This document shows, piece by piece, positions 1-64,000 of a DNA stretch of 64,000 nucleotides. The stretch's first letter is position 1. Each line of letters opens with the position of its first letter. Source of the stretch: Watersipora subatra (lineage: Eukaryota; Bryozoa; Gymnolaemata; Cheilostomatida; Watersiporidae); the NCBI RefSeq assembly GCF_963576615.1, contig NC_088711.1:1178001-1242000 (forward strand), written 5' to 3'. The position numbers were made by a program, and so were the translations under genes. The notes under the pieces are model-generated. The model was not told where the DNA came from and made no database searches. It saw only the letters and a list, made by a program, of their open reading frames with translations.

Positions 1-685
1 CAAGTCAACCTTTAAGTTGAAAAAGAACTCTGCAAGTTGCGTCTATTAAAATTAGACGATTTTATGTCTAAAATTTCTCGTGGCAGCTACAAAGCTGTTT
101 CACGCTTGGCGCTCGTCACGCTGACGAGCTATAATAGGAGCCGTACCAGTCCATCCGTCGCCAAGCTGAGAGTGTTAGTAAAAATATTGCCCACCCGTGA
201 TCAAACCAGAATACTCAGACTCAACCACCTTGCCACAGCTAGGAATAATTGTGCACATAGTTATTACACATGACGATTTCTCATGGCATACGGACTGCCG
301 GCGTACTAGTATAATAACAATATGGGTGAAAAACAAAATACTTAGCTAGAATCACTACAAAATTGTTTTGCGCAAAGCTCATCTGAAGAGCTTAGGTCTT
401 CAGATGACAATGCTCGCAAGCTCTCGCTTTGCATGACCAACTCCTGCTTGATGAACTAAGGAAAGTATTACTAATGAATGCGCGTGATACTTTCTTAAAG
501 TTCAAGTTGGACAGACACACGACACGGACACCGAGTCAAGTAAATCAGCTACAGAAGCGCTAGCCAAAGCCTTCAAGTTCACAAATTAACACATGAGAGT
601 CTATCATAAATAATAATACAAGTACAGCAGACGTCAAGTTCACAAATTAACACATGAGAGTCTATCATAAATAATAATACAAGTA
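1..685. other. No gene seen; short direct duplication before a MITE
   Basis: No coding exon could be supported. Near 573-685 a segment of about 58 bp is present twice in tandem. The first copy ends in a TIR-like stretch (TACAGCAGACG), and the second runs directly into the terminal repeat of the MITE that starts at 686. This suggests a slip or abortive excision next to that element. Confidence 0.5.
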
Positions 686-1462
686 GAGTAGACGTTCCTA
701 CAACATAAGTAATTCATTGAGAGAATTGTATGTTATATAAACAGTAAAGTACATGTAAATTGCCTAATCTGTTCTAAGATCTTCCTAAACCCACTCCTTT
801 GGCCTTTCCAAAAGGAAAAAACTAGACTTAGCTTTTTAATTTAATGGCTGTACAGTAACTGTGGTATATTTGCTTTGCGTCAACTTTTCTCTTTTTATCA
901 CATTCACTTGGTTTATGGTTAATAATTACGGTAATTTTACATTAAATTAACGCCTTGAATGTCAATTTAAATTCTTTTTTATATATTAAGATCCAGGCTG
1001 CAAAGGAAACAAATTATTATTTAACACAAAGCAAAAAAATCTTTGCTATCATAAGAGTCTGTCTGTCTGTCCAAAGCTAGAGGTTAGGATGAAACATTGC
1101 TTTTAATGACATTCCAACTCGTGACATTCAAATTGGCAGACCGACACCTTATTATCTGCGCTTTATCCGAACACCTGATGATCTCTGACGGCGAGCTACA
1201 TGGCCAGGTTACTAGTACATGTATATTTAATAGCGATGCCCGTATATGTCTCTTTCTCCCCGAACTGTGGCAAGAGAGAAAACGATATTTTTATGCCTAA
1301 CTAGGAGATTCATTTAGTTCGATTCGTTTTCGTTTTTTAAATCAAATTGGAGCCCTTGCACCGGCTTGACGCTTAACATTATATGGAATTTCTTACGCAA
1401 TAAAGTTTTTTATTTAAGTAAACTTACATAATAGGAAGTTTAAAGTATAGAAGTGTCTACTG
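686..1462 (+). mobile_element. CAGTAGA-family MITE, copy 1 (mariner-like)
   Basis: The left end reads GAGTAGACGTTCCTACAAC, and the right end is the inverse ending in GTCTACTG followed by TA. The interior aligns by eye with the copies at 19097 and 29930 and, inverted, at 39230. Shared blocks include the one around CCAACTCGTGACATT and a single copy of the 30-bp GGCTGTAC...AACTG block. TA flanks and short TIRs suggest a non-autonomous Tc1/mariner-type element. No transposase is present. Confidence 0.7.
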
Positions 1463-1781
1463 TAGTGTTCATTTAACGCTAAATTCATTTAATGTCAACT
1501 CGTGGCAACAGCGGACATCAGAACTGCTGCAATATTCGTTAAACGCAAATCCATTGTAATTGCGACGGTGCAATGGCTTTAAATTTAATGAATTTCATAG
1601 GTTAATAAAACAATGAAGGAAGTTTCAGTACGTACAACATACAGGAACATATGTACAGTACTATGTCAGAGAGAAAAAAACTAAATGATAAACACTATTG
1701 TATCGGTGGGCTATTGAGTCCTGAAAATCTAACACAGCCTACCGTAGGTCCACAAACCCTTAAATTATTCGCAAAAATAAT

Positions 1782-2816
1782 CCATAAATACTACTAAATA
1801 CAGATGTTATGATATATAATACATGTACATATAATCTATAAATACCACTAAATACAGATGTTATGATATATAATATATATAATCCATAAATACCACTAAA
1901 TACAGATGTTATGATATATAATATATATAATCCATAAATACCACTAAATACAGGTGTTATGATATATAATATATATAATCCATAAATACCACTAAATACA
2001 GGTGTTATGATATATAATATATATAATCCATAAATACCACTAAATACAGGTGTTATGATATATAATATATATAATCCATAAATACCACTAAATACAGGTG
2101 TTATGATATATAATCCATAAATACCACTAAATAAAGATGTTATGATATATAATATATATAATCCATAAATACCACTAAATACAGGTGTTATGATATATAA
2201 TATATATAATCCATAAATACCACTAAATACAGATGTTATGATATATAATATATATAATCCATAAATACCACTAAATACAGATGTTATGATATATAATATA
2301 TATAATCCATAAATACCACTAAATACAGATGTTATGATATATAATATATATAATCCATAAATACCACTAAATACAGATGTTATGATATATAATATATATA
2401 ATCCATAAATACCACTAAATACAGATGTTATGATATATAATATATATAATCCATAAATACCACTAAATACAGGTGTTATGATATATAATATATATAATCC
2501 ATAAATACCACTAAATACAGATGTTATGATATATAATATATATAATCCATAAATACCACTAAATACAGATGTTATGATATATAATATATATAATCCATAA
2601 ATACCACTAAATACAAGTGTTATGATATATAATATATATAATCCATAAATACCACTAAATACAAGTGTTATGATATATAATATATATAATCCATAAATAC
2701 CACTAAATACAAGTGTTATGATATATAATATATATAATCCATAAATACCACTAAATACAAGTGTTATGATATATAATATATATAATCCATAAATACCACT
2801 AAATACAAGTGTTCTG
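1782..2816. repeat. 48-bp minisatellite, about 21 copies
   Basis: The unit is 48 bp, for example between the ATGTTATG words at 2281 and 2329. Each unit joins a CCATAAATACCACTAAATAC half to an AT-only half (TATGATATATAATATATAT). Copies fall into ACAGATG, ACAGGTG and ACAAGTG variants that occur in runs, as expected from local duplication of blocks. One unit near 2120 lacks part of the AT half. Confidence 0.95.
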
Positions 2817-4107
2817 CTGTACTATAAATAAAAGAATAATAGAAAGTAAAAAATACCGTATGCACAGTTGTACTCGACCATATTTATTGTCAAATAATGA
2901 CCAAAACGCTAGGTCTGTTCACTTCCAATATTCTAGTCTACCCTCGGTTTCTAAAACCTTAAAATTTATCCCAAAAATATTAAACACGACTTTAATATAC
3001 TATCAAAGAGTAAATAAGGCTTTAATATATGAAAGAGGAAAAAAGTAAAAGATACCATATTGCCGAATGATGATGAAATAATCTGACCTAGTTTTTACCA
3101 TCTTGAGATTTATTTAATAACGAATTCGTTTATTCACATAGTTTCTAGAACGAATTTATGTCACTAAATGTGGACTACCTGTACCATGACAATCTCTCAT
3201 CTGTTTATTAACAACAATGACTGCAACTGATAACATTCGAAAGTATCAGAACAGGATATAGCGGTTTTAAAGCAACAATACAACTCATTGCTACCAGCCA
3301 CTTAATGAAAATATACGTACTGTTTCAACAGTATCATGCCATTTACTCACTTCTTTACTTATTTTAAATATCAGTTTAAAAGTAGATAGTTTTTCACATT
3401 ATTGTTTAAAAACAATTTTATAGACTCAGTGCTAGGCGTCAATAAAAATAGACAGGCGGTAGACTGATAAGGATTGATAAGGACTCATCAGCTAAATAAG
3501 AGGAGTCGGGATGGTGAGATACAAGACTAATAGATGGAAGCAGAATAGAAGTGAAGAGGTCATATGACATATACTACAACTTGCGCATAAGTTGACTTTT
3601 GAGAAATGGCCTGGAAATGAAGTGTTTTGTAAAACCCTATATGATAACCAAAAAGTTTAAAATTCTTAATTTTGTGCTTTGTAACGAATTCTGAAATTTT
3701 TTCCTCAAACGACCACATAACTAACTTCAGTGTGTTCAGTAATGAGGGTGCTAAGTCACAGTGCATGTGCATATCCACGGCGCACTGCTAGGGCTAATCG
3801 CAACAGATTATTGATAATTTACTTCTACTAACCCAAATAAGCTGATCGGGTGATTGAAAGAGCAGATTGACTTTTCCAGGGTGAACATGATATAATTGCA
3901 AGAGTATAACAGGAGTATATTGCATTTCATTAAATATAAAATTAATATTAAAATTGATTTGAGTTTTGTCAGAATTACATGTAACTTTCATTTCAAGTCT
4001 CACAATTTTTACAACTGCAACTATTAGTGATTTTTATAATTTTTATTTGATCATAGTTTAGCGGTGCGACACAACTTCATCTGAGAAGTCTTGTCTTGTC
4101 AGTTTGT
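2817..4107. other. Intergenic DNA without supported genes
   Basis: Only short ORFs without splice context or family resemblance occur here. I see no RNA gene or repeat array in the stretch. Confidence 0.4.
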
Positions 4108-4339
4108 TTTATGTGAGAGCCGCATGCCCGGCGTTGCACGGGTATTAAAAACAGCTTATAAATAGTGGCAGATATTGTAGTTGCCATTGGCTGATTTGAG
4201 TAAGCTAGTATCTGTATTGCTAAACTTAGTAATAAGAACCGTGAGAGCAAGCTTTAGGGACGTTGTGCATAATGCAGAGCCGCTATGCGTATTTTAACCC
4301 ACATAATGACTCATATCGCCCAATGAATCCATTGCATCC

Positions 4340-4420
4340 CATGTAGCTGAATGGGTTAGTTTGTCACCTTGTGAATGAGAGGTTCCAGGATCAAAGCTTC
4401 TGAGATACGGATTTTCATTG
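4340..4420 (+). repeat. tRNA-like SINE candidate
   Basis: TAGCTGAATGGGTTAG at about 4347 resembles a Pol III A box. GAGAGGTTCCAGGATC about 35 bp further on resembles a B box. The downstream part runs into ATTTTCATTGC, a short tail similar to that of the candidate at 34330. It cannot fold into a full tRNA and so reads as a tRNA-derived SINE. Confidence 0.45.
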
Positions 4421-4431
4421 CTAGATTTCAA

Positions 4432-4555
4432 TATCTATAGCTAGACAGACTATAGCTATAGCTAGACAGACTATAGCTATAGCTAGACAGACTATAGCTA
4501 TAGCTAGACAGACTATAGCTATAGCTAGACAGACTATAGCTATAGCTAGACAGAC
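4432..4555. repeat. 21-bp tandem array interrupted by a hAT element
   Basis: Six copies of a 21-bp unit (CTATAGCTAGACAGACTATAG). The last unit is cut at AGACAGAC by the element that begins at 4556, and AGACAGAC recurs immediately after that element, at 5671. Confidence 0.9.
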
Positions 4556-5670
4556 TAGAGGTGGAACGAGACGTCTCGAGTATCGACCTGTCTCGTCTCG
4601 TATCGGTCTCGTCTCGACTTAACTATTGCCAAACTTGAGACAGGAAATAGAACTAAAGCGCCTGCGCACAGTTGTTAAAACATGGCTTCTTGCGGTAGCA
4701 ACAACTCCATATATTGTAATGGATTGCGGGCAACTGCCTTTAAAGTTATACCTGGTCCGTTACTACCTGTTGCTATTGATTATGTTGGCCACTGAGTCTA
4801 ATCATGTAGTCCGAACAACGGCCCTGTTATATTTTAGTTCGGTTCTGTGTCCTTAAAACAGATACCGGGTCGTATCTAATTACTCTTCGGATAATCCAAT
4901 TTAATAAATAAGACTTGCGGGTAAAATGTCTGTATTTTATCGTTTCGTGTCTAAACACCAACTGTCCTTCATAAAATTCGGGCCTCTTTTACGTATATAC
5001 TACCAATCGCGGGTAAAACTTGCCCGGACACGGAGAAACGAACGAAAGGCCGTGTCGACCATAGTCCGTGTTCGGTTAACAATGACGTTTTGTTAGCTCA
5101 ATATAAGAATATACATGTGCATGTATACAGTAATTAATATATATTCATGAGTACAATTTAAATATAATTCACATACTACAGTTAATACACAAACAACGAA
5201 TACGAATACATGAAACGATAAGAATGAAAGTGTTATCGTGTGTTCTTTTAGTTGCGGTATTTCTTTGTAGAGCGATGGCTATCGGTTTCATTACATCAAA
5301 AAGTAAGAACTATTCAATAGATGGTAAAAATATACATGTACAAAGCAATATGTTTATAATAATTATGATCAATCAAGCTCAAAATTCTTAGAATATATAA
5401 CTTTGGTATTTTAGAGCTGTTTGTGTCACTTTTGTTTACAAAAACTACATGCATATCACTATTAAAATGTTGTATTTAAATCGTTTACACCAGGTGAAAA
5501 TTCAATTTAAAAATAGTTTTTTTAATTTTATATATACCAAGTAGCTAGTACTTGTGTAGTGAAATCATCACCAAATGCTCATTATTTTACTGTCTCGTGT
5601 CTCGAATTTTTACAAGACAGTGTCTCGAGTCTCGTCTCGAACTTAAAAAACCTGTCTCGTTCCACCTCTA
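4556..5670. mobile_element. hAT-type non-autonomous transposon, 1115 bp, with 8-bp TSD
   Basis: The ends are perfect 17-bp inverted repeats: TAGAGGTGGAACGAGAC on the left and its reverse complement on the right. The 8-bp sequence AGACAGAC flanks the element on both sides (4548-4555 and 5671-5678). The subterminal zones are crowded with GTCTCG words on both strands, typical of transposase-binding subterminal repeats. No transposase reading frame is visible. Eight-bp target duplications are characteristic of the hAT superfamily. Confidence 0.88.
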
Positions 5671-5964
5671 AGACAGACTCTGAACAATCACTGATAGATG
5701 AAAAATCTGAGATTTATATATATATAGATTCAAGTATTGCGTGTTTGCTCGAACGTATAAGAAGTTGCTTTAGTTTTGAAGTGGGCTAACATACGAGTAT
5801 GTACGATAGGTCAAGAGATTTTGTACTTGGCTAGTATGTAAGTATATGTCTAAGTCAAGGAAAATGGTAAAACAGAGACTGAAGAGACCAACTGACCAGC
5901 ATATCATAAGCGATAATTGAATCCTCGTATATTGAATACAATGTAAACCTGCCAATCAGCACTA

Positions 5965-6185
5965 TGTCTATCTTTGCACAGACACAAGGTCCATGGATGA
6001 CTCACCAGACTGTGGGTAGGCACTGGGTTGAGGAGGGTAACTACCCACACCTGAATCAAAACCAACACCACCGGTCATGGAAGCGCCAGGCACAGCTCCG
6101 TAGCCCGTTTGAGGTGGGACAGAAAAACCACCAGGCTGGGGGGCTGCAGCTGGAGGGCCACCGAAGCCCAAGTCACCAGCAGCAT
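5965..6185 (-). CDS. Possible alternative last (or internal) exon of the Pro/Gly-rich gene
   Basis: Read on the minus strand, the acceptor TTTCTAG precedes an exon that opens in phase 1, exactly compatible with joining exon 4 (6835-6900) and skipping exon 5. It encodes about 60 residues of the same composition (FGGPPAAAPQPGG, SYPPQPSAYPQSG). A good donor, GTGAGT, follows at 6005-6000 (phase 1), so the exon could splice onward. If read through, it ends in frame at a TAG at 5965-5967. The nearest polyadenylation signals lie before it, at 6237 and 6290, so it would be used only in longer transcripts. No downstream partner exon was found towards position 1. Confidence 0.6.
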
Positions 6186-6236
6186 CTAGAAACACGTGAT
6201 CGTAATAAGAGAAAAGCTAAGTTGATTCTCCTTTAG

Positions 6237-6242
6237 TTTATT
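6237..6242 (-). terminator. Polyadenylation signal AATAAA for the Pro/Gly-rich gene
   Basis: TTTATT on the plus strand reads AATAAA on the gene strand, about 300 bases after the stop at 6538. A second AATAAA lies at 6290-6295. Either would end the short isoform before the alternative exon at 5965-6185. Confidence 0.5.
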
Positions 6243-6537
6243 CACAAAGGCAGAAGTTCCGATATAACCTTTATATTTGTAATTGTTATTTTATTGCAAT
6301 GAAATCAGGAAAAAAAAACATTATAAAAGACAGATTATAAGCAAAAGGGAAGGAAGTCAGTCTATCTTGGGCTACAATCTTGGGCTGCATAAACTCACCC
6401 TTTTATGTCAACTATTATATAAAAATAAAATAACAAAGATGAGAAGACTATTGCGAAGCGAAGCGATGCTCTGCCATCCTACAAGTGAGTGTTCAGTAGA
6501 TGGTTAATATAAATAGCCCTAAAACTAATGACTAGAG

Positions 6538-9500
6538 TTAGTATCGTGGGGGCTGTTGGGGATAACCGCCAGGGGCAGGGTAGCTCCCAGCCGGGGCACC
6601 GGGCATCCCTGGAGCAACAGTTCTTGGGGCCGCTCCAGCGGGTGCAGGATATGTAACAGGAGGTGGAGGAGCGTATTGTGAACTACCTACAAATCAAACC
6701 ACTCAGGCAATGGCTTAGAGCAAGAAACCAGCCTCCATGTGTTTTAAAAGACCAGATGGAATGAAACAGGCCTAGATCTAATTCCTATACCGTAAATAAA
6801 TGGTTTTGTAAATAACAATGGTAACACGACTCACCAGGTGTTGGGAAACCTTGGCCTCCAGGAGGGTACTGGCCAGGCGCTGAGAATGGTGGAGCACCAC
6901 CTGTAACCAATAGGATAAGGAGAAATTCTAAGCTATGTTATAACCCTCTAGACATTTGAGCTACTCCAAGGTTTCACTAGAACAATATTAAGTCACCTAG
7001 ACTACTCCGTATACTCAGCAACCATCAACTAATAGAGTGTGAAACTATCTAATTTACATGTGAACTAGGTACCACTCAACTCTTTACAAATGAAAAGACA
7101 ACTCCATAAAAGAAAGTTTGTGCTATTCAATTTTGTTACAGTGCAAATCCTATTAGTAAAAATCATTAAATTATATTAATGCGTTAAAAATTAAGCTATT
7201 GAGAAATATTGGGAGTAGCAAATGACCACAAAGATTATTAATGGCGTAGTAAGATACATGCTCCACATCTGCAATTGTTCATAACACTGATAAAGCGAGT
7301 CTAGACAGGAAAATCAATTTATTGTGAAGAAAACCCTAGATGACAATAGCAAATGACTTTTCCAAGATTCCACCATGATTTAATTGATACTTAAAAATAA
7401 TATGTGCACAATGCTGTCAAAAATGGAAGTCTTTCTTCCAGAATCAACAAAATTTAATGCACAGCGTATACAAGCTACCTTTGAGTGCGAATGATGAATC
7501 GCTATTTGTCAATTGTGATAAATTTATTCTTTCCATAACAAACTATCAAGTTGAAAAATGAAAAAAATCTCAAAAACCCGCTCAATTTATTATTTGCAAC
7601 TGTCACTTTTGGATTAGTTTCTACCTACTTGTAGAAGTCGATTTATTAAACCGCTCAAGTTCAAAGCCTTTTCAGCAGCATTCATACATAGCAATATTGC
7701 ACTAAAATGCATTAATATATAGCAATATTGCACTAAAATGCATTCATATAGAGCAATATTGCACTAAAATACATTCATATAGAGCAATATTGCACTAAAA
7801 TGCATCTATATAGCGCAATATTGCACTAAAATGCATTCATATAGAGCAATATTGCACTAAAATGCATTCATATAGAGCAATATTGCACTAAAATGCATGC
7901 AGCGCAGATCTGTTCTTTTAATGGAGTGCACTGACCACTAGCAAAGCAGGCCATCATCTTTACCCCCTGATTATTCGTTTGGCATTTGATAAGAGAGCAG
8001 ACCAAAGTAAGGGGTTAACAGCCAAGACAATCACTAGTGTTACATGCTACAAATTTTTGAGCTTCGAAGTTGTGGTTTTGATCGTAGGAATGAGGACATA
8101 TTTACATGATACATAGCTGATGAGTTTACATGCTACGAAAAAATTATCATTTTCTATAGCCTGTTGCACTTTTAGCTACAGCGGGGCGCATATTTTATAT
8201 CGCGGCTGACACTATTAAAATGCGTCTAGGATCAAATGTCAATCGGCTCCTTTCAATTTACAATAACTATTTACGGCATCTGCCAGTTGGTTGTACACAG
8301 CCGTACTCTTTTCTCTTCAACCATCAATCTTTAACAAAATGTTTAATGCAACCGCTAGGTAGACTATTGTGATAACTCAACCGAGAACAGAGCATTCGTC
8401 ATTCTAGAAAAAAACTCCGAATTTGAAAAAAAATTTCCTACACATTTTGACATTTAAAATATTGTATTTTAAAAGTTACAATTTATGTGTTTTGACATCC
8501 TAAAATAAATGTGTTTTAAAATATTTTTACAACACATGCGTTGAAAACAGAGCTGCGTAGGGATGCTATAAGGACGTCACCAATAAATACAACGAAAATC
8601 TAACCTCTGTTCGCAAAGATTTGTGCAACAATTTAATACATATAATATATATTATATATATATTATACATATATTACATGATTATATTATATATAATATA
8701 TATTATATATAATATAATAATGTAATATATGTATAATATAATATATATAATATATATATTATATATATAATACATATTATATATATATTATACATATATT
8801 ACATTATTATATTATATATAATACATATTATATATAATAATGTTTATATCATGCACACTACTTCGTCGTTGATGGGATGTTTTCAAAAGTACCCCCCTTG
8901 AGTCAGATTCGAATTGCTTCGAATATGCGACGTTTGAAACCATTTACATGCTACAAAGATGAAAAATACAACAAAAATTCGTAGCGTGTAACACTAGTGA
9001 ATGTTAGAATTAAGTAAAGTAAAAGGTCTCACTGAATGTCCTTGCACGAAGGTAAAAAGATGGGAAAACCTCAAAAGCCTATAATCTCTGGCAGCAGCGG
9101 CAGAGAACTGCTGGTATGACAACGGTAGACAGAGGATACTAGTGAATGTGCATTGCATGCAAATAAATCTCTGCTTTGATATCACAACAAACATGGCTGA
9201 TGTCTATGATTCTCACCAGTTGGAGGATATCCTGGTTGAGAGCCAGGATATCCTCCAGTAGGAGGATAGCCCATTCCACCTGTCGGAGGATAGCCACTCT
9301 GAGGATAGCTTCCTGGCTGCTGGCCAGGATAGGCACCTGGAGCAGGTGGGTAGGCACCATATGGAGCAGGTCCCGTCCCTACTGCAAACTGGCCGGGCTA
9401 CAAGAGATGAAGGGCTAAAAATGTATAAAAACTAGTCGAGAGAGAGGTGTCGAGAGAGCAGACGGCCGACCGTGTTGTTTGTTGATGGGAAGCAACAAAC

Positions 9501-11253
9501 AGAAAGAATACCAAATTATTTAGATGTTTGAATTTCAACTAATACATGTGAATCCAAGGGCAACACTTCTTAACTTTAATACAAGTTGGCAAATGAAACA
9601 CTTGCTAACACTTGCTAACTGTAAAATATTTAATGTCTGTGAAAGCCCTCAAAATAGTTGAAATGCCTAGCTAGACTGATGTCTAGCTAAGTGTCCAGTT
9701 AGAGTAATACAACCCTATGATCAATACAGATGTCTAGTTGGAGTGATACAGATGTCTTGGAGTGATACAGATGTCTAGTTGGAGTGATATAGATGTCTAG
9801 TTGTACTGATACAGATGTCTAGTTGGACTGATACAGATGTCTAGTTGTACTGATATAGATGTCTAGTTGAACTGATATAGATGTTTAGTTGGTCTGGTAC
9901 AGATGTGTAGCTTGAGTGATTAGGGAATAATGTTTATATGTGCAACTCCAACAGATGCAGCGCTTTGAAAACAGCACTGGTAAGGAGCTTTTGGATGTCC
10001 CACCTCGACCTGCCTTCTGGGGGTCAAAGGACAAATGAAAAGATAAGCAATTGTTCAGGCCTGCGAGTATCACTATACTCAGAGTTTTCTATCACAGTAA
10101 TTATTCTTAATCAATTACTGAATCAATTACTGAATCAATGACTAGCAGACGAATCCAATAAAAATATTTTAGCATTAGTTGAACATCTGTTATACAGCAA
10201 GCAGTCAGTCGGTTATTATAACCAACAAACATGAACTATTTACAAAGATCTTGGGCCACAGTTTTTAATGACACATTAAAAGGGTTAAACTTACCTACAG
10301 CAAACTAGACTTACTCGACTCAGTTCTTACATACTATCATGTACCCCAATACAGCATATTCCCTATAATCTTATGCAATTATGACAAGAACACAAATAAA
10401 ATCTGGATACCCTATGTATACCCCCTATGCATATGTTTAACCCTGTGCGTACAAAGGGGAAAGCTCTTCAATAACTTTACACCAACAACGATAACTTCAA
10501 TAACTTTATTTCTTAACAAAGAGGCTTTTGATAGTTTAACTTTATCCCCTTTGGGTATATCTGCTTGGTGATATCTATAAAAGAAACGGTAGTAGCCATG
10601 GTCTGAACTTGTCTGAATGTGTTAGAAAACTATACTTACAACACCATGGCCACCGTGCTTGTGCTTTTTCCCGTGTTTCTTTGGTTTGTTGTCATAGTAG
10701 CCAGGTCCATACTTGGCCTAAAAACAACAAGCCAACTATTGAAAAGAATGTACCCAGACATATATGTATAAAAAAGATGGACGTGTATTTATACATATAC
10801 TAGATGAACGCTCTTCGTCGCCCAAGTAATAAAAAGTATTTGCGCATATAACTTATTTTTATTTAACACATACAAAATTTACCGTTCTAAATTTTAAAGG
10901 TTGACATGCAACAAGATTTACATTACAGTTATTTGGTATCATAAGGTTCACCATGTCTTAATCTGCTGTGTTGTAGGTGCAAAATATGCGAAATGTGATG
11001 ACAAGCTCTTAAAAGCTCAAAAATGAACAGTTAATCGCAGCCAACACGAAAATGGCCGTTCTATTCAATGTAGAACTAAATGAAAAAGTAGGCAGCCATT
11101 GAATAAGATATTGCTGTACACTTGGCTCTCCACCACAGAACCACTTACCAACTTCTTTTGTCTCTTCTGCTGCTTCTTCCACCTTTTCCTTTCATCATCA
11201 GACGAGTCTGAGGAGCTACTGCTGCTACTACTGCTTCTTCCCATATCTGTCAT
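6538..11253 (-). CDS. Pro/Gly/Tyr-rich protein with C-terminal PPxY motif, five exons
   Basis: Exons (minus): 11149-11253, 10640-10717, 9217-9397, 6835-6900 and 6538-6686, giving 192 residues. All junctions are GT-AG with matching phases (0, 0, 1, 1). The ATG at 11253 has an in-frame TGA five codons upstream. Residues 1-35 hold nine serines in a row and an acidic SSDDE, then a Lys/Arg/Gln helix (RKRWKKQQKRQKK). Residues 36-61 carry a His/Lys block (KPKKHGKKHKHGGHG). The rest consists of GYPPTG, AYPPAPGAYPGQQ and similar repeats and ends in PPRY, a PPxY site of the kind bound by WW domains. The Pro/Gly/Tyr part resembles the N-termini of annexins A7/A11, but no annexin core is encoded here. 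It is probably disordered; the function is not assigned. Confidence 0.8.
7678..7898. repeat. 31-bp tandem array, about 7 copies
   Basis: The unit is 31 bp, built on AGAGCAATATTGCACTAAAA and CATTCATAT. It lies in intron 4 of the Pro/Gly-rich gene (6901-9216). The rest of that intron shows no further gene. Confidence 0.93.
8636..8845. repeat. AT-only palindromic tract
   Basis: About 200 bp of TATA-type words (ATATAATATATATTA and relatives) that are largely self-complementary. It is in the same intron as the 31-bp array. Confidence 0.9.
9722..9920. repeat. 22-bp tandem array, about 9 copies
   Basis: The unit is GATACAGATGTCTAGTTGGAGT with substitutions, in intron 2 of the Pro/Gly-rich gene. 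Confidence 0.88.
9979..10611. repeat. Dispersed 0.63-kb duplication, copy A
   Basis: This runs collinear with 14455-15089 at high similarity, from GGTAAGGAGCTTTTGGATG to AGTAGCCATGGTCTGAACTT. Differences include the stretch after GGATG and small indels. It lies within intron 2 of the Pro/Gly-rich gene and ends 28 bp before the 3' edge of exon 2. Confidence 0.85.
10908..11054 (+). repeat. Dispersed repeat family R1, copy 1
   Basis: About 145 bp align with 19990-20143, sharing GTTATTTGGTATCA, GGTTCACCATGTCTTA, TTGTAGGTGCAAAATATG and GAACAGTTAATCGCAGC. This copy lies in intron 1 of the Pro/Gly-rich gene. No coding capacity is seen. Confidence 0.75.
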
Positions 11254-11307
11254 TGAAGATGTGAATCATAAAAAGGAGTATTTCGCCACAGATATGTATG
11301 CATATAC

Positions 11308-11540
11308 AAAAATAACGTAAAATCTCTATTTGAACACCATGGCACTCTATTTTTCAATCCTTCTCCTATAGTGGCGCTGTATTAGAAGTGAGGTTCAAAT
11401 AAAGGGTAGCATGGCATTTTTTAAAGAGCTCATCAGAATTTTTGGAAAATCAATTTAACCCTTTCATGGGCGAAGCGAATGTCGCAAATATTTTGCACTC
11501 TCATTCGGGCGGAGCGACCTTAACCCTTTTGTATGTAAGA
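11308..11540. mobile_element. Short MITE family M2, copy 1 (extended form)
   Basis: Contains TCTATTTGAACACCAT, TATTTTTCAATCCTTCTCCTA and TAGTGGCG, words shared with 24520-24720, 25265-25392 and 55549-55670. The extension with TTAACCCTTTCATGGGCGAAGCG is shared only with the copy at 24520. Confidence 0.6.
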
Positions 11541-12598
11541 AAAATGGCTGTAATTTACCTCCTACTTGTTGTAGATGTTTATTGCTTGTAATTATCTGAC
11601 AATGATCTTATAGAATGCATTGCAATTTGTTAGGGTTTTCAATTTTTTACTTCATTCTAAATTTGAAAGCATATTTTATAACTGTGTTTAACAATGTTGC
11701 ATAAAAACTCATTGCACCCATTGATATGTTTGCTACAGTTTGTGCAATAGAAGAGCAGTTATGAGTGTAGATCCATTGTAAGTCGAGTTTAGATAACCAC
11801 AGTGATGCTAATCACTGTGCATATCAAATAATATGCTATAAATCTGCCAATAGCTATACAATAATTAAAATCTATCAAATATCACAAACATATGTTTAAA
11901 AACAAGTGACAAACCATATTTATAAAACATGCAGAAACAAAAATCAACATTTTTAAAACAAAAATATTTGCATCGTTTGCTCGGCCAGTTGCGTTCTGAC
12001 TGTTGCTTGCGTTTGAAACTATTTAAACTTCTGGCTGTTCCATACCTTCCAGTGTCTGCTGACCTCAACTCTTCTGCACGGCTGAACTAATCGATAATCG
12101 ATAGGGTCCAAACTATTTTTTTAGCAGCACAAAACTTTTACGCATTGCGACTTATAATGCTATTCTTTGCTCAAATAAAGAGAAACCACAAGTAATCTTG
12201 CACATACATGCTTAGCAGAGGTTTTAGCCTCAAAATAGTCATACAGATTCTGTTGTAATCGCTAAACCGACTTTCACATATGTGAAAGTATCAAGACTGC
12301 ATTAAACTAGGAACTAGTATTAACCTCATGCAGTTATTAATTATTTCTATGGATTTGCTTTCAAACAAAAATGTTATGGTTTCACAAATTCTCTGAAAGT
12401 TATATAAATGGACAGATTTAGTTGTTAATAGAATTATTCACATGGGTATCAGATGAACTGTTTTAAACCACGCAAAATTTTGGGCTGCAAAAAGTGAAAA
12501 AACCGTATTTGTCTGAATATGTGGCACATAGGTGTTTTGCTTTTGATGAGTGCAGTGTGGCTTTTCTTGATCATATTCCAAAGAAAGTTCAATGCCTT
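11541..12598. other. Intergenic DNA upstream of the Pro/Gly-rich gene
   Basis: No exon with paired splice sites was found. A short ORF at 11865-12068 has no recognisable family. Confidence 0.4.
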
Positions 12599-12599
12599 C

Positions 12600-14300
12600 A
12601 CATATGCATTTAAAAAATAGTTTGAACCTGCCTACTCATCGTGTCTTTTTAATGATAAAATATCAGTATCTTTTCTTAGTAAAAATAATGATTCTTTTGA
12701 TCTTGAGAATGAATCGAAGGGCCGTGTTCTGCACCATTTCAACTTTTTAAATTGATTTTGTTGGTAAAGATCGTACACCTGAGAAGCATATGCTAAGGCA
12801 GGTCTCATTATAGAATAATATACAATTTTACGTGTTGGTAGATCCAGATACTTGCAAAACCTGGAAAGTAAGAATAGTAATTGATTTGAATGAGATACTT
12901 TTTGTCAATGTGCCTATTGCATTTTAGGTAGATTGTAATTAACTCCCAAGGAAGGATGCAAAGTAACTTTAGAATGGAGTTTACTACAAAATGTGTATAC
13001 AGGGTGATCTTGTATCTGTTTACCTACTTGAAGAAAAGCACATTTAGCAACTTTAAATTTCGTTTGCCACTTATTTGACCAATTTGCTAAACATGTTATA
13101 TTGTTATTTATCAAGTTACTATTGTGAGTTGTGTTGTATATATTGTATCATCAGCAAATAAATGACAATGCGATTTATCGAATTTGACAAATTTATTTAT
13201 ACATAACAAAACAGTAGTGGTCTCAAAACTGACCGCTGTGGAACACCTGATGCCACTAACTTAGTGCCAGACCATGTCTTTTATCTCAACAAACTAATAC
13301 CTATCTTTGAAAAAATTTTCAATCCAAGATATAATTGATGCATTCAAGCCAATGGTTTTTAGTTTTTGAATAAGTTTGCAGTGGTTTACAGCATCAAAAG
13401 CTTAAGAAAAGCCAAAGATAATTATACCTATTGTATGTCCTTGGTCAAAAAAGTAAAAAATGTAATCTATAGTGTGAACAAGCTTAGTCTCACACGATCT
13501 ATGTCGACAAAGGCCGTCTTGACACTCTTCACAAAAGTTGCACTGTTTAAAAATGTTATATAAATATGAAGCAATGATGTGTTTCATTTGTTTGCAAATT
13601 AAAATTGTTAAAGAAATTGGTATACATAAAATCTACTAATTGCTTTCTTGCTTTCTTATGAATAAGCAAAATTTTACCTAGCTTCCAAACTAAAGAAAGT
13701 GTACCAGTAGACAATAAATAAGCAAATATATCCGTCAAGTACTTTGATATGGAAAAAAATTGGAATTTAATGGGAGGAAAGGTTTTTAGCATGCTGATAG
13801 TAATGTTATTGGGTGCGCATGTTTTCTTAGTACCAAGGTCATCGAGTAAGTGTTGAACCCCTATATTATCAAAAACAAGATCATTAACACAAATACCAGT
13901 TCTTGTTTGATTTCTGCATCAGTGGACTCTAATTCCATCATCAGCAACAATAGTTGACTCAAAGAAGATATTGAAGCATTTGGCTTTAACTTCAGGTGTT
14001 TTTAAGACAACCTTTTTCTCTCAAATTTGAAATTATATTAGAGCCATTACTTTGACAAAACTGATGGTGTTTGAAGAAAAGCTTTGAATTGCCGTTTGAA
14101 AGTGGCTTGTACAACTTTTTATGCAAATAGCTTTTCTTAGCATATCTAACTTTTAACTTATTTATTTTTAAAGTCAACTCCTACCTATTCATGTTATGCT
14201 TCCATGTAGATGGTAATTTTATAATGGTGTTGTACAACTGTCATTGTTTAGCAAGCTTCTCCTGAGCTCTTTGATCATTCAAAATGGCTCTTTACATTGC
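12600..14300 (-). pseudogene. Decayed non-LTR retrotransposon reverse transcriptase
   Basis: Minus-strand frames, broken by stops and shifts, spell reverse transcriptase blocks in order. A linker-like block (KPLSNGNSKLFF) lies at about 14100. STGTLSLVWKLGKILLIHKK at about 13650-13710 matches the TGxLPxxWK...PIHKKG block. An R-SC-TKLV-ID and FDQGH region lies at 13402-13520. The catalytic FADD reads at 13142-13165, and a post-catalytic thumb-like region follows at 12914-13080. The layout fits the jockey/CR1 group. No intact endonuclease, no clear poly-A tail and no target duplication were located, so this is a dead fragment. Confidence 0.85.
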
Positions 14301-14454
14301 TTACTCAAAGTTACCTTAGGTACACAACTGTCTATAGGTTCAATATTGCATGGACAAAAAGATTGTAAACTTCATCAATAAGCTTTGAACTTTCAATAGC
14401 AGATTTTAGAGCTCTTTTCATTTTGAATGTGATACAGATACAAATCACAATACA

Positions 14455-15089
14455 GGTAAGGAGCTTTTGGATGCCTCTACCTACTCTCTGAGGTAGCATA
14501 AAAAGATATTGATTGTTGAATGAGTGTACATAATAAGCAATTGTTTAGGCCTGTGAGTATCACAATGCTTGGAGTTTTTTACCACAGTAATTATTCTATC
14601 AGCTACTGAATGCTCGGCAGACGAATCCAATAAAAACATTTTTAGCATTAGTTAAACATCTCTGTTATACAGCAAGCAGTCAGTCGGTTATCATAACCTA
14701 TAAACATAAACTATTTACAAAGATCTTGGGCCAGTTTTTAATGATGCATCAAGAAAGTTAAACTTACCTACAGCCAACTAGACTTACTCTACTTAATTAT
14801 CACATACTATCATGTACCCCAATACTGCATATTCACCATAATTTCATGCAATTATGACAAGTACACAATTTAAATCTAAATACCCGGTGTATATCCCCTA
14901 TGCATATGTGTAACCCTGTGCGTACAAAGAGGAAAGCTCTTTAAGAACTTTACACCAGCAAGAATAACATCAATAACTTTTTTTTTAAAACAAGCTTTTG
15001 ATAGTTTATCCCCTTTACTTTATTCCCTTTGGGCATATCTGTTTGGTGATATCTGTTAGAAAAACGGTAGTAGCCATGGTCTGAACTTG
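14455..15089. repeat. Dispersed 0.63-kb duplication, copy B
   Basis: This is the second copy of 9979-10611, about 3.8 kb from it in the same orientation. It lies next to the retrotransposon remnant. No open frame is shared by both copies. Confidence 0.85.
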
Positions 15090-16712
15090 AGTAGTCAATT
15101 TCAAGGACACTGTTATGAGAGCAAGATTGTTGAATAGAAAGGGTGAAATAATAATATATTTTATTATTATGTTTAAACTAAAAATAAGGTCCAGTATGCT
15201 GTCACGAATATGAGTAGGCTGGAATACATGCAGACTCAAGCCTGAATCAAAAATAAAAAGCCTAAAACTGGAAAGGTTCAGAACAAGATCCGGTGTAGTG
15301 TCTATGAATAATCTGTGCCAACCAAAGATGCAACCTTTATATTTATCATTGCCTATATAATGTGCATTTTAAATAACAATTATAGCAAAATATGCAACTC
15401 CGTGAAGCGACATTTCACACCTTTGCATTGACCATTCATCTATTTTATTAATTATATTATTGTCCAAACCTTTACCTGCTAACTTAGGCATATTGCACCT
15501 ATGTTAGCTAGTTTTTGACATGAACTCGCACATAACGACTTAGGTAGTAAAATAAAAGATTATATTCTTAAGTTACGGCATAAGGCTTTGTCATGGTTTT
15601 ATAATTAATACAGATGCATTATAAGGTTATATTTGTGTTTTATTTTCTCAAAATATTTTAAAGCATTGAACAACAGTATTTTAAGTAAAGCACGTATGCA
15701 GTCATCATATAACCAATACAATTAACTTTACAAAAACATTAAATAATATAATCATAGGCTGACTGCCCTTGACCCAAACATTCTACTTCCGCAGCGGATT
15801 CTACAGCGGAAAGCTGCGACAACCTAGCTTTTTTTCTTGCAGTTGATGTCTTTTTCGGTAAAATCAAACTCCTTTGCGAACCATGTAGTAAAACCCATCA
15901 ACAATTTTAAGGTTTTTCTTTTGGCAACTTTTACAATGAATCTATTAACAATCCAAATTAAACAAATTTGAGGAAAACAGATTTCATGTCTGAATCTCCC
16001 AATCTAAAAAAAGAGATTACGTGTTAGCAATGATATACAGCCCCCACTGTATATCATTGGCGTTAGACAGTGTGATATAAACACGGAGAAGACAACTCCG
16101 AATTTCATGTTTTGACACACTACTACAAATTTGATGATGTCATGATTCAAGAAGGCAAAGACATTAATCCATAAAAAAACTGAAAAAAAGCTAACAAGAC
16201 AATTCCTACAATAGAACTGTAGCATTCCAATCAAAGCATCACAAAGAGCACAAACATTCTTCATTTCGTTGGCCAGGTAACTAGTTAGCAAGCAATATTG
16301 TCTGAGTGTGAGTGGGTAGCTCTTCAACTAAGAATAATGAGAGGTGTTCGGGAGTTTAGTTGTAAACCTAATATATGCAAAAGGAAGTTACTACCATACA
16401 ATCAGTTTAACAGTGTGGGAACTTTGATTCCCAGTTTTTGTTGTTTTTATACTTTGTTAAAGTCAGAAGCCCAAAACAAGACGTCATAGGTTTCATTTGG
16501 CTGAGAACAAAGCAATTAAAAATATTAAACACTTTCAAGTCTCATTAGAAGTTTTAGACTCAGAATAGTCGTATAAATTCTTTTGTAGTTGCCAAATTGT
16601 TTTTCACATACATGTACATCAAAGTATCAAGACTGCATTAAACAAGTAACTACTATTAGCCTGATAGTTATTAGTTATTTCTAGCTTTACACGATTAACT
16701 TTTACATGATTA
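15090..16712. other. Intergenic DNA without a supported gene
   Basis: There is a 107-codon open frame on the minus strand (16004-16327) without a convincing family. It is Cys/Phe/Val-rich and lacks a donor at its end, so I do not call it a gene. The remainder is AT-rich single-copy-looking sequence. Confidence 0.4.
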
Positions 16713-16928
16713 ATTTGTATATACAAGTGTACATGTATATATACAAGTGTACATGTATATATACAAGTGTACATGTATATATACAAGTGTACATGTATAT
16801 ATACAAGTGTACATGTATATATACAAGTATGTATACAAATGTGCATGAATATGTGCAAGTATGTATACAAATGTGCATGAATATGTGCAAGTGTACATGT
16901 ATATATACAAGTGTACATGTATATGTAA
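16713..16928. repeat. 20-bp tandem array with 32-bp variants
   Basis: Six regular 20-bp units (ATACAAGTGTACATGTATAT) are followed by two longer variants with ATGTGCATGAATATGTGC, and then regular units again. Because the unit is nearly self-complementary, all frames on both strands stay open and give spurious Tyr/Cys/Thr/His proteins. Confidence 0.92.
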
Positions 16929-17005
16929 GTTAATCATATCAGAAACCATATCAGAAGCTCTGTTCAATAACTTTTCTTGATTTTAAGAGAGAGAAAGCTC
17001 CAGAG

Positions 17006-17517
17006 ATGGCCATAGTAAACAAAGTGGAGCACATCGGTGTACCTCCCCAGCTACGTAGCACCTTAATAGGCTTGAACAGCGTCTTGACAGACTTGGGCTT
17101 TCCTAGGTGGATATTGGTCAAATGGCAGGTGCCTCCTCTGCTGACATTTTGGCTGCTGCTTACTCTATTGCTTTCTGGCCTCCGATGGTTCGCCCTTTCA
17201 CAAATAGCATTTACCCTTTACAAGCTATATGAAGAGTATGGGGAGCCTGTCTCTGATTGGGTGAATGGAGCTAATGGTGAGTATGGCTTGTGGTAATTGA
17301 AGGAAAAAGTTCGATGTCTATATTTTACTATTTCTTACTCTCCAGACAGTCTTAACAGATGTTAATGGTCAATTGTTGCACAGGTTATAGAATCCAGAGG
17401 CATCGATCTGCTTCACAGAACGGCTCTACGAGGAGCAGCTCAAAGCAGAGAACCGAGTCTACTCCTAAGACAACATCTCCGACATACGAAGACGAGGAGG
17501 GTGAATACTCAAGCTGA
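17006..17517 (+). CDS. Small membrane protein, two exons, 134 aa, unrecognised family
   Basis: Exons are 17006-17276 and 17384-17517. The donor is AATG|GTGAGT and the acceptor TTGTTGCACAG, joined in phase 1; the stop is TGA at 17515. The ATG sits in GAGATGG, an acceptable start context. Residues 1-43 are a soluble head (VEHIGVPPQLRS). Residues 44-68 are strongly hydrophobic (LLTFWLLLTLLLSGL) and form one membrane span or hairpin. FTLYKLYEEYGEPVSDW follows, and then a Ser/Thr/Arg tail turning acidic at the end (YEDEEGEYSS). The tail contains RHRS, a possible basophilic kinase site. The intron is only 107 bp. I do not recognise the family; an ER or organelle membrane role is only a guess. Confidence 0.72.
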
Positions 17518-19096
17518 ACAACATAAGCATGTGATTCATCACGTAGACACTGCAATCTTTCCTCAAACATTTTCCAACACAACCTAATGCTCTGCGGATA
17601 CAATAAGATCGACAGAAAATATAGAAAATTTGTATTGCGATAAAATCATACATAGAATACATGTTTTTTCTAAAAGCGAAAAACTACAAGATATTTTAAG
17701 GGCAATGCATAGATAGTGACGAATAGTCAAGAAAAAGGAATAGAATACACAATAACTACAATGTTTGTAGTGAGGAGCATTCATTCTGCTAAAAGCAGGT
17801 TGTATACCAGATTAGTTGATGTATGAACCTTGATAAGAAAAAAAATAATGTTAAAATGTTGCATCGCTATAGCGATCCAAAGAAGTAGAGTTCATAGGTC
17901 ATTGTTTCGAATGAAGCGATTTCCTTCTGAATGTCTGCCATGATAACTGCTCCTTGCTTTTTTAAGTGTACCTACAAATACAGCAAATAGCTGATAGTAA
18001 CAAGAAAATGCCTAAAAACAGTTGTATTGATGTGCATGAACAGCAGTGCCTTTGGTGCACAAGTACTCGATATACAGTAATGCATGAAAATTTTCTCTCA
18101 ATTGTAAGTGCAACTTGAATTAGCAAATCTGGTCATTCACTGTTCGCATGGACTACAAAGCTAAAGAGCAATCGGCTGGCAATAATAACATTAAAACTGG
18201 TCTGATAAACTTCTAGTCTAGATATAAAAGATAAAGTGTTATTAATTGGACAACGTCTCTCTATATATACCACTCCGCTATCATAGGTACCCATACACAA
18301 ATTTATGCCTTAAAACGACATGACCTACATCTAAACACAACATGTTAACTATAGGTGACAAATCACAGACAAACAGTTTTTTTGCGACATCCATCACCAA
18401 TTCGTCTAGGATTTCAATGGTGTGAGAGCGGCTGTCTCAAGGTATTAAAAACAATTATGACACAGGCCAATTTGATTTAATTAAGAGTCATGCCCCCATG
18501 AAATAGCTTTTAGTGAGTCAACATATGTGCATGTACAAGCTAACTCATAGTCATTCTGTTGTATCCAGTAAGCGGATAAAAACTGCGCGGCGCTTACAAA
18601 ATACCTTAAACCATGAATATTGATCCAAATAAGGAGTCGAATTTACTAGTTGCGCCTTGATAAATATTTCAGTCTATGATGGGAGATACACTTGCAAAAT
18701 TACCGAAACTTCTTTCACTTTTCAGTAATTTTTCAATGGAAAATGTTTAAATATTATGCAATCACCAAGAGAGAAATACGCTACTTTATACCTGTCTAGA
18801 AATATGAAGGCTTATATAAAATACAGCATAAGAGAATGTATGAATACAAAGTCGGTAGCATTTCAATAAATCATTCATTGCCTTAAAGGAGACAAATCCA
18901 AATATAAAAAGTGGTTACAAATATTTCTTAAACATTGTTAAAGGTATAGTAAGCAAATACGTATATAAGTATATAATACGTATATATACGCATTATATAC
19001 GTATATATATACATATATAGTACGTATATATACGTATATAAGCAAGAGTGTGTATTGTGTGTATACGCATCTAATGAATCAGTTGATATGCACATA
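17518..19096. other. 3' flank of the small membrane protein gene and intergenic DNA
   Basis: No canonical AATAAA was found close to the stop, so the polyadenylation site is unassigned. An AT-rich palindromic stretch of TACGTATATATACG words lies at 18952-19035. Minus-strand ORFs at 17385-17784 overlap the last exon and flank and have no support. Confidence 0.4.
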
Positions 19097-19975
19097 CAGT
19101 AGGCACTCCGACAATGGAAATAATTTTAAATATTCCATTCCAAAAAGGTTGCATTATAAGGATTTTATGTTATTCGAACTGTAAGATACATGTAGATTGA
19201 CTAATCCGTTCCAAGATTTTTCTAAACTCACCCTTTGGTCATGCAAAAACAAAAAAACGAGACAGAACTTTTTAATTTGTGGGCTTGTACCGTAACTGCA
19301 GTATTACTGGTTGGCTGTACCGTAACTGCAGTATTATTGGTTGGCTGTACCGTAACTGCAGTATTATTGGTTGGCTGTACCATAACTGCAGTACTATTGG
19401 TTTGTTGTACCGTAACTGCAGTATTATTGGTTGGCTGTACCGTAACTGCAGTATTATTGGTTGGCTGTACCGTAACTGCAGTATTATTGGTTTGCTGTAC
19501 CGTAACTGCAGTATTATTGGTTGGTTGTACCGTAACTGCAGTATTATTGGTTTGCTGTACCGTAACTGCAGTATTATTGGTTTGCTGTACCGTAACTGCA
19601 GTATTATTGGTTTGCATCGACAACTGTTTTCCTTTTTCTGATCAATCTCACTGGTTTTATAAATCATGATTGCGGTAATTTTACAATAAGGTGACGGAGA
19701 GCGCACATCTTCAACGTTCATTCACAACAAACGATTTGCTTATTTTTACTAAACAGCAAAGTCTATTGCGCAGTAAAACTAATTATATATAGTTTATACA
19801 TCGACAATAAATCAAAAAACAAAAGTATTTATACTGTAAAAAGAGTGGTACTACCCACTCGCCTCCATCTACACCCAGGGGTCAAGGTTAGGAAAAAAGA
19901 TAACTTTGCATGATACTCCAACTCGTGACATTTAGATTGGTAGACCAACACTGCGATACTTGCACCAATCGGTCC
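19097..19975 (+). mobile_element. CAGTAGA-family MITE, copy 3, with internal satellite expansion
   Basis: It opens at TA + CAGTAGGCACTCCGACAA, a variant of the family TIR. It follows the order of the other copies: CTAATCYGTTCYAAGA, the GGCTGTACCGTAACTG block, the GCGGTAATTTTACA block, and the CCAACTCGTGACATT block at 19918. The single 30-bp block of sister copies is here an 11-unit array. The far end is not clear and runs into repeat R1. Confidence 0.72.
19285..19616. repeat. 30-bp minisatellite inside the MITE, 11 copies
   Basis: The unit is 30 bp, built on CCGTAACTGCAGTATTATTG and GTTGGCTGTA. Copies differ mainly at TTGG versus TTTG. As 30 is divisible by three, all six frames are open and produce repeat proteins of 120-149 codons, which are artefacts. 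Confidence 0.95.
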
Positions 19976-19989
19976 CCTGTAAACATTGA

Positions 19990-20143
19990 CTTGCAACAAA
20001 ATTCACAGTACTGTTATTTGGTATCAAAAGGTTCACCATGTCTTACTCTGTTGTGTTGTAGGTGCAAAATATGTGAAAAGGTGATTACAAGGTCTTAAAA
20101 GCTCAAAAACGAACAGTTAATCGCAGCTACCACGAAAATGTCG
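19990..20143 (+). repeat. Dispersed repeat family R1, copy 2
   Basis: Aligns with 10908-11054. A short piece with the same TTGCAACAAAATTCA start occurs at the very end of the window, about 63977. Confidence 0.72.
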
Positions 20144-20743
20144 TAGGTTGGAATCCCTCTCAAAATGGCTTAAATGTGACGTAGTTGAACACGATGTGCT
20201 TCTGTTTACACTTTCATGCAATCTTATTTGTCGAAATATTTTCACAAATATACTTCAAGCATTCAATAAAAACATGTCTATTGTCCTTACGTGTCACTGA
20301 TATCTCAAAACCTATTTGTATTATTTGTATTTGTATTATTTGTATCTAAAACCATATTTGTCCTCAACTCTTACTAATGACGTTAATGGTCTCCCATAGA
20401 CCTATTAACTATACATATATACATATGTTAACTATTAGTATAGTTAATAGGTCTATGGCCTCACCTCTAGTTGATTTGTTAGACTGTTGTGAGCGTGAGT
20501 CCTCTGGAAGGGGTCTGTATATTGACCTTTCTGATCTCTCAAATTCCTCCTCAACCTGTAGCAATCATTATACAGAATATATATACATGTACATACCTAT
20601 ATTCATATATATACATACCTATACATATATATATATATATAAATTGTTTCCTCACCCCGGATACCCCGTATGGGTGGTAAAGTCTGCTCTAACTCGGGTC
20701 TCCTACCAGAGACCCGAGTTATAGCAGAATATAAAGACCCGAG

Positions 20744-20785
<42 letters not shown>

Positions 20786-20836
20786 TATGTGGTTTACACT
20801 GTAAAGTGCTCAATAATCGAGTCAATTAGAGCGGTG
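20144..20836. other. AT-rich intergenic DNA with hairpins and microsatellite
   Basis: A (TA)n tract lies at 20738-20782. An inverted repeat CGGGTCTC..GAGACCCG lies at 20695-20718, and a CTATTAACTATAC palindrome at 20401-20450. No gene was found. Confidence 0.5.
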
Positions 20837-21023
20837 TATGAAGTTTATTAAAAACTACAGGTTAAAATCATTACTACTATTAGTTTTATGCAATCGTGTT
20901 GCAATCTTCAGGTAGAAGATTCTACCTTTCTAAGATTCTAGATTCTACCTGAAGATTGCAACACGATTGCATAAAACTAATAGTAGTAATGATTTTAACC
21001 TGTAGTTTTTAATAAACTTCATA
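20837..21023. repeat. Perfect 81-bp inverted repeat with 25-bp spacer
   Basis: Arms 20837-20917 and 20943-21023 are exact reverse complements over 81 bp. The spacer 20918-20942 (GATTCTACCTTTC...) is itself a degenerate duplicate of the arm end, so the innermost part may be a relic of the event. It would fold into a very stable hairpin as DNA or RNA. Confidence 0.97.
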
Positions 21024-21045
21024 CTATATATATATATATAAAGTA

Positions 21046-22633
21046 CAGTCACACCTCGACATACGAATGCCCCAACATACGAGAAAATTGAGATATGAAC
21101 AGTTCTGGGTGAGTCTCTTCCTCGAGACACAAGTAATCTCGGAGATACGAGCATACGAGACGGTTCTTAATGGCCTCTATATGGCTAATATGTATGTGTA
21201 TACTACAGGTATAATTATGGCCAAGTACGCGAGAGGCCGCTTTCGAAAACAGCATCGCTTGGTCTTTCTCCTCAAATCAGTTTGAAAAAAAATATTAAAA
21301 GGTTGACCAAAAGTTATAGTGAAAGCGAGGCAAAAAGCGCCAAACTGGTAACAGATAATAAAACATTAAGACGACAAAAGTAGAGCAAGTTTAGTAAAGG
21401 TTTGTGTGTTTAGTAGGTTGTATTCGTTTAACGTAAGTTATATTCGTTTACTGTAAGTTATATTCGTTTACTGTAAGTTATATTCGTTTAACGTAAGTTA
21501 TATTCGTTTACTGTAAGTTGTATTCGTTTACTGTAAGTTATATTCGTTTACTGTAAGTTATATTCGTTTACTGTAAGTTGTATTCGTTTACTGTAAGTTA
21601 TATTCGTTTACTGTAAGTTATATTCGTTTACTGTAAGTTGTATTCGTTTAGCGTAAGTTGTATTCGTTTACTGTAAGTTGTATTCGTTTACTGTAAGTTG
21701 TATTCGTTTACTGTAAGTTATATTCGTTTACTGTAAGTTATATTCGTTTAGCGTAAATTATATTCGTTTAGCGTAAGTTATATTCGTTTACTGTAAGTTA
21801 TATTCGTTTAGCGTAAGTTATATTCGTTTAGCGTAAGTTATATTCGTTTAGCGTAAGTTATATTCGTTTAGCGTAAGTTGTATTCGTTTAGCGTAAGTTA
21901 TATTCGTTTACTGTAAGTTATATTCGTTTACTGTAAGTTGTATTCGTTTACTGTAAGTTATTTTCGTTTACTGTAAGTTATATTCGTTTACTGTAAGTTA
22001 TATTCGTTTACTGTAAGTTGTATTCGTTTACTGTAAGTTGTATTCGTTTACTGTAAGTTATATTCGTTTACTGTAAGTTATATTCGTTTAGTGTAAGTTG
22101 TATTCGTTTAGCGTAAGTTATATTCGTTTACTGTAAGTTATATTCGTTTACTGTAAGTTATATTCGTTTACTGTAAGTTATATTCGTTTACTGTAAGTTA
22201 TATTCGTTTACTGTAAGTTATATTCGTTTACTGTAAGTTATATTCGTTTAGCGTAAGTTAAATTCAAAGTTTCTATTACGTAGTGTCACAAAAGGTTTAG
22301 TGTACTGAACGCGTTGCTGCCAAATCTCTCTCAGACCGCTGTTCACCAGTCAACCTCGAAGGTAAAAACTTACAGTAGTGTTCATAGTAATGTTACATTT
22401 TATTGCAGGTTTTAACAACTACATCGGTATTTGTTACTTTGTTAGTGTAAGGACTGAATTACGACTACTAAAAACACATTTTCCTCCATAATATCGTGTT
22501 TTGTGTTTTTTGATAGTATGGTAACAGATTAATTTGTATTTAGTTATTTTATATAGAAAATGATGGAGTAAATTGACAAATGACGCGAGCTCAGTCCCAG
22601 AACGAATGAAACTCAGATGTCGAGGTATGACTG
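21046..22633. mobile_element. TA-flanked DNA transposon (CAGTCAYACCTCGACAT ends) filled by a satellite
   Basis: The left end is TA + CAGTCACACCTCGACAT and the right end is the inverse ATGTCGAGGTATGACTG + TA. The termini and TA duplication fit the Tc1/mariner superfamily. No transposase remains. About half of its 1588 bp is the 20-bp satellite at 21421-22260. Short inverted subterminal words (GAGACGG, GATACGAGC) recur. A related but degraded copy lies at 31743-32174. Confidence 0.82.
21421..22260. repeat. 20-bp satellite, 42 copies, inside the transposon
   Basis: The unit is TATTCGTTTACTGTAAGTTA, exactly 20 bp with no indels across 42 units. Variation is confined almost entirely to three positions: CT, GC, AC or GT after TTTA, and final A or G. 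This looks like recent amplification with homogenisation. Confidence 0.97.
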
Positions 22634-22875
22634 TATATGTACATACACAAAAATACAGAATAACCATAAATACAAAATGTATATGCATATACCCACATAA
22701 TTTATATAACATATACATAGACACAGTATATATACATAAATACGAAATATACATCCATACATAAAATATATACAAAGTATATATATATATAAATATCTAT
22801 GTGCCATATACATACATAGCCTAATTATATATAGGTATATACAGATATATTATATATTTATATACATGTATATAC

Positions 22876-23030
22876 ATACCTATATATATAGTATAATGTA
22901 TAGTATGGGAGCACTTAATACCTAGTAGCCTACTTAGTTAGTGCTTTCAAGCAGATCTATGTCTGCTTGAAAAGACCTGTCATGATTAATAACCAACAGT
23001 CAAGCACTCCCCATACTATACATTATACGT
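22876..23030. mobile_element. Small inverted-repeat element (about 150 bp)
   Basis: The arms GTATAATGTATAGTATGGG and its inverse (CCCATACTATACATTATAC) bracket about 95 bp. That interior contains a second hairpin, TTTCAAGCAGA...TCTGCTTGAAA. This is either a MITE or a foldback remnant in an AT-rich setting. Confidence 0.6.
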
Positions 23031-24092
23031 ACTATCATTCTCTCTGCGCATAGAGTATCGAGTGCTTTTTATTATATTATATTTATATACATACATGTAC
23101 AGATACTTGTATATATACACACGCATATGTACATATATGTATATAGATGCATACGTGTACATGTACACGATATATATTGTTCCTTTTTACCATACAGAAG
23201 TTGTCTAACCTTAGTTATTATTTTGCAAGCATTTGACATCAGCTTCAAAAGCTTGCTACATGACGCATCCAAAAATCGATGATTACAATTTGGATGTTTG
23301 ACCATTTGCTATGAAAACAATTAAAAGCATGTAACATTTAGAATAACAATAACAAATACTATTTAATAACCACAATGATTCCAATGGAGAAGGCACCTGC
23401 TTTCGTGTGCCAGAGGAAACAGCATTATAACAAAGATACTTGTAGCTAACAGCTCAAGCAACAGAGATAATACAAGACTGCAGGTTGTAAATTTAGCTAA
23501 TTTTGGTTATCTATGGGCTTTGCTGTTCAACAACCCAAAAGACTCAGTTTGGACTTGCTAGCCACCAATTATGGAAAGATTTCTCGGTGTATCACGTAAT
23601 ATCAGGTATGCAGTATTTCTGTTATATTATGGAAACATCCGTGCTCTCGGAACAGCACCCTGCAGTATTCAAGCGTAGATTCTATGCAGGCAATGTCAAC
23701 CTCGTGACAACCAGGCCAGATCATTGGCAATGAAAGTGACCAGGAATATTTTGGTCAAGATAGCCAAAGCTTTTGGCACGCGAGCCATTTACAAGGATAA
23801 TGCAATGCTCAAGGCCAGCGTTACCGCGCATGCACATTATTCTTTGGAAGCCTCAGGGCCTTAACAATGCATATACGTAAGGGTATCACCGATAACAGGC
23901 CGACATTGGATTAACGGACATACAAAACCAGGATATGTGGTGCAAGCGGCTAGGCCATTAGATGCAAATGGTATGCAAGAGGGTAAACTTATGCCACTCT
24001 AAAGAAAATTAATATTAGAAGATATCAACCAGAGTGGACTACACAGGTTACTAACTGCTGCTTGCGGACTTCACAAATAGTGCTTAGTTCAA
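23031..24092. other. Intergenic DNA 3' of the LRMDA-like gene
   Basis: No exon was found. Short frames at 23072-23305 (minus) and 23503-23733 (plus) lack family or splice support. Confidence 0.4.
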
Positions 24093-24098
24093 TTTAAT
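24093..24098 (-). terminator. Polyadenylation signal ATTAAA of the LRMDA-like gene
   Basis: TTTAAT on the plus strand reads ATTAAA on the gene strand, about 57 bases after the TAG at 24155. It is the second most common signal form. Confidence 0.5.
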
Positions 24099-24154
24099 CT
24101 TCAGTGTTACGTACAGTGAGGGCTTTCTGACCGGCAACTGGATGTGCTGGTCTC

Positions 24155-27100
24155 CTAAAGCAAAGAGTCGCTACTTACTGATGTTTGAGGCTTGATAACC
24201 CGCATGTATTGTCCAGCCCTCTTCGCTTCCTTCCTCTCCGCATCCGTCACTGGCTTTGAGTCAAGGAACTTGAGACCAGGAATTTTGTATATTACGTATT
24301 TTCTACAGAAGCAGAAAACCCGTAGTAGTGGTTGGTATAATAAATTAACCACGTAAGAAACTAGATGTTTAAAGACCTCAGGCCTAGACAGAGTCAAGAA
24401 GAAACATTTTATCACGTGCACGAGGGCGCATGCGTTTGCCTCACTATATATTTTGCTATGCTGCACTGCTATATGAATAAAGGGGGTAGATCCTAACCGG
24501 TCGATCAGTAAATGACCTACCATAGAGCCTCTATTTAAATAAGGCCATCGTACTCTATTTTTAACCTTTCCCTATAGTGGCGTTCAAATGAAGGCTGTAT
24601 TTTTGGAGTTGCTGTCTAGAAGTTTTGAAAGATAAATTTAACCCTTTAACGGATGAAGCGATGCTAATGTCACTTGTATTTTACACTCTCCTTCGGCCGA
24701 ATCAACATTAATACCATCGGCCCCATCGACCCCATCGACCTCACCAAACTGTTTTTCATATACGTCGAAGTATCAGACCGAGTTAAACAAGGAACTACAT
24801 GTACTTTGATTATAAAATACCGGTATTATCAGGATTAGCAGGATTAGCAGGATTAGCAGGATACAGTTACTTATTATTTGGACTGTGTCGCTTTCAATGT
24901 TTCAAAGAACAAACCGTAAATCTTTGGAGTTAGAAAACGAACATAACATTTTAATTTTTTAAAGAAGTTTTTAACATTTTAAAGTTACAATCGCCATAAC
25001 AATGGCCGTCATACAGTGTTCCTGAAGACACGGGTACTCCGAGCGTTGCGATAGGCGAAGGTGAGAAGAAAGAGAGAAGGGTATATTACAAAAAAACACA
25101 CCATCTCATTTACCTTTAGAAATGCTCTCAATTAAAAATATACATCAAATAACCTAAAAATCTAAAATTTTACCAATTAAAACACTCACCTTTTCTAATA
25201 ATATACAACTTTCAAAAGACACTTTTCTACGGATCACTTTCTATTATGGGTTGGTAAAAATCCAAGAATGTCAAAGTGGTGGTCAAACAGAGGTGGCGTT
25301 CAATTAAAGGATGTCGCCGCATTTTTCAACCCTTCTCCTATAGAGGTGGCGTTTAAATAAAGGTGGCTTTCAAATAAGGTATTACAGTATAATGATAACA
25401 AAAGTACACTGTGCAGGCAGTTTCAAGCAAAGAAAGTACAATAGATAGTACATTATATTTGTGTTCTGGATATTCAACGACTGTTAATTTGATTCCTAAA
25501 TAAAAATCATGCGTCAATTAAAAATAATTCAAACCAATGTTGATCAATAATTTTTAAATATGATAAAATATCCGGATAAATAAAAAGGTATTTGGTTTGT
25601 TCAAAAACCTCATGATGACGCTGAAATCATAAATGAAGATGGAAAGAGATTTATTATACAGAGATTTGGCAGTCATCCATCCGGGGGCGAGTTGAACAGA
25701 AAGGCGTGACTATACTGGAGCACGTGCATAGTTAGCAGCAAGAGCATAGCTCCTAGTAAATGACCCTTACATTACGTGTATGTACAGCAGTTTGATATAA
25801 ATACCATGGCCTTGTCAACCAAGGACAACATATATTTGACAGCCTGGGAAAAATCCATATGGCTTATGTAGTGCATAGCTAATGGGCCAGAATAGTCAAG
25901 CTACTCAATTCAAATGGGATCTTCCAAGTTTTAACCACTTTTGAATACCCCATGTGAACTCCTCCCTTGACAGGGTACCGCCTATATCCTTTCTTGACGG
26001 GTACCCATAAAATTGTGGACTGGAGAAATGACTCAAGCCTTGACAGCTATTGTGGAGTTCTCCTCTAGATATTGAAGCAGTAATTTTTAGTATTCAATGG
26101 TGTTTAATGATCATGCCTGATCTGCTTGTCAAGCAGTCAGTTATTAAAGCCTACAAACATTTAACTCCCTAACAGACCCCCTCCCAGACCCCCTCACAGA
26201 CCCCCTCCCAGACCCCCTCACAGACCCCCTCACAGACTCCCTCCCAGACCCCCTCACAGACCCCCTCACAGACCCCCTCACAGACTCCCTCACAGACTCC
26301 CTCCCAGACCCCCTCACAGACCCCCTCACAGACTCCCTCACAGACTCCCTCACAGACCCCCTCACAGACTCCCTCACAGACTCCCTCACAGACCCCCTCA
26401 CAGACCCCCTCACAGACTCCCTCACAGACCTCCTCACAGACCCCCTCACAGACCCCCTCACAGACCCCCTCACAGACCCCCTCACAGACCCCCTCACAGA
26501 CCCCCTCACAGACCCCCTCACAGACTCCCTCACAGACCCCCTCACAGACCTCCAGAACACACCTTAACTCACAAAATGAACTTAAATACTTCTGTAAACC
26601 TGACATCATATACACAGCAACAAGTTTTTAGTTAGTTAAATCAAATAGTCTACACTGTCACCATGTTTGTGAAATCTATCAATCGATCATGTTTGTGCCT
26701 TATCAATCAGACGCACCACTTGTTAACTTATTAAATAAAATAATTTGTGTGACATAAATTATATCACACACATCAATTGAAATAAGTAATAATAATGATA
26801 AATTATTATTGATTATTATAAACACGTAATATATGTATATAATCATATTATAAATGCATAATATAATAAATTATAGTATAATTTATTATATTGTAATAAA
26901 TTTTCATTATTGCAGTAAGTAAAAGTAAACTCGGGCTAAAAGCCCGCTGTAGACACCTGCTGTAGACACCTGCTGTAGACACCCGCTGTAGACAACCGCT
27001 GTAGACAACCGCTGTAGACAACCGGTGTAGACAGCCGCTGTAGACAGCCGCTGTCACACCTTGATTATTCAAACACAGGTTTTTGACTTGTATAACTATC

Positions 27101-30100
27101 GATGACTTACGAATGTGTTAGATTTGTAAGCTGACAGGTCTGGACATGAGTTGAACTGTTAAATATAATATCATTTATACAGCTCCTTAAAATTTTTTCT
27201 ACTGTAGGCTATTATATATACATACCGGGAGTTTATATTAAATTTATGGTACTGAACAAAAATTTATAATCTTTAGATTATGTTGTTATGTTACTGTAAT
27301 TTCATCAGATTTTCTTTAGAAAACGTAGTCTAAGCTTTCTGTCATTTAGTATATGCTACATACATGTACTGTATATATCATATCATCGTCGAGCTGGTTT
27401 TTAACCTTTTTAAAATGTAATAAGATTTCCTTTGAGAAATGCACGTAAAATATAGCAACACTCATTTTTTTAATTTTTTATCGACAATGGGCAAAGCTGA
27501 ACCTAGGCTATGCATCGGTTTACTCCTAAAGATATTTTGTAGGTTAAAGTAAAACCGTTGTATAATTTACATTTGATTTATTTACAAAACATTTATGAAA
27601 TTATACTAAATGCAATACAAAAATATAATCCTATTTATTTTCAAAGCAGTCATCTTTTTAGTTACTGCAGCAAACAGCCTTATCGTCGTTACTATAGACT
27701 GTTGTGAGAATAAATAAAACTTACTGTTACCATACTTTGGATTCAGGCTACGGAAAATAATGGTACATGTACTGCACTGCCAGGCATGAGGTATCTACTC
27801 AGCATTCTAATAAATATTCAATTTGAAATAAGTGTATGCATTATAAAAATACTATAAATTGTGGTCATGGCTGTAGATAAGTCACGTAGGTCAATGGTGA
27901 CCATTGATATATAAACCATAGATATATAGGTTTATATATTTATGACGGTGACCCATATGCCAGCTAATGGATGACTGACCCATTACATCTAGGCACTCAC
28001 CATATGCAGGCCTAATGACGTCACCTAATATAACCACGCTCACAACGCTATGCAGCCCTAATAAAGCCGGAACTCCATGCCAACTGACTATATGCTGGCT
28101 ACATTCATGCACCAATGCTGCAAGATTAGAAGAAACAAGTGATAATGACACCCTGATCAGGTCAGCGCTGCCGCTAAAGGTGAGATACCGCAATGGGTTT
28201 GAATACCGAACTGAGGTCGTTAATGGCATTTGAAATTTAGTTGAGCAGATGAATCCCATTATCTTTATTTAATGCAACCTTGCAGATTGCTGAATGCAAC
28301 TCCTATCAGACACAGCCTGCAGTATGTCGCCCTAGGTACTCATGACGTACGGTAGCAAGACCACAACTATGGTTTAGTATTTATCCTGGATTTGTAGCCA
28401 GATCCGTGAATACACAGTACGAGAGGAGATGCTTGCGTATAATGTACATACAGAGTGCAGATTGTAGTGTTCAACCTTAGCTATTTTTGCACGCCTGCAT
28501 AAGCTACAATACGCTTGTAACTCCCAAAACAGAGGGAGGGAACAGAAATATTCATGATTAGCTATAATAACTGACGGTTGAGATTGTAGTCCAAACTGAA
28601 GTTTGCATCTTTCACCGAGTCAAATGTATCAAGACAATGGATATTATCATATGACTGATTTGAACTCCACTCTAACTGTCAAACAGGGAAAGGCAGGCAT
28701 TGAAGAGCATGACCATGACTCGGTGTGCTACATAGCTAAGTGAAAATGTATACTCCTCGTGACCAAATTTACAGCAACTCATTGTAAACAAGCATTTTAA
28801 ATTGCTGTAATATCCAATTGCCACTGAACAGCGTACAGGTACCAGGCTATAGAAAGATAGGAAATGCTTGTAAATAACTCATGACTCATTAGATAATCTT
28901 CAAGAGAGCTCCAGGGCTCTAGAGGAATGCAAAACATTACAAAAGCTGTAAAAATGTTCATAAGGATCTCTTGGAACTTGATGTATGACGAGTTAGATCA
29001 GATGACACACCAAGTAGAAGAACAACAAGATACATCAAGAACAACAAGTTAGATATAATGCACCAGGTGATGACAACCATTGTATCGGTTCATTCAATTC
29101 AGTTCTGCCTCAATTTAGTACTTAATTGAGAGGACTGGGATATCATACAGCCACCAACAATGGCAAAATTCATCGACAAATGGTCGCAATATTAGAAGAC
29201 TAGCTGTGCTACCCGGCGCTGCTCGGATAATAAAAAAGTCTTTCGACAGAAAATTTATTTGTATTTAATAAATAGCAACATTTGCCATTCTAACTTTCAA
29301 ACTACATATCATGAGAAAAGTATTTTGTGTAATTGAAATAAATTAAGAGAGGAAATAAAAACACTGTAAAGGTTTTCAAACTTTGTCAAACAACTTTTCA
29401 ACTTCATACCATGAGGAGAATGTTTTGTGCAGGTCAAATAAATTTGAAAAAATAAAACGATTATAAAAGGGTTTAGATGTAAATGTGAAATAATTAGCAA
29501 GCAATAGCTAAATTAAGTCGGTTTTGCTATGATTACAATAAGAGATGATTCGGTAATGATACAATTAATACAAACTGAAAAAACCAAATAAAAATGCTGA
29601 GTACGTTGAATTAATAATAATAATTATTGCATAGAAGTGTGTGTGTGTGTGTGTGCGTGCTTGTGTGTATAAAAAAGGTTACTGTTCCACCAGAAGCTAT
29701 CCACCAAAACTTTGAATACGACGATACGGAGAAAATATAATTGTCCGTGTGAGAAGAATTGGCCTTGACCCCAGATATAGTAATCGAACATAATGGAAAA
29801 TATTTCTTAACAGGGGCATCGTAACGAGTGGCTGCATCGGTAAAATAATCCGCGTGCGCTATAACTAGACGGACCTAGAGATGACCTGCTTTGAGAAATA
29901 TATATATATAGATTGGTAAAGGTACAGTAGATGCTTCTATAACGTATACCTCGTATAACATAAATTCCAGATAACGTAAAAAATAGTGTAAAGTTTCTGC
30001 GTCGCACCATGTAAAAAATTCAATATAACATAGCGTCAAGTCGGGGCAAGTTTTTCAATTCGATTTGAATAGCAACATATCTCGTCGCACTTGTGAGAAA

Positions 30101-33100
30101 AAACGAAATACGTATAGGGTAGTATCTATTATGCACGCAACTTCCATGACCATTGTAGATGTATGAAATATTTGTTTTAATTTTTACTTGGCAGAATAGA
30201 CATCTCCGAAGTCCATTTGAAAACCATTGTAAATGGACTTTAAAGATGTGCGCTACCCATCAAGTTAAAGTAAAATAGATCGGTCGGAGATCGATCATGA
30301 AACGGAGAGAAGTGGTTGATGCAAACAAATAATACTGCAGTTACGATACAGCCAACAAATAAAAGAGTTAGATCTAATTTGTCCATTTTGTTAGAATGGT
30401 AGATGTTGTATATGTTTATTAAAAGAAACCTTTTTGTGCAGAAACCTTTTTATTACCCGTGCAACGCCGGGCATTCACCTAGTAACGGATAAAGCTAAAA
30501 ATTAAAAAGCGAAATATAAGCAAGTCAAATGTTTTGCTGATATCAACCCTCTTGCCGCATACCAGTTGACAGCAAACTCTGTTACAGCAACAGCTTACAT
30601 TCAATACACGAACTCATGGCTTTTAGAGACGTCCCTTGGTTTTGCTGAATATTAAACAATTTACATACACTATTTCAAACTTTCAATAATTCTGTGGTAG
30701 TCTCTTACCATATTTATAGATCCTCTAAAATTCTAGCATACCAAATAGAATGTCATTAATCTGATTTGAAAAAGGCATTTTCCATGGCGGGCTATTTATA
30801 AGAACGGCAGATGCCACACACAACCTCACTTGTGTTTTAGATTTGTACATCCATTTCCATAGATGGTTCTAGTAGGTTTTAGGTAGGTGCACCTATCCCA
30901 TATCCCAGTACAAATAGAGTCTGCCTCGATAAAATCTGTATGCGCTCTCTTCTGCGTATTTTTAGTCCCTACATTTGATTTAAATGCACTCTTTCAGCAA
31001 ACATGCCTTACCTTACCTTAAACTGCCATAATATCCTATATCTATGTACTCACATGCTCTGACGCAATCTTGGTTTGGGCAAAAAACTAGGCTTTCTGAG
31101 AGCAGATATTTGTTATAATTATAACCAATTATAATTAACAACGGGTACTTGTTACGCTGACAAACAGGATGCGGAGAACTATGCGCTCTGCAGGTATGAT
31201 GTGGTTTGTTTTGATTGACATTGAACCTTTTCTTGTGAAACTTGTGGCCTATTCTCAAAGCGTACAGCATATTTTTTACCTTCGCGAAGCGTCATAAATG
31301 TTTGTGTAGCAGCAAAGGAATTTTGGAGTGGCATCTGATTACTACATCCTGTAACAAGTCAAGGCACGCCAGCTTTTATGCAAAATGAATGAAGAACGGT
31401 GCCACGCTATTCTCTGAAGTGAGATATACCAGCATAACCTAGTCCTATGTTGCGATATATATGCGGTAAATCGATTATCCAGGATGTGGATTGCTTGTTG
31501 TTGTGTCGTCATGGAAACGGCGATGCAGCTACTCAGCAACTGAGTGACAAATGTAGCTGCTGTGCCAGGCCTCTAGGTGAAGAAAGCGAGCTACCATGGG
31601 ATTGACTAATCACTTCCAGATCTAACTGCATGCAGATGGCCAGGTAAATATGATCTTGCCATTTACTTTTCTTCAGATAAATTGGTCTAGGAGCCATCTC
31701 GGAAGATAAGCGGAAGAGATGACAACTACTACAGCTGCAATACAGTCATACATTCTACCTCAGCGTATGAGCTTTATATGATTTGGGGCTGAGCTCGTAT
31801 GCCAATTCTCTCGTATCTCAAAGCAATATTTTCTATATAAAATAATTAAATAAAAATTAATCCATTCCCACCCTCTGAAGAAAATGCTTAAAACAGGACA
31901 TTACGACAGAAAAATTTGGATTTAATCATCCTAATTCACCACCTTCGCTCAAAAAGTAACAAATACCTATCTATTGCTTATGATCTGGATTAAAATGTAA
32001 CTTTATTATGTACAGTACTGTATGGAGTTCTTATCCTGCAGACAGAGTGTGTGAGACACACAGGAAGTCTCGTACGCTCGTATCTCAAATTTGTCTCGTG
32101 TCTCAAGGCCAAGATTTTCTCGAATCTCAAATTTCTCGTATATCGGAACACGCGTATGTCGAAGTACGTCTATACAACCCAAACCACCTGAAGCAAGACT
32201 TGAGCCATTAAAACAAACAGCCTATCAGTTAGCGAGCTATATTGAACTGACTTACCTATATCTAGCGTAGTCGACCTCATCGCAGTCGGACTGTGTAAGT
32301 GAGTCTGGACATGCCTTGTTTCCCAGCAAACTAAGGTACATAAGTCGGGGGAGTTTAGATGCCACACCGTCTATGAAGGCGTACAGGTCAGTAATCTGGG
32401 TTACCATAAATTAAGGAAAGACTTTTGTAAGCCTAATTTAGACAGCGCTATGGCATCCTTGATGCAGCTTGATAAGCCGTCCTTTGATGCAACTCCATAG
32501 CAACAAATTTAGATAAAATCTCTATGTGTGATTTATTTATAGATATTATTAAGATTATTATTATTAAGACGAAGATTATTATTAGATCATTAAGATATAC
32601 ACACACCTCCAACCTCAGCTGTGGAACTAATCAATTCATCGAATTATTTGAGTATTTCAAACAGATAGGTAAGTTTAGGCAGACTAATGATTTGTGATTT
32701 GAGTACTTCAGGCCATCTACTTGACCTAAATTGATTTAAGAGATAGGGCAAACAGTAGATGATAATCAAGCATTTGGCATCAGGTAGGCTGCCAAAAATA
32801 TGATTAACCACTTCCCCATCACACATCTGACTCATTCAACATCACGAGCAAACTTGCAACTGCAGAGGTAGACTATGAGAGGAGAGAGAGTGAAACAGCA
32901 TTGTTAGTCTTATATATGCAGGCCGGAGAGGAGGTACAGGTCACCTCCGTGGAGACAGTCATATGATAGGGATCAGTAAAGTACTTGGATGTTAAGGAGC
33001 CAATTGTTGAGAACGGTAATGAATTTCTAACGAGTCAACAAGGAACTAGTTAGATCTGAAAAAACGATTATTTGTGAGGCTGTCAATGTTGATGAAGTCT

Positions 33101-36100
33101 AATTCACAGTGGAATTCACAGTCTGATTATGAAATGTCGTTTTTGTTACGAAGGAATTTTCAAAATACAAACTGTGCATAACTTTTTAAACATGCATCTT
33201 CTTGGTGTCTCATCGGCCATGAAAATTATTGAGGAATAAGTTTTGTCGAAATGCATTTAATACAAAAATAAACTTGACGAAAAATGGTCAGATATGCTTG
33301 GAAAATCTGTGTCACAATACGGTCGTCCGGCAGATATTTTACTAGATTGCAGGTCGAAGAGCAAGTTGATAAATGTGTTTTGTTAAAAATGAACACAGGG
33401 CTTGAGGACATAGATGGGTGGATTCAGAAGCAGGGCGAGGAACTTCCAATGTAGGCAACTACTAAACTACTAAAGACTACTACTAGGAGACTACTAAACT
33501 ACTAAAGACTACTACTAGGCAACTACTAAACTACTAAAGACTACTACTAGGCAACTACTAAACTACTAAAGACTACTACTAGGCAACTACTAAACTACTA
33601 AAGACTACTACTAGGAGACTACTAAACTACTAAAGACTACAACTAGGAGACTACTAAACTACTAAAGACTACTACTAGGCAACTACTAAACTACTAAAGA
33701 ATACTACTAGGCAACTACTAAACTACTAAAGACTACTACTAGGCAACTACTAAACTACTAAAGACTACTACTAGGCAACTACTAAACTACTAAAGACTAC
33801 TACTAGGAGACTACTAAACTACTAAAGACTACTACTAGGAGACTACTAAACTACTAAAGACTACTACTAGGCAACTACTAAACTACTAAAGACTACTACT
33901 AGGAGACTACTAAACTACTAAAGACTACTACTAGGCAACTACTAAACTACTAAAGAATACTACTAGGCAACTACTAAACTACTAAAGACTACTACTAGGC
34001 AACTACTAAACTACTAAAGACTACTACTAGGAGACTACTAAATGCCCGGTGTTCCATGGGTAATAAAGAAAAATTTACATAAAAAATTCATTTTTAATTG
34101 GCTAAATTTCTGTACCCGATAAATTTAAGTTACTTAAGCTAGTCCAAGTCTTTACTATAATAAGAGCCGTTATTATAACTTAAGGCAGTGGTAGGAAAAA
34201 GATTGCATCAAAATCTCTTATGCAACCATGATCTTCAAGCATGCTAGATGAAGGGAAGCATGCTATTTTAACCGATCGCCACTAAATATGGGCAGTTGTA
34301 ATAGCTATATGCACAATTGTTCCATAGTATGGCAGGTAGTTCGTGTGGGTAGTAGATAGGCACACCAGTCTGCAGAACTGGGGTTCCAAGTTCAAATTCA
34401 GAATGAACAGGTTTTTCATTATTAAAACTATCACTATAAGTGGACATACGAACGACAGAGAAACACTGATATAGATATATACACAGAAATTAAAGCGATG
34501 CAACAATCCCCAGTTTAGGAGGGCCTGATTACAGATTACTAGGAGAAAGAACAGTAATTTTTTAAAGTCGAAACAAATAGGTTTTATAAAATTTTTAGTT
34601 TTTGAAAGAGAAAACACACACATACGCAAAAAGGTTTCACAATAACAAAGTTTGCCTAGAAAACTTTCGAACGATTTTGGAAAGCTGGCAAAAGCAAATA
34701 TTCTTACATTGGTTTCATACACTATGGAGAAGTTTAACATGAGCTATAATATTAATTTTTAGCAGTAAGTTATAACTAGCCTGACTTTTGTTTGCGCATG
34801 AACATTTATTAGTTTAATCTACCGGTAATCCATTTCCATGACGTTTAATAAAGATTGTGTCCAATTCTTGAGGGATTGAAACTGATTGATGTATTTATAG
34901 TATAAATAGAGCCACTAAAGCCTCTTTCATTTTGCAAATGGAAATATTACTGTGCATTGGCATCTATACTATTTATATATGTATCGCGTCAACAGTATGA
35001 AGTTATACTATGCATAACTTTATATATCATTAACCCTTTATAAAACAACTTTATATAACCATTTGTATAACTATTTTCAAACAGCTGGAATTTAAAACTC
35101 AGTTAAACCAAAAATGTACTTATAATGCAACTGCATTGTTCACAATAATCCTAAGGAACAGGATCTCCATTAAGCAAATGCTCACACCCAAATATCTCCA
35201 TCTTTCTGTAAGTACCATATTCAAATAGTGATGAGGGCGAAACAGGATTAAAAGGAGCTATTAGCATATGGAGACTAACATTCATCAGCATTCATGACAA
35301 GCTTTAAATGAGAACTCCATGGAAACATAGAGCAAAGGTGAGAGAATGAAGACTGATGAATGAGAACTCCATAGAAACATAGAGCAAAGGTGAAAGAATG
35401 AAGGCTGATGAATGAGAACTACATGGAAACATAGAGCAAAGGTGAGAGAATGAAGGCTGATGAGAAGAAATGAGAGCAAATATGGAAAAGGACCACTAAG
35501 TGTAAAGAGAGAGATAGAAGGTATAACAGGTTGTCACAGAGAAATAGCTTAGAGGAGGAATGACAGTAGAGAAGGAGGAATGAGAGTAGAGAAGGAGGAA
35601 TGAGAGTAGAGAGGGAGGAATGAGAATACAGAAGGAGGAATGAGAGTAGAGAAGGAGGAATGAGAGTAGAGAAGGAGGAATGAGAGTAGAAAAGGAGGAA
35701 TGAGAGTAGAGAAGGAGGAATGAGAGTAGAGAAGGAGGAATGAGAATACAGGAGGAATGAGAGTACAGGAAGAGGAATGAGAGTACAGGAAGAGGAATGA
35801 GAGTACAAGAAGAGGAATGAGAGTAGAGAAGGAGGAATGAGAGTAGAGAAGGAGGAATGAGAGTAGAGAAGGAGGAATGAGAGTAGAGAAGGAGGAATGA
35901 GAGTAGAGAAGGAGGAATGAGAGTAGAGAAGGAGGAATGAGAGTAGAGAAGGAGGAATGAGAGTAGAGAAGGAGGAATGAGAGTAGAGAAGGAGGAATGA
36001 GAGTACAGGAAGAGGAATGAGAGTAGAGAAGGAGGAATGAGAGTAGAGAAGGAGGAATGAGAGTAGAGAAGGAGGAATGAGAGTAGAGAGGGAGGAATGA

Positions 36101-39100
36101 GAGTAGAGAAGGAGGAATGAGAGTACAGGAAGAGGAATGAGAGTAGAGAAGGAGGAATGAGAGTAGAGAGGGAAGAATGAGAGTAGAGAAGGAGGAATGA
36201 GAGTAGAGAAGGAGGAACGAGAGTACAGAAAGAGGAATGAGAGTAGAGAAGGAGGAATGAGAGTAGAGAAGGAGGAATGAGAGTAGAGAAGGAGGAATGA
36301 GAGTAGAGAAGGAGGAATGAGAGTAGAGAAGGAGGAATGAGAGTAGAGAAGGAGGAATGAGAGTAGAGAAGGAGGAATGAGAGTAGAGGAGGAGGAATGA
36401 GAGTAGAGGAGGAATGAGAGTAGAGAGGGAGGAATGAGAGTAGAGAAGGAGGAATGAGAGTAGAGAAGGAGGAATGAGAGTACCATAGGAGGAATTGAAA
36501 AACAGATGAGTAGAAAGGTCATAAACTGGGAGCATCTGTGTTTCTAAAAGAGGGCAGGCAGTGAGTTTGACGAAAGCCAAGTATGCAACCTTCAGGCCCT
36601 ATATTGGCCAGGTTCAGCAGCTACAGGGATCAGCAGTTGCAGAAGTACCTCACATTTTGCTCTTAGTTAATTAAAAGAGCTTATTTTAACGGCTGAATAG
36701 CATTCATAGCCTTCAGAGCATGCCCTTAGTATAATGTTGGTTGTTACCTTGTAATTCGCATTAATCATAGCCTAATTGTCAAGCCAAGAGCAATCTAATG
36801 CCAGCTCTTCAAAGCAAGGCTGATCCTAGGACAAAGACTAAATAAAACTTTGATAGCTGTTTTATCACAGGATGCATACTATACTGCAACAACTTAAACC
36901 GGAAATATAGTTTTTATGCACTCCTACAATGACCTCTAAATTTTAAAATTGAATTTTAGATAGGAAAGCAGTGCTAACGCATTGTCTCTCTTATCACAGC
37001 CCTGGATATGAAGTTGTAAAAATAATGGTAGTTTGAAAGGAGGAAAGGTTGTTACAGAGATACAGAGTATGTCAAGGATATAAGGTTGGTACAGAAATAC
37101 AGAGTATGTCAAGGATAAAAGATTGTTACAGAGATAAAGAGTATGTCAAAGTTGTTGTAAAGGATACAAGGTTGTTGCAAAGAGAGAGCAGCTGTAGCTG
37201 AGGAAGCTCTTCAAATTCTGTGGTTTCTGTGATTTCATTGTTATCAAGGATGAGAGCCTCCAGGCTGTCTGAGAAGTGCTCGAGGCCTTCTAGGTCTCTG
37301 AAACAGATGCGCGTGTGAGTTCATTTCCTCCGCAGTTCACCACGGAAGTGAATATTTATTAGCAGTAATGAGCTTGTCATACATTATATAAAAACAGCTA
37401 TTGATATTGGCTAAATTGTACGATGCAATGGAATTTCGCTGCTTGGATGAACTGATTAAATTTAGGTTAGACCACAAGTAGGTAATAGAGTGATAATTCA
37501 CCAGTACTTCCATTGAGTTGTTAATTGAAAGATTTTCTTGCTTGAATGTACAAAGGTGCAGTATTTAAAGCGCAACATGTGCTACAGCAGCGGAAGGAAT
37601 GAATTCCGATACGGCTAGAGACATAAAAAGCTTGCCAGTGATAGGTTAGACTAGCTGGTGAACGACAGACATGCTCATACAAATCATGCACGAGAGGTGT
37701 TTGCTATGCGATAACAAAGTATCGTTACAAAGATAACTAACTAGAGTTATTGAAGTTTAGTTTAGACTAGTCATTAGTGAACTAAACTAGCAGCGTAGAA
37801 CAACAGAGTCATACATAGACTAACTTAATAGAGTTATACAAGAGAACTATACATAGACTAACCTAATAGAGTTATAAAAGAGAATTATACATAGACTAAC
37901 CTAATAGAGTCATACAAGAGAACTATACATAGACAAACCTAATAGAGTCATACAAGAGAACTACTATACACAGACTAACCTAATAGAGTTATATGAGAGA
38001 TCAAGGGTTTTGACTTGCTGAGCATAGGAATATAACTCTTCGGGAATCAGATAGCAGTCTCTTCCAGCGTAGATCAACTGCAACATACATTTCGTTAAGA
38101 GATAATTATGTTTTAACAAACTTGAGTCTTGTTTAATGTGATAGCATTAATTGATGCTGGTTTATAAAAGTTAATGCAGTTATATTATAGGTAAGTCTCT
38201 ATCAATAAGCTTAGGAAAGAAACAACATGCCTTTAAACATACACATCCTCTCAGTTTGAAAGCTAAGCCTATACACAGTTATAAATGGTTTTTTCCCTAT
38301 ATGTATTTTGTCATAATGAAAAGACGAGTCAAGTTAGGTTTTACCGACGTAACATCAATCATGGCTAACATGAAACTTGAGCTCTGAGCTACTCCAACCC
38401 ATATTATGATATAACCCCAATTATTGACTGTAATATACTGGAAGAGCGAAACAACTTGTTAAATAGACAGACATTAAGATGGTAAGGCGTTAAAGCAAAA
38501 GGAAGACAATATAATCTTAATACACTGCATATAAGTATGTTTGTCTGGGCGAGCAGGCAGTCACGACTCGCTGTCACGACTCGCTGTCACGACTCGCTGT
38601 CACGACTCGCTGTCACGACTCGCTGTCACGACTCGCTGTCACGACTCGCTGTCACGACTCGCTGTCACGACTCGCTGTCACGACTCGCTTTGAGAAGCAC
38701 CATATCTTTATGTGTTGATGATTTGATGTTTATAAAATCCTTGAAAGATGGATGCCAGCAAATTAAAAGACTTTCTTTTTCGAAAAAAAGCTTACTCACT
38801 GATGAGCACTCCATGGTATTCTTCTAACTCCATGGTATTCTTCTAAGGTATCAGCTATTTAGAATTAAAAGAATTTTTTTTAAATGTCGTGTATTAATTA
38901 TGAAAAACATTAATAAAACAATATAAACTATCGTAAGTAATGAAATAAGTGAATCTATAGAATATTCCCAATTTAATGATAAAGAAATCTATGTGATGCA
39001 AGTCTCAATCATAAATAAAAATATTTTGACCAAAAATAAAGCTCTGTTCATCACACAGCTTATTTCTTGAAATCGCTACAAGACGCTCAACAAAGTTATT

Positions 39101-42100
39101 AAGTTGTAACTGGGGGTGCATTAAAAATTGTTTTCTACCTCGGAAAATTACATAGATTTGTGCTTTCCTTTGAACATTAAATTACTATTATACAAACAAA
39201 TTGTTTGCTGTAGCAGGTATTTGCAAATACAGTAGATGTTCCTATAACATATACCTTGAGTAACGTTAATGTCTAGATAACGTAAACAAATATTTTGCTT
39301 CATACCACATAAAAATTTCACATAACATGAAGTGTCAAGTAAGGCAACTTCTCAAATTCGATTGGAATGGTAACATATCTCACTGCACTTGTGCGATAAA
39401 AGATAAAAATGACGTAAATATAGCGTTATAGGTATCTATTATAAAACTCCCATGACATTTTAGTTAGTCGTAATAGACCGTACGATGTGTCGACAAAACA
39501 GAGAATAGGGAGCTGCGCAATTGGTAATAAACACTTGAAAGCAATCGACTGGTGCAAGTGTTACAGCGCCGGTCTACCGATCTGAATGTCACGAGTTGGA
39601 GTATCGTCAAAAGTCATCTTGCATCCTAACCTTGACACCTGGATATAGGTAGACGACGAACAGTTAGCCACTGGTATTTTTATAGTAAAATATATTTTTG
39701 TTCTGCCTTATTGTATGTAGGCGTATTAAATATTTGTCATTAGTTTTACTTTCCAGAATAGACTTTGTTGTCTACAAAAAAATTAACAAATCGTTGTAAA
39801 TGGATGTCGAATATGTGCGTACCACATCAACTTAATGTAAAATTACCGCAATCATTATCTATAAAACCATTGAAATTGATAAGAAAAAAGGAAACAAGTT
39901 GTCGATGCAAACTAATAACACTACAGTTACGATACAGCCAACAAATTAAAAATTAAGTCAAGTTTTTTTCTTTTTGTATGGCCAAAGGGGCTAGTTTGAA
40001 AAGATTTTGGAACAGATTAGACAATTTTCATGTATTTTACGGTTTGTACAAAGCATAATCCCTATAACGTAAACATTTCTGGAATGAACTATTTTTGTTG
40101 TAGGAGCGTCTACTGTATCAAAAAAATTGTTAAATGACTGTATCTAGATAATGATTATAAGTATAGCAGAGTATAGTATATATATACCAGCAGAGTAATC
40201 ACAAACCAGTTGTATCTAATTTAACAGTTATAAGTATAGCAGAATAATCCCAAACCAGTTGTATCTAATTTAACAGTTATAAGTATAGCAGAATAATCCC
40301 AAACCAGTTGTATCTAATTTAACAGTTATAAGTATAGCAGAATAATCCCAAACCAGTTGTATCTAATTTAACAGTTATAAGTATAGCAGAATAATCCCAA
40401 ACCAGTTGTATCTAATTTAACAGTTATAAGTATAGCAGAGTAATCCCAAACCAGTTGTATCTAATTTAACAGTTATAAGTATAGCAGAGTAATCACAAAC
40501 CAGTTGTATCTAATTTAACAGTTATAAGTATAGCAGAGTAATCACAAACCAGTTGTATCTAATTTAACAGTTATAAGTATAGCAGAGTAATCACAAACCA
40601 GTTGTATCTAATTTAACAGTTATAAGTATAGCAGAGTAATCACAAACCAGTTGTATCTAATTTAACAGTTATCAGTATAACAGAGTAATCACAAACCAGT
40701 TGTATCTAATTTAACAGTTATAAGTATAGCAGAGTAATCACAAACCAGTTGTATCTAATTTAACAGTTATAAGTATAGCAGAATAATCCCAAACCAGTTG
40801 TATCTAATTTAACAGTTATAAGTATAGCAGAATAATCCCAAACCAGTTGTATCTAATTTAACAGTTATCAGTATAACAGAGTAATCACAAACCAGTTGTA
40901 TCTAATTTAACAGTTATAAGTATAGCAGAGTAATCCCAAACCAGTTGTATCTAACTTAACAGTTATAAGTATAGCAGAGTAATCACAAACCAGTTGTATC
41001 TAATTTAACAGTTATAAGTATAGCAGAGTAATCACAAACCAGGTGTATCTAATTTAACAGTTATAAGTATAGCAGAATAATCCCAAACCAGTTGTATCTA
41101 ATTTAACAGTTATAAGTATAGCAGAATAATCCCAAACCAGTTGTATCTAATTTAACAGTTATAAGTATAGCAGAGTAATCCCAAACCAGTTGTATCTAAT
41201 TTAACAGTTAAATCCTAAAATCACTCTATAAACTGGCTAATTTATTTTGAAATAAATAAGTATAGTGGATTACATGTAAGTATGGATATATTGAACTACT
41301 AATTATGATAGCAAAACAGGAGCAAGTCATCAATCATGTCATTTTGGTACTAAAATAATATTAATTGAACAGCTGATGCCAATTACAAGATGAAGATTAA
41401 GAAGTATTTAATGACCTCAGTGGTTGTTTGTCTCATATGCTTTCAGTGCCCAAATAATAAACATTGCATAGCAGTTTTAGAAAATTGGGAGTAAAAGAAA
41501 TGTAGTTGAACAGGTGTTTTATTTATCAATATAAAACTAAAGTTAATAGATGAACTCTATTACAGGGTTCACACAATACACTATCATCTTAGTACCACAA
41601 GCTATAAGCAATAAGTTGCAAATTGAACAACTAACTAAAATTAGCATTACATTCAACTGGAACTCATTGATTCTTGTAAACAGTTGAGAGCCATAATGCT
41701 TGAACTTTATGTCATTTCTTCAAGTTCCTCTCCCATTGCTGTTCATTCACCTCTATCTCCCATTCGCCTCTCTTTTGCTGTGGTATCTATCTCTCCTATT
41801 GGTATCTACCTCTCCCCTATCGGTATCCAAACCCCTCTCCCGATGGAATTACCATCATTTCCCTTTATAATTCACCTGCCGCTCAGTTTGACATTCACCT
41901 GTCTTCCTGTTTGACATTTCACCTTGGCTACCCTTTGATATTTCTCTCCCCATTTTCTTTAACACTCATCCAACTTTCACACTTAGCGTAGACCAGCTGT
42001 TTACGGTTTACTTTTTTATCCTATTAATGATCAAAACATGCTTAGAACAATAACATGGTAAGTCACGCATAAGGTTTGCACAACTCATGGCACCTAACTT

Positions 42101-43093
42101 AATATCTGGGCACGAAAATGTTACCGCCATTTGACAGATCATTAAGTTGCACAAGCGCACCATTCAATGCCCTTTGACGATGCCTGTATCCCTTACTGTA
42201 AGTTTCTGGAATCTAGCAGTCGGCTTTTGCAAACTGACTAAAAACCTATGGATTTGTAAGACTACTAAGATTTTATAATTAACAATGATCAAATACTCAA
42301 TGTTACAATTATGTCTGGAAACAGTAGCAAGGCTAGCAATCAGTGCTATTTGCCACAATATGTTGTGTTCGAGCCTTCCTAAAAACCAACAAGTTTAGCC
42401 TACATATACGGTATCTACCAACTCACCCACCAACCGCTTCACATAATAATATTATCCTTATCCTTATCAGACCCTTCATTATCTGTCAAATTTCATAAAA
42501 AACCGTAGCAACGCAACGTAAGCTATCATTATATAAACAAATTATAGAAAAGCTGCTGAAATGAATAAAAAGTACTTGCATGTAAGCTCAACATCACATC
42601 TAACATTGACAGTCACACCAAACACTAGTCGCCTGCTGCAAAGCTATACCTTTCTACTTACTCTACGTCTATCTTACCTCAGAAAACAGTATTACTAACT
42701 GGACACCGCTTATACGTCATTATATGACATTAATGAGTTAATAGAAAAACAACAAATGCATAGTTCACTACTTGATCCACAAATAAAGAAAAAAACTACA
42801 CAGCCGTTAAAATGCTTTCTGATTGTACATAATAATTTGAAACAAACAAATCGCAGCAAACTTCCAACCCCCAAAAATAATTAATAAGTATGATTACACC
42901 CAACACAATCTTAAACCGGAAGCCCTCTACCATTTACGCGATATCTTGCAATAAGTAAAGCATATTGGGATTTATTTGCTGGTTATAAATTATTAGGACT
43001 TACCCTATCACCTTCCATTATTGGAGACTGCACCACTAAGTCATCAACGTTCGAATGACCAGACTTATCGTACCAAACTCCTTGAACATCCAT
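24155..43093 (-). CDS. LRMDA: LRMDA-like leucine-rich-repeat protein, complete, five exons, 201 aa
   Basis: Exons (minus): 43004-43093, 37980-38077, 37168-37297, 32256-32395, 24155-24302. Phases match at every join (0, 2, 0, 2). Leucine-rich repeats appear in order: VKTLDLSYNSI, LEALILDNNEI, LQLLSLCNN and LMYLSLLGN. The C-terminal cap follows, YVIYKIPGLKFLDSKPVTD and ERKEAKRAGQYMRVIKPQ, diagnostic of LRMDA (C10orf11; human about 198-226 aa). Human LRMDA binds RAB32/RAB38 in melanosome formation and is mutated in albinism type 7; an equivalent role here is inferred. The last exon contains GTAAGT at 24178, so a further exon is possible, but the in-frame end KPQTSVSSDSLL suits the family. The donor of exon 3 is weak (CTT|GTATCC). 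Confidence 0.93.
24520..24720. mobile_element. Short MITE family M2, copy 2
   Basis: Shares CCTCTATTTAAATAAGGCCA, CCCTATAGTGGCG and TTTAACCCTTT...GAAGCGA with the copy at 11308. It lies in intron 4 of the LRMDA-like gene, 218 bp from exon 5. Confidence 0.6.
25265..25392. mobile_element. Short MITE family M2, copy 3
   Basis: Contains GGTGGCGTTCAATTAAAGG, TTTTTCAACCCTTCTCCTAT and an inverse end GTATTACAGTA. It is related to the copies at 11308, 24520 and 55549. Confidence 0.6.
26168..26550. repeat. 12-bp pyrimidine-rich minisatellite, about 32 copies
   Basis: The unit is CAGACCCCCTCA with CAGACTCCCTCA and CCTCC variants. A period of 12 keeps frames open and yields false Cys-Glu-Gly-Val and Ser-Val-Arg-Gly repeat proteins on the minus strand. 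It lies in intron 4 of the LRMDA-like gene. Confidence 0.96.
26945..27055. repeat. 13-bp tandem array, about 9 copies
   Basis: The unit is CTGTAGACACCTG with CAACCG and CAGCCG variants, which form blocks in order along the array. Confidence 0.92.
27056..29203. other. Intronic DNA (LRMDA-like intron 4) with one exon-like segment
   Basis: The only notable item is a minus-strand segment at 28001-28117. It has a strong acceptor (TTTCTTCTAATCTTGCAG), an open frame of 38 codons and a GTGAGT donor. Its phase does not fit the host gene. Nothing else could be supported. Confidence 0.4.
29204..30478. mobile_element. Composite region bounded by inverted CTAG...CCCGGCG ends
   Basis: The left edge is CTAGCTGTGCTACCCGGCG followed by an ATAATAAAAAAG run. 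The right edge is the inverse of CTAGGTGAATGCCCGGCG, again followed by GGGTAATAAAAA. Related single ends occur at 4125-4155 and 34043-34065. The class is uncertain; Helitron-like or MITE-like ends are both possible. A CAGTAGA-family copy lies within it, at 29930. Confidence 0.5.
29930..30415 (-). mobile_element. CAGTAGA-family MITE, copy 4 (truncated)
   Basis: It starts TA + CAGTAGATGCTTCTATAAC and aligns with 39230 over the blocks CATATCTCGTCGCACTTGTG and GTTGATGCAAACAAATAATA. It carries one copy of the 30-bp block and lacks a clear right TIR. Confidence 0.7.
30479..31742. other. Intronic DNA (LRMDA-like intron 4), no further gene seen
   Basis: Short ORFs at 31013-31270 and 31342-31539 (minus) have no flanking splice pairs that fit or recognisable motifs. 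Confidence 0.4.
31743..32174. mobile_element. Degraded copy of the CAGTCAYACCTCGACAT transposon
   Basis: The left end is TA + CAGTCATACATTCTACCTCA and the right end the inverse-like TATGTCGAAGTACGTC + TATA. The inside shares the theme of GAGATACGAGC and CTCGTATCTCAA words with 21046-22633 but has no 20-bp satellite. It lies 82 bp from exon 4 of the LRMDA-like gene. Confidence 0.55.
33455..34041. repeat. 32-bp tandem array, about 18 copies
   Basis: The unit is 32 bp, made of nested CTACTA/ACTAAA subrepeats, with alternating AGGCAACT and AGGAGACT variants. It is in intron 3 of the LRMDA-like gene. The last unit runs directly into ATGCCCGGTGTTCCATGGG, one of the CCCGGCG-type ends. Confidence 0.95.
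34331..34425 (+). repeat. tRNA-like SINE candidate
   Basis: GGTAGTTCGTGTGGGTAG resembles an A box. GGGGTTCCAAGTTCAAATTC about 50 bp on resembles a B box. A short tail with GGTTTTTCATT follows. The overlapping 152-codon minus-strand frame is not a gene. Confidence 0.45.
35307..35462. repeat. 52-bp tandem repeat, 3 copies
   Basis: The unit begins AATGAGAACTCCATGGAAAC and contains ATAGAGCAAAGGTGAGAG. It sits just before the 20-bp purine-rich array and shares the GAATGA word with it. Confidence 0.88.
35558..36485. repeat. 20-bp purine-rich minisatellite, about 46 copies
   Basis: The unit is GAGTAGAGAAGGAGGAATGA, with a variant series GAGTACAGGAAGAGGAATGA. The plus strand is nearly all purine plus T. 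Read on the minus strand the array gives two overlapping open frames of 343 and 367 codons (SLLSFLLLYSHSSFSTLIPP repeats). These reflect a 20-bp period returning to frame every 60 bp and are not evidence of a gene. It lies in intron 3 of the LRMDA-like gene. Confidence 0.95.
37021..37180. repeat. 37-bp array copying the exon 3 end and donor of the LRMDA-like gene
   Basis: About three units (AGGATAYAAGGTTGKTACAG...AGAGTATGTCA) run along the start of intron 3 and end in the exon 3 edge itself. On the gene strand each copy repeats the exon-end words TGTAACAACCTT and TATCC. Only the exon-proximal copy has the CTT|GTATCC splice junction intact. Confidence 0.8.
37815..37995. repeat. 38-bp array copying the exon 2 end and donor of the LRMDA-like gene
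   Basis: Four intronic units start at 37815, 37853, 37891 and 37929, followed by the true exon edge at 37970. On the gene strand each carries AACTCTATTAG|GTTAGTC or a near copy of it, i.e. the last exon bases plus the 5' splice site. Confidence 0.88.
38565..38692. repeat. 13-bp tandem array, about 10 copies
   Basis: The unit is CGCTGTCACGACT, almost without variation, in intron 1 of the LRMDA-like gene. Confidence 0.95.
39230..40115 (-). mobile_element. CAGTAGA-family MITE, copy 2, complete, 886 bp
   Basis: It has TA on both sides and terminal repeats CAGTAGATGTTCCTATAAC and, inverted, CAGTAGACGCTCCTACAAC. It is the best preserved copy and is inverted relative to copies 1 and 3. It contains the 30-bp block once (near 39905-39950) and the CGAGTTGGAGTATCGTC block. 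No transposase is present. Confidence 0.82.
40145..41210. repeat. 49-bp minisatellite, about 21 copies
   Basis: The unit is 49 bp, with CAAACCAGTTGTATCTAATT and TAACAGTTATAAGTATAGCA. Two main haplotypes (AGAATAATCCC and AGAGTAATCAC) are interspersed in blocks. It starts 30 bp beyond the end of the MITE at 39230-40115, in intron 1 of the LRMDA-like gene. Confidence 0.95.
41211..43003. other. Intronic DNA (LRMDA-like intron 1, 5' part)
   Basis: Nothing beyond short frames is seen. A CT-rich stretch at 41720-41930 gives a Pro/Ser/Leu-rich 76-codon frame without splice support. Confidence 0.4.
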
Positions 43094-43260
43094 TTAAATT
43101 AAACAGGTAACTATTAGTAAACAAAAATCATTAATTGGGAAGTACTGCCGATGCTGAACAGACTCGTAATACTAACAGAATTCTACTAGTTCCTTAATTA
43201 TATGGAGTCCACATGATGATCACGTGATACACGTTCTGATAACTTTTGTTTACATTCGGA
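43094..43260 (-). promoter_or_regulatory. Probable LRMDA-like promoter with a MITF/TFE-type E-box
   Basis: The 10-bp palindrome ATCACGTGAT at 43219-43228 lies about 125 bp upstream of the start codon at 43093. TCACGTGA is the site bound by MiT/TFE bHLH-Zip factors (M-box/CLEAR-type). No TATA box is evident, and the transcription start is not determined. Confidence 0.5.
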
Positions 43261-44092
43261 ATTATCCTCTCGCGTTATTTTTCGGTCAATAGCATTGTGT
43301 AGTCCCTCCTACACGTATAATAGTAATAATACATACCAGTCCAATGACCTAGTATTTTTTTGTCAGTGTTACTATGGTGAACACTTCTGAGGCCACAAAA
43401 ACTTTTGGTTGTGCAAAACGCAATAACGATTACAAACTAAGTCCTAACCTGAGAAATGAGCCTTCTAGCATCCCTCTAGCATAAACAAAATGCCCAAATC
43501 ACCAAAATGCTATCTTGAGAAATTTAGAGCGTGGCAAGCATATCAATGCTAGAACAAATACAGTTTTTGCAAAGCATTAACAATTATTTCAACCTTTTTT
43601 CTTTTGTGCATAATTTTAGTTTATCAATGATTAACTAACATTGCATAGAACGCCTTTTTTGTGATGGTCTGTAGAAACAGGAGGGATTGAGCATATGAAC
43701 TACTAACTTACTAAAAACTCTAAAGGAGTGAATGTTAATGCAACAGATTCAGAATGTATGAGCTAAATATATCTCCCATTTAATCGTCATACAGTAAAAT
43801 AAATATACCAATAGACCAGGCAATATCAGTTTTGATAGTAGTGAAACAAAATCCTTTGAAGCAGAAGTGATCAAACAAAGATGTACACCAGAATCACTCA
43901 CCAAAAATTAGAAAACAAGAGCATGAATACAGCAATAAAATAGCCTAACATCATATGCATGCAAATGGTGTATGTGAGCAATACTATAACAATTCAGTGT
44001 ACCAGTGTAACAATTCAGTGTACCAAGGCTATATGTATATACATATCTATATATACAAAAATACCACATCGCAAAACTTTTTAGAGAATCGA

Positions 44093-44098
44093 TTTATT
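44093..44098 (-). terminator. Polyadenylation signal AATAAA of the ZDHHC21-like gene
   Basis: TTTATT on the plus strand reads AATAAA on the gene strand, about 150 bases after the TAG at 44250. Confidence 0.6.
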
Positions 44099-44249
44099 AG
44101 AGTTTAATAAAAAAATAATGAGAACTATTTTACATAATTAATGTTCGTATAAGACAATGAGCATCAGATGATATACCAATACAATGGTCCTCGTTGTGTA
44201 ACCATATATCTGTGACATCATATAAAATAGCGGTGATCTCATTACGCTG

Positions 44250-47200
44250 CTAAACAATATCTTCACCGTCAAAGACTTTTTCAGTAATGAGAAGTCCTCG
44301 GTTACGACAAGGGAACAACCATTTAATAACATTTTTGGTCCCGCAGAGAATGTCATACCGGTGCTTCATAGGACGTTCAGGTCTGGACAGCATCAGCCTG
44401 CAATAGAGCGGCAAACACTGATGTGACTACAGGGCACACTATGAATCGCATCAACTAGCATACCTCTGGTCGCGTGACTAACTGGAAGATTCTCACATGA
44501 CACAGGCTATGCTCCAAAAGAGCATAGCTCTGCATAACACAGAGCTATGCTTTCTATTAACTTGAGGCGTCAGTCAATATGTCACGATTTGTTTATATCA
44601 ATACAACACAACATCGTTATTTTACTCTTTCTCTCGACTGGTGAGAATGTGTGAAGCCGTCAACAAAACTACCTTACAAATTAAAGAGCAGGCGTATGCA
44701 TTCCTTGTCCTTTGTTACATCAAAGGCTAGTCACAAACAAGCCAGATGGTTGGCTCGCTCTACGAGCTATTCAGACAAGCTTTCTATTCACATGGTACGG
44801 TTAGTGACTCACCAAAATCTGGCTCATCCCTGAGAGGGTCATGTAACAATCGTATAACATAATGCTACCTGCCTTAGATGTCAGGTGCTCAACGGGTGAC
44901 AAACATGAAGTGTTTTATAGAACCATGAGCAACAGAGGGCTAAATGTGTAATGTAGGCGTAACCAACAGAGGGCCAGATGTCTAATGTAAGTGCGACTAA
45001 CACAGCACTAGGTTTGTAATGTAAGAGGGATTAGCAGAGGGCTAGGTGTGTAATATAGGTGTGACCAACAGAGGGCTAGGTGTATACTGCAGGTGAGACT
45101 AACAGAGGACTAGGTGTCTAATGTAAGTGTGACTAACAAAGGGCTAGGTGTGTAATATAGGCGTGACCAACAAAGGGTTAGGTGTGTAATGTAGGTGAGA
45201 CTAACAGAGAACTAGGTGTCTAATGTAAGTGTGACTAACAAAGGGCTAGGTGTGTAATATAGGTGTGACCAACAGAAAGCTAGATGTATACTGTAGACGT
45301 GGCCAACAGAGGACTAGATGTATACTGTAGGCATGGCCAACAGAAGACTAGGTGTCTAATGTAAGTGTGACTAACAGAAGGCTAGGTGTGTAATATAGGC
45401 ATGATGGGCAGAGGACACCAAATCTTGACTTATCATGACTAACAGGACTAGAAGCCTATAGCAGAAATGACGAGCAGAAGACGAGGGAGTCTAATTTATT
45501 TATATTATGACAGAAGGTGAGGAATCTGTAGACAAGTCGAAACAAAGGTCAAATGTCATCTTCTAGCGCCCTTTTCAAAATCTTGCCCGGTAGTAACCAG
45601 CAAAAGACTAATAGTTCGGTTCTTTACCATTTGCCATCCGCATTACAGCATATTGACAGCCAGCATGTTCTTTAACTGAGGAATTTTCATTGGCATAAAT
45701 AGGCAGTTTTATCACTCAATCACACTATAATTATAGATGCAATGAGATGCCAGCTCTTTGACCTGTCAGATCCTGTTACTAAACCAAGCATCTCATAAAC
45801 GTCAGACTCATGTTTAACATGGGCACCTGCTTTATGCTAAATTTAGGAGTAAAGTAAATACGAAGGGATGGAAGAACAATAACAGATAGAAGTAAATAGT
45901 TAAAGAAGGGATTGGAGTCATGCGAGCGCTAGCGATAGAGAGCTTACAGTACCAGCGATAGAGAGCTTACAGTACAAGCGATAGAGAGCTTACAGTACCA
46001 GTGATAGAGAGCTTACAGTACAAGCGATAGAGAGCTTACAGTACCAGCGATAGAGAGCTTACAGTCCAAGTGATAAAGAGCTTACAGTACAAGCGATAGA
46101 GAGCTTACAGTACAAGCGATAGAAAGCTTACAGTACAAGCGATAGAGAGCTTACAGTACAAGCGATAGAAAGCTTACAGTACCAGCGATAGAGAGCTTAC
46201 AGTACCAGCGATAGAGAGCTTACAGTACAAGCGATAGAGAGCTTACAGTACAAGCGATAGAGAGCTTACAGTACAAGCGATAGAGAGCTTACAGTACAAG
46301 CGATAAAGAGCTTACAGTACAAGCGATAGAGAGCTTACAGTACAAGCGATAGAGAGCTTACAGTACAAGCGATAGAGAGCTTACAGTACAAGCGATAAAG
46401 AGCTTACAGTACAAGCGATAGAGAGCTTACAGTACAAGCGATAGAGAGCTTACAGTACCAGCGATAGAGAGCTTACAGTACAAGCGATAGAGAGCTTACA
46501 GTACAAGCGATAGAGAGCTTACAGTACAAGCGATAGAGAGCTTACAGTGCAAGCGATAGAGAGCTTACAGTACAAGCGATAGAGAGCTTACAGCACAAGC
46601 GATAAAGAGCTTACAGTACCAGCGATAGAGAGCTTACAGTACAAGCGATAGAGAGCTTACAGTACAAGCGATAGAGAGCTTACAGTACAAGCGATAGAGA
46701 GCTTACAGTACAAGCGATAGAGAGCTTACAGTACAAGCGATAGAGAGCTTACAGTACCAGCGATAGAGAGCTTACAGTACAAGCGATAGAGAGCTTACAG
46801 TACAAGCGATAGAGAGCTTACAGTACCAGCGATAGAGAGCTTACAGTACAAGCGATAGAGAGCTTACAGTACCAGCGATAGAGAGCTTACAGTACCAGCG
46901 ATAGAGAGCTTACAGTCCAAGCGATAAAGAGCTTACAGTACAAGTGATAGAGAGCTTACAGTACAAGCGATAGAGAGCTTACAGTACAAGCGATAGAGAG
47001 CTTACAGTACAAGCGATAGAAAGCTTACAGGACCAGCGATAGAGAGCTTACAGTACAAGCGATAAAGAGCTTACAGTACAAGCGATAAAGAGCTTACAGT
47101 ACAAGCGATAGAGAGCTTACAGTACAAGCGATAGAGAGCTTACAGTACCAGCGATAGAGAGCTTACAGTACAAGCGATAGAGAGCTTACAGTACCAGCGA

Positions 47201-50200
47201 TAGAGAGCTTACAGTACCAGCGATAGAGAGCTTACAGTCCAAGCGATAAAGAGCTTACAGTACAAGCGATAGAGAGCTTACAGTACAAGTGATAGAGAGC
47301 TTACAGTACAAGCGATAGAGAGCTTACAGTACAAGCGATAGAAAGCTTACAGTACCAGCGATAGAGAGCTTACAGTCCAAGCGATAAAGAGCTTACAGTA
47401 CCAGCGATAGAGAGCTTACAGTACAACAGATAATCGAGATCTGAAGTTACAATGCAAACTGGTTTTACAAATTCAAGAGGTGTTGTACAGGCCTGACCAA
47501 CAGAGGGCTAAATGTATACTGTAGGCGTGACCAACAGAGGGCGATATACCATGATTATCAAAGCTTGAGGGCAAACAAGAATGGTAAACGCTGCTGAGTG
47601 TGCCATTCGAAAAGAACCTTTTTTGTTTGCTGTCAGAGGGTATGAGCCATATGGCTTGCAAGTGATTTGATTCGTGTAAATAAGAGTAGTACGTATTTGC
47701 TGTTGAGATTTGATGGCATTAGGGTGGATTTATATACTCGCTGAGACTTACGTAACGAGGTCTTTAGATATCATTGTTTCCAAAGTTGTCACATCCTGTA
47801 ACATAATATCCAGCTTTAGGTAACAGTCTCATGGCGTTGTGCAATACACAAACATATATGAACCTGTGCAATACACAAACATATATGAACCTGTGCAACA
47901 AGCAAACATATATGAACCTGTGCAATACACAAACATATATGAACCTGTAGACACACGCAAACATACGCCCAACAAATGTAAACTGGTGCGCTGCCTTCAA
48001 CGCAGATAAGAAAAAAATTGGATAATCAGGTGAAAGTTCCAAGTGCATATGGGGCAGGACTTACTAAGGCAATTCCAAAGTGCTGGCCACAAGAGAGGCC
48101 AACCATAGATATAGACATGATGGCAGACATTATATACGCTGCTATGAGTAGTGGTCTTTCGTGTATCACAAACCAGCTTTCCTGTAAAAAAACACCAGAT
48201 GTTAAAGCACATAAATTACATACTTTTTTTATTGTATATTGCAATACATCAGAGTCTTGGCTTTCGAATGAGCTATTGTTTGCCATGGTGAGACAGACAT
48301 TGGTTAGTGTTTATAGGATTTCCCCAGAGCTCTACTACAGAAATTTTTACTGGCTTAAGCTCGGAAATTGTGACGTCACAATTTTCATATGCGGTGTTAT
48401 GTGCTCTTACCGCCTATTTTATTGCTTACCGCTTATATTTATCAACTACGATAATGACGCTAGTGTCAGGCGAAGATAGGACAACTCCAGAGAACCAATG
48501 AAGATGACAAAGGAATCAGTGTCATTAGTTCTCCATGTACAGATTATTTCTATGATAAATAACTCAGATTCCAAGCACCATACTATGTTTTCCCGATGAT
48601 ATTATGCACTAGCCCTCTCAGTTTATTGTGAGGTTGAGGGTCGCGACTGAGACTAATTAGTTTCAAGCATTGCGTGATCTCGCGAAAGTGCGATTGACAT
48701 ATAGTCCAAGGGCCACGCAACCGCAGGTCACAATTTAATCGATGTGATTTCATTACCTTCATCAACGACAGTACATTTATTGAAGCATAATTAATTAACC
48801 CAGAACATGTGTTTGTATTGGTCGGGCGTTAGCACAATCCCGGGAATTGTTGATTATCTAGAATCCTAGTTTATTATTAGCGCTCTCTGGGTTTAACAGC
48901 ACCGATGGTCACAGAAAAGCGCAGCGAAAGGGATCGACGATCTAAGGCTAAATAATAATTGTGACATCACATTTTGAGAACTTGAACCAAGTGTTTTTTT
49001 TGCAGAACATACTTTTGACACGCTGTTTTTCATAGTTCTATTATTCTTTGTGTATTGAATATAGGCTCATTTGAAAGCCAAGACTCTGATGTATTGAAAT
49101 ATATAATAAAAAAATTATGTAATTTATGTGCTTTAACAAGTACAAAAAAGTGTGGGGGTGGTTGATATGAACTACATGAGACATGGGCGGAGTTACTTTA
49201 TACAGTCTGAGACAAGGGCGGAGTTACTTTATGCAGCGTGAGACAAGGGCGCAGTTACTTTATACAGCGTGAGACAAGGGCGGAGTTACTTTATACAGTC
49301 TGAGACAAGGGCGGAGTTATTTTTATACAGTGTGAGACAAGGGCGAAGTTACTTTATACAGCGTGAGAAATGGGCGGAGTTACTTTATACAGCGTGAGAC
49401 AAGGGCGGAGTTAATTTATACAGCGTGAGACAAGGGCGGAGTTATTTTTATACAGTGTGAGACAAGGGCGAAGTTACTTTATACAGCGTGAAACAAGGGC
49501 GAAGTTACTTTATACAGCGTGAGACAAGGTCGGAGTTACTTTATACAGTGTGAAACAAGGGCGGAGTTACTTTATACAGCGTGAGACAAGGGCGGAGTTA
49601 ATTTATACAGCGTGAGACAAGGGCGGAGTTACTTTATACAGTGTGAAACAAGAGCGGAGTTACTTTATACAGCGTGAGACAAGGGCGGAGTTACTTTATA
49701 CAGCGTGAAACAAGGTCGGGAGTTACTTTATACAGCGTGAGAAATGGGCGGAGTTACTTTATACAGCGTGAGACAAGGGCGGAGTTAATTTATACAGCGT
49801 GAGACAAGGGCGGAGTTATTTTTATACAGTGTGAGACAAGGGCGAAGTTACTTTATACAGCGTGAAACAAGGGCGAAGTTACTTTATACAGCGTGAGAAA
49901 TGGGCGGAGTTACTTTATACAGCGTGAGACAAGGGCGGAGTTAATTTATACAGCGTGAGACAAGGGCGGAGTTATTTTTATACAGTGTGAGACAAGGGCG
50001 AAGTTACTTTATACAGCGTGAAACAAGGGCGAAGTTACTTTATACAGCGTGAGACAAGGTCGGAGTTACTTTATACAGCGTGAGACAAGGGCGGAGTTAC
50101 TTTATACAGTGTGAAACAAGGGCGGAGTTACTTTATACAGCGTGAGACAAGGGCGGAGTTAATTTATACAGCGTGAGACAAGGGCGGAGTTACTTTATAC

Positions 50201-53200
50201 AGTGTGAAACAAGGGCGGAGTTACTTTATACAGCGTGAGACAAGGGCGGAGTTAATTTATACAGCGTGAGACAAGGGCGGAGTTACTTTATACAGCGTGA
50301 AACAAGGTCGGGAGTTACTTTATACAGCGTGAGAAATGGGCGGAGTTACTTTATACAGCGTGAGACAAGGGCGGAGTTACTTTATACAGCGTGAGAAATG
50401 GGCGGAGTTATTTTTATACAGTGTGAGACAAGGGCGAAGTTACTTTATACAGCGTGAAACAAGGGCGAAGTTACTTTATACAGCGTGAGACAAGGGCGGA
50501 GTTACTTTATACAGCGTGAGACAAGGGCGAAGTTACTTTATACAGCGTGAGAAATGGGCGGAGTTACTTTATACAGCGTGAGACAAGGGCGAAGTTACTT
50601 TATACAGCGTGAGACAAGGGCGGAGTTAATTTATACAGCGTGAGACAAGAGCGGAGTTACTTTATACAGCGTGAGACAAGGGCGGAGTTATTTTTATACA
50701 GTGTGAGACAAGGGCGAAGTTACTTTATACAGCGTGAAACAAGGGCGAAGTTACTTTATACAGCGTGAGACAAGGGCGGAGTTACTTTATACAGCGTGAG
50801 ACAAGGGCGGAGTTAATTTATACAGCGTGAGACAAGGGCGGAGTTATTTTTATACAGTGTGAGACAAGGTCGGAGTTACTTTATACAGCGTGAGACAAGG
50901 GCCAAGTTACTTTATACAGCGTGAGACAAGAGCGGAGTTACTTTATACAGCGCGAGACAAGAGCGGAGTTACTTTATACAGTGTGAGACAAGGTCGGAGT
51001 TACTTTATACAGCGTGAGACAAGGGCGGAGTTACTTTATACAGCGTGAGACAAGGGCGGAGTTACTTTATACAGCGTGAGACAAGGGCGGAGTTACTTTA
51101 TACAGCGTGAGACAAGGGCGGAGTTACTTTATACAGTGTGAGACAAGGGCGGAGTTACTTTATACAGCGTGAGACAAGAGCGGAGTTACTTTATACAGCG
51201 CGAGACAAGAGCGGAGTTACTTTATACAGCGTGAGACAAGGGCGGAGTTACTTTATACAGCGTGAGACAAGGGCGGAGTTACTTTATACAGCGTGAGACA
51301 AGGGCGGAGTTACTTTATACAGCGTGAGACAAGGGCGGAGTTACTTTATACAGTGTGAGACAAGGTCGGAGTTACTTTATACAGCGTGAGACAAGGGCGG
51401 AGTTACTTTATACAGTGTGAGACAAGGTCGGAGTTACTTTATACAGCGTGAGACAAGGGCGGAGTTACTTTATACAGTGTGAGACAAGGGCGAAGTTACT
51501 TTATACAGCGTGAGACAAGGGCGCAGTTACTTTATACAGCGTGAGACAAGGGCGAAGTTACTTTATACAGTGTGAGACAAGGTCGGAGTTACTTTATACA
51601 GCGTGAGACAAGAGAAACAATAACTTATTAACGCTCATCAATACGATAAATAATTTAGTTACCGTCTATGATCACAAATTAGATGCAAAGTAACAATGGC
51701 ATGTACACGTAAGTAGCAGCACAGAGTCACTAGATCAGAAATTGCAATTTATTTGTTATTTGTTATTTGCTGACATCCAAACTACTCGTTGTAATATAAC
51801 ATACCTAGTGGCTGCTCAGCCTTTATCCCACTCATCTCTCACTTATCATCTGTTAAGAATTCACCACACACTGATACTAAAAATGGCTAGGTAACTAGTT
51901 CAATAAAAGGAAACTAGGTACTTACAGGGCTACAGAACTCCGATGGACACGGCGGTAGTTTGTAAGACTTGGAAAGGCAAAAAGCAAATGCAAATATGCT
52001 CAGACCAATAGAGTAGAATATGAGTTGTATAAATGCAAAGTGGTTGTCTTCTCCTACACAGTTGTTTATCCTACAATTGAAACAAAATATTTGGTGAGGC
52101 AAAACTGGGTTGCGATGAACACGGTTACAAAATGAAACGGTATGGACGTTAGCGGCACAGACGGTTACCATAGTTATGTAGATAACAATGCAGAGTTTAG
52201 CTGTTTGTAGTGAGAGTGTAACGGTGCCTGATGTAACAGGAAATAGCCTACGGTAGTCATCATTGTAGGAAACACTGAATCAGCATGCCAACCATAGTTC
52301 ACGGATGTTAGACTGAGAGTGAATTTCAATTACAAGGAGGTCTCTCTTGGCTGTAATAGCTGTTCTAGAAACATGCCTACCACGGACAGTGATGATCCAT
52401 TCGAGTGACACAATGTCTGCACCTCTTACAATGGTGGGATCTTGGCGGCCGCTTCTGGTTGCATTTGGAGCAATACTCCCAGTCAGCCTGCGCTGCAAGT
52501 AGCATTCCTTGTTCATAGTAAAACTATTCCTAGTGCTACTCTAGACAACATATCTACAGCCCGATCACTCGAGTAAGTTTGACTCAAGGATAAATTACAG
52601 TGAGTGCAAAAAAAGGGGAGGGAAAAAGCTAGAATACACAAGAGGGATCCATGCATGTACAGAGCAGGAGTCCTACATTGTTGCAGCCAATAGATGAATG
52701 CTAAAATATCTTGCTCAAAAATAATATCATACAGCTACAAACAGAAGTGCTCGAACTGTTCTGGAATTAGATTCACCCATAAAAGTTACCCATATTATAT
52801 TCTATAAATTGTTCATAACAATTTCGGAATATTACATTCTAGTAAGTCTAATCCTCAACTTGGACGGAGGCCACATTTAACTGGAAAATGGAAAACTGTT
52901 TGTACAGCGAGTGTCACTCCACTCAAGGCAAAGATGGCTACAGATAGCAAATATGGCGACAGATAAGCACCAGATACAGTTTTGATAAACAGTCAGCAAT
53001 AAACGAGTTAAAAATGAAATAACTTCTGTAAATATAAAAGCATAAAAGTGATGAGAAGCGATAAGGATTTAAAAGTTATGAGGAAAATGCAGTCATATAT
53101 AAATGGGTATAGTTGCGACAGTTATTAAATCTATTTAACTTGACTGATTCCTGCCAGTAGTTTTAATTTTTTTAAATAATACAATTATAATAACAACCAA

Positions 53201-55414
53201 GTTTAAATTAATTTAAATGTTTATGCATTTTTAAGACACTTCGTATACTTTGTTCACTTGAAAACGGCGCACCTGTAAGCCCACGACATTTATTTTGCTG
53301 TGACTTTGAGATATATGACTAAGTCACCTCCTGGCCCTGACAGAGTTGATATTTAAAAACTAGTTACAGTCCAAGAATTGAACTTAAAATTACCAGAACT
53401 CCAAAATAGTAGCTTTTAATGTTGAATTGAGTTTAAGAATGGAGAGTGAAGTGATTACGACTGAGAAGAGAGCAATGTAAAAGAAAAGAATACTGAGAAT
53501 TGAGTACATGGAAATGAGAGGACAGAATGAAATTATGAACTGTAGACAAGAGACAATATCGAGTGCAGGAAGAAACACGCAGAGAAATGAATACTTTCAA
53601 TGTTTAGATATGTTATGGCACTTCCTAACTCGAATTAGATGGTCAATCTTACCCATGGAGCCAGTGTATGTTGGGATCTTGCCAGGGTGGAAGAAAGCGG
53701 ATCGTATCAAGCTTGCTATTGTCATTATACTGAAGAACATGTAGACTGAAAACAATGATACAATGCGCTGGTTATACACCTCAAACTGAGAACATATGAA
53801 ACTGACAACCAAATGTGTAAGCGCTAGCATATGCATGTAAAATTAACAATAAGTTTCAATGAAAGCAACTGTCATAGAGATAAACTGAAGCTTGCAATGA
53901 TGACACTCTACCCCTACTTATAGGAAATATCAGCCTATCAAAACCTTGCAGACGGCGGGTTCAGACATCCTTCAGTTTTAAAGTTTGTTTTAACAGTCAT
54001 AGCTTGTTTCAAGATTCTCTACCACTTCTGACTGAAATTTTATTAGAATAGTCTTAATCATAAAATAGTTGCAACTGTATATCAAGTACATATCAAATAC
54101 ATATCAAGTAAATATCAAGTACAATTCAAGTACATATCAAGTACAATTCAAGTACATATCAAGTACATATCAAGTACATATCAAGTACAAATCAAGTACA
54201 AATCAAGTACAATTCAAGTAAATATCAAGTACATATCAAGTACATATCAACACTGATTATTTCTAATGAGAAAGATAATCCTATACATACACTAATAAGT
54301 TGAGGAAGTGTTATTACATCGTTTCTGTTTTTTATGGAGCCGATTGAAATCACAAAAATGTTTTGATTAAGGATCTTATCAGATGCTTAAAGAATGGTGC
54401 TTGTGTAAAAAAAGAGGTTATATGAGTTGAATCAATGGTATGTCTGTTAGGGATAATAGTACTTGTGTAAAAAAAGAGGTTATATGAGTTGAATCAATGG
54501 TATGTCTGTTAGGGATAATAGTACTTGTGTAAAAAAAGAGGTTATATGAGTTGAATCAATGGTATGTCTGTTAGGGATAATTATGTAGCCAATGGAACAG
54601 AACCACATCAGATAGAAGAGTTACAGCAGTCTGTTTAGTGAATGTAGAAGGAATGATATAAGAACACAGGAGGATAAGACTCATTTTTAGTAATAAAAAG
54701 TGGGAAAACTACTTATGCAAACTTGATTCTTGAGAAAAAACAAGATTCATGTTGGTTAAGTTGGAGCTGAAACTGATGCACATTTTATTTAGACATGGCT
54801 GGGATACTTTCAGGTCAAGCAATGAGTCTACTCAAGGTTCAAGGTCATGGCAATGAGCTACTACATAAACACTACACGACTGGCTACAAGATAACTTTTG
54901 ATATGATCTCAGTCAAAGCGATCAAACTTTTGTAAGGAAGAGCCATAGAGGCCAAATGTGAATTAAGAAACGTAATGTCTACTTAGCTACTTCCTGTCCT
55001 ACAGTTTTGTGACCCCATTTCTTGCACTAAGTGAATCTAATGTTTGTGAATAAATAAAATAAATGTATTTGATAAGTTGTCCAACCAGGCCTGAATTTCA
55101 GTTGCATTGAGTCAAACCTAATTGAGCATGTCCAAAGGTTTTGCGCTTCAGTTACTTCACTACTTATCTCACCTCAAGCATCAGTTTGGTTGGCATGTGC
55201 CCACCAGACCCACCCCCACCAGACACAGCATATTTTCAAGATGAACTACTAATTAGAGAAGCTTACAGGCTACAGCGTGTGTCTTCATTACTCCCATTTG
55301 GTAGTAGGGTAGAAGGATAATCTTCATTGGGACAATAGTTCCGTAAATCCAATATGCAAATACAAGTGAAAGACACACGTATCCTGAGAGATCTTTCACA
55401 CAATGAACTTTCAT
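44250..55414 (-). CDS. ZDHHC21: ZDHHC21-like palmitoyltransferase, complete, seven coding exons, 268 aa
   Basis: Coding exons (minus): 55267-55414, 53653-53745, 52381-52492, 51926-52070, 48065-48181, 47752-47795, 44250-44397. Phases match throughout (1, 1, 2, 0, 0, 2). DHHC enzymes transfer palmitate to cysteines of target proteins at Golgi or plasma membranes. Membrane spans lie near residues 10-36, 50-70, 124-152 and 176-205. The Cys-rich core starts EYCSKCNQKRPPRSHHC and holds DHHC at 113-116, followed by W and INNCVGEDNH. TTLE at 208-211 is the TTxE motif. Length and core match ZDHHC21 (human 265 aa). An in-frame TAG three codons before the ATG fixes the start, and the first exon has 5' UTR back to an acceptor at 55453. 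All catalytic residues are present. Confidence 0.94.
44925..45420. repeat. 34-bp tandem array, about 14 copies, first part
   Basis: The unit is 34 bp, with AACAGAGGGCTAGGTGTGTA and ATATAGGTGTGACC. The same unit reappears in two copies at 47488-47545, beyond the 23-bp satellite. The array was therefore either split by 2 kb of later sequence or seeded twice. It lies in the last intron of the ZDHHC21-like gene. Confidence 0.88.
45539..45773 (+). repeat. Young dispersed repeat R3, copy 1
   Basis: About 235 bp almost identical to 63115-63352, from CAAAGGTCAAATGTCATCTT to GACCTGTCAGATCCTG, with about a dozen differences by eye. It has no coding frame and no clear terminal repeats. Confidence 0.88.
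45932..47424. repeat. 23-bp satellite, about 65 copies
   Basis: The unit is AGCGATAGAGAGCTTACAGTACA (23 bp). Variants occur at ACCAG/ACAAG, GATAAAG and GTCCAAG. The series ACCAGCG-GTCCAAG-GATAAAG recurs at about 46030, 46900 and 47220, suggesting duplication of multi-unit blocks. It lies in the last intron of the ZDHHC21-like gene. Confidence 0.96.
47488..47545. repeat. 34-bp tandem array, second part
   Basis: Two units of the array seen at 44925-45420 (GACCAACAGAGGGCTAAATG, TATACTGTAGGCGTGACC). Confidence 0.8.
47842..47955. repeat. 27-bp tandem array, 4 copies
   Basis: The unit is 27 bp, with TGTGCAATACACAAACATAT and ATGAACC. It lies in the 269-bp intron between exons 5 and 6 of the ZDHHC21-like gene. 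Confidence 0.93.
48201..49137. mobile_element. Inverted-repeat element beside exon 5 of the ZDHHC21-like gene
   Basis: Arms 48201-48273 and 49065-49137 are inverted copies of about 73 bp with a few mismatches (GTTAAAGCACATAAATTACA at the outer edges). The inside contains GTGACGTCACAATTTTC and GTGACATCACATTTT. The outer edge of the left arm lies 19 bp from the exon 5 acceptor (48182). No transposase was found. Confidence 0.75.
49166..51612. repeat. 31-bp satellite, about 79 copies, with higher-order structure
   Basis: The unit is 31 bp, with GTGAGACAAGGGCGGAGTTA and CTTTATACAGC. Marked variants recur in fixed order: TTAATTTAT, then TTATTTTTATACAGTG, then GCGAAGTT, then GTGAAACAAGGGCGAAG. Such blocks occur at about 49400, 49770, 49930, 50620 and 50810, so several units amplify together. 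The array fills most of the 3.7-kb intron 4 of the ZDHHC21-like gene. Confidence 0.97.
52493..53652. other. Intron 2 of the ZDHHC21-like gene
   Basis: Ordinary AT-rich sequence. The short frame at 53390-53578 (minus) adjoins no usable splice site in phase. Confidence 0.5.
54078..54252. repeat. 11-bp tandem array, about 16 copies
   Basis: The unit is AAGTACATATC with ACAATTC and ACAAATC variants, in intron 1 of the ZDHHC21-like gene. Confidence 0.93.
54400..54580. repeat. 62-bp tandem repeat, about 3 copies
   Basis: Copies are nearly identical from TTGTGTAAAAAAAGAGG to GTTAGGGATAAT, which suggests a very recent triplication. It is in intron 1 of the ZDHHC21-like gene. Confidence 0.95.
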
Positions 55415-55548
55415 CTTGCACTAAACTGTATGATCCTGTTGCAGTGCTATGGTCTGCAATGAAAATAGACAAATGAGTGTTTATGGCAATACAAACGATA
55501 ACGTAACCTACAGTAACGTTAATGTAATATCTGATGAGTCATACATAG

Positions 55549-55670
55549 TTACCATAAAACCTCTGATTGAATGCCACCTCTATTTGAACGCCACCTCCAA
55601 TTGACCGCCACCATAGAGGAAAGGTTGAAAAATAGAGCGCCATAGCGTTCAATTAGAGGTTTTACAGTAA
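55549..55670. mobile_element. Short MITE family M2, copy 4, complete (122 bp)
   Basis: The terminal repeats are TTACCATAAAACCTCTGATT and, inverted, TTACTGTAAAACCTCTAATT. The inside holds CACCTCTATTTGAACGCC and AAAATAGAGCGCCA. It is the only copy with both TIRs clear and lies about 100 bp upstream of the 5' UTR exon of the ZDHHC21-like gene. Confidence 0.8.
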
Positions 55671-55904
55671 GTAATATAGAAGTTCAAGGTGAAAGTAACC
55701 GATGTAAGCCTTCACCTGGCATAAAAAATAGATGAACCCCTAAAACAGCAAAAAACTTTTACCTAGACTGAAGCGAGAAGCCAATAATAGCAGAACATAT
55801 TCCTTTATAAATGCTGTTCTCACTGACCACTCTCATGACATAAATCACCTGAGAAGCTTTTCGTCAAACAGCCTACAACCTGTTGTAAAAGTGTTGTCAA
55901 AAGC

Positions 55905-56331
55905 TACCGTACTTTTCGGCCTATTAACCGCACCCCTAAATAACCCGCGTCTGCTTTATTTTCCAAAAACCAATAATAAAACAATACATAAGCCGCACCT
56001 TTTGTATAGGCTGCAGAACTTATGACGGTGCTTTTCAACACGACAGCAGCTTTGCTGGTTAATACAGAACAGTGCCGTTAGGCACTTCCGTATTAACCGA
56101 TGCTTTTTAACCCAGTGCCCAACGAAACAGTACCATAAGACATTGTTTCGTTTTTTCTTTCACCGCTAGAAGCGCACTAACCAGAGATTTCGGTTAATGG
56201 CCCTAACGGTCCTAATTTCGGCCCTAACGGTAAACAAAAAAACGACAGAATAACCGCCCCCTTATATGAGCCGCATGGCTCATAACATCAGAAAAAAGTA
56301 GCGGCTAAATTATAGTCTGAAAAGTATGGTA
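55905..56331. mobile_element. TACCGTACTTTTCGG-type MITE, 427 bp
   Basis: The left end is TACCGTACTTTTCGGCCTAT and the right end the inverse of TACCATACTTTTCAGACTAT. Subterminal AAGCCGCACC and GAGCCGCATGG words repeat the pattern. This end sequence is widespread in animal MITEs. No coding capacity is present. Confidence 0.78.
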
Positions 56332-58800
56332 AATACATTAATGCATTTAACAAAAACATTTGATTTCCACCTTGAAAGAGCTAGAAGCATTTATGAAGTA
56401 AGATATCAAGTACCGTTGTTGAAAGTTTTTAGTTTCACTTTTAAAGCTGATTGAGGAAATATGCCGAACAGGCTCAAGTCAAAAGTACTCCTTATGCATC
56501 ACTGTGTGTAAGTGAAGTGTTCACATATTACTAGAGCCAAGAGCTTACAATTCATATTGCAGAATTGCAACATATTTATAAGCAGTAAGCAACTAGGACA
56601 ATCATATAGCTAAAAATGTATGTAAAGTTGTAGAAAATTGTCAAACAAGCAATCCAATGATTTAACTAAAATAAACCCAAAATTTTTGTTATATATAATA
56701 AAAATCAATAAAATACAATTAGAGTTTCTTTGTGAATATTCTTGTGGATTTGTACACGATATCACACGTAACTCAACATTAAGAGTTTAAGAAGTCCTTG
56801 AGCAAATGTGTTCATGCATATAAACTGTTGTTTGTATGTTTGTAAACAAGTACACAGCACTGTTGTTTGTAAAACACAGCACTGTTGTTGATAAAACACA
56901 GCACTATTGTTTCACTTTCAGTTTGTACATTTTCATCCTTTCAATGGCGTTTATATATATCTTCTCGTCTCACCATATCAACAGCAAAACGAATGTTCCT
57001 CATACTTAGTTCTTGAATATAAAAAAATCTAGACTAAGTTTTGTGTACTACCACATATTCACATATTCCACCTTACCACACTTCCACCCATTATATTCCC
57101 ATTATATTACATTCTCCACATATATCACACTTCCACCCATTATATTCCCATTATATTATATTCTCCACATATATCACACTTCCACCCATTATATTCCCAT
57201 TATATTATATTCCCCACCTTACCACACTTCCACTTATATAACAAAATCTTTGAATATTTTGCCTTATTCCACACTTGCTCCTTTCTGTATTCGTGTTACA
57301 GATTTCAATATCCTGCATAATCTATGCCCAGATTATTTGTATAAGATTTATCCTTTCACACATGTGACAAACATCGTTTTTTATACCTTAACACCAACAT
57401 ACTACATCTACCATCGTATGTTTCAGTTTATGAACTTTCTGTAAATACAACCTTCAGTTCGCTATCCTATACCATCACAACTATGAGATTACAAACATTC
57501 AAACAACCTTTGTTCACATCACTTAATATTTTTCGATTTCTGTCTGTTAATTTTGTTAATCATTTTTCATTTTGGTTGATGTCTACCAACGCCAATAAAA
57601 AGTTATACACACATACAAAACTATAAACTAGGTAAACATATAAACACTATAAACATATAAACTAGGTAGCTAGTTGAAATTCAGAGCAGCAATTTCATGA
57701 TGGGGATGGCGATGCAGATTGTGTCATAGCAGAGTGAATTAAGAGATGACTGAGAAAGCGATAAAGAATAAACATGCAAGGCGTTCACACAAATCATAAC
57801 AACTGTAGTACATAGTAAAAACTTAAACTGTAAATCATAACATAGTAAAAACTTCGCAGAGGTCTGGCTGCTGAAAATTGACAGAAGCTGAAAGGTTGAT
57901 AAATTAAGTATATATATAAATTAAGCCTTGGGCCCTTTGTTAGAGTAGTCAGGAAGAGATCAAGCCAGGAGAGAGCTATAGCAAGGGAGAGGAAAAAAAG
58001 CTATGCGAGATATACACAGACAGCATATTACTCCTAATCAGCAAACTTGCCATCCCTAACAATTTGAATTAGCTATCCAGTAATTTCTTTTGCTATCTAA
58101 AAGCAGAGGTTTTAACTTTGCACTTCAGAGAAACTACACAAATGGGATGAACAAACTTTTGGGTATGTGACAGGGCTAACTCGGTGAAGCAGCATGCTGC
58201 CATTACACATTTCATCAAAACATTGCTAGCCTACCAAGCCTAGCATAGAGCAATTAACTAGTGAAGATATGAGCGCTGAGGCATATTTCCCTTAAGTTAT
58301 ACTTTATTTGCTCTACAATTTCATTTAGATTTTGTTTTGGAATATTTTGGTTTTGCAACATTACATTTTGACATATATAGATGTGCAAATAATTTACTAA
58401 TACAACCTTACCATACCTTACATGATACACCTACTCTTCACATTAACTCATATTTGTGGATGCTAGTCGGTCTCCCTTGTTACTTCCTTATATACACGCA
58501 TACTCATTCATACCACTTCAGTTGCCAAAAAAAATCACCAACAATAAACTTGTAACCCTCAACAGCTTATTTAACTTTCTTTACATAAATATCTTCCGTT
58601 AATTATCAATAACGTATTTGCAAAATAATATCATAACAGCAATGATACAAACCCTCCCACATTGTGGGAGGTTTTACATCATTGATAATAGTGGGGTTTT
58701 CGAAAGGGAAGTAAAAAAATACGATGTTACGGTCACTTAGTTTTGTTTATGTCGGAATGAAACTGAAATTAAAAACTAAATAAATTTATACTGATTTGGA
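56332..58800. other. Intergenic DNA without a supported gene
   Basis: Holds the 49-bp repeat at 57079-57232 and short AT-rich frames. The 143-codon plus-strand frame at 57013-57444 spans that repeat and then continues into Tyr/Phe/Ile-rich sequence with no family signal. Confidence 0.4.
57079..57232. repeat. 49-bp tandem repeat, 3 copies
   Basis: The unit starts CACTTCCACCCATTATATTC and repeats at 57079, 57128 and 57177. Confidence 0.93.
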
Positions 58801-59481
58801 CTATACGGTAAGCAAACCCTTTATTAAGACCATCTCCTTGGAGTGGTGTTTTGAAATATTGAAACAGATTATCGGCAAGCAAGCATTATTAGGAAATGTC
58901 TAAGCTATAGACGCTACCAGTGCTGTGTATGAGACACACGGCAACATGACACAAACTCACACACGGCACGGACGCTCCTAAGAAATCGGCTAAATTTTTT
59001 ACTAATCGAATTGCCCATAGCAGCGAGCATAATTTGGCTGTTTGTTCATGAGTTGGAAAATGTTGTGGCAAATGGTGTTGAGGAGCTTCCACTGTCATAG
59101 GAATTCCACTAATACTGCTCTTAATGTACACCGTTTTTATTGTTTCAGTTTTTTAGGCTTGGTTAATTAAACTGGACAAAAAGTCTTTGTGATTTATGGC
59201 ATAAACTCCCTATCATCTCCGACCATACATACTACATACGTTTGAGAAGCAGTTTTGTAGACACTTTGTCTGCTCCAAAAGTATTCTAAAAAGATAATCT
59301 ATTTATTAGCACCGATTTTATGCTATCAGGTTAGTCTAGTCTCATGTTTGCACTGTAATCCTTTCGGTATAAGAGATTTTCAATCTTTGTACAAAATTTG
59401 CCAGGTATTTTTCATAATTATGTTAAAACATTCACGACTGTGTTATATTGTGCGTTTTGCAGCACACAATAACGTGGTAAA

Positions 59482-60780
59482 ATGGTATACAGTGCTGCTG
59501 AAATTTTGATTGCTCATTTGCAATTTGAGTTAAACTTAAAAATGCCTGCACATCTCTCTAAGAAGAAGCTAATAACAAGCACTCGCGCAGTCAGGCCTGC
59601 CAACCCTGGAGTGGGAAAAGGAGGGAGAGTCTGTTTTGGGGGCAATGAAAACGCGAAGATTTGATAAGTGGGGTAAATTTTCATAATGTATAAAACATCA
59701 CAGCGAAAGATATTATAACTCCATATGGCTACTTGATGATTAGGGAAAAAAACAGGTTTGCTTGAGTAAAAACAGGTTTGCTTGAGGTTTGCTTGACACG
59801 GGTGTGAGGCATGGGGCAATTGTGTGTTTCTCACGCCCAATGCGTGAGAGTTGGCAGGCCTGCGCGCAGTTGTGAAGAGCTATTGCAAACAAAGTTGGTT
59901 GGACCATGAAAGAAGTTCTGACCACTGTAAATCATTGGAAGCAGACTGAAAAGTTGGACAAACAACAGTAGAGGTTCTAACACAAGATCTACGGAGTATG
60001 TCACTTGCATTTTAATCAGACTCTCGTTTACCAACTGACATCTTATTAGCTTTTGTCTGAAGAGTGAGCTTAGAGAATCTACTCAAACTCTGCTGGCACC
60101 ATTTACGGTTAAAAGAGTTTTGCGTGATAATGGTTCTTGAGATGGCGTTGTCAAAAAATGTCAGAAAAAGGCATGATTGGCATGGGCTAAGGAGCACCTG
60201 GATTGTATACCTCAACAGTAGCAAGAAGTACTGTACAGTAATGAAAGTACTTTTAAAATTCAAGAAGTGATTGCCACAACTATGTGAGATGAAGGCTTGG
60301 TGAAAAGTTTCTTCAGAAGTGCATGCTTTTCACTGTTATGCATCCAGCATCTGATATGTTTTGGGAGTACTTTGGCGAATGGCCTTGGTAGACTTCATAT
60401 TGTTGAAGATACAATGAATGTTATCAAATATTGTGACGTTTCGGAAGAGGTACTGCTTTCATCTGCAAGCGGTCTGTTCCTCGAGACTATTGTTGTATCA
60501 GCAGGACTTCTCACTTTGCCATACTACTAAGAACGTCAAAGGATGGATGAAAGATCACCATTTGAGATTATTCAACTAAGAATTTATGGTGTGAAATTGG
60601 TCCACTGATAGCCAAATACAAACCAACAACAAGGAAAAAATTAATGGAGCTCATCTCGCTATCATGGTTTTGTGCGGTATCTCCAAAACCGCTTTCCAAC
60701 CCGGTTGCCAGCATGTCAAACGCTGTAAAGCTGTGATTGACAGTAACGGCCGGCCAACTAAATATTACGACACTACCAAT
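59482..60780 (+). pseudogene. Decayed Tc1-like transposase gene, split by a MITE
   Basis: Fragments in shifting plus-strand frames follow the Tc1 order. An N-terminal Lys-rich helix-turn-helix region (KMPAHLSKKKLITSTRAV) lies at 59540-59590 and continues after 59870. RKRHDWHGLRSTW at 60160-60200 corresponds to the segment before the first catalytic Asp. PKPLSNPVAS then leads to CKAVIDSNGRPTKYY at 60680-60770, matching the Tc1 C-terminal xRCxAVIxxxGxxTKY block. Several stops and shifts separate these, so the gene is dead. The terminal repeats of the element were not located. Confidence 0.8.
59592..59862. mobile_element. 271-bp hAT-type MITE nested in the Tc1-like pseudogene, 8-bp TSD
   Basis: Perfect 13-bp terminal repeats CAGGCCTGCCAAC / GTTGGCAGGCCTG. 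The 8-bp CGCGCAGT flanks it on both sides (59584-59591 and 59863-59870). Removing the MITE and one duplicate rejoins the Tc1 frame across the site. Confidence 0.95.
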
Positions 60781-61570
60781 ACTATAGAGACCACCAATTT
60801 ACTTTCATATAGTTGCATGGATACACAGATTGTATGTTCAGAGGCCTTGTTAAAGATATGGTTGCGTCAAATTTAAGTTGATCTTAAAAGAAAGCATTTT
60901 TTTTCTCTATCAGTTGATATGTTGTTTGTTGTGTTACGCGATCGCATTGCCAAGATATTTGAAGATTAAAACCGAAAAAATCGGATCGCCGTAAAAACGC
61001 TCAGGCCACAAAAAACGTGCCCAGACTTGCCCAAAATGATGTCACGCGTTAGGCAACCTGTCTCTATCTTTCGTATTCACATCGGCTATTTGCGATAAAA
61101 GTCTAGTCTTACGCGGCTCTATTGGCATATATCTTATTTTGTATTTGCTCATGTTGGCTAGAATAAAATTTTAAATCCTGCTACAGATGCATTATTATGA
61201 ATGTTTCAAAGGCCTCAAATAACAAAAATTGAAAATTTGTTCTACTCACTTTCTCCAAATGTTGTGTAAACATTTGGGTACCGACTACCAATTCTACCGG
61301 TCTACGGTAATTCTGTCAAGTCACTTATGTAGAACGCGGTCTTTGTATCAGCACAGTTCTGCAGCTACCCATACTAACGATATACTGCCTCCCATAAGCC
61401 CCGCCCACATTATGTCTGTCCCCTATCCTTGGGGCGGGGCTGTATATCATTGCCTACATCGTCTACGTACTAGTTTCTTACTAGTAGCATTCTTACCGAA
61501 TACTACCTAAGTGAAATAAGCAAGCCACGTCTTTGAAAAGAATATAGACAGGGATAGAGTTTTAAGGATG
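60781..61570. other. Intergenic DNA
   Basis: No gene was seen. It contains a GC-richer stretch at 61385-61445 (CCCCGCCCACATTATG...GGGGCGGGGC), which is an imperfect inverted repeat. Confidence 0.4.
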
Positions 61571-61573
61571 AGA

Positions 61574-61655
61574 AGTCTGCTGCAAACTGGATTTGAACTC
61601 ACATTCTCCAGTTTTGCGGACATCCATATACCATATCCAATTCACTACAATATTC
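61574..61655 (-). repeat. tRNA-derived SINE candidate
   Basis: On the minus strand TAGTGAATTGGATATGG fits an A box and GTGAGTTCAAATCCAG a B box, about 45 bp apart. CAGACTTCTCATCC then follows as a non-tRNA part. It is the best of the three SINE candidates in the window. Confidence 0.55.
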
Positions 61656-61743
61656 TGCAAATCATGTTTTGCATTATCTTCAACAATATTATTTTATTAT
61701 ATAATTTTTACAAGCAAAAATATTTTCATCTCGGCATAAAGCT

Positions 61744-61749
61744 TTTATT
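61744..61749 (-). terminator. Polyadenylation signal AATAAA of the microprotein gene
   Basis: TTTATT on the plus strand reads AATAAA on the gene strand, about 130 bases after the TAA at 61880. Confidence 0.55.
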
Positions 61750-61879
61750 AAAAATATTCATCAAGTCATGGCCACTCACATAGTATTAGCTGATACAATA
61801 AGACAAATTCATCTACTGCAACAAACTCAAACAAAACATCATGGCTTATGCAGCACGCATTCAAGTCTCTCTTTCCCCT

Positions 61880-62498
61880 TTATGGCAGTTTCCACTCTGA
61901 CAAAGCTTCCTCGGCTGGTGGGACGACATAAACATTCTGTAATCAGTAAAACAAATGCAATAAATATGTCATTCATAGATATGTCATTCTAAAGTGTATT
62001 TATTGACAGCTTCCAAATTGGGAGTTAAATAGATTGCGAGTGTAATTTTAAAAACGAATAAACATTTAATAAAGGCACAAGTACGCCAAGCCAACGATTC
62101 GAAGCTTTGGTTCTGGAAATTAAAGATTTGCAATGATCAATCGATTTTACCCACTTCCTACGAGTGAAAATAATTTGTAATCATGACTCTAATTTACCAA
62201 AGAAAATTCGAAAAAAATATTATAGCTAGGTAAAACGGCAGATAAGCTATGAAACGATGATTGGAGATAGCAAAGAATTATCATTTTATTAATTAGTATA
62301 GGCCTATGTATTTATGACTATAAAAATATTACATTTACTTAAGTATAGAAGACTAAGTTAATTTACCTCCATTCTGTCTTCCTCTGCAGCAAAACGCTGC
62401 TGACGCCTGTCAGCTTTGACCATAGAATGTCTACTCCAATCTTTTACTAAAAGTTGCTCAGATAACTCTGAGTAGCAGTCGCTCGAACTTGAAGCCAT
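61880..62498 (-). CDS. Candidate 62-aa microprotein, two exons, unrecognised
   Basis: Exons (minus): 62367-62498 and 61880-61936, joined in phase 0. The donor is ATGGAG|GTAAAT, the acceptor CTGATTACAG, and the intron 430 bp. The first 44 residues open MASSSSDCYSELSEQLL and end in a charged helix (ADRRQQRFAAEEDRME). The second exon adds NVYVVPPAEEALSEWKLP and stops at TAA. No signal peptide or membrane span is present. Upstream lie an inverted CCAAT box and a CRE, and downstream an AATAAA, so it has the parts of a complete small gene. The family is not recognised. Exon 1 could also join an unseen exon further left. The second exon was chosen for phase, acceptor strength and non-repetitive protein composition. 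Confidence 0.6.
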
Positions 62499-62652
62499 TT
62501 TAAAACTATGTATAACTTAGTAATTGTTGAAACGCGTTGAATCAGTAACGATGAGAATGAATTCTCTAATTATGAGAATCTTCGAGATCACAGACAACGC
62601 GTTTTACGAGTGATAACATCTATAAGGCCTATATAAAAATTTCGCGCGCATG

Positions 62653-62721
62653 ATTGGCTAACGAAGCGACCTCATATTTATTGCTCGTGGTTTCGTTTCA
62701 GATACCTTGCTTGTGACGTCA
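62653..62721 (-). promoter_or_regulatory. CCAAT box and CRE upstream of the microprotein gene
   Basis: ATTGG at 62653-62657 (CCAAT on the gene strand) and a full TGACGTCA at 62714-62721 lie 155 and 216 bp upstream of the ATG at 62498. Both are common in housekeeping promoters. The CRE may instead belong to a repeat, since GTGACGTCAC also occurs inside the element at 48201-49137. Confidence 0.45.
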
Positions 62722-63114
62722 CGAAAGAAGCACCCGCTGGAACATGAGCTTTTTAAAAGAGGGTCTCATTCAAACGCATATATCTCTGGACAGGGTTGGT
62801 CTACAAAGACAAAAATGGCATCAAATTGTAGCTGATGTTTTAGCCTTTTATGGGTCTTAATTTCATTAAATTGAATTTTTTGACGCAACCACATCTTTAA
62901 ATTTGGTTACTTTTTTGAAAGAAGAAACGTAGTTTTTAGTGGATTTTTTGCCATAATGTGTAGATAGCACTGAGTTACACTACACATAATGTGTAGATAC
63001 CGTTGTGTTACACCAAAACCAGGCGTAAAAGTCAAATATTTGTTAACATTTCACAGAATTTACATGTAGAATATCCTTAGCTTTCATTCGACGTTTATAT
63101 TGCCATAATTCATC
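62722..63114. other. Intergenic DNA, probably old repeat
   Basis: A TGTGTAGATA-type word is repeated at 62957 and 62990 (CATAATGTGTAGATA). No gene was seen. Confidence 0.4.
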
Positions 63115-63352
63115 TAACAAAGATCAAATGTCATCTTCTAGCGCCTTTTTCAAAATATTGCCCGGTAGTAACCAGCAAAAGACTAATAGTTCGGTTCTTT
63201 ACTATTTGCCATCCGCATTTGCAGCTTATTGACAGCCAGCATGTTCTTTAATTAAGGAATTTTCATTGGCATAAATAGGCAGTTTGATCACTCAATCACA
63301 CTATAATTATAGATGCAATGAGATGCCAGCTCTTTGACCTGTCAGATCCTGA
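63115..63352 (+). repeat. Young dispersed repeat R3, copy 2
   Basis: Near-identical to 45539-45773. Homology starts within CAAAGATCAAATGTCATCTT and stops after CAGATCCTG, where the flanks diverge at once. Confidence 0.88.
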
Positions 63353-64000
63353 TCAAGTATTTATGAACTAAGAATTGATAACCACACATTTATTATTTAT
63401 ATAAAGCACATTTATTTTAAGCGGTCTCATTACGACCACTAATGCATGTCCTTGAAATAAGGCAAGAATAAATAATAAATAATAATGAATAAATAATGAT
63501 GAAGCAACTAGCTTAGCTACTACCAAATATTATTTATATGTTTATGATGCTTTTTCCTTTAAAAGTGATGCCAGGTTTATACTAGTTGGTTAGGAAAGTA
63601 AAAGTTGTTTTGGAAAACAAATCTTGTTACATGTTAAAGTTGATTTGTTGCCAGTCACCCATGGCATAGTTGAAAAAATGCTTGTTTTGTTCATGGCTAG
63701 CATAGTAGTTAGGTGTAGATAGTACTTTGATAGTTGTGTACGTGCGTACTAAAGCACAAAATCTATTATATACGCAAAGTTATTTATATTTTTCCTTCTT
63801 TAGTGTTCAAATTCTATTCATTTTTGGTAATACCACCTATTATGGTATAAGCAGGAAGCTTAAACTTGTCAAGTGTTATACATTTTTTGGAAGCAGTTCT
63901 ACCAAGGTGTATTAATCTACTGTATATTAATCACTTTGCTGCTAATTCCTGTTTATCTTCTCATTTAAAAGTTTACTTGCAACAAAATTCATATTTCAGT
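63353..64000. other. Intergenic DNA to the window end
   Basis: No supported gene. An AATAAATAATAATGAATAAAT stretch lies at about 63470, and a piece resembling repeat R1 starts at 63977 and is cut by the window. Confidence 0.4.

What the first reader, a model, noticed from the sequence alone, without database searches (positions are those of the whole stretch)
37815..37995. Exon 2 donor of the LRMDA-like gene is tandemly copied into its intron
The exon 2 end plus its 5' splice site, AACTCTATTAG|GTTAGTC on the gene strand, is the last member of a 38-bp array. Four more copies lie directly downstream in the intron. Three keep a usable GTTAGT and one has GTTTGT. The gene therefore presents a ladder of decoy donors, each of which would extend exon 2 by multiples of about 38 bp. 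A minisatellite that begins at, and carries, a functional splice site is not a standard feature.
Basis: seen in the sequence. Interest (0 to 1): 0.8.

Follow-up and report, generated by a model that had tools for sequence, protein, structure and literature searches.

The report
Splice donor copied into intronic minisatellite
In an animal gene, a short tandem repeat in an intron was built from copies of the end of the exon before it, splice site included; this is a real but rare case of something already described in amphioxus under the name "mirages", and it most likely does little harm or good.

Summary
A 38-bp, 4.9-copy array (37811-38000) includes about the last 21 nt of exon 2 of an LRMDA-like gene (minus strand) and its donor TAG|GTTAGT at 37979. 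Four intronic copies follow: three with GTTAGT, one with GTTTGT. The exon homology exceeds chance (junction score 59; highest of 2000 non-array positions 39). Exons 2-5 join in phase into an open 171-aa LRR protein; each of the four decoys brings an in-frame stop at codon 38 of that partial frame. So the exon-proximal donor is very probably the coding one. It is not without precedent: tandem repeats spanning exon/intron boundaries are known in amphioxus as "mirages" and reported not to disturb splicing (PMC3087553, PMC3902484; passages), and repeats at such boundaries are reported in human genes (PMC2812944; passages). Added here: the next exon's donor also seeded an array (37037-37149) whose three copies lack GT, and a chaperonin gene elsewhere has a duplicated acceptor whose copy lacks AG. 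Sampled frequency: 0 of 80 donors, 1 of 68 acceptors; control positions scored 1 of 62 and 1 of 62. Best explanation: a mostly neutral tandem duplication across a splice junction. No transcripts were available; donor use is untested.

The parts
37980..38077 (-). Exon 2 of the LRMDA-like gene (98 nt; LIYAGRDCYLIPEELYSYAQQVKTLDLSYNSIR, ends two bases into a codon)
   Evidence: Open frame with TTGCAG acceptor and TAG|GTTAGT donor; joins in phase to exon 3
37811..38000 (-). 38-bp array, 4.9 copies, including about the last 21 nt of exon 2 and its donor
   Evidence: TRF; alignment and null tests
37974..37979 (-). Inferred true donor GTTAGT (after TAG)
   Evidence: Only one of the five donors that keeps the frame open
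37933..37938 (-). Decoy donor 1, GTTTGT (+41)
37895..37900 (-). Decoy donor 2, GTTAGT (+79); same 9-mer as the true donor
37857..37862 (-). Decoy donor 3, GTTAGT (+117); same 9-mer as the true donor
37819..37824 (-). Decoy donor 4, GTTAGT after TAA (+155), weak
37168..37297 (-). Exon 3 (DLEGLEHFSDSLEALILDNNEITETTEFEELPQLQLLSLCNNL), inferred donor CTT|GTATCC (weak by consensus)
37037..37187 (-). Second array of the same kind: 37-bp, 3.1-copy array (TRF 37037-37149) homologous to roughly the last 16-20 nt of exon 3 and the start of intron 3, with a 12-nt insert next to the exon; GT is absent in its three intronic copies
   Evidence: TRF; junction match score 31, reached by 0.6% of 2000 non-array positions; 3 of 5000 and 4 of 3000 shuffles reach the observed scores
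32256..32395 (-). Exon 4, donor TAG|GTAAGT, no tandem copy found (score 15)
24155..24302 (-). Exon 5 (KYVIYKIPGLKFLDSKPVTDAERKEAKRAGQYMRVIKPQTSVSSDSLL, stop)

Best explanation
A 'mirage'-type minisatellite. A segment spanning the exon 2 / intron 2 boundary (about 21 nt of exon plus about 17 nt of intron) was duplicated in tandem and then expanded to about five copies by slippage or unequal exchange. The copies lie in the intron and are removed with it. U1 may bind several copies, but the coding mRNA uses the exon-proximal donor; occasional use of a decoy would add an in-frame stop, and such transcripts would be expected to be removed by nonsense-mediated decay. Shown: the array, the exon homology, two decoys equal to the real donor, the stops, a second boundary-spanning array in the gene and a boundary duplication in another gene. 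Inferred: direction exon to intron, expansion mechanism, actual donor choice, decay, near-neutrality.
For: Array and coding homology. Of the five donors only the exon-proximal one gives the open 171-aa LRR frame, Pfam LRR_9 7.1e-16. The exon-edge copy is the outlier on its exonic side (5 of 24 letters different from each of the other four copies; the others differ from each other there by 0-3; two or three of the five lie at the outer end, perhaps beyond the homology), as expected of an array edge held by coding constraint and left out of homogenisation, which PMC3087553 describes for its own cluster boundaries. Exon 3's donor shows the same in an independent array, and CCT-eta-like L052 shows a two-copy acceptor duplicate. 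Amphioxus mirages are reported to splice normally (PMC3087553, PMC3902484; passages).
Against: No transcript was seen. Two decoys match the real donor over the whole 9-mer and in computed U1 pairing, so the letters of the site do not say why the first one would win. PMC2812944 (passages) says that variable tandem repeats at exon-intron boundaries of human genes may form new introns, often with alternative transcripts, so silence cannot be taken for granted. A preference of arrays for splice junctions is not shown: random placement of the window's 34 arrays touches two or more of 7 donors with P 0.012, but two or more junctions of either kind with P 0.056; 0 of 80 donors sampled elsewhere show it; and the single acceptor case (1 of 68) is matched by 1 of 62 exon-internal and 1 of 62 intron control positions.
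Confidence: 0.76

Rival explanations
1. Regulated poison-exon ladder: decoy donors are used in some tissues, giving stop-containing transcripts that lower LRMDA output, with copy number setting the dose.
For: Four GT donors, two identical to the real one over 9 letters; each of the four gives a stop after exon 2. Extended exon 2 lengths of 139-253 nt stay within ordinary exon sizes (recalled). Repeats at exon-intron boundaries in human genes are reported with alternative transcripts (PMC2812944, passages).
Against: Nothing shows use. Stops in an intron just past a donor are ordinary. The sister array at exon 3 and the L052 acceptor copy lack their splice dinucleotides, so keeping decoys is not a general feature.
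Confidence: 0.09
2. Redundant U1 landing sites: extra copies of a weak donor (7 of 9 consensus letters) raise U1 occupancy and help definition of exon 2 or protect the intron from early polyadenylation.
For: The real donor is weak at +3 (T); the four best U1-pairing GT sites between the exon 2 start and exon 3 are the real donor and three decoys (-6.6, -6.6, -6.6, -5.9; next sites -5.4). In one single-strand fold the real donor is the least paired of the five (mean unpaired 0.53 against 0.25-0.42).
Against: The fold is one unvalidated prediction; the margin over other GT sites is small (-5.9 against -5.4); no conservation or functional data.
Confidence: 0.07
3. Chance overlap: in a window that is 21% tandem arrays, an array simply arose where it did, next to an exon, without the splice site playing any role.
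For: Arrays are dense; random placement touches one or more of 7 donors in 17% of trials; 0 of 80 donors elsewhere show a spanning copy, and control positions score as often as acceptors.
Against: It leaves the observation standing: the exon's coding letters are in the units. It differs from the best explanation only in denying a junction preference, which these data do not establish either way. Two of the gene's three donors are affected.
Confidence: 0.38
4. Intron gain in progress (Rogers-type AG|GT tandem duplication, as proposed for mirages): a unit later becomes an exon.
For: Four of the five copies carry TTAG|GT, a proto-splice site (the fifth TTAA|GT).
Against: Read-through meets in-frame stops; exons 2 and 3 join normally without any unit.
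Confidence: 0.03

Closest known systems
Amphioxus 'mirages' (Adh3, Canestro et al. 2002, seen only as a citation; globins BflGb6/BflGb9, PMC3087553; PGBD5 and troponin C, PMC3902484; passages)
   Same: Minisatellite-like tandem copies that span an exon/intron boundary and often keep splice signals; cluster boundaries left out of homogenisation; donor and acceptor sides both affected.
   Different: No expression data here.
Variable internal tandem repeats of human genes in segmental duplications (PMC2812944, passages)
   Same: Minisatellite-sized repeats, some at exon-intron boundaries, proposed to create introns through cryptic splice sites.
   Different: Those repeats are studied within exons of recent paralogues; here the copies lie in the intron of what looks like an ordinary gene.
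Intron gain by tandem duplication of AGGT segments (Rogers 1989, citation only; PMC4974935, PMC3443670 seen as search listings)
   Same: Tandem duplication of a segment containing AG|GT.
   Different: No new intron has formed; the copies sit in an existing intron.
Ordinary intronic minisatellites
   Same: Unit size, copy number, divergence.
   Different: Ordinary ones need not contain coding sequence or a splice junction; this one does.

Membership tests
Mirage (tandem repeat spanning an exon/intron boundary) | Head-to-tail copies of minisatellite size | tested here: met
   TRF 38 bp x 4.9
Mirage (tandem repeat spanning an exon/intron boundary) | Units contain exon as well as intron sequence, across the splice junction | tested here: met
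   Junction match spans -20 to +17; exonic side alone scores above all of 2000 shuffles
Mirage (tandem repeat spanning an exon/intron boundary) | Splice signals kept in many but not all copies | tested here: met
   GT kept in 4 of 4 intronic copies at exon 2, 0 of 3 at exon 3
Mirage (tandem repeat spanning an exon/intron boundary) | Regular splicing not disturbed | not testable with these tools
   No transcripts held; frame argument only
Mirage (tandem repeat spanning an exon/intron boundary) | Length polymorphism between alleles or somatic cells | not testable with these tools
   One assembly only; one full-length match in it
Mirage (tandem repeat spanning an exon/intron boundary) | Host is a cephalochordate (all cases that I saw named so) | tested here: inconclusive
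   Genome unnamed; no COX1 match in the assembly; 784 Mb in 239 contigs
LRMDA gene family | Short LRR protein with an LRR_9-type match | tested here: met
   LRR_9 58.7 bits over cut-off 30.5; exon 1 not found
LRMDA gene family | Orthology to vertebrate LRMDA | not tested

The most novel reading that the evidence does not exclude
The array is a tunable splice-donor ladder: copy number varies between individuals and sets how much LRMDA pre-mRNA is diverted to stop-containing transcripts, in an animal outside the cephalochordates, while sister arrays in the same gene and genome have had their splice letters removed by selection.
Probability: 0.05. Interest if true: 0.7.

Novelty: new member of a known kind. 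Interest (0 to 1): 0.32.

Why it matters
Identical tandem donors next to a real one are a natural experiment on how the spliceosome chooses among equal sites, and boundary-spanning repeats are a proposed route to intron gain. This case adds a gene with two such arrays in consecutive introns, one with intact decoy letters and one without, a further case at an acceptor in another gene, and a rough frequency in this genome (0 of 80 sampled donors, 1 of 68 sampled acceptors).

Tried and rejected
Taxon: no tRNA, no Rfam family at gathering threshold, no COX1; left undetermined. A relative of the array elsewhere: the two C11 hits are an unrelated array of a TAAGTCTATGTA-type unit (first of the two loci read). 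Exon 2 acceptor as a third case in the gene: it resembles the far end of the array (37791-37816), but P 0.024 for one of 15 junctions is not convincing. Degenerate units beyond 37800: best score 28 against a shuffle maximum of 29 of 500; not claimed. CCT donor in L051, score 26 spanning -11 to +18 at 150 nt: an isolated imperfect match, no array there by TRF; counted as a miss. Proteasome donor in L028, score 26: an array that starts about 6 nt inside the intron and does not contain the junction; counted as a miss. First passes over the proteasome loci ignored that these loci are not oriented to the match; discarded and redone. Annexin-like donor 9216 scored 26, but against the exon's own coding repeats. 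The LRR protein as query in genome contigs gave one distant bacterial protein. Positional enrichment of arrays at junctions: suggestive only.

Sampling details: in the window 7 donors and 8 acceptors were counted; left out were a possible exon 5 donor (24178, score 19) and the uncertain FAM241-like acceptor and donor (scores 16 and 21). Of 72 Cpn60_TCP1 rows 52 were used; dropped were 12 intronless-looking C3 copies (L035, L036, L038-L044, L046, L047, L050), four further C3:27.9M/29.0M rows, and four single rows (C1:28044320, C4:22577715, C4:22575657, C7:2954741). The 27 proteasome rows were used. Of these 79 exons 62 gave a donor and 68 an acceptor by the scoring rule. Of 150 Ras rows 20 were fetched and 18 gave a donor. 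Donors were called by a recalled, human-like weight table, so some may be wrong by a few bases. In one search the exon-internal and intron controls each had 1 of 62 positions at score 27 or more; those two were not looked into.

Passages of PMC12783039 (earthworm metallothionein) describe minisatellites inside intron 1; I saw no boundary-spanning units there. The L052 duplication is offset by 60 bp, not 65.

Full report
What is there. I rebuilt four exons from open frames, splice letters and phase: exon 2 38077-37980, exon 3 37297-37168, exon 4 32395-32256, exon 5 from 24302. Joined, they read without a stop for 171 codons, and the protein matches Pfam LRR_9 at 7.1e-16, 58.7 bits against a cut-off of 30.5. 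Exon 1 was not found.

The array. TRF gives 37811-38000, period 38, 4.9 copies. The exon-proximal copy lies across the end of exon 2. On the gene strand the five junction-like places are TAG|GTTAGT (37979), TAG|GTTTGT (37938), TAG|GTTAGT (37900), TAG|GTTAGT (37862) and TAA|GTTAGT (37824). The 40 nt around the real junction match a copy downstream with score 59, over -20 to +17; of 2000 random non-array positions the highest score was 39. With arrays included, 16% of 3000 random positions reach 59, since such positions lie inside arrays. The last 24 exonic nt alone score 32 against the intronic copies; the best of 2000 shuffles scored 26.

Which donor. Of the five, only 37979 keeps the reading frame. 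The four decoys lengthen exon 2 by 41, 79, 117 and 155 nt and each brings the same in-frame stop after 37 codons of the partial frame. Computed pairing with the recalled U1 5' end is -6.6 kcal/mol for 37979, 37900 and 37862, -5.9 for 37938 and -2.4 for 37824; the next best GT sites between the exon 2 start and exon 3 have -5.4. Use of any of them is untested.

A second array in the same gene. The 37-bp array at 37037-37149 lies 18 nt beyond the exon 3 donor. The exon 3 end TCTTTGCAACAACCTT|GTATCCTT aligns with a unit at 20 of 24 letters, and after a 12-nt insert the match goes on. The junction score of 31 is reached by 0.6% of 2000 non-array positions and by 19.8% of 3000 positions with arrays included; shuffled exon edges reach the observed scores in 3 of 5000 and 4 of 3000 trials. 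This is good but weaker evidence than for exon 2. The three intronic copies lack the GT (sequence printed).

How common. In the window, 2 of 7 donors and 0 of 8 acceptors have an array end within 25 nt; random placement of the 34 merged arrays gives two or more such donors with P 0.012, two or more such junctions of either kind with P 0.056. Searches of the own genome (784 Mb) gave 27 proteasome exons, and 52 of 72 chaperonin rows were used: 0 of 62 called donors and 1 of 68 called acceptors had a junction-spanning copy with score 27 or more; 1 of 62 exon-internal and 1 of 62 intron control positions also scored 27 or more. Twenty Ras-family exon ends (of 150 rows) added 0 of 18 donors. The one acceptor is in a chaperonin gene (L052, protein EYQAIVDTEWDIL..., CCT-eta-like by recall): the acceptor and about 38 nt of exon are repeated 60 bp upstream in the intron, and the copy reads TTGCGG where the real site reads TTGCAG. 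So such duplications occur elsewhere in this genome and are rare; an excess at junctions over other positions is not shown.

What is known. [quoted passage not shown] PMC3902484 (one passage) adds PGBD5 and troponin C. PMC2812944 (passages) reports minisatellite-sized variable repeats in human genes, some at exon-intron boundaries, with proposed new introns and alternative transcripts. The 2002 Adh paper is not held. The word 'mirage' in this sense appeared, among what I saw, only for amphioxus (searches); that is weak evidence, since most subscription papers are missing and most listed papers were not opened.

Reading. The simplest account is a boundary-spanning tandem duplication in a genome where 21% of this window is tandem array, tolerated because the copies are intronic and the frame punishes decoy use. 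The exon-edge copy differs from each of the others at 5 of 24 exonic-side positions while the others differ from each other there by 0-3, as expected of an edge under coding constraint. That decoy letters persist in one array and are gone in the two other cases is an interesting contrast, but three cases cannot show selection.

Noticed in passing
L052 1436-1545 (G000:C4 about 30060206-30060315): CCT-eta-like gene (name by recall) with a duplication, offset 60 bp, of its intron/exon acceptor boundary; the intronic copy reads GG in place of the acceptor AG.
   Followed up: partly
window 51926-52070 and 52381-52492, minus: Two in-phase exons of a DHHC palmitoyltransferase (..HHCPW|INNCVGEDNHFAF..), ZDHHC21-like by recall; Pfam DHHC E 0.00075 on the first-named, 20 bits, below the curated cut-off of 28.7.
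   Followed up: partly
window 9217-9397 and 6006-6185, minus: Proline/glycine-rich exons like the N-terminus of annexin A7/A11 (recalled resemblance; no Pfam hit).
   Followed up: partly
window 16934-17296, plus: Open frame whose residues 47-88 match Pfam DUF4605 (E 0.00015, 21.9 bits, below the curated cut-off of 27), FAM241-like by recall.
   Followed up: no
whole window: TRF arrays of period 9 or more cover 21% of the 64 kb, e.g. 78 copies of 31 bp at 49177-51612 and 65 copies of 23 bp at 45931-47426.
   Followed up: no
L028 (G000:C9 about 50493600): A proteasome-subunit intron has a tandem repeat that starts a few bases past the donor without containing it.
   Followed up: no
G000:C3 about 22.6-30.7 Mb: Twelve chaperonin-like (Cpn60_TCP1) copies matching as single long frames of 391-519 aa (8 of 12 with no stop inside the match, 4 with one), seemingly intronless and spread along one chromosome region.
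   Followed up: no
G000:C1 47.53-47.73 Mb and C11 0.40-0.54 Mb: Clusters of Ras-family exon matches: 13 rows on C1 (7 with stops inside the match) and 12 on C11 (2 with stops); stops may come from matches running into introns.
   Followed up: no
window 37791-37816: Far end of the exon 2 array resembles the exon 2 acceptor boundary (81% of 26 letters); P 0.024 before allowing for 15 junctions.
   Followed up: partly
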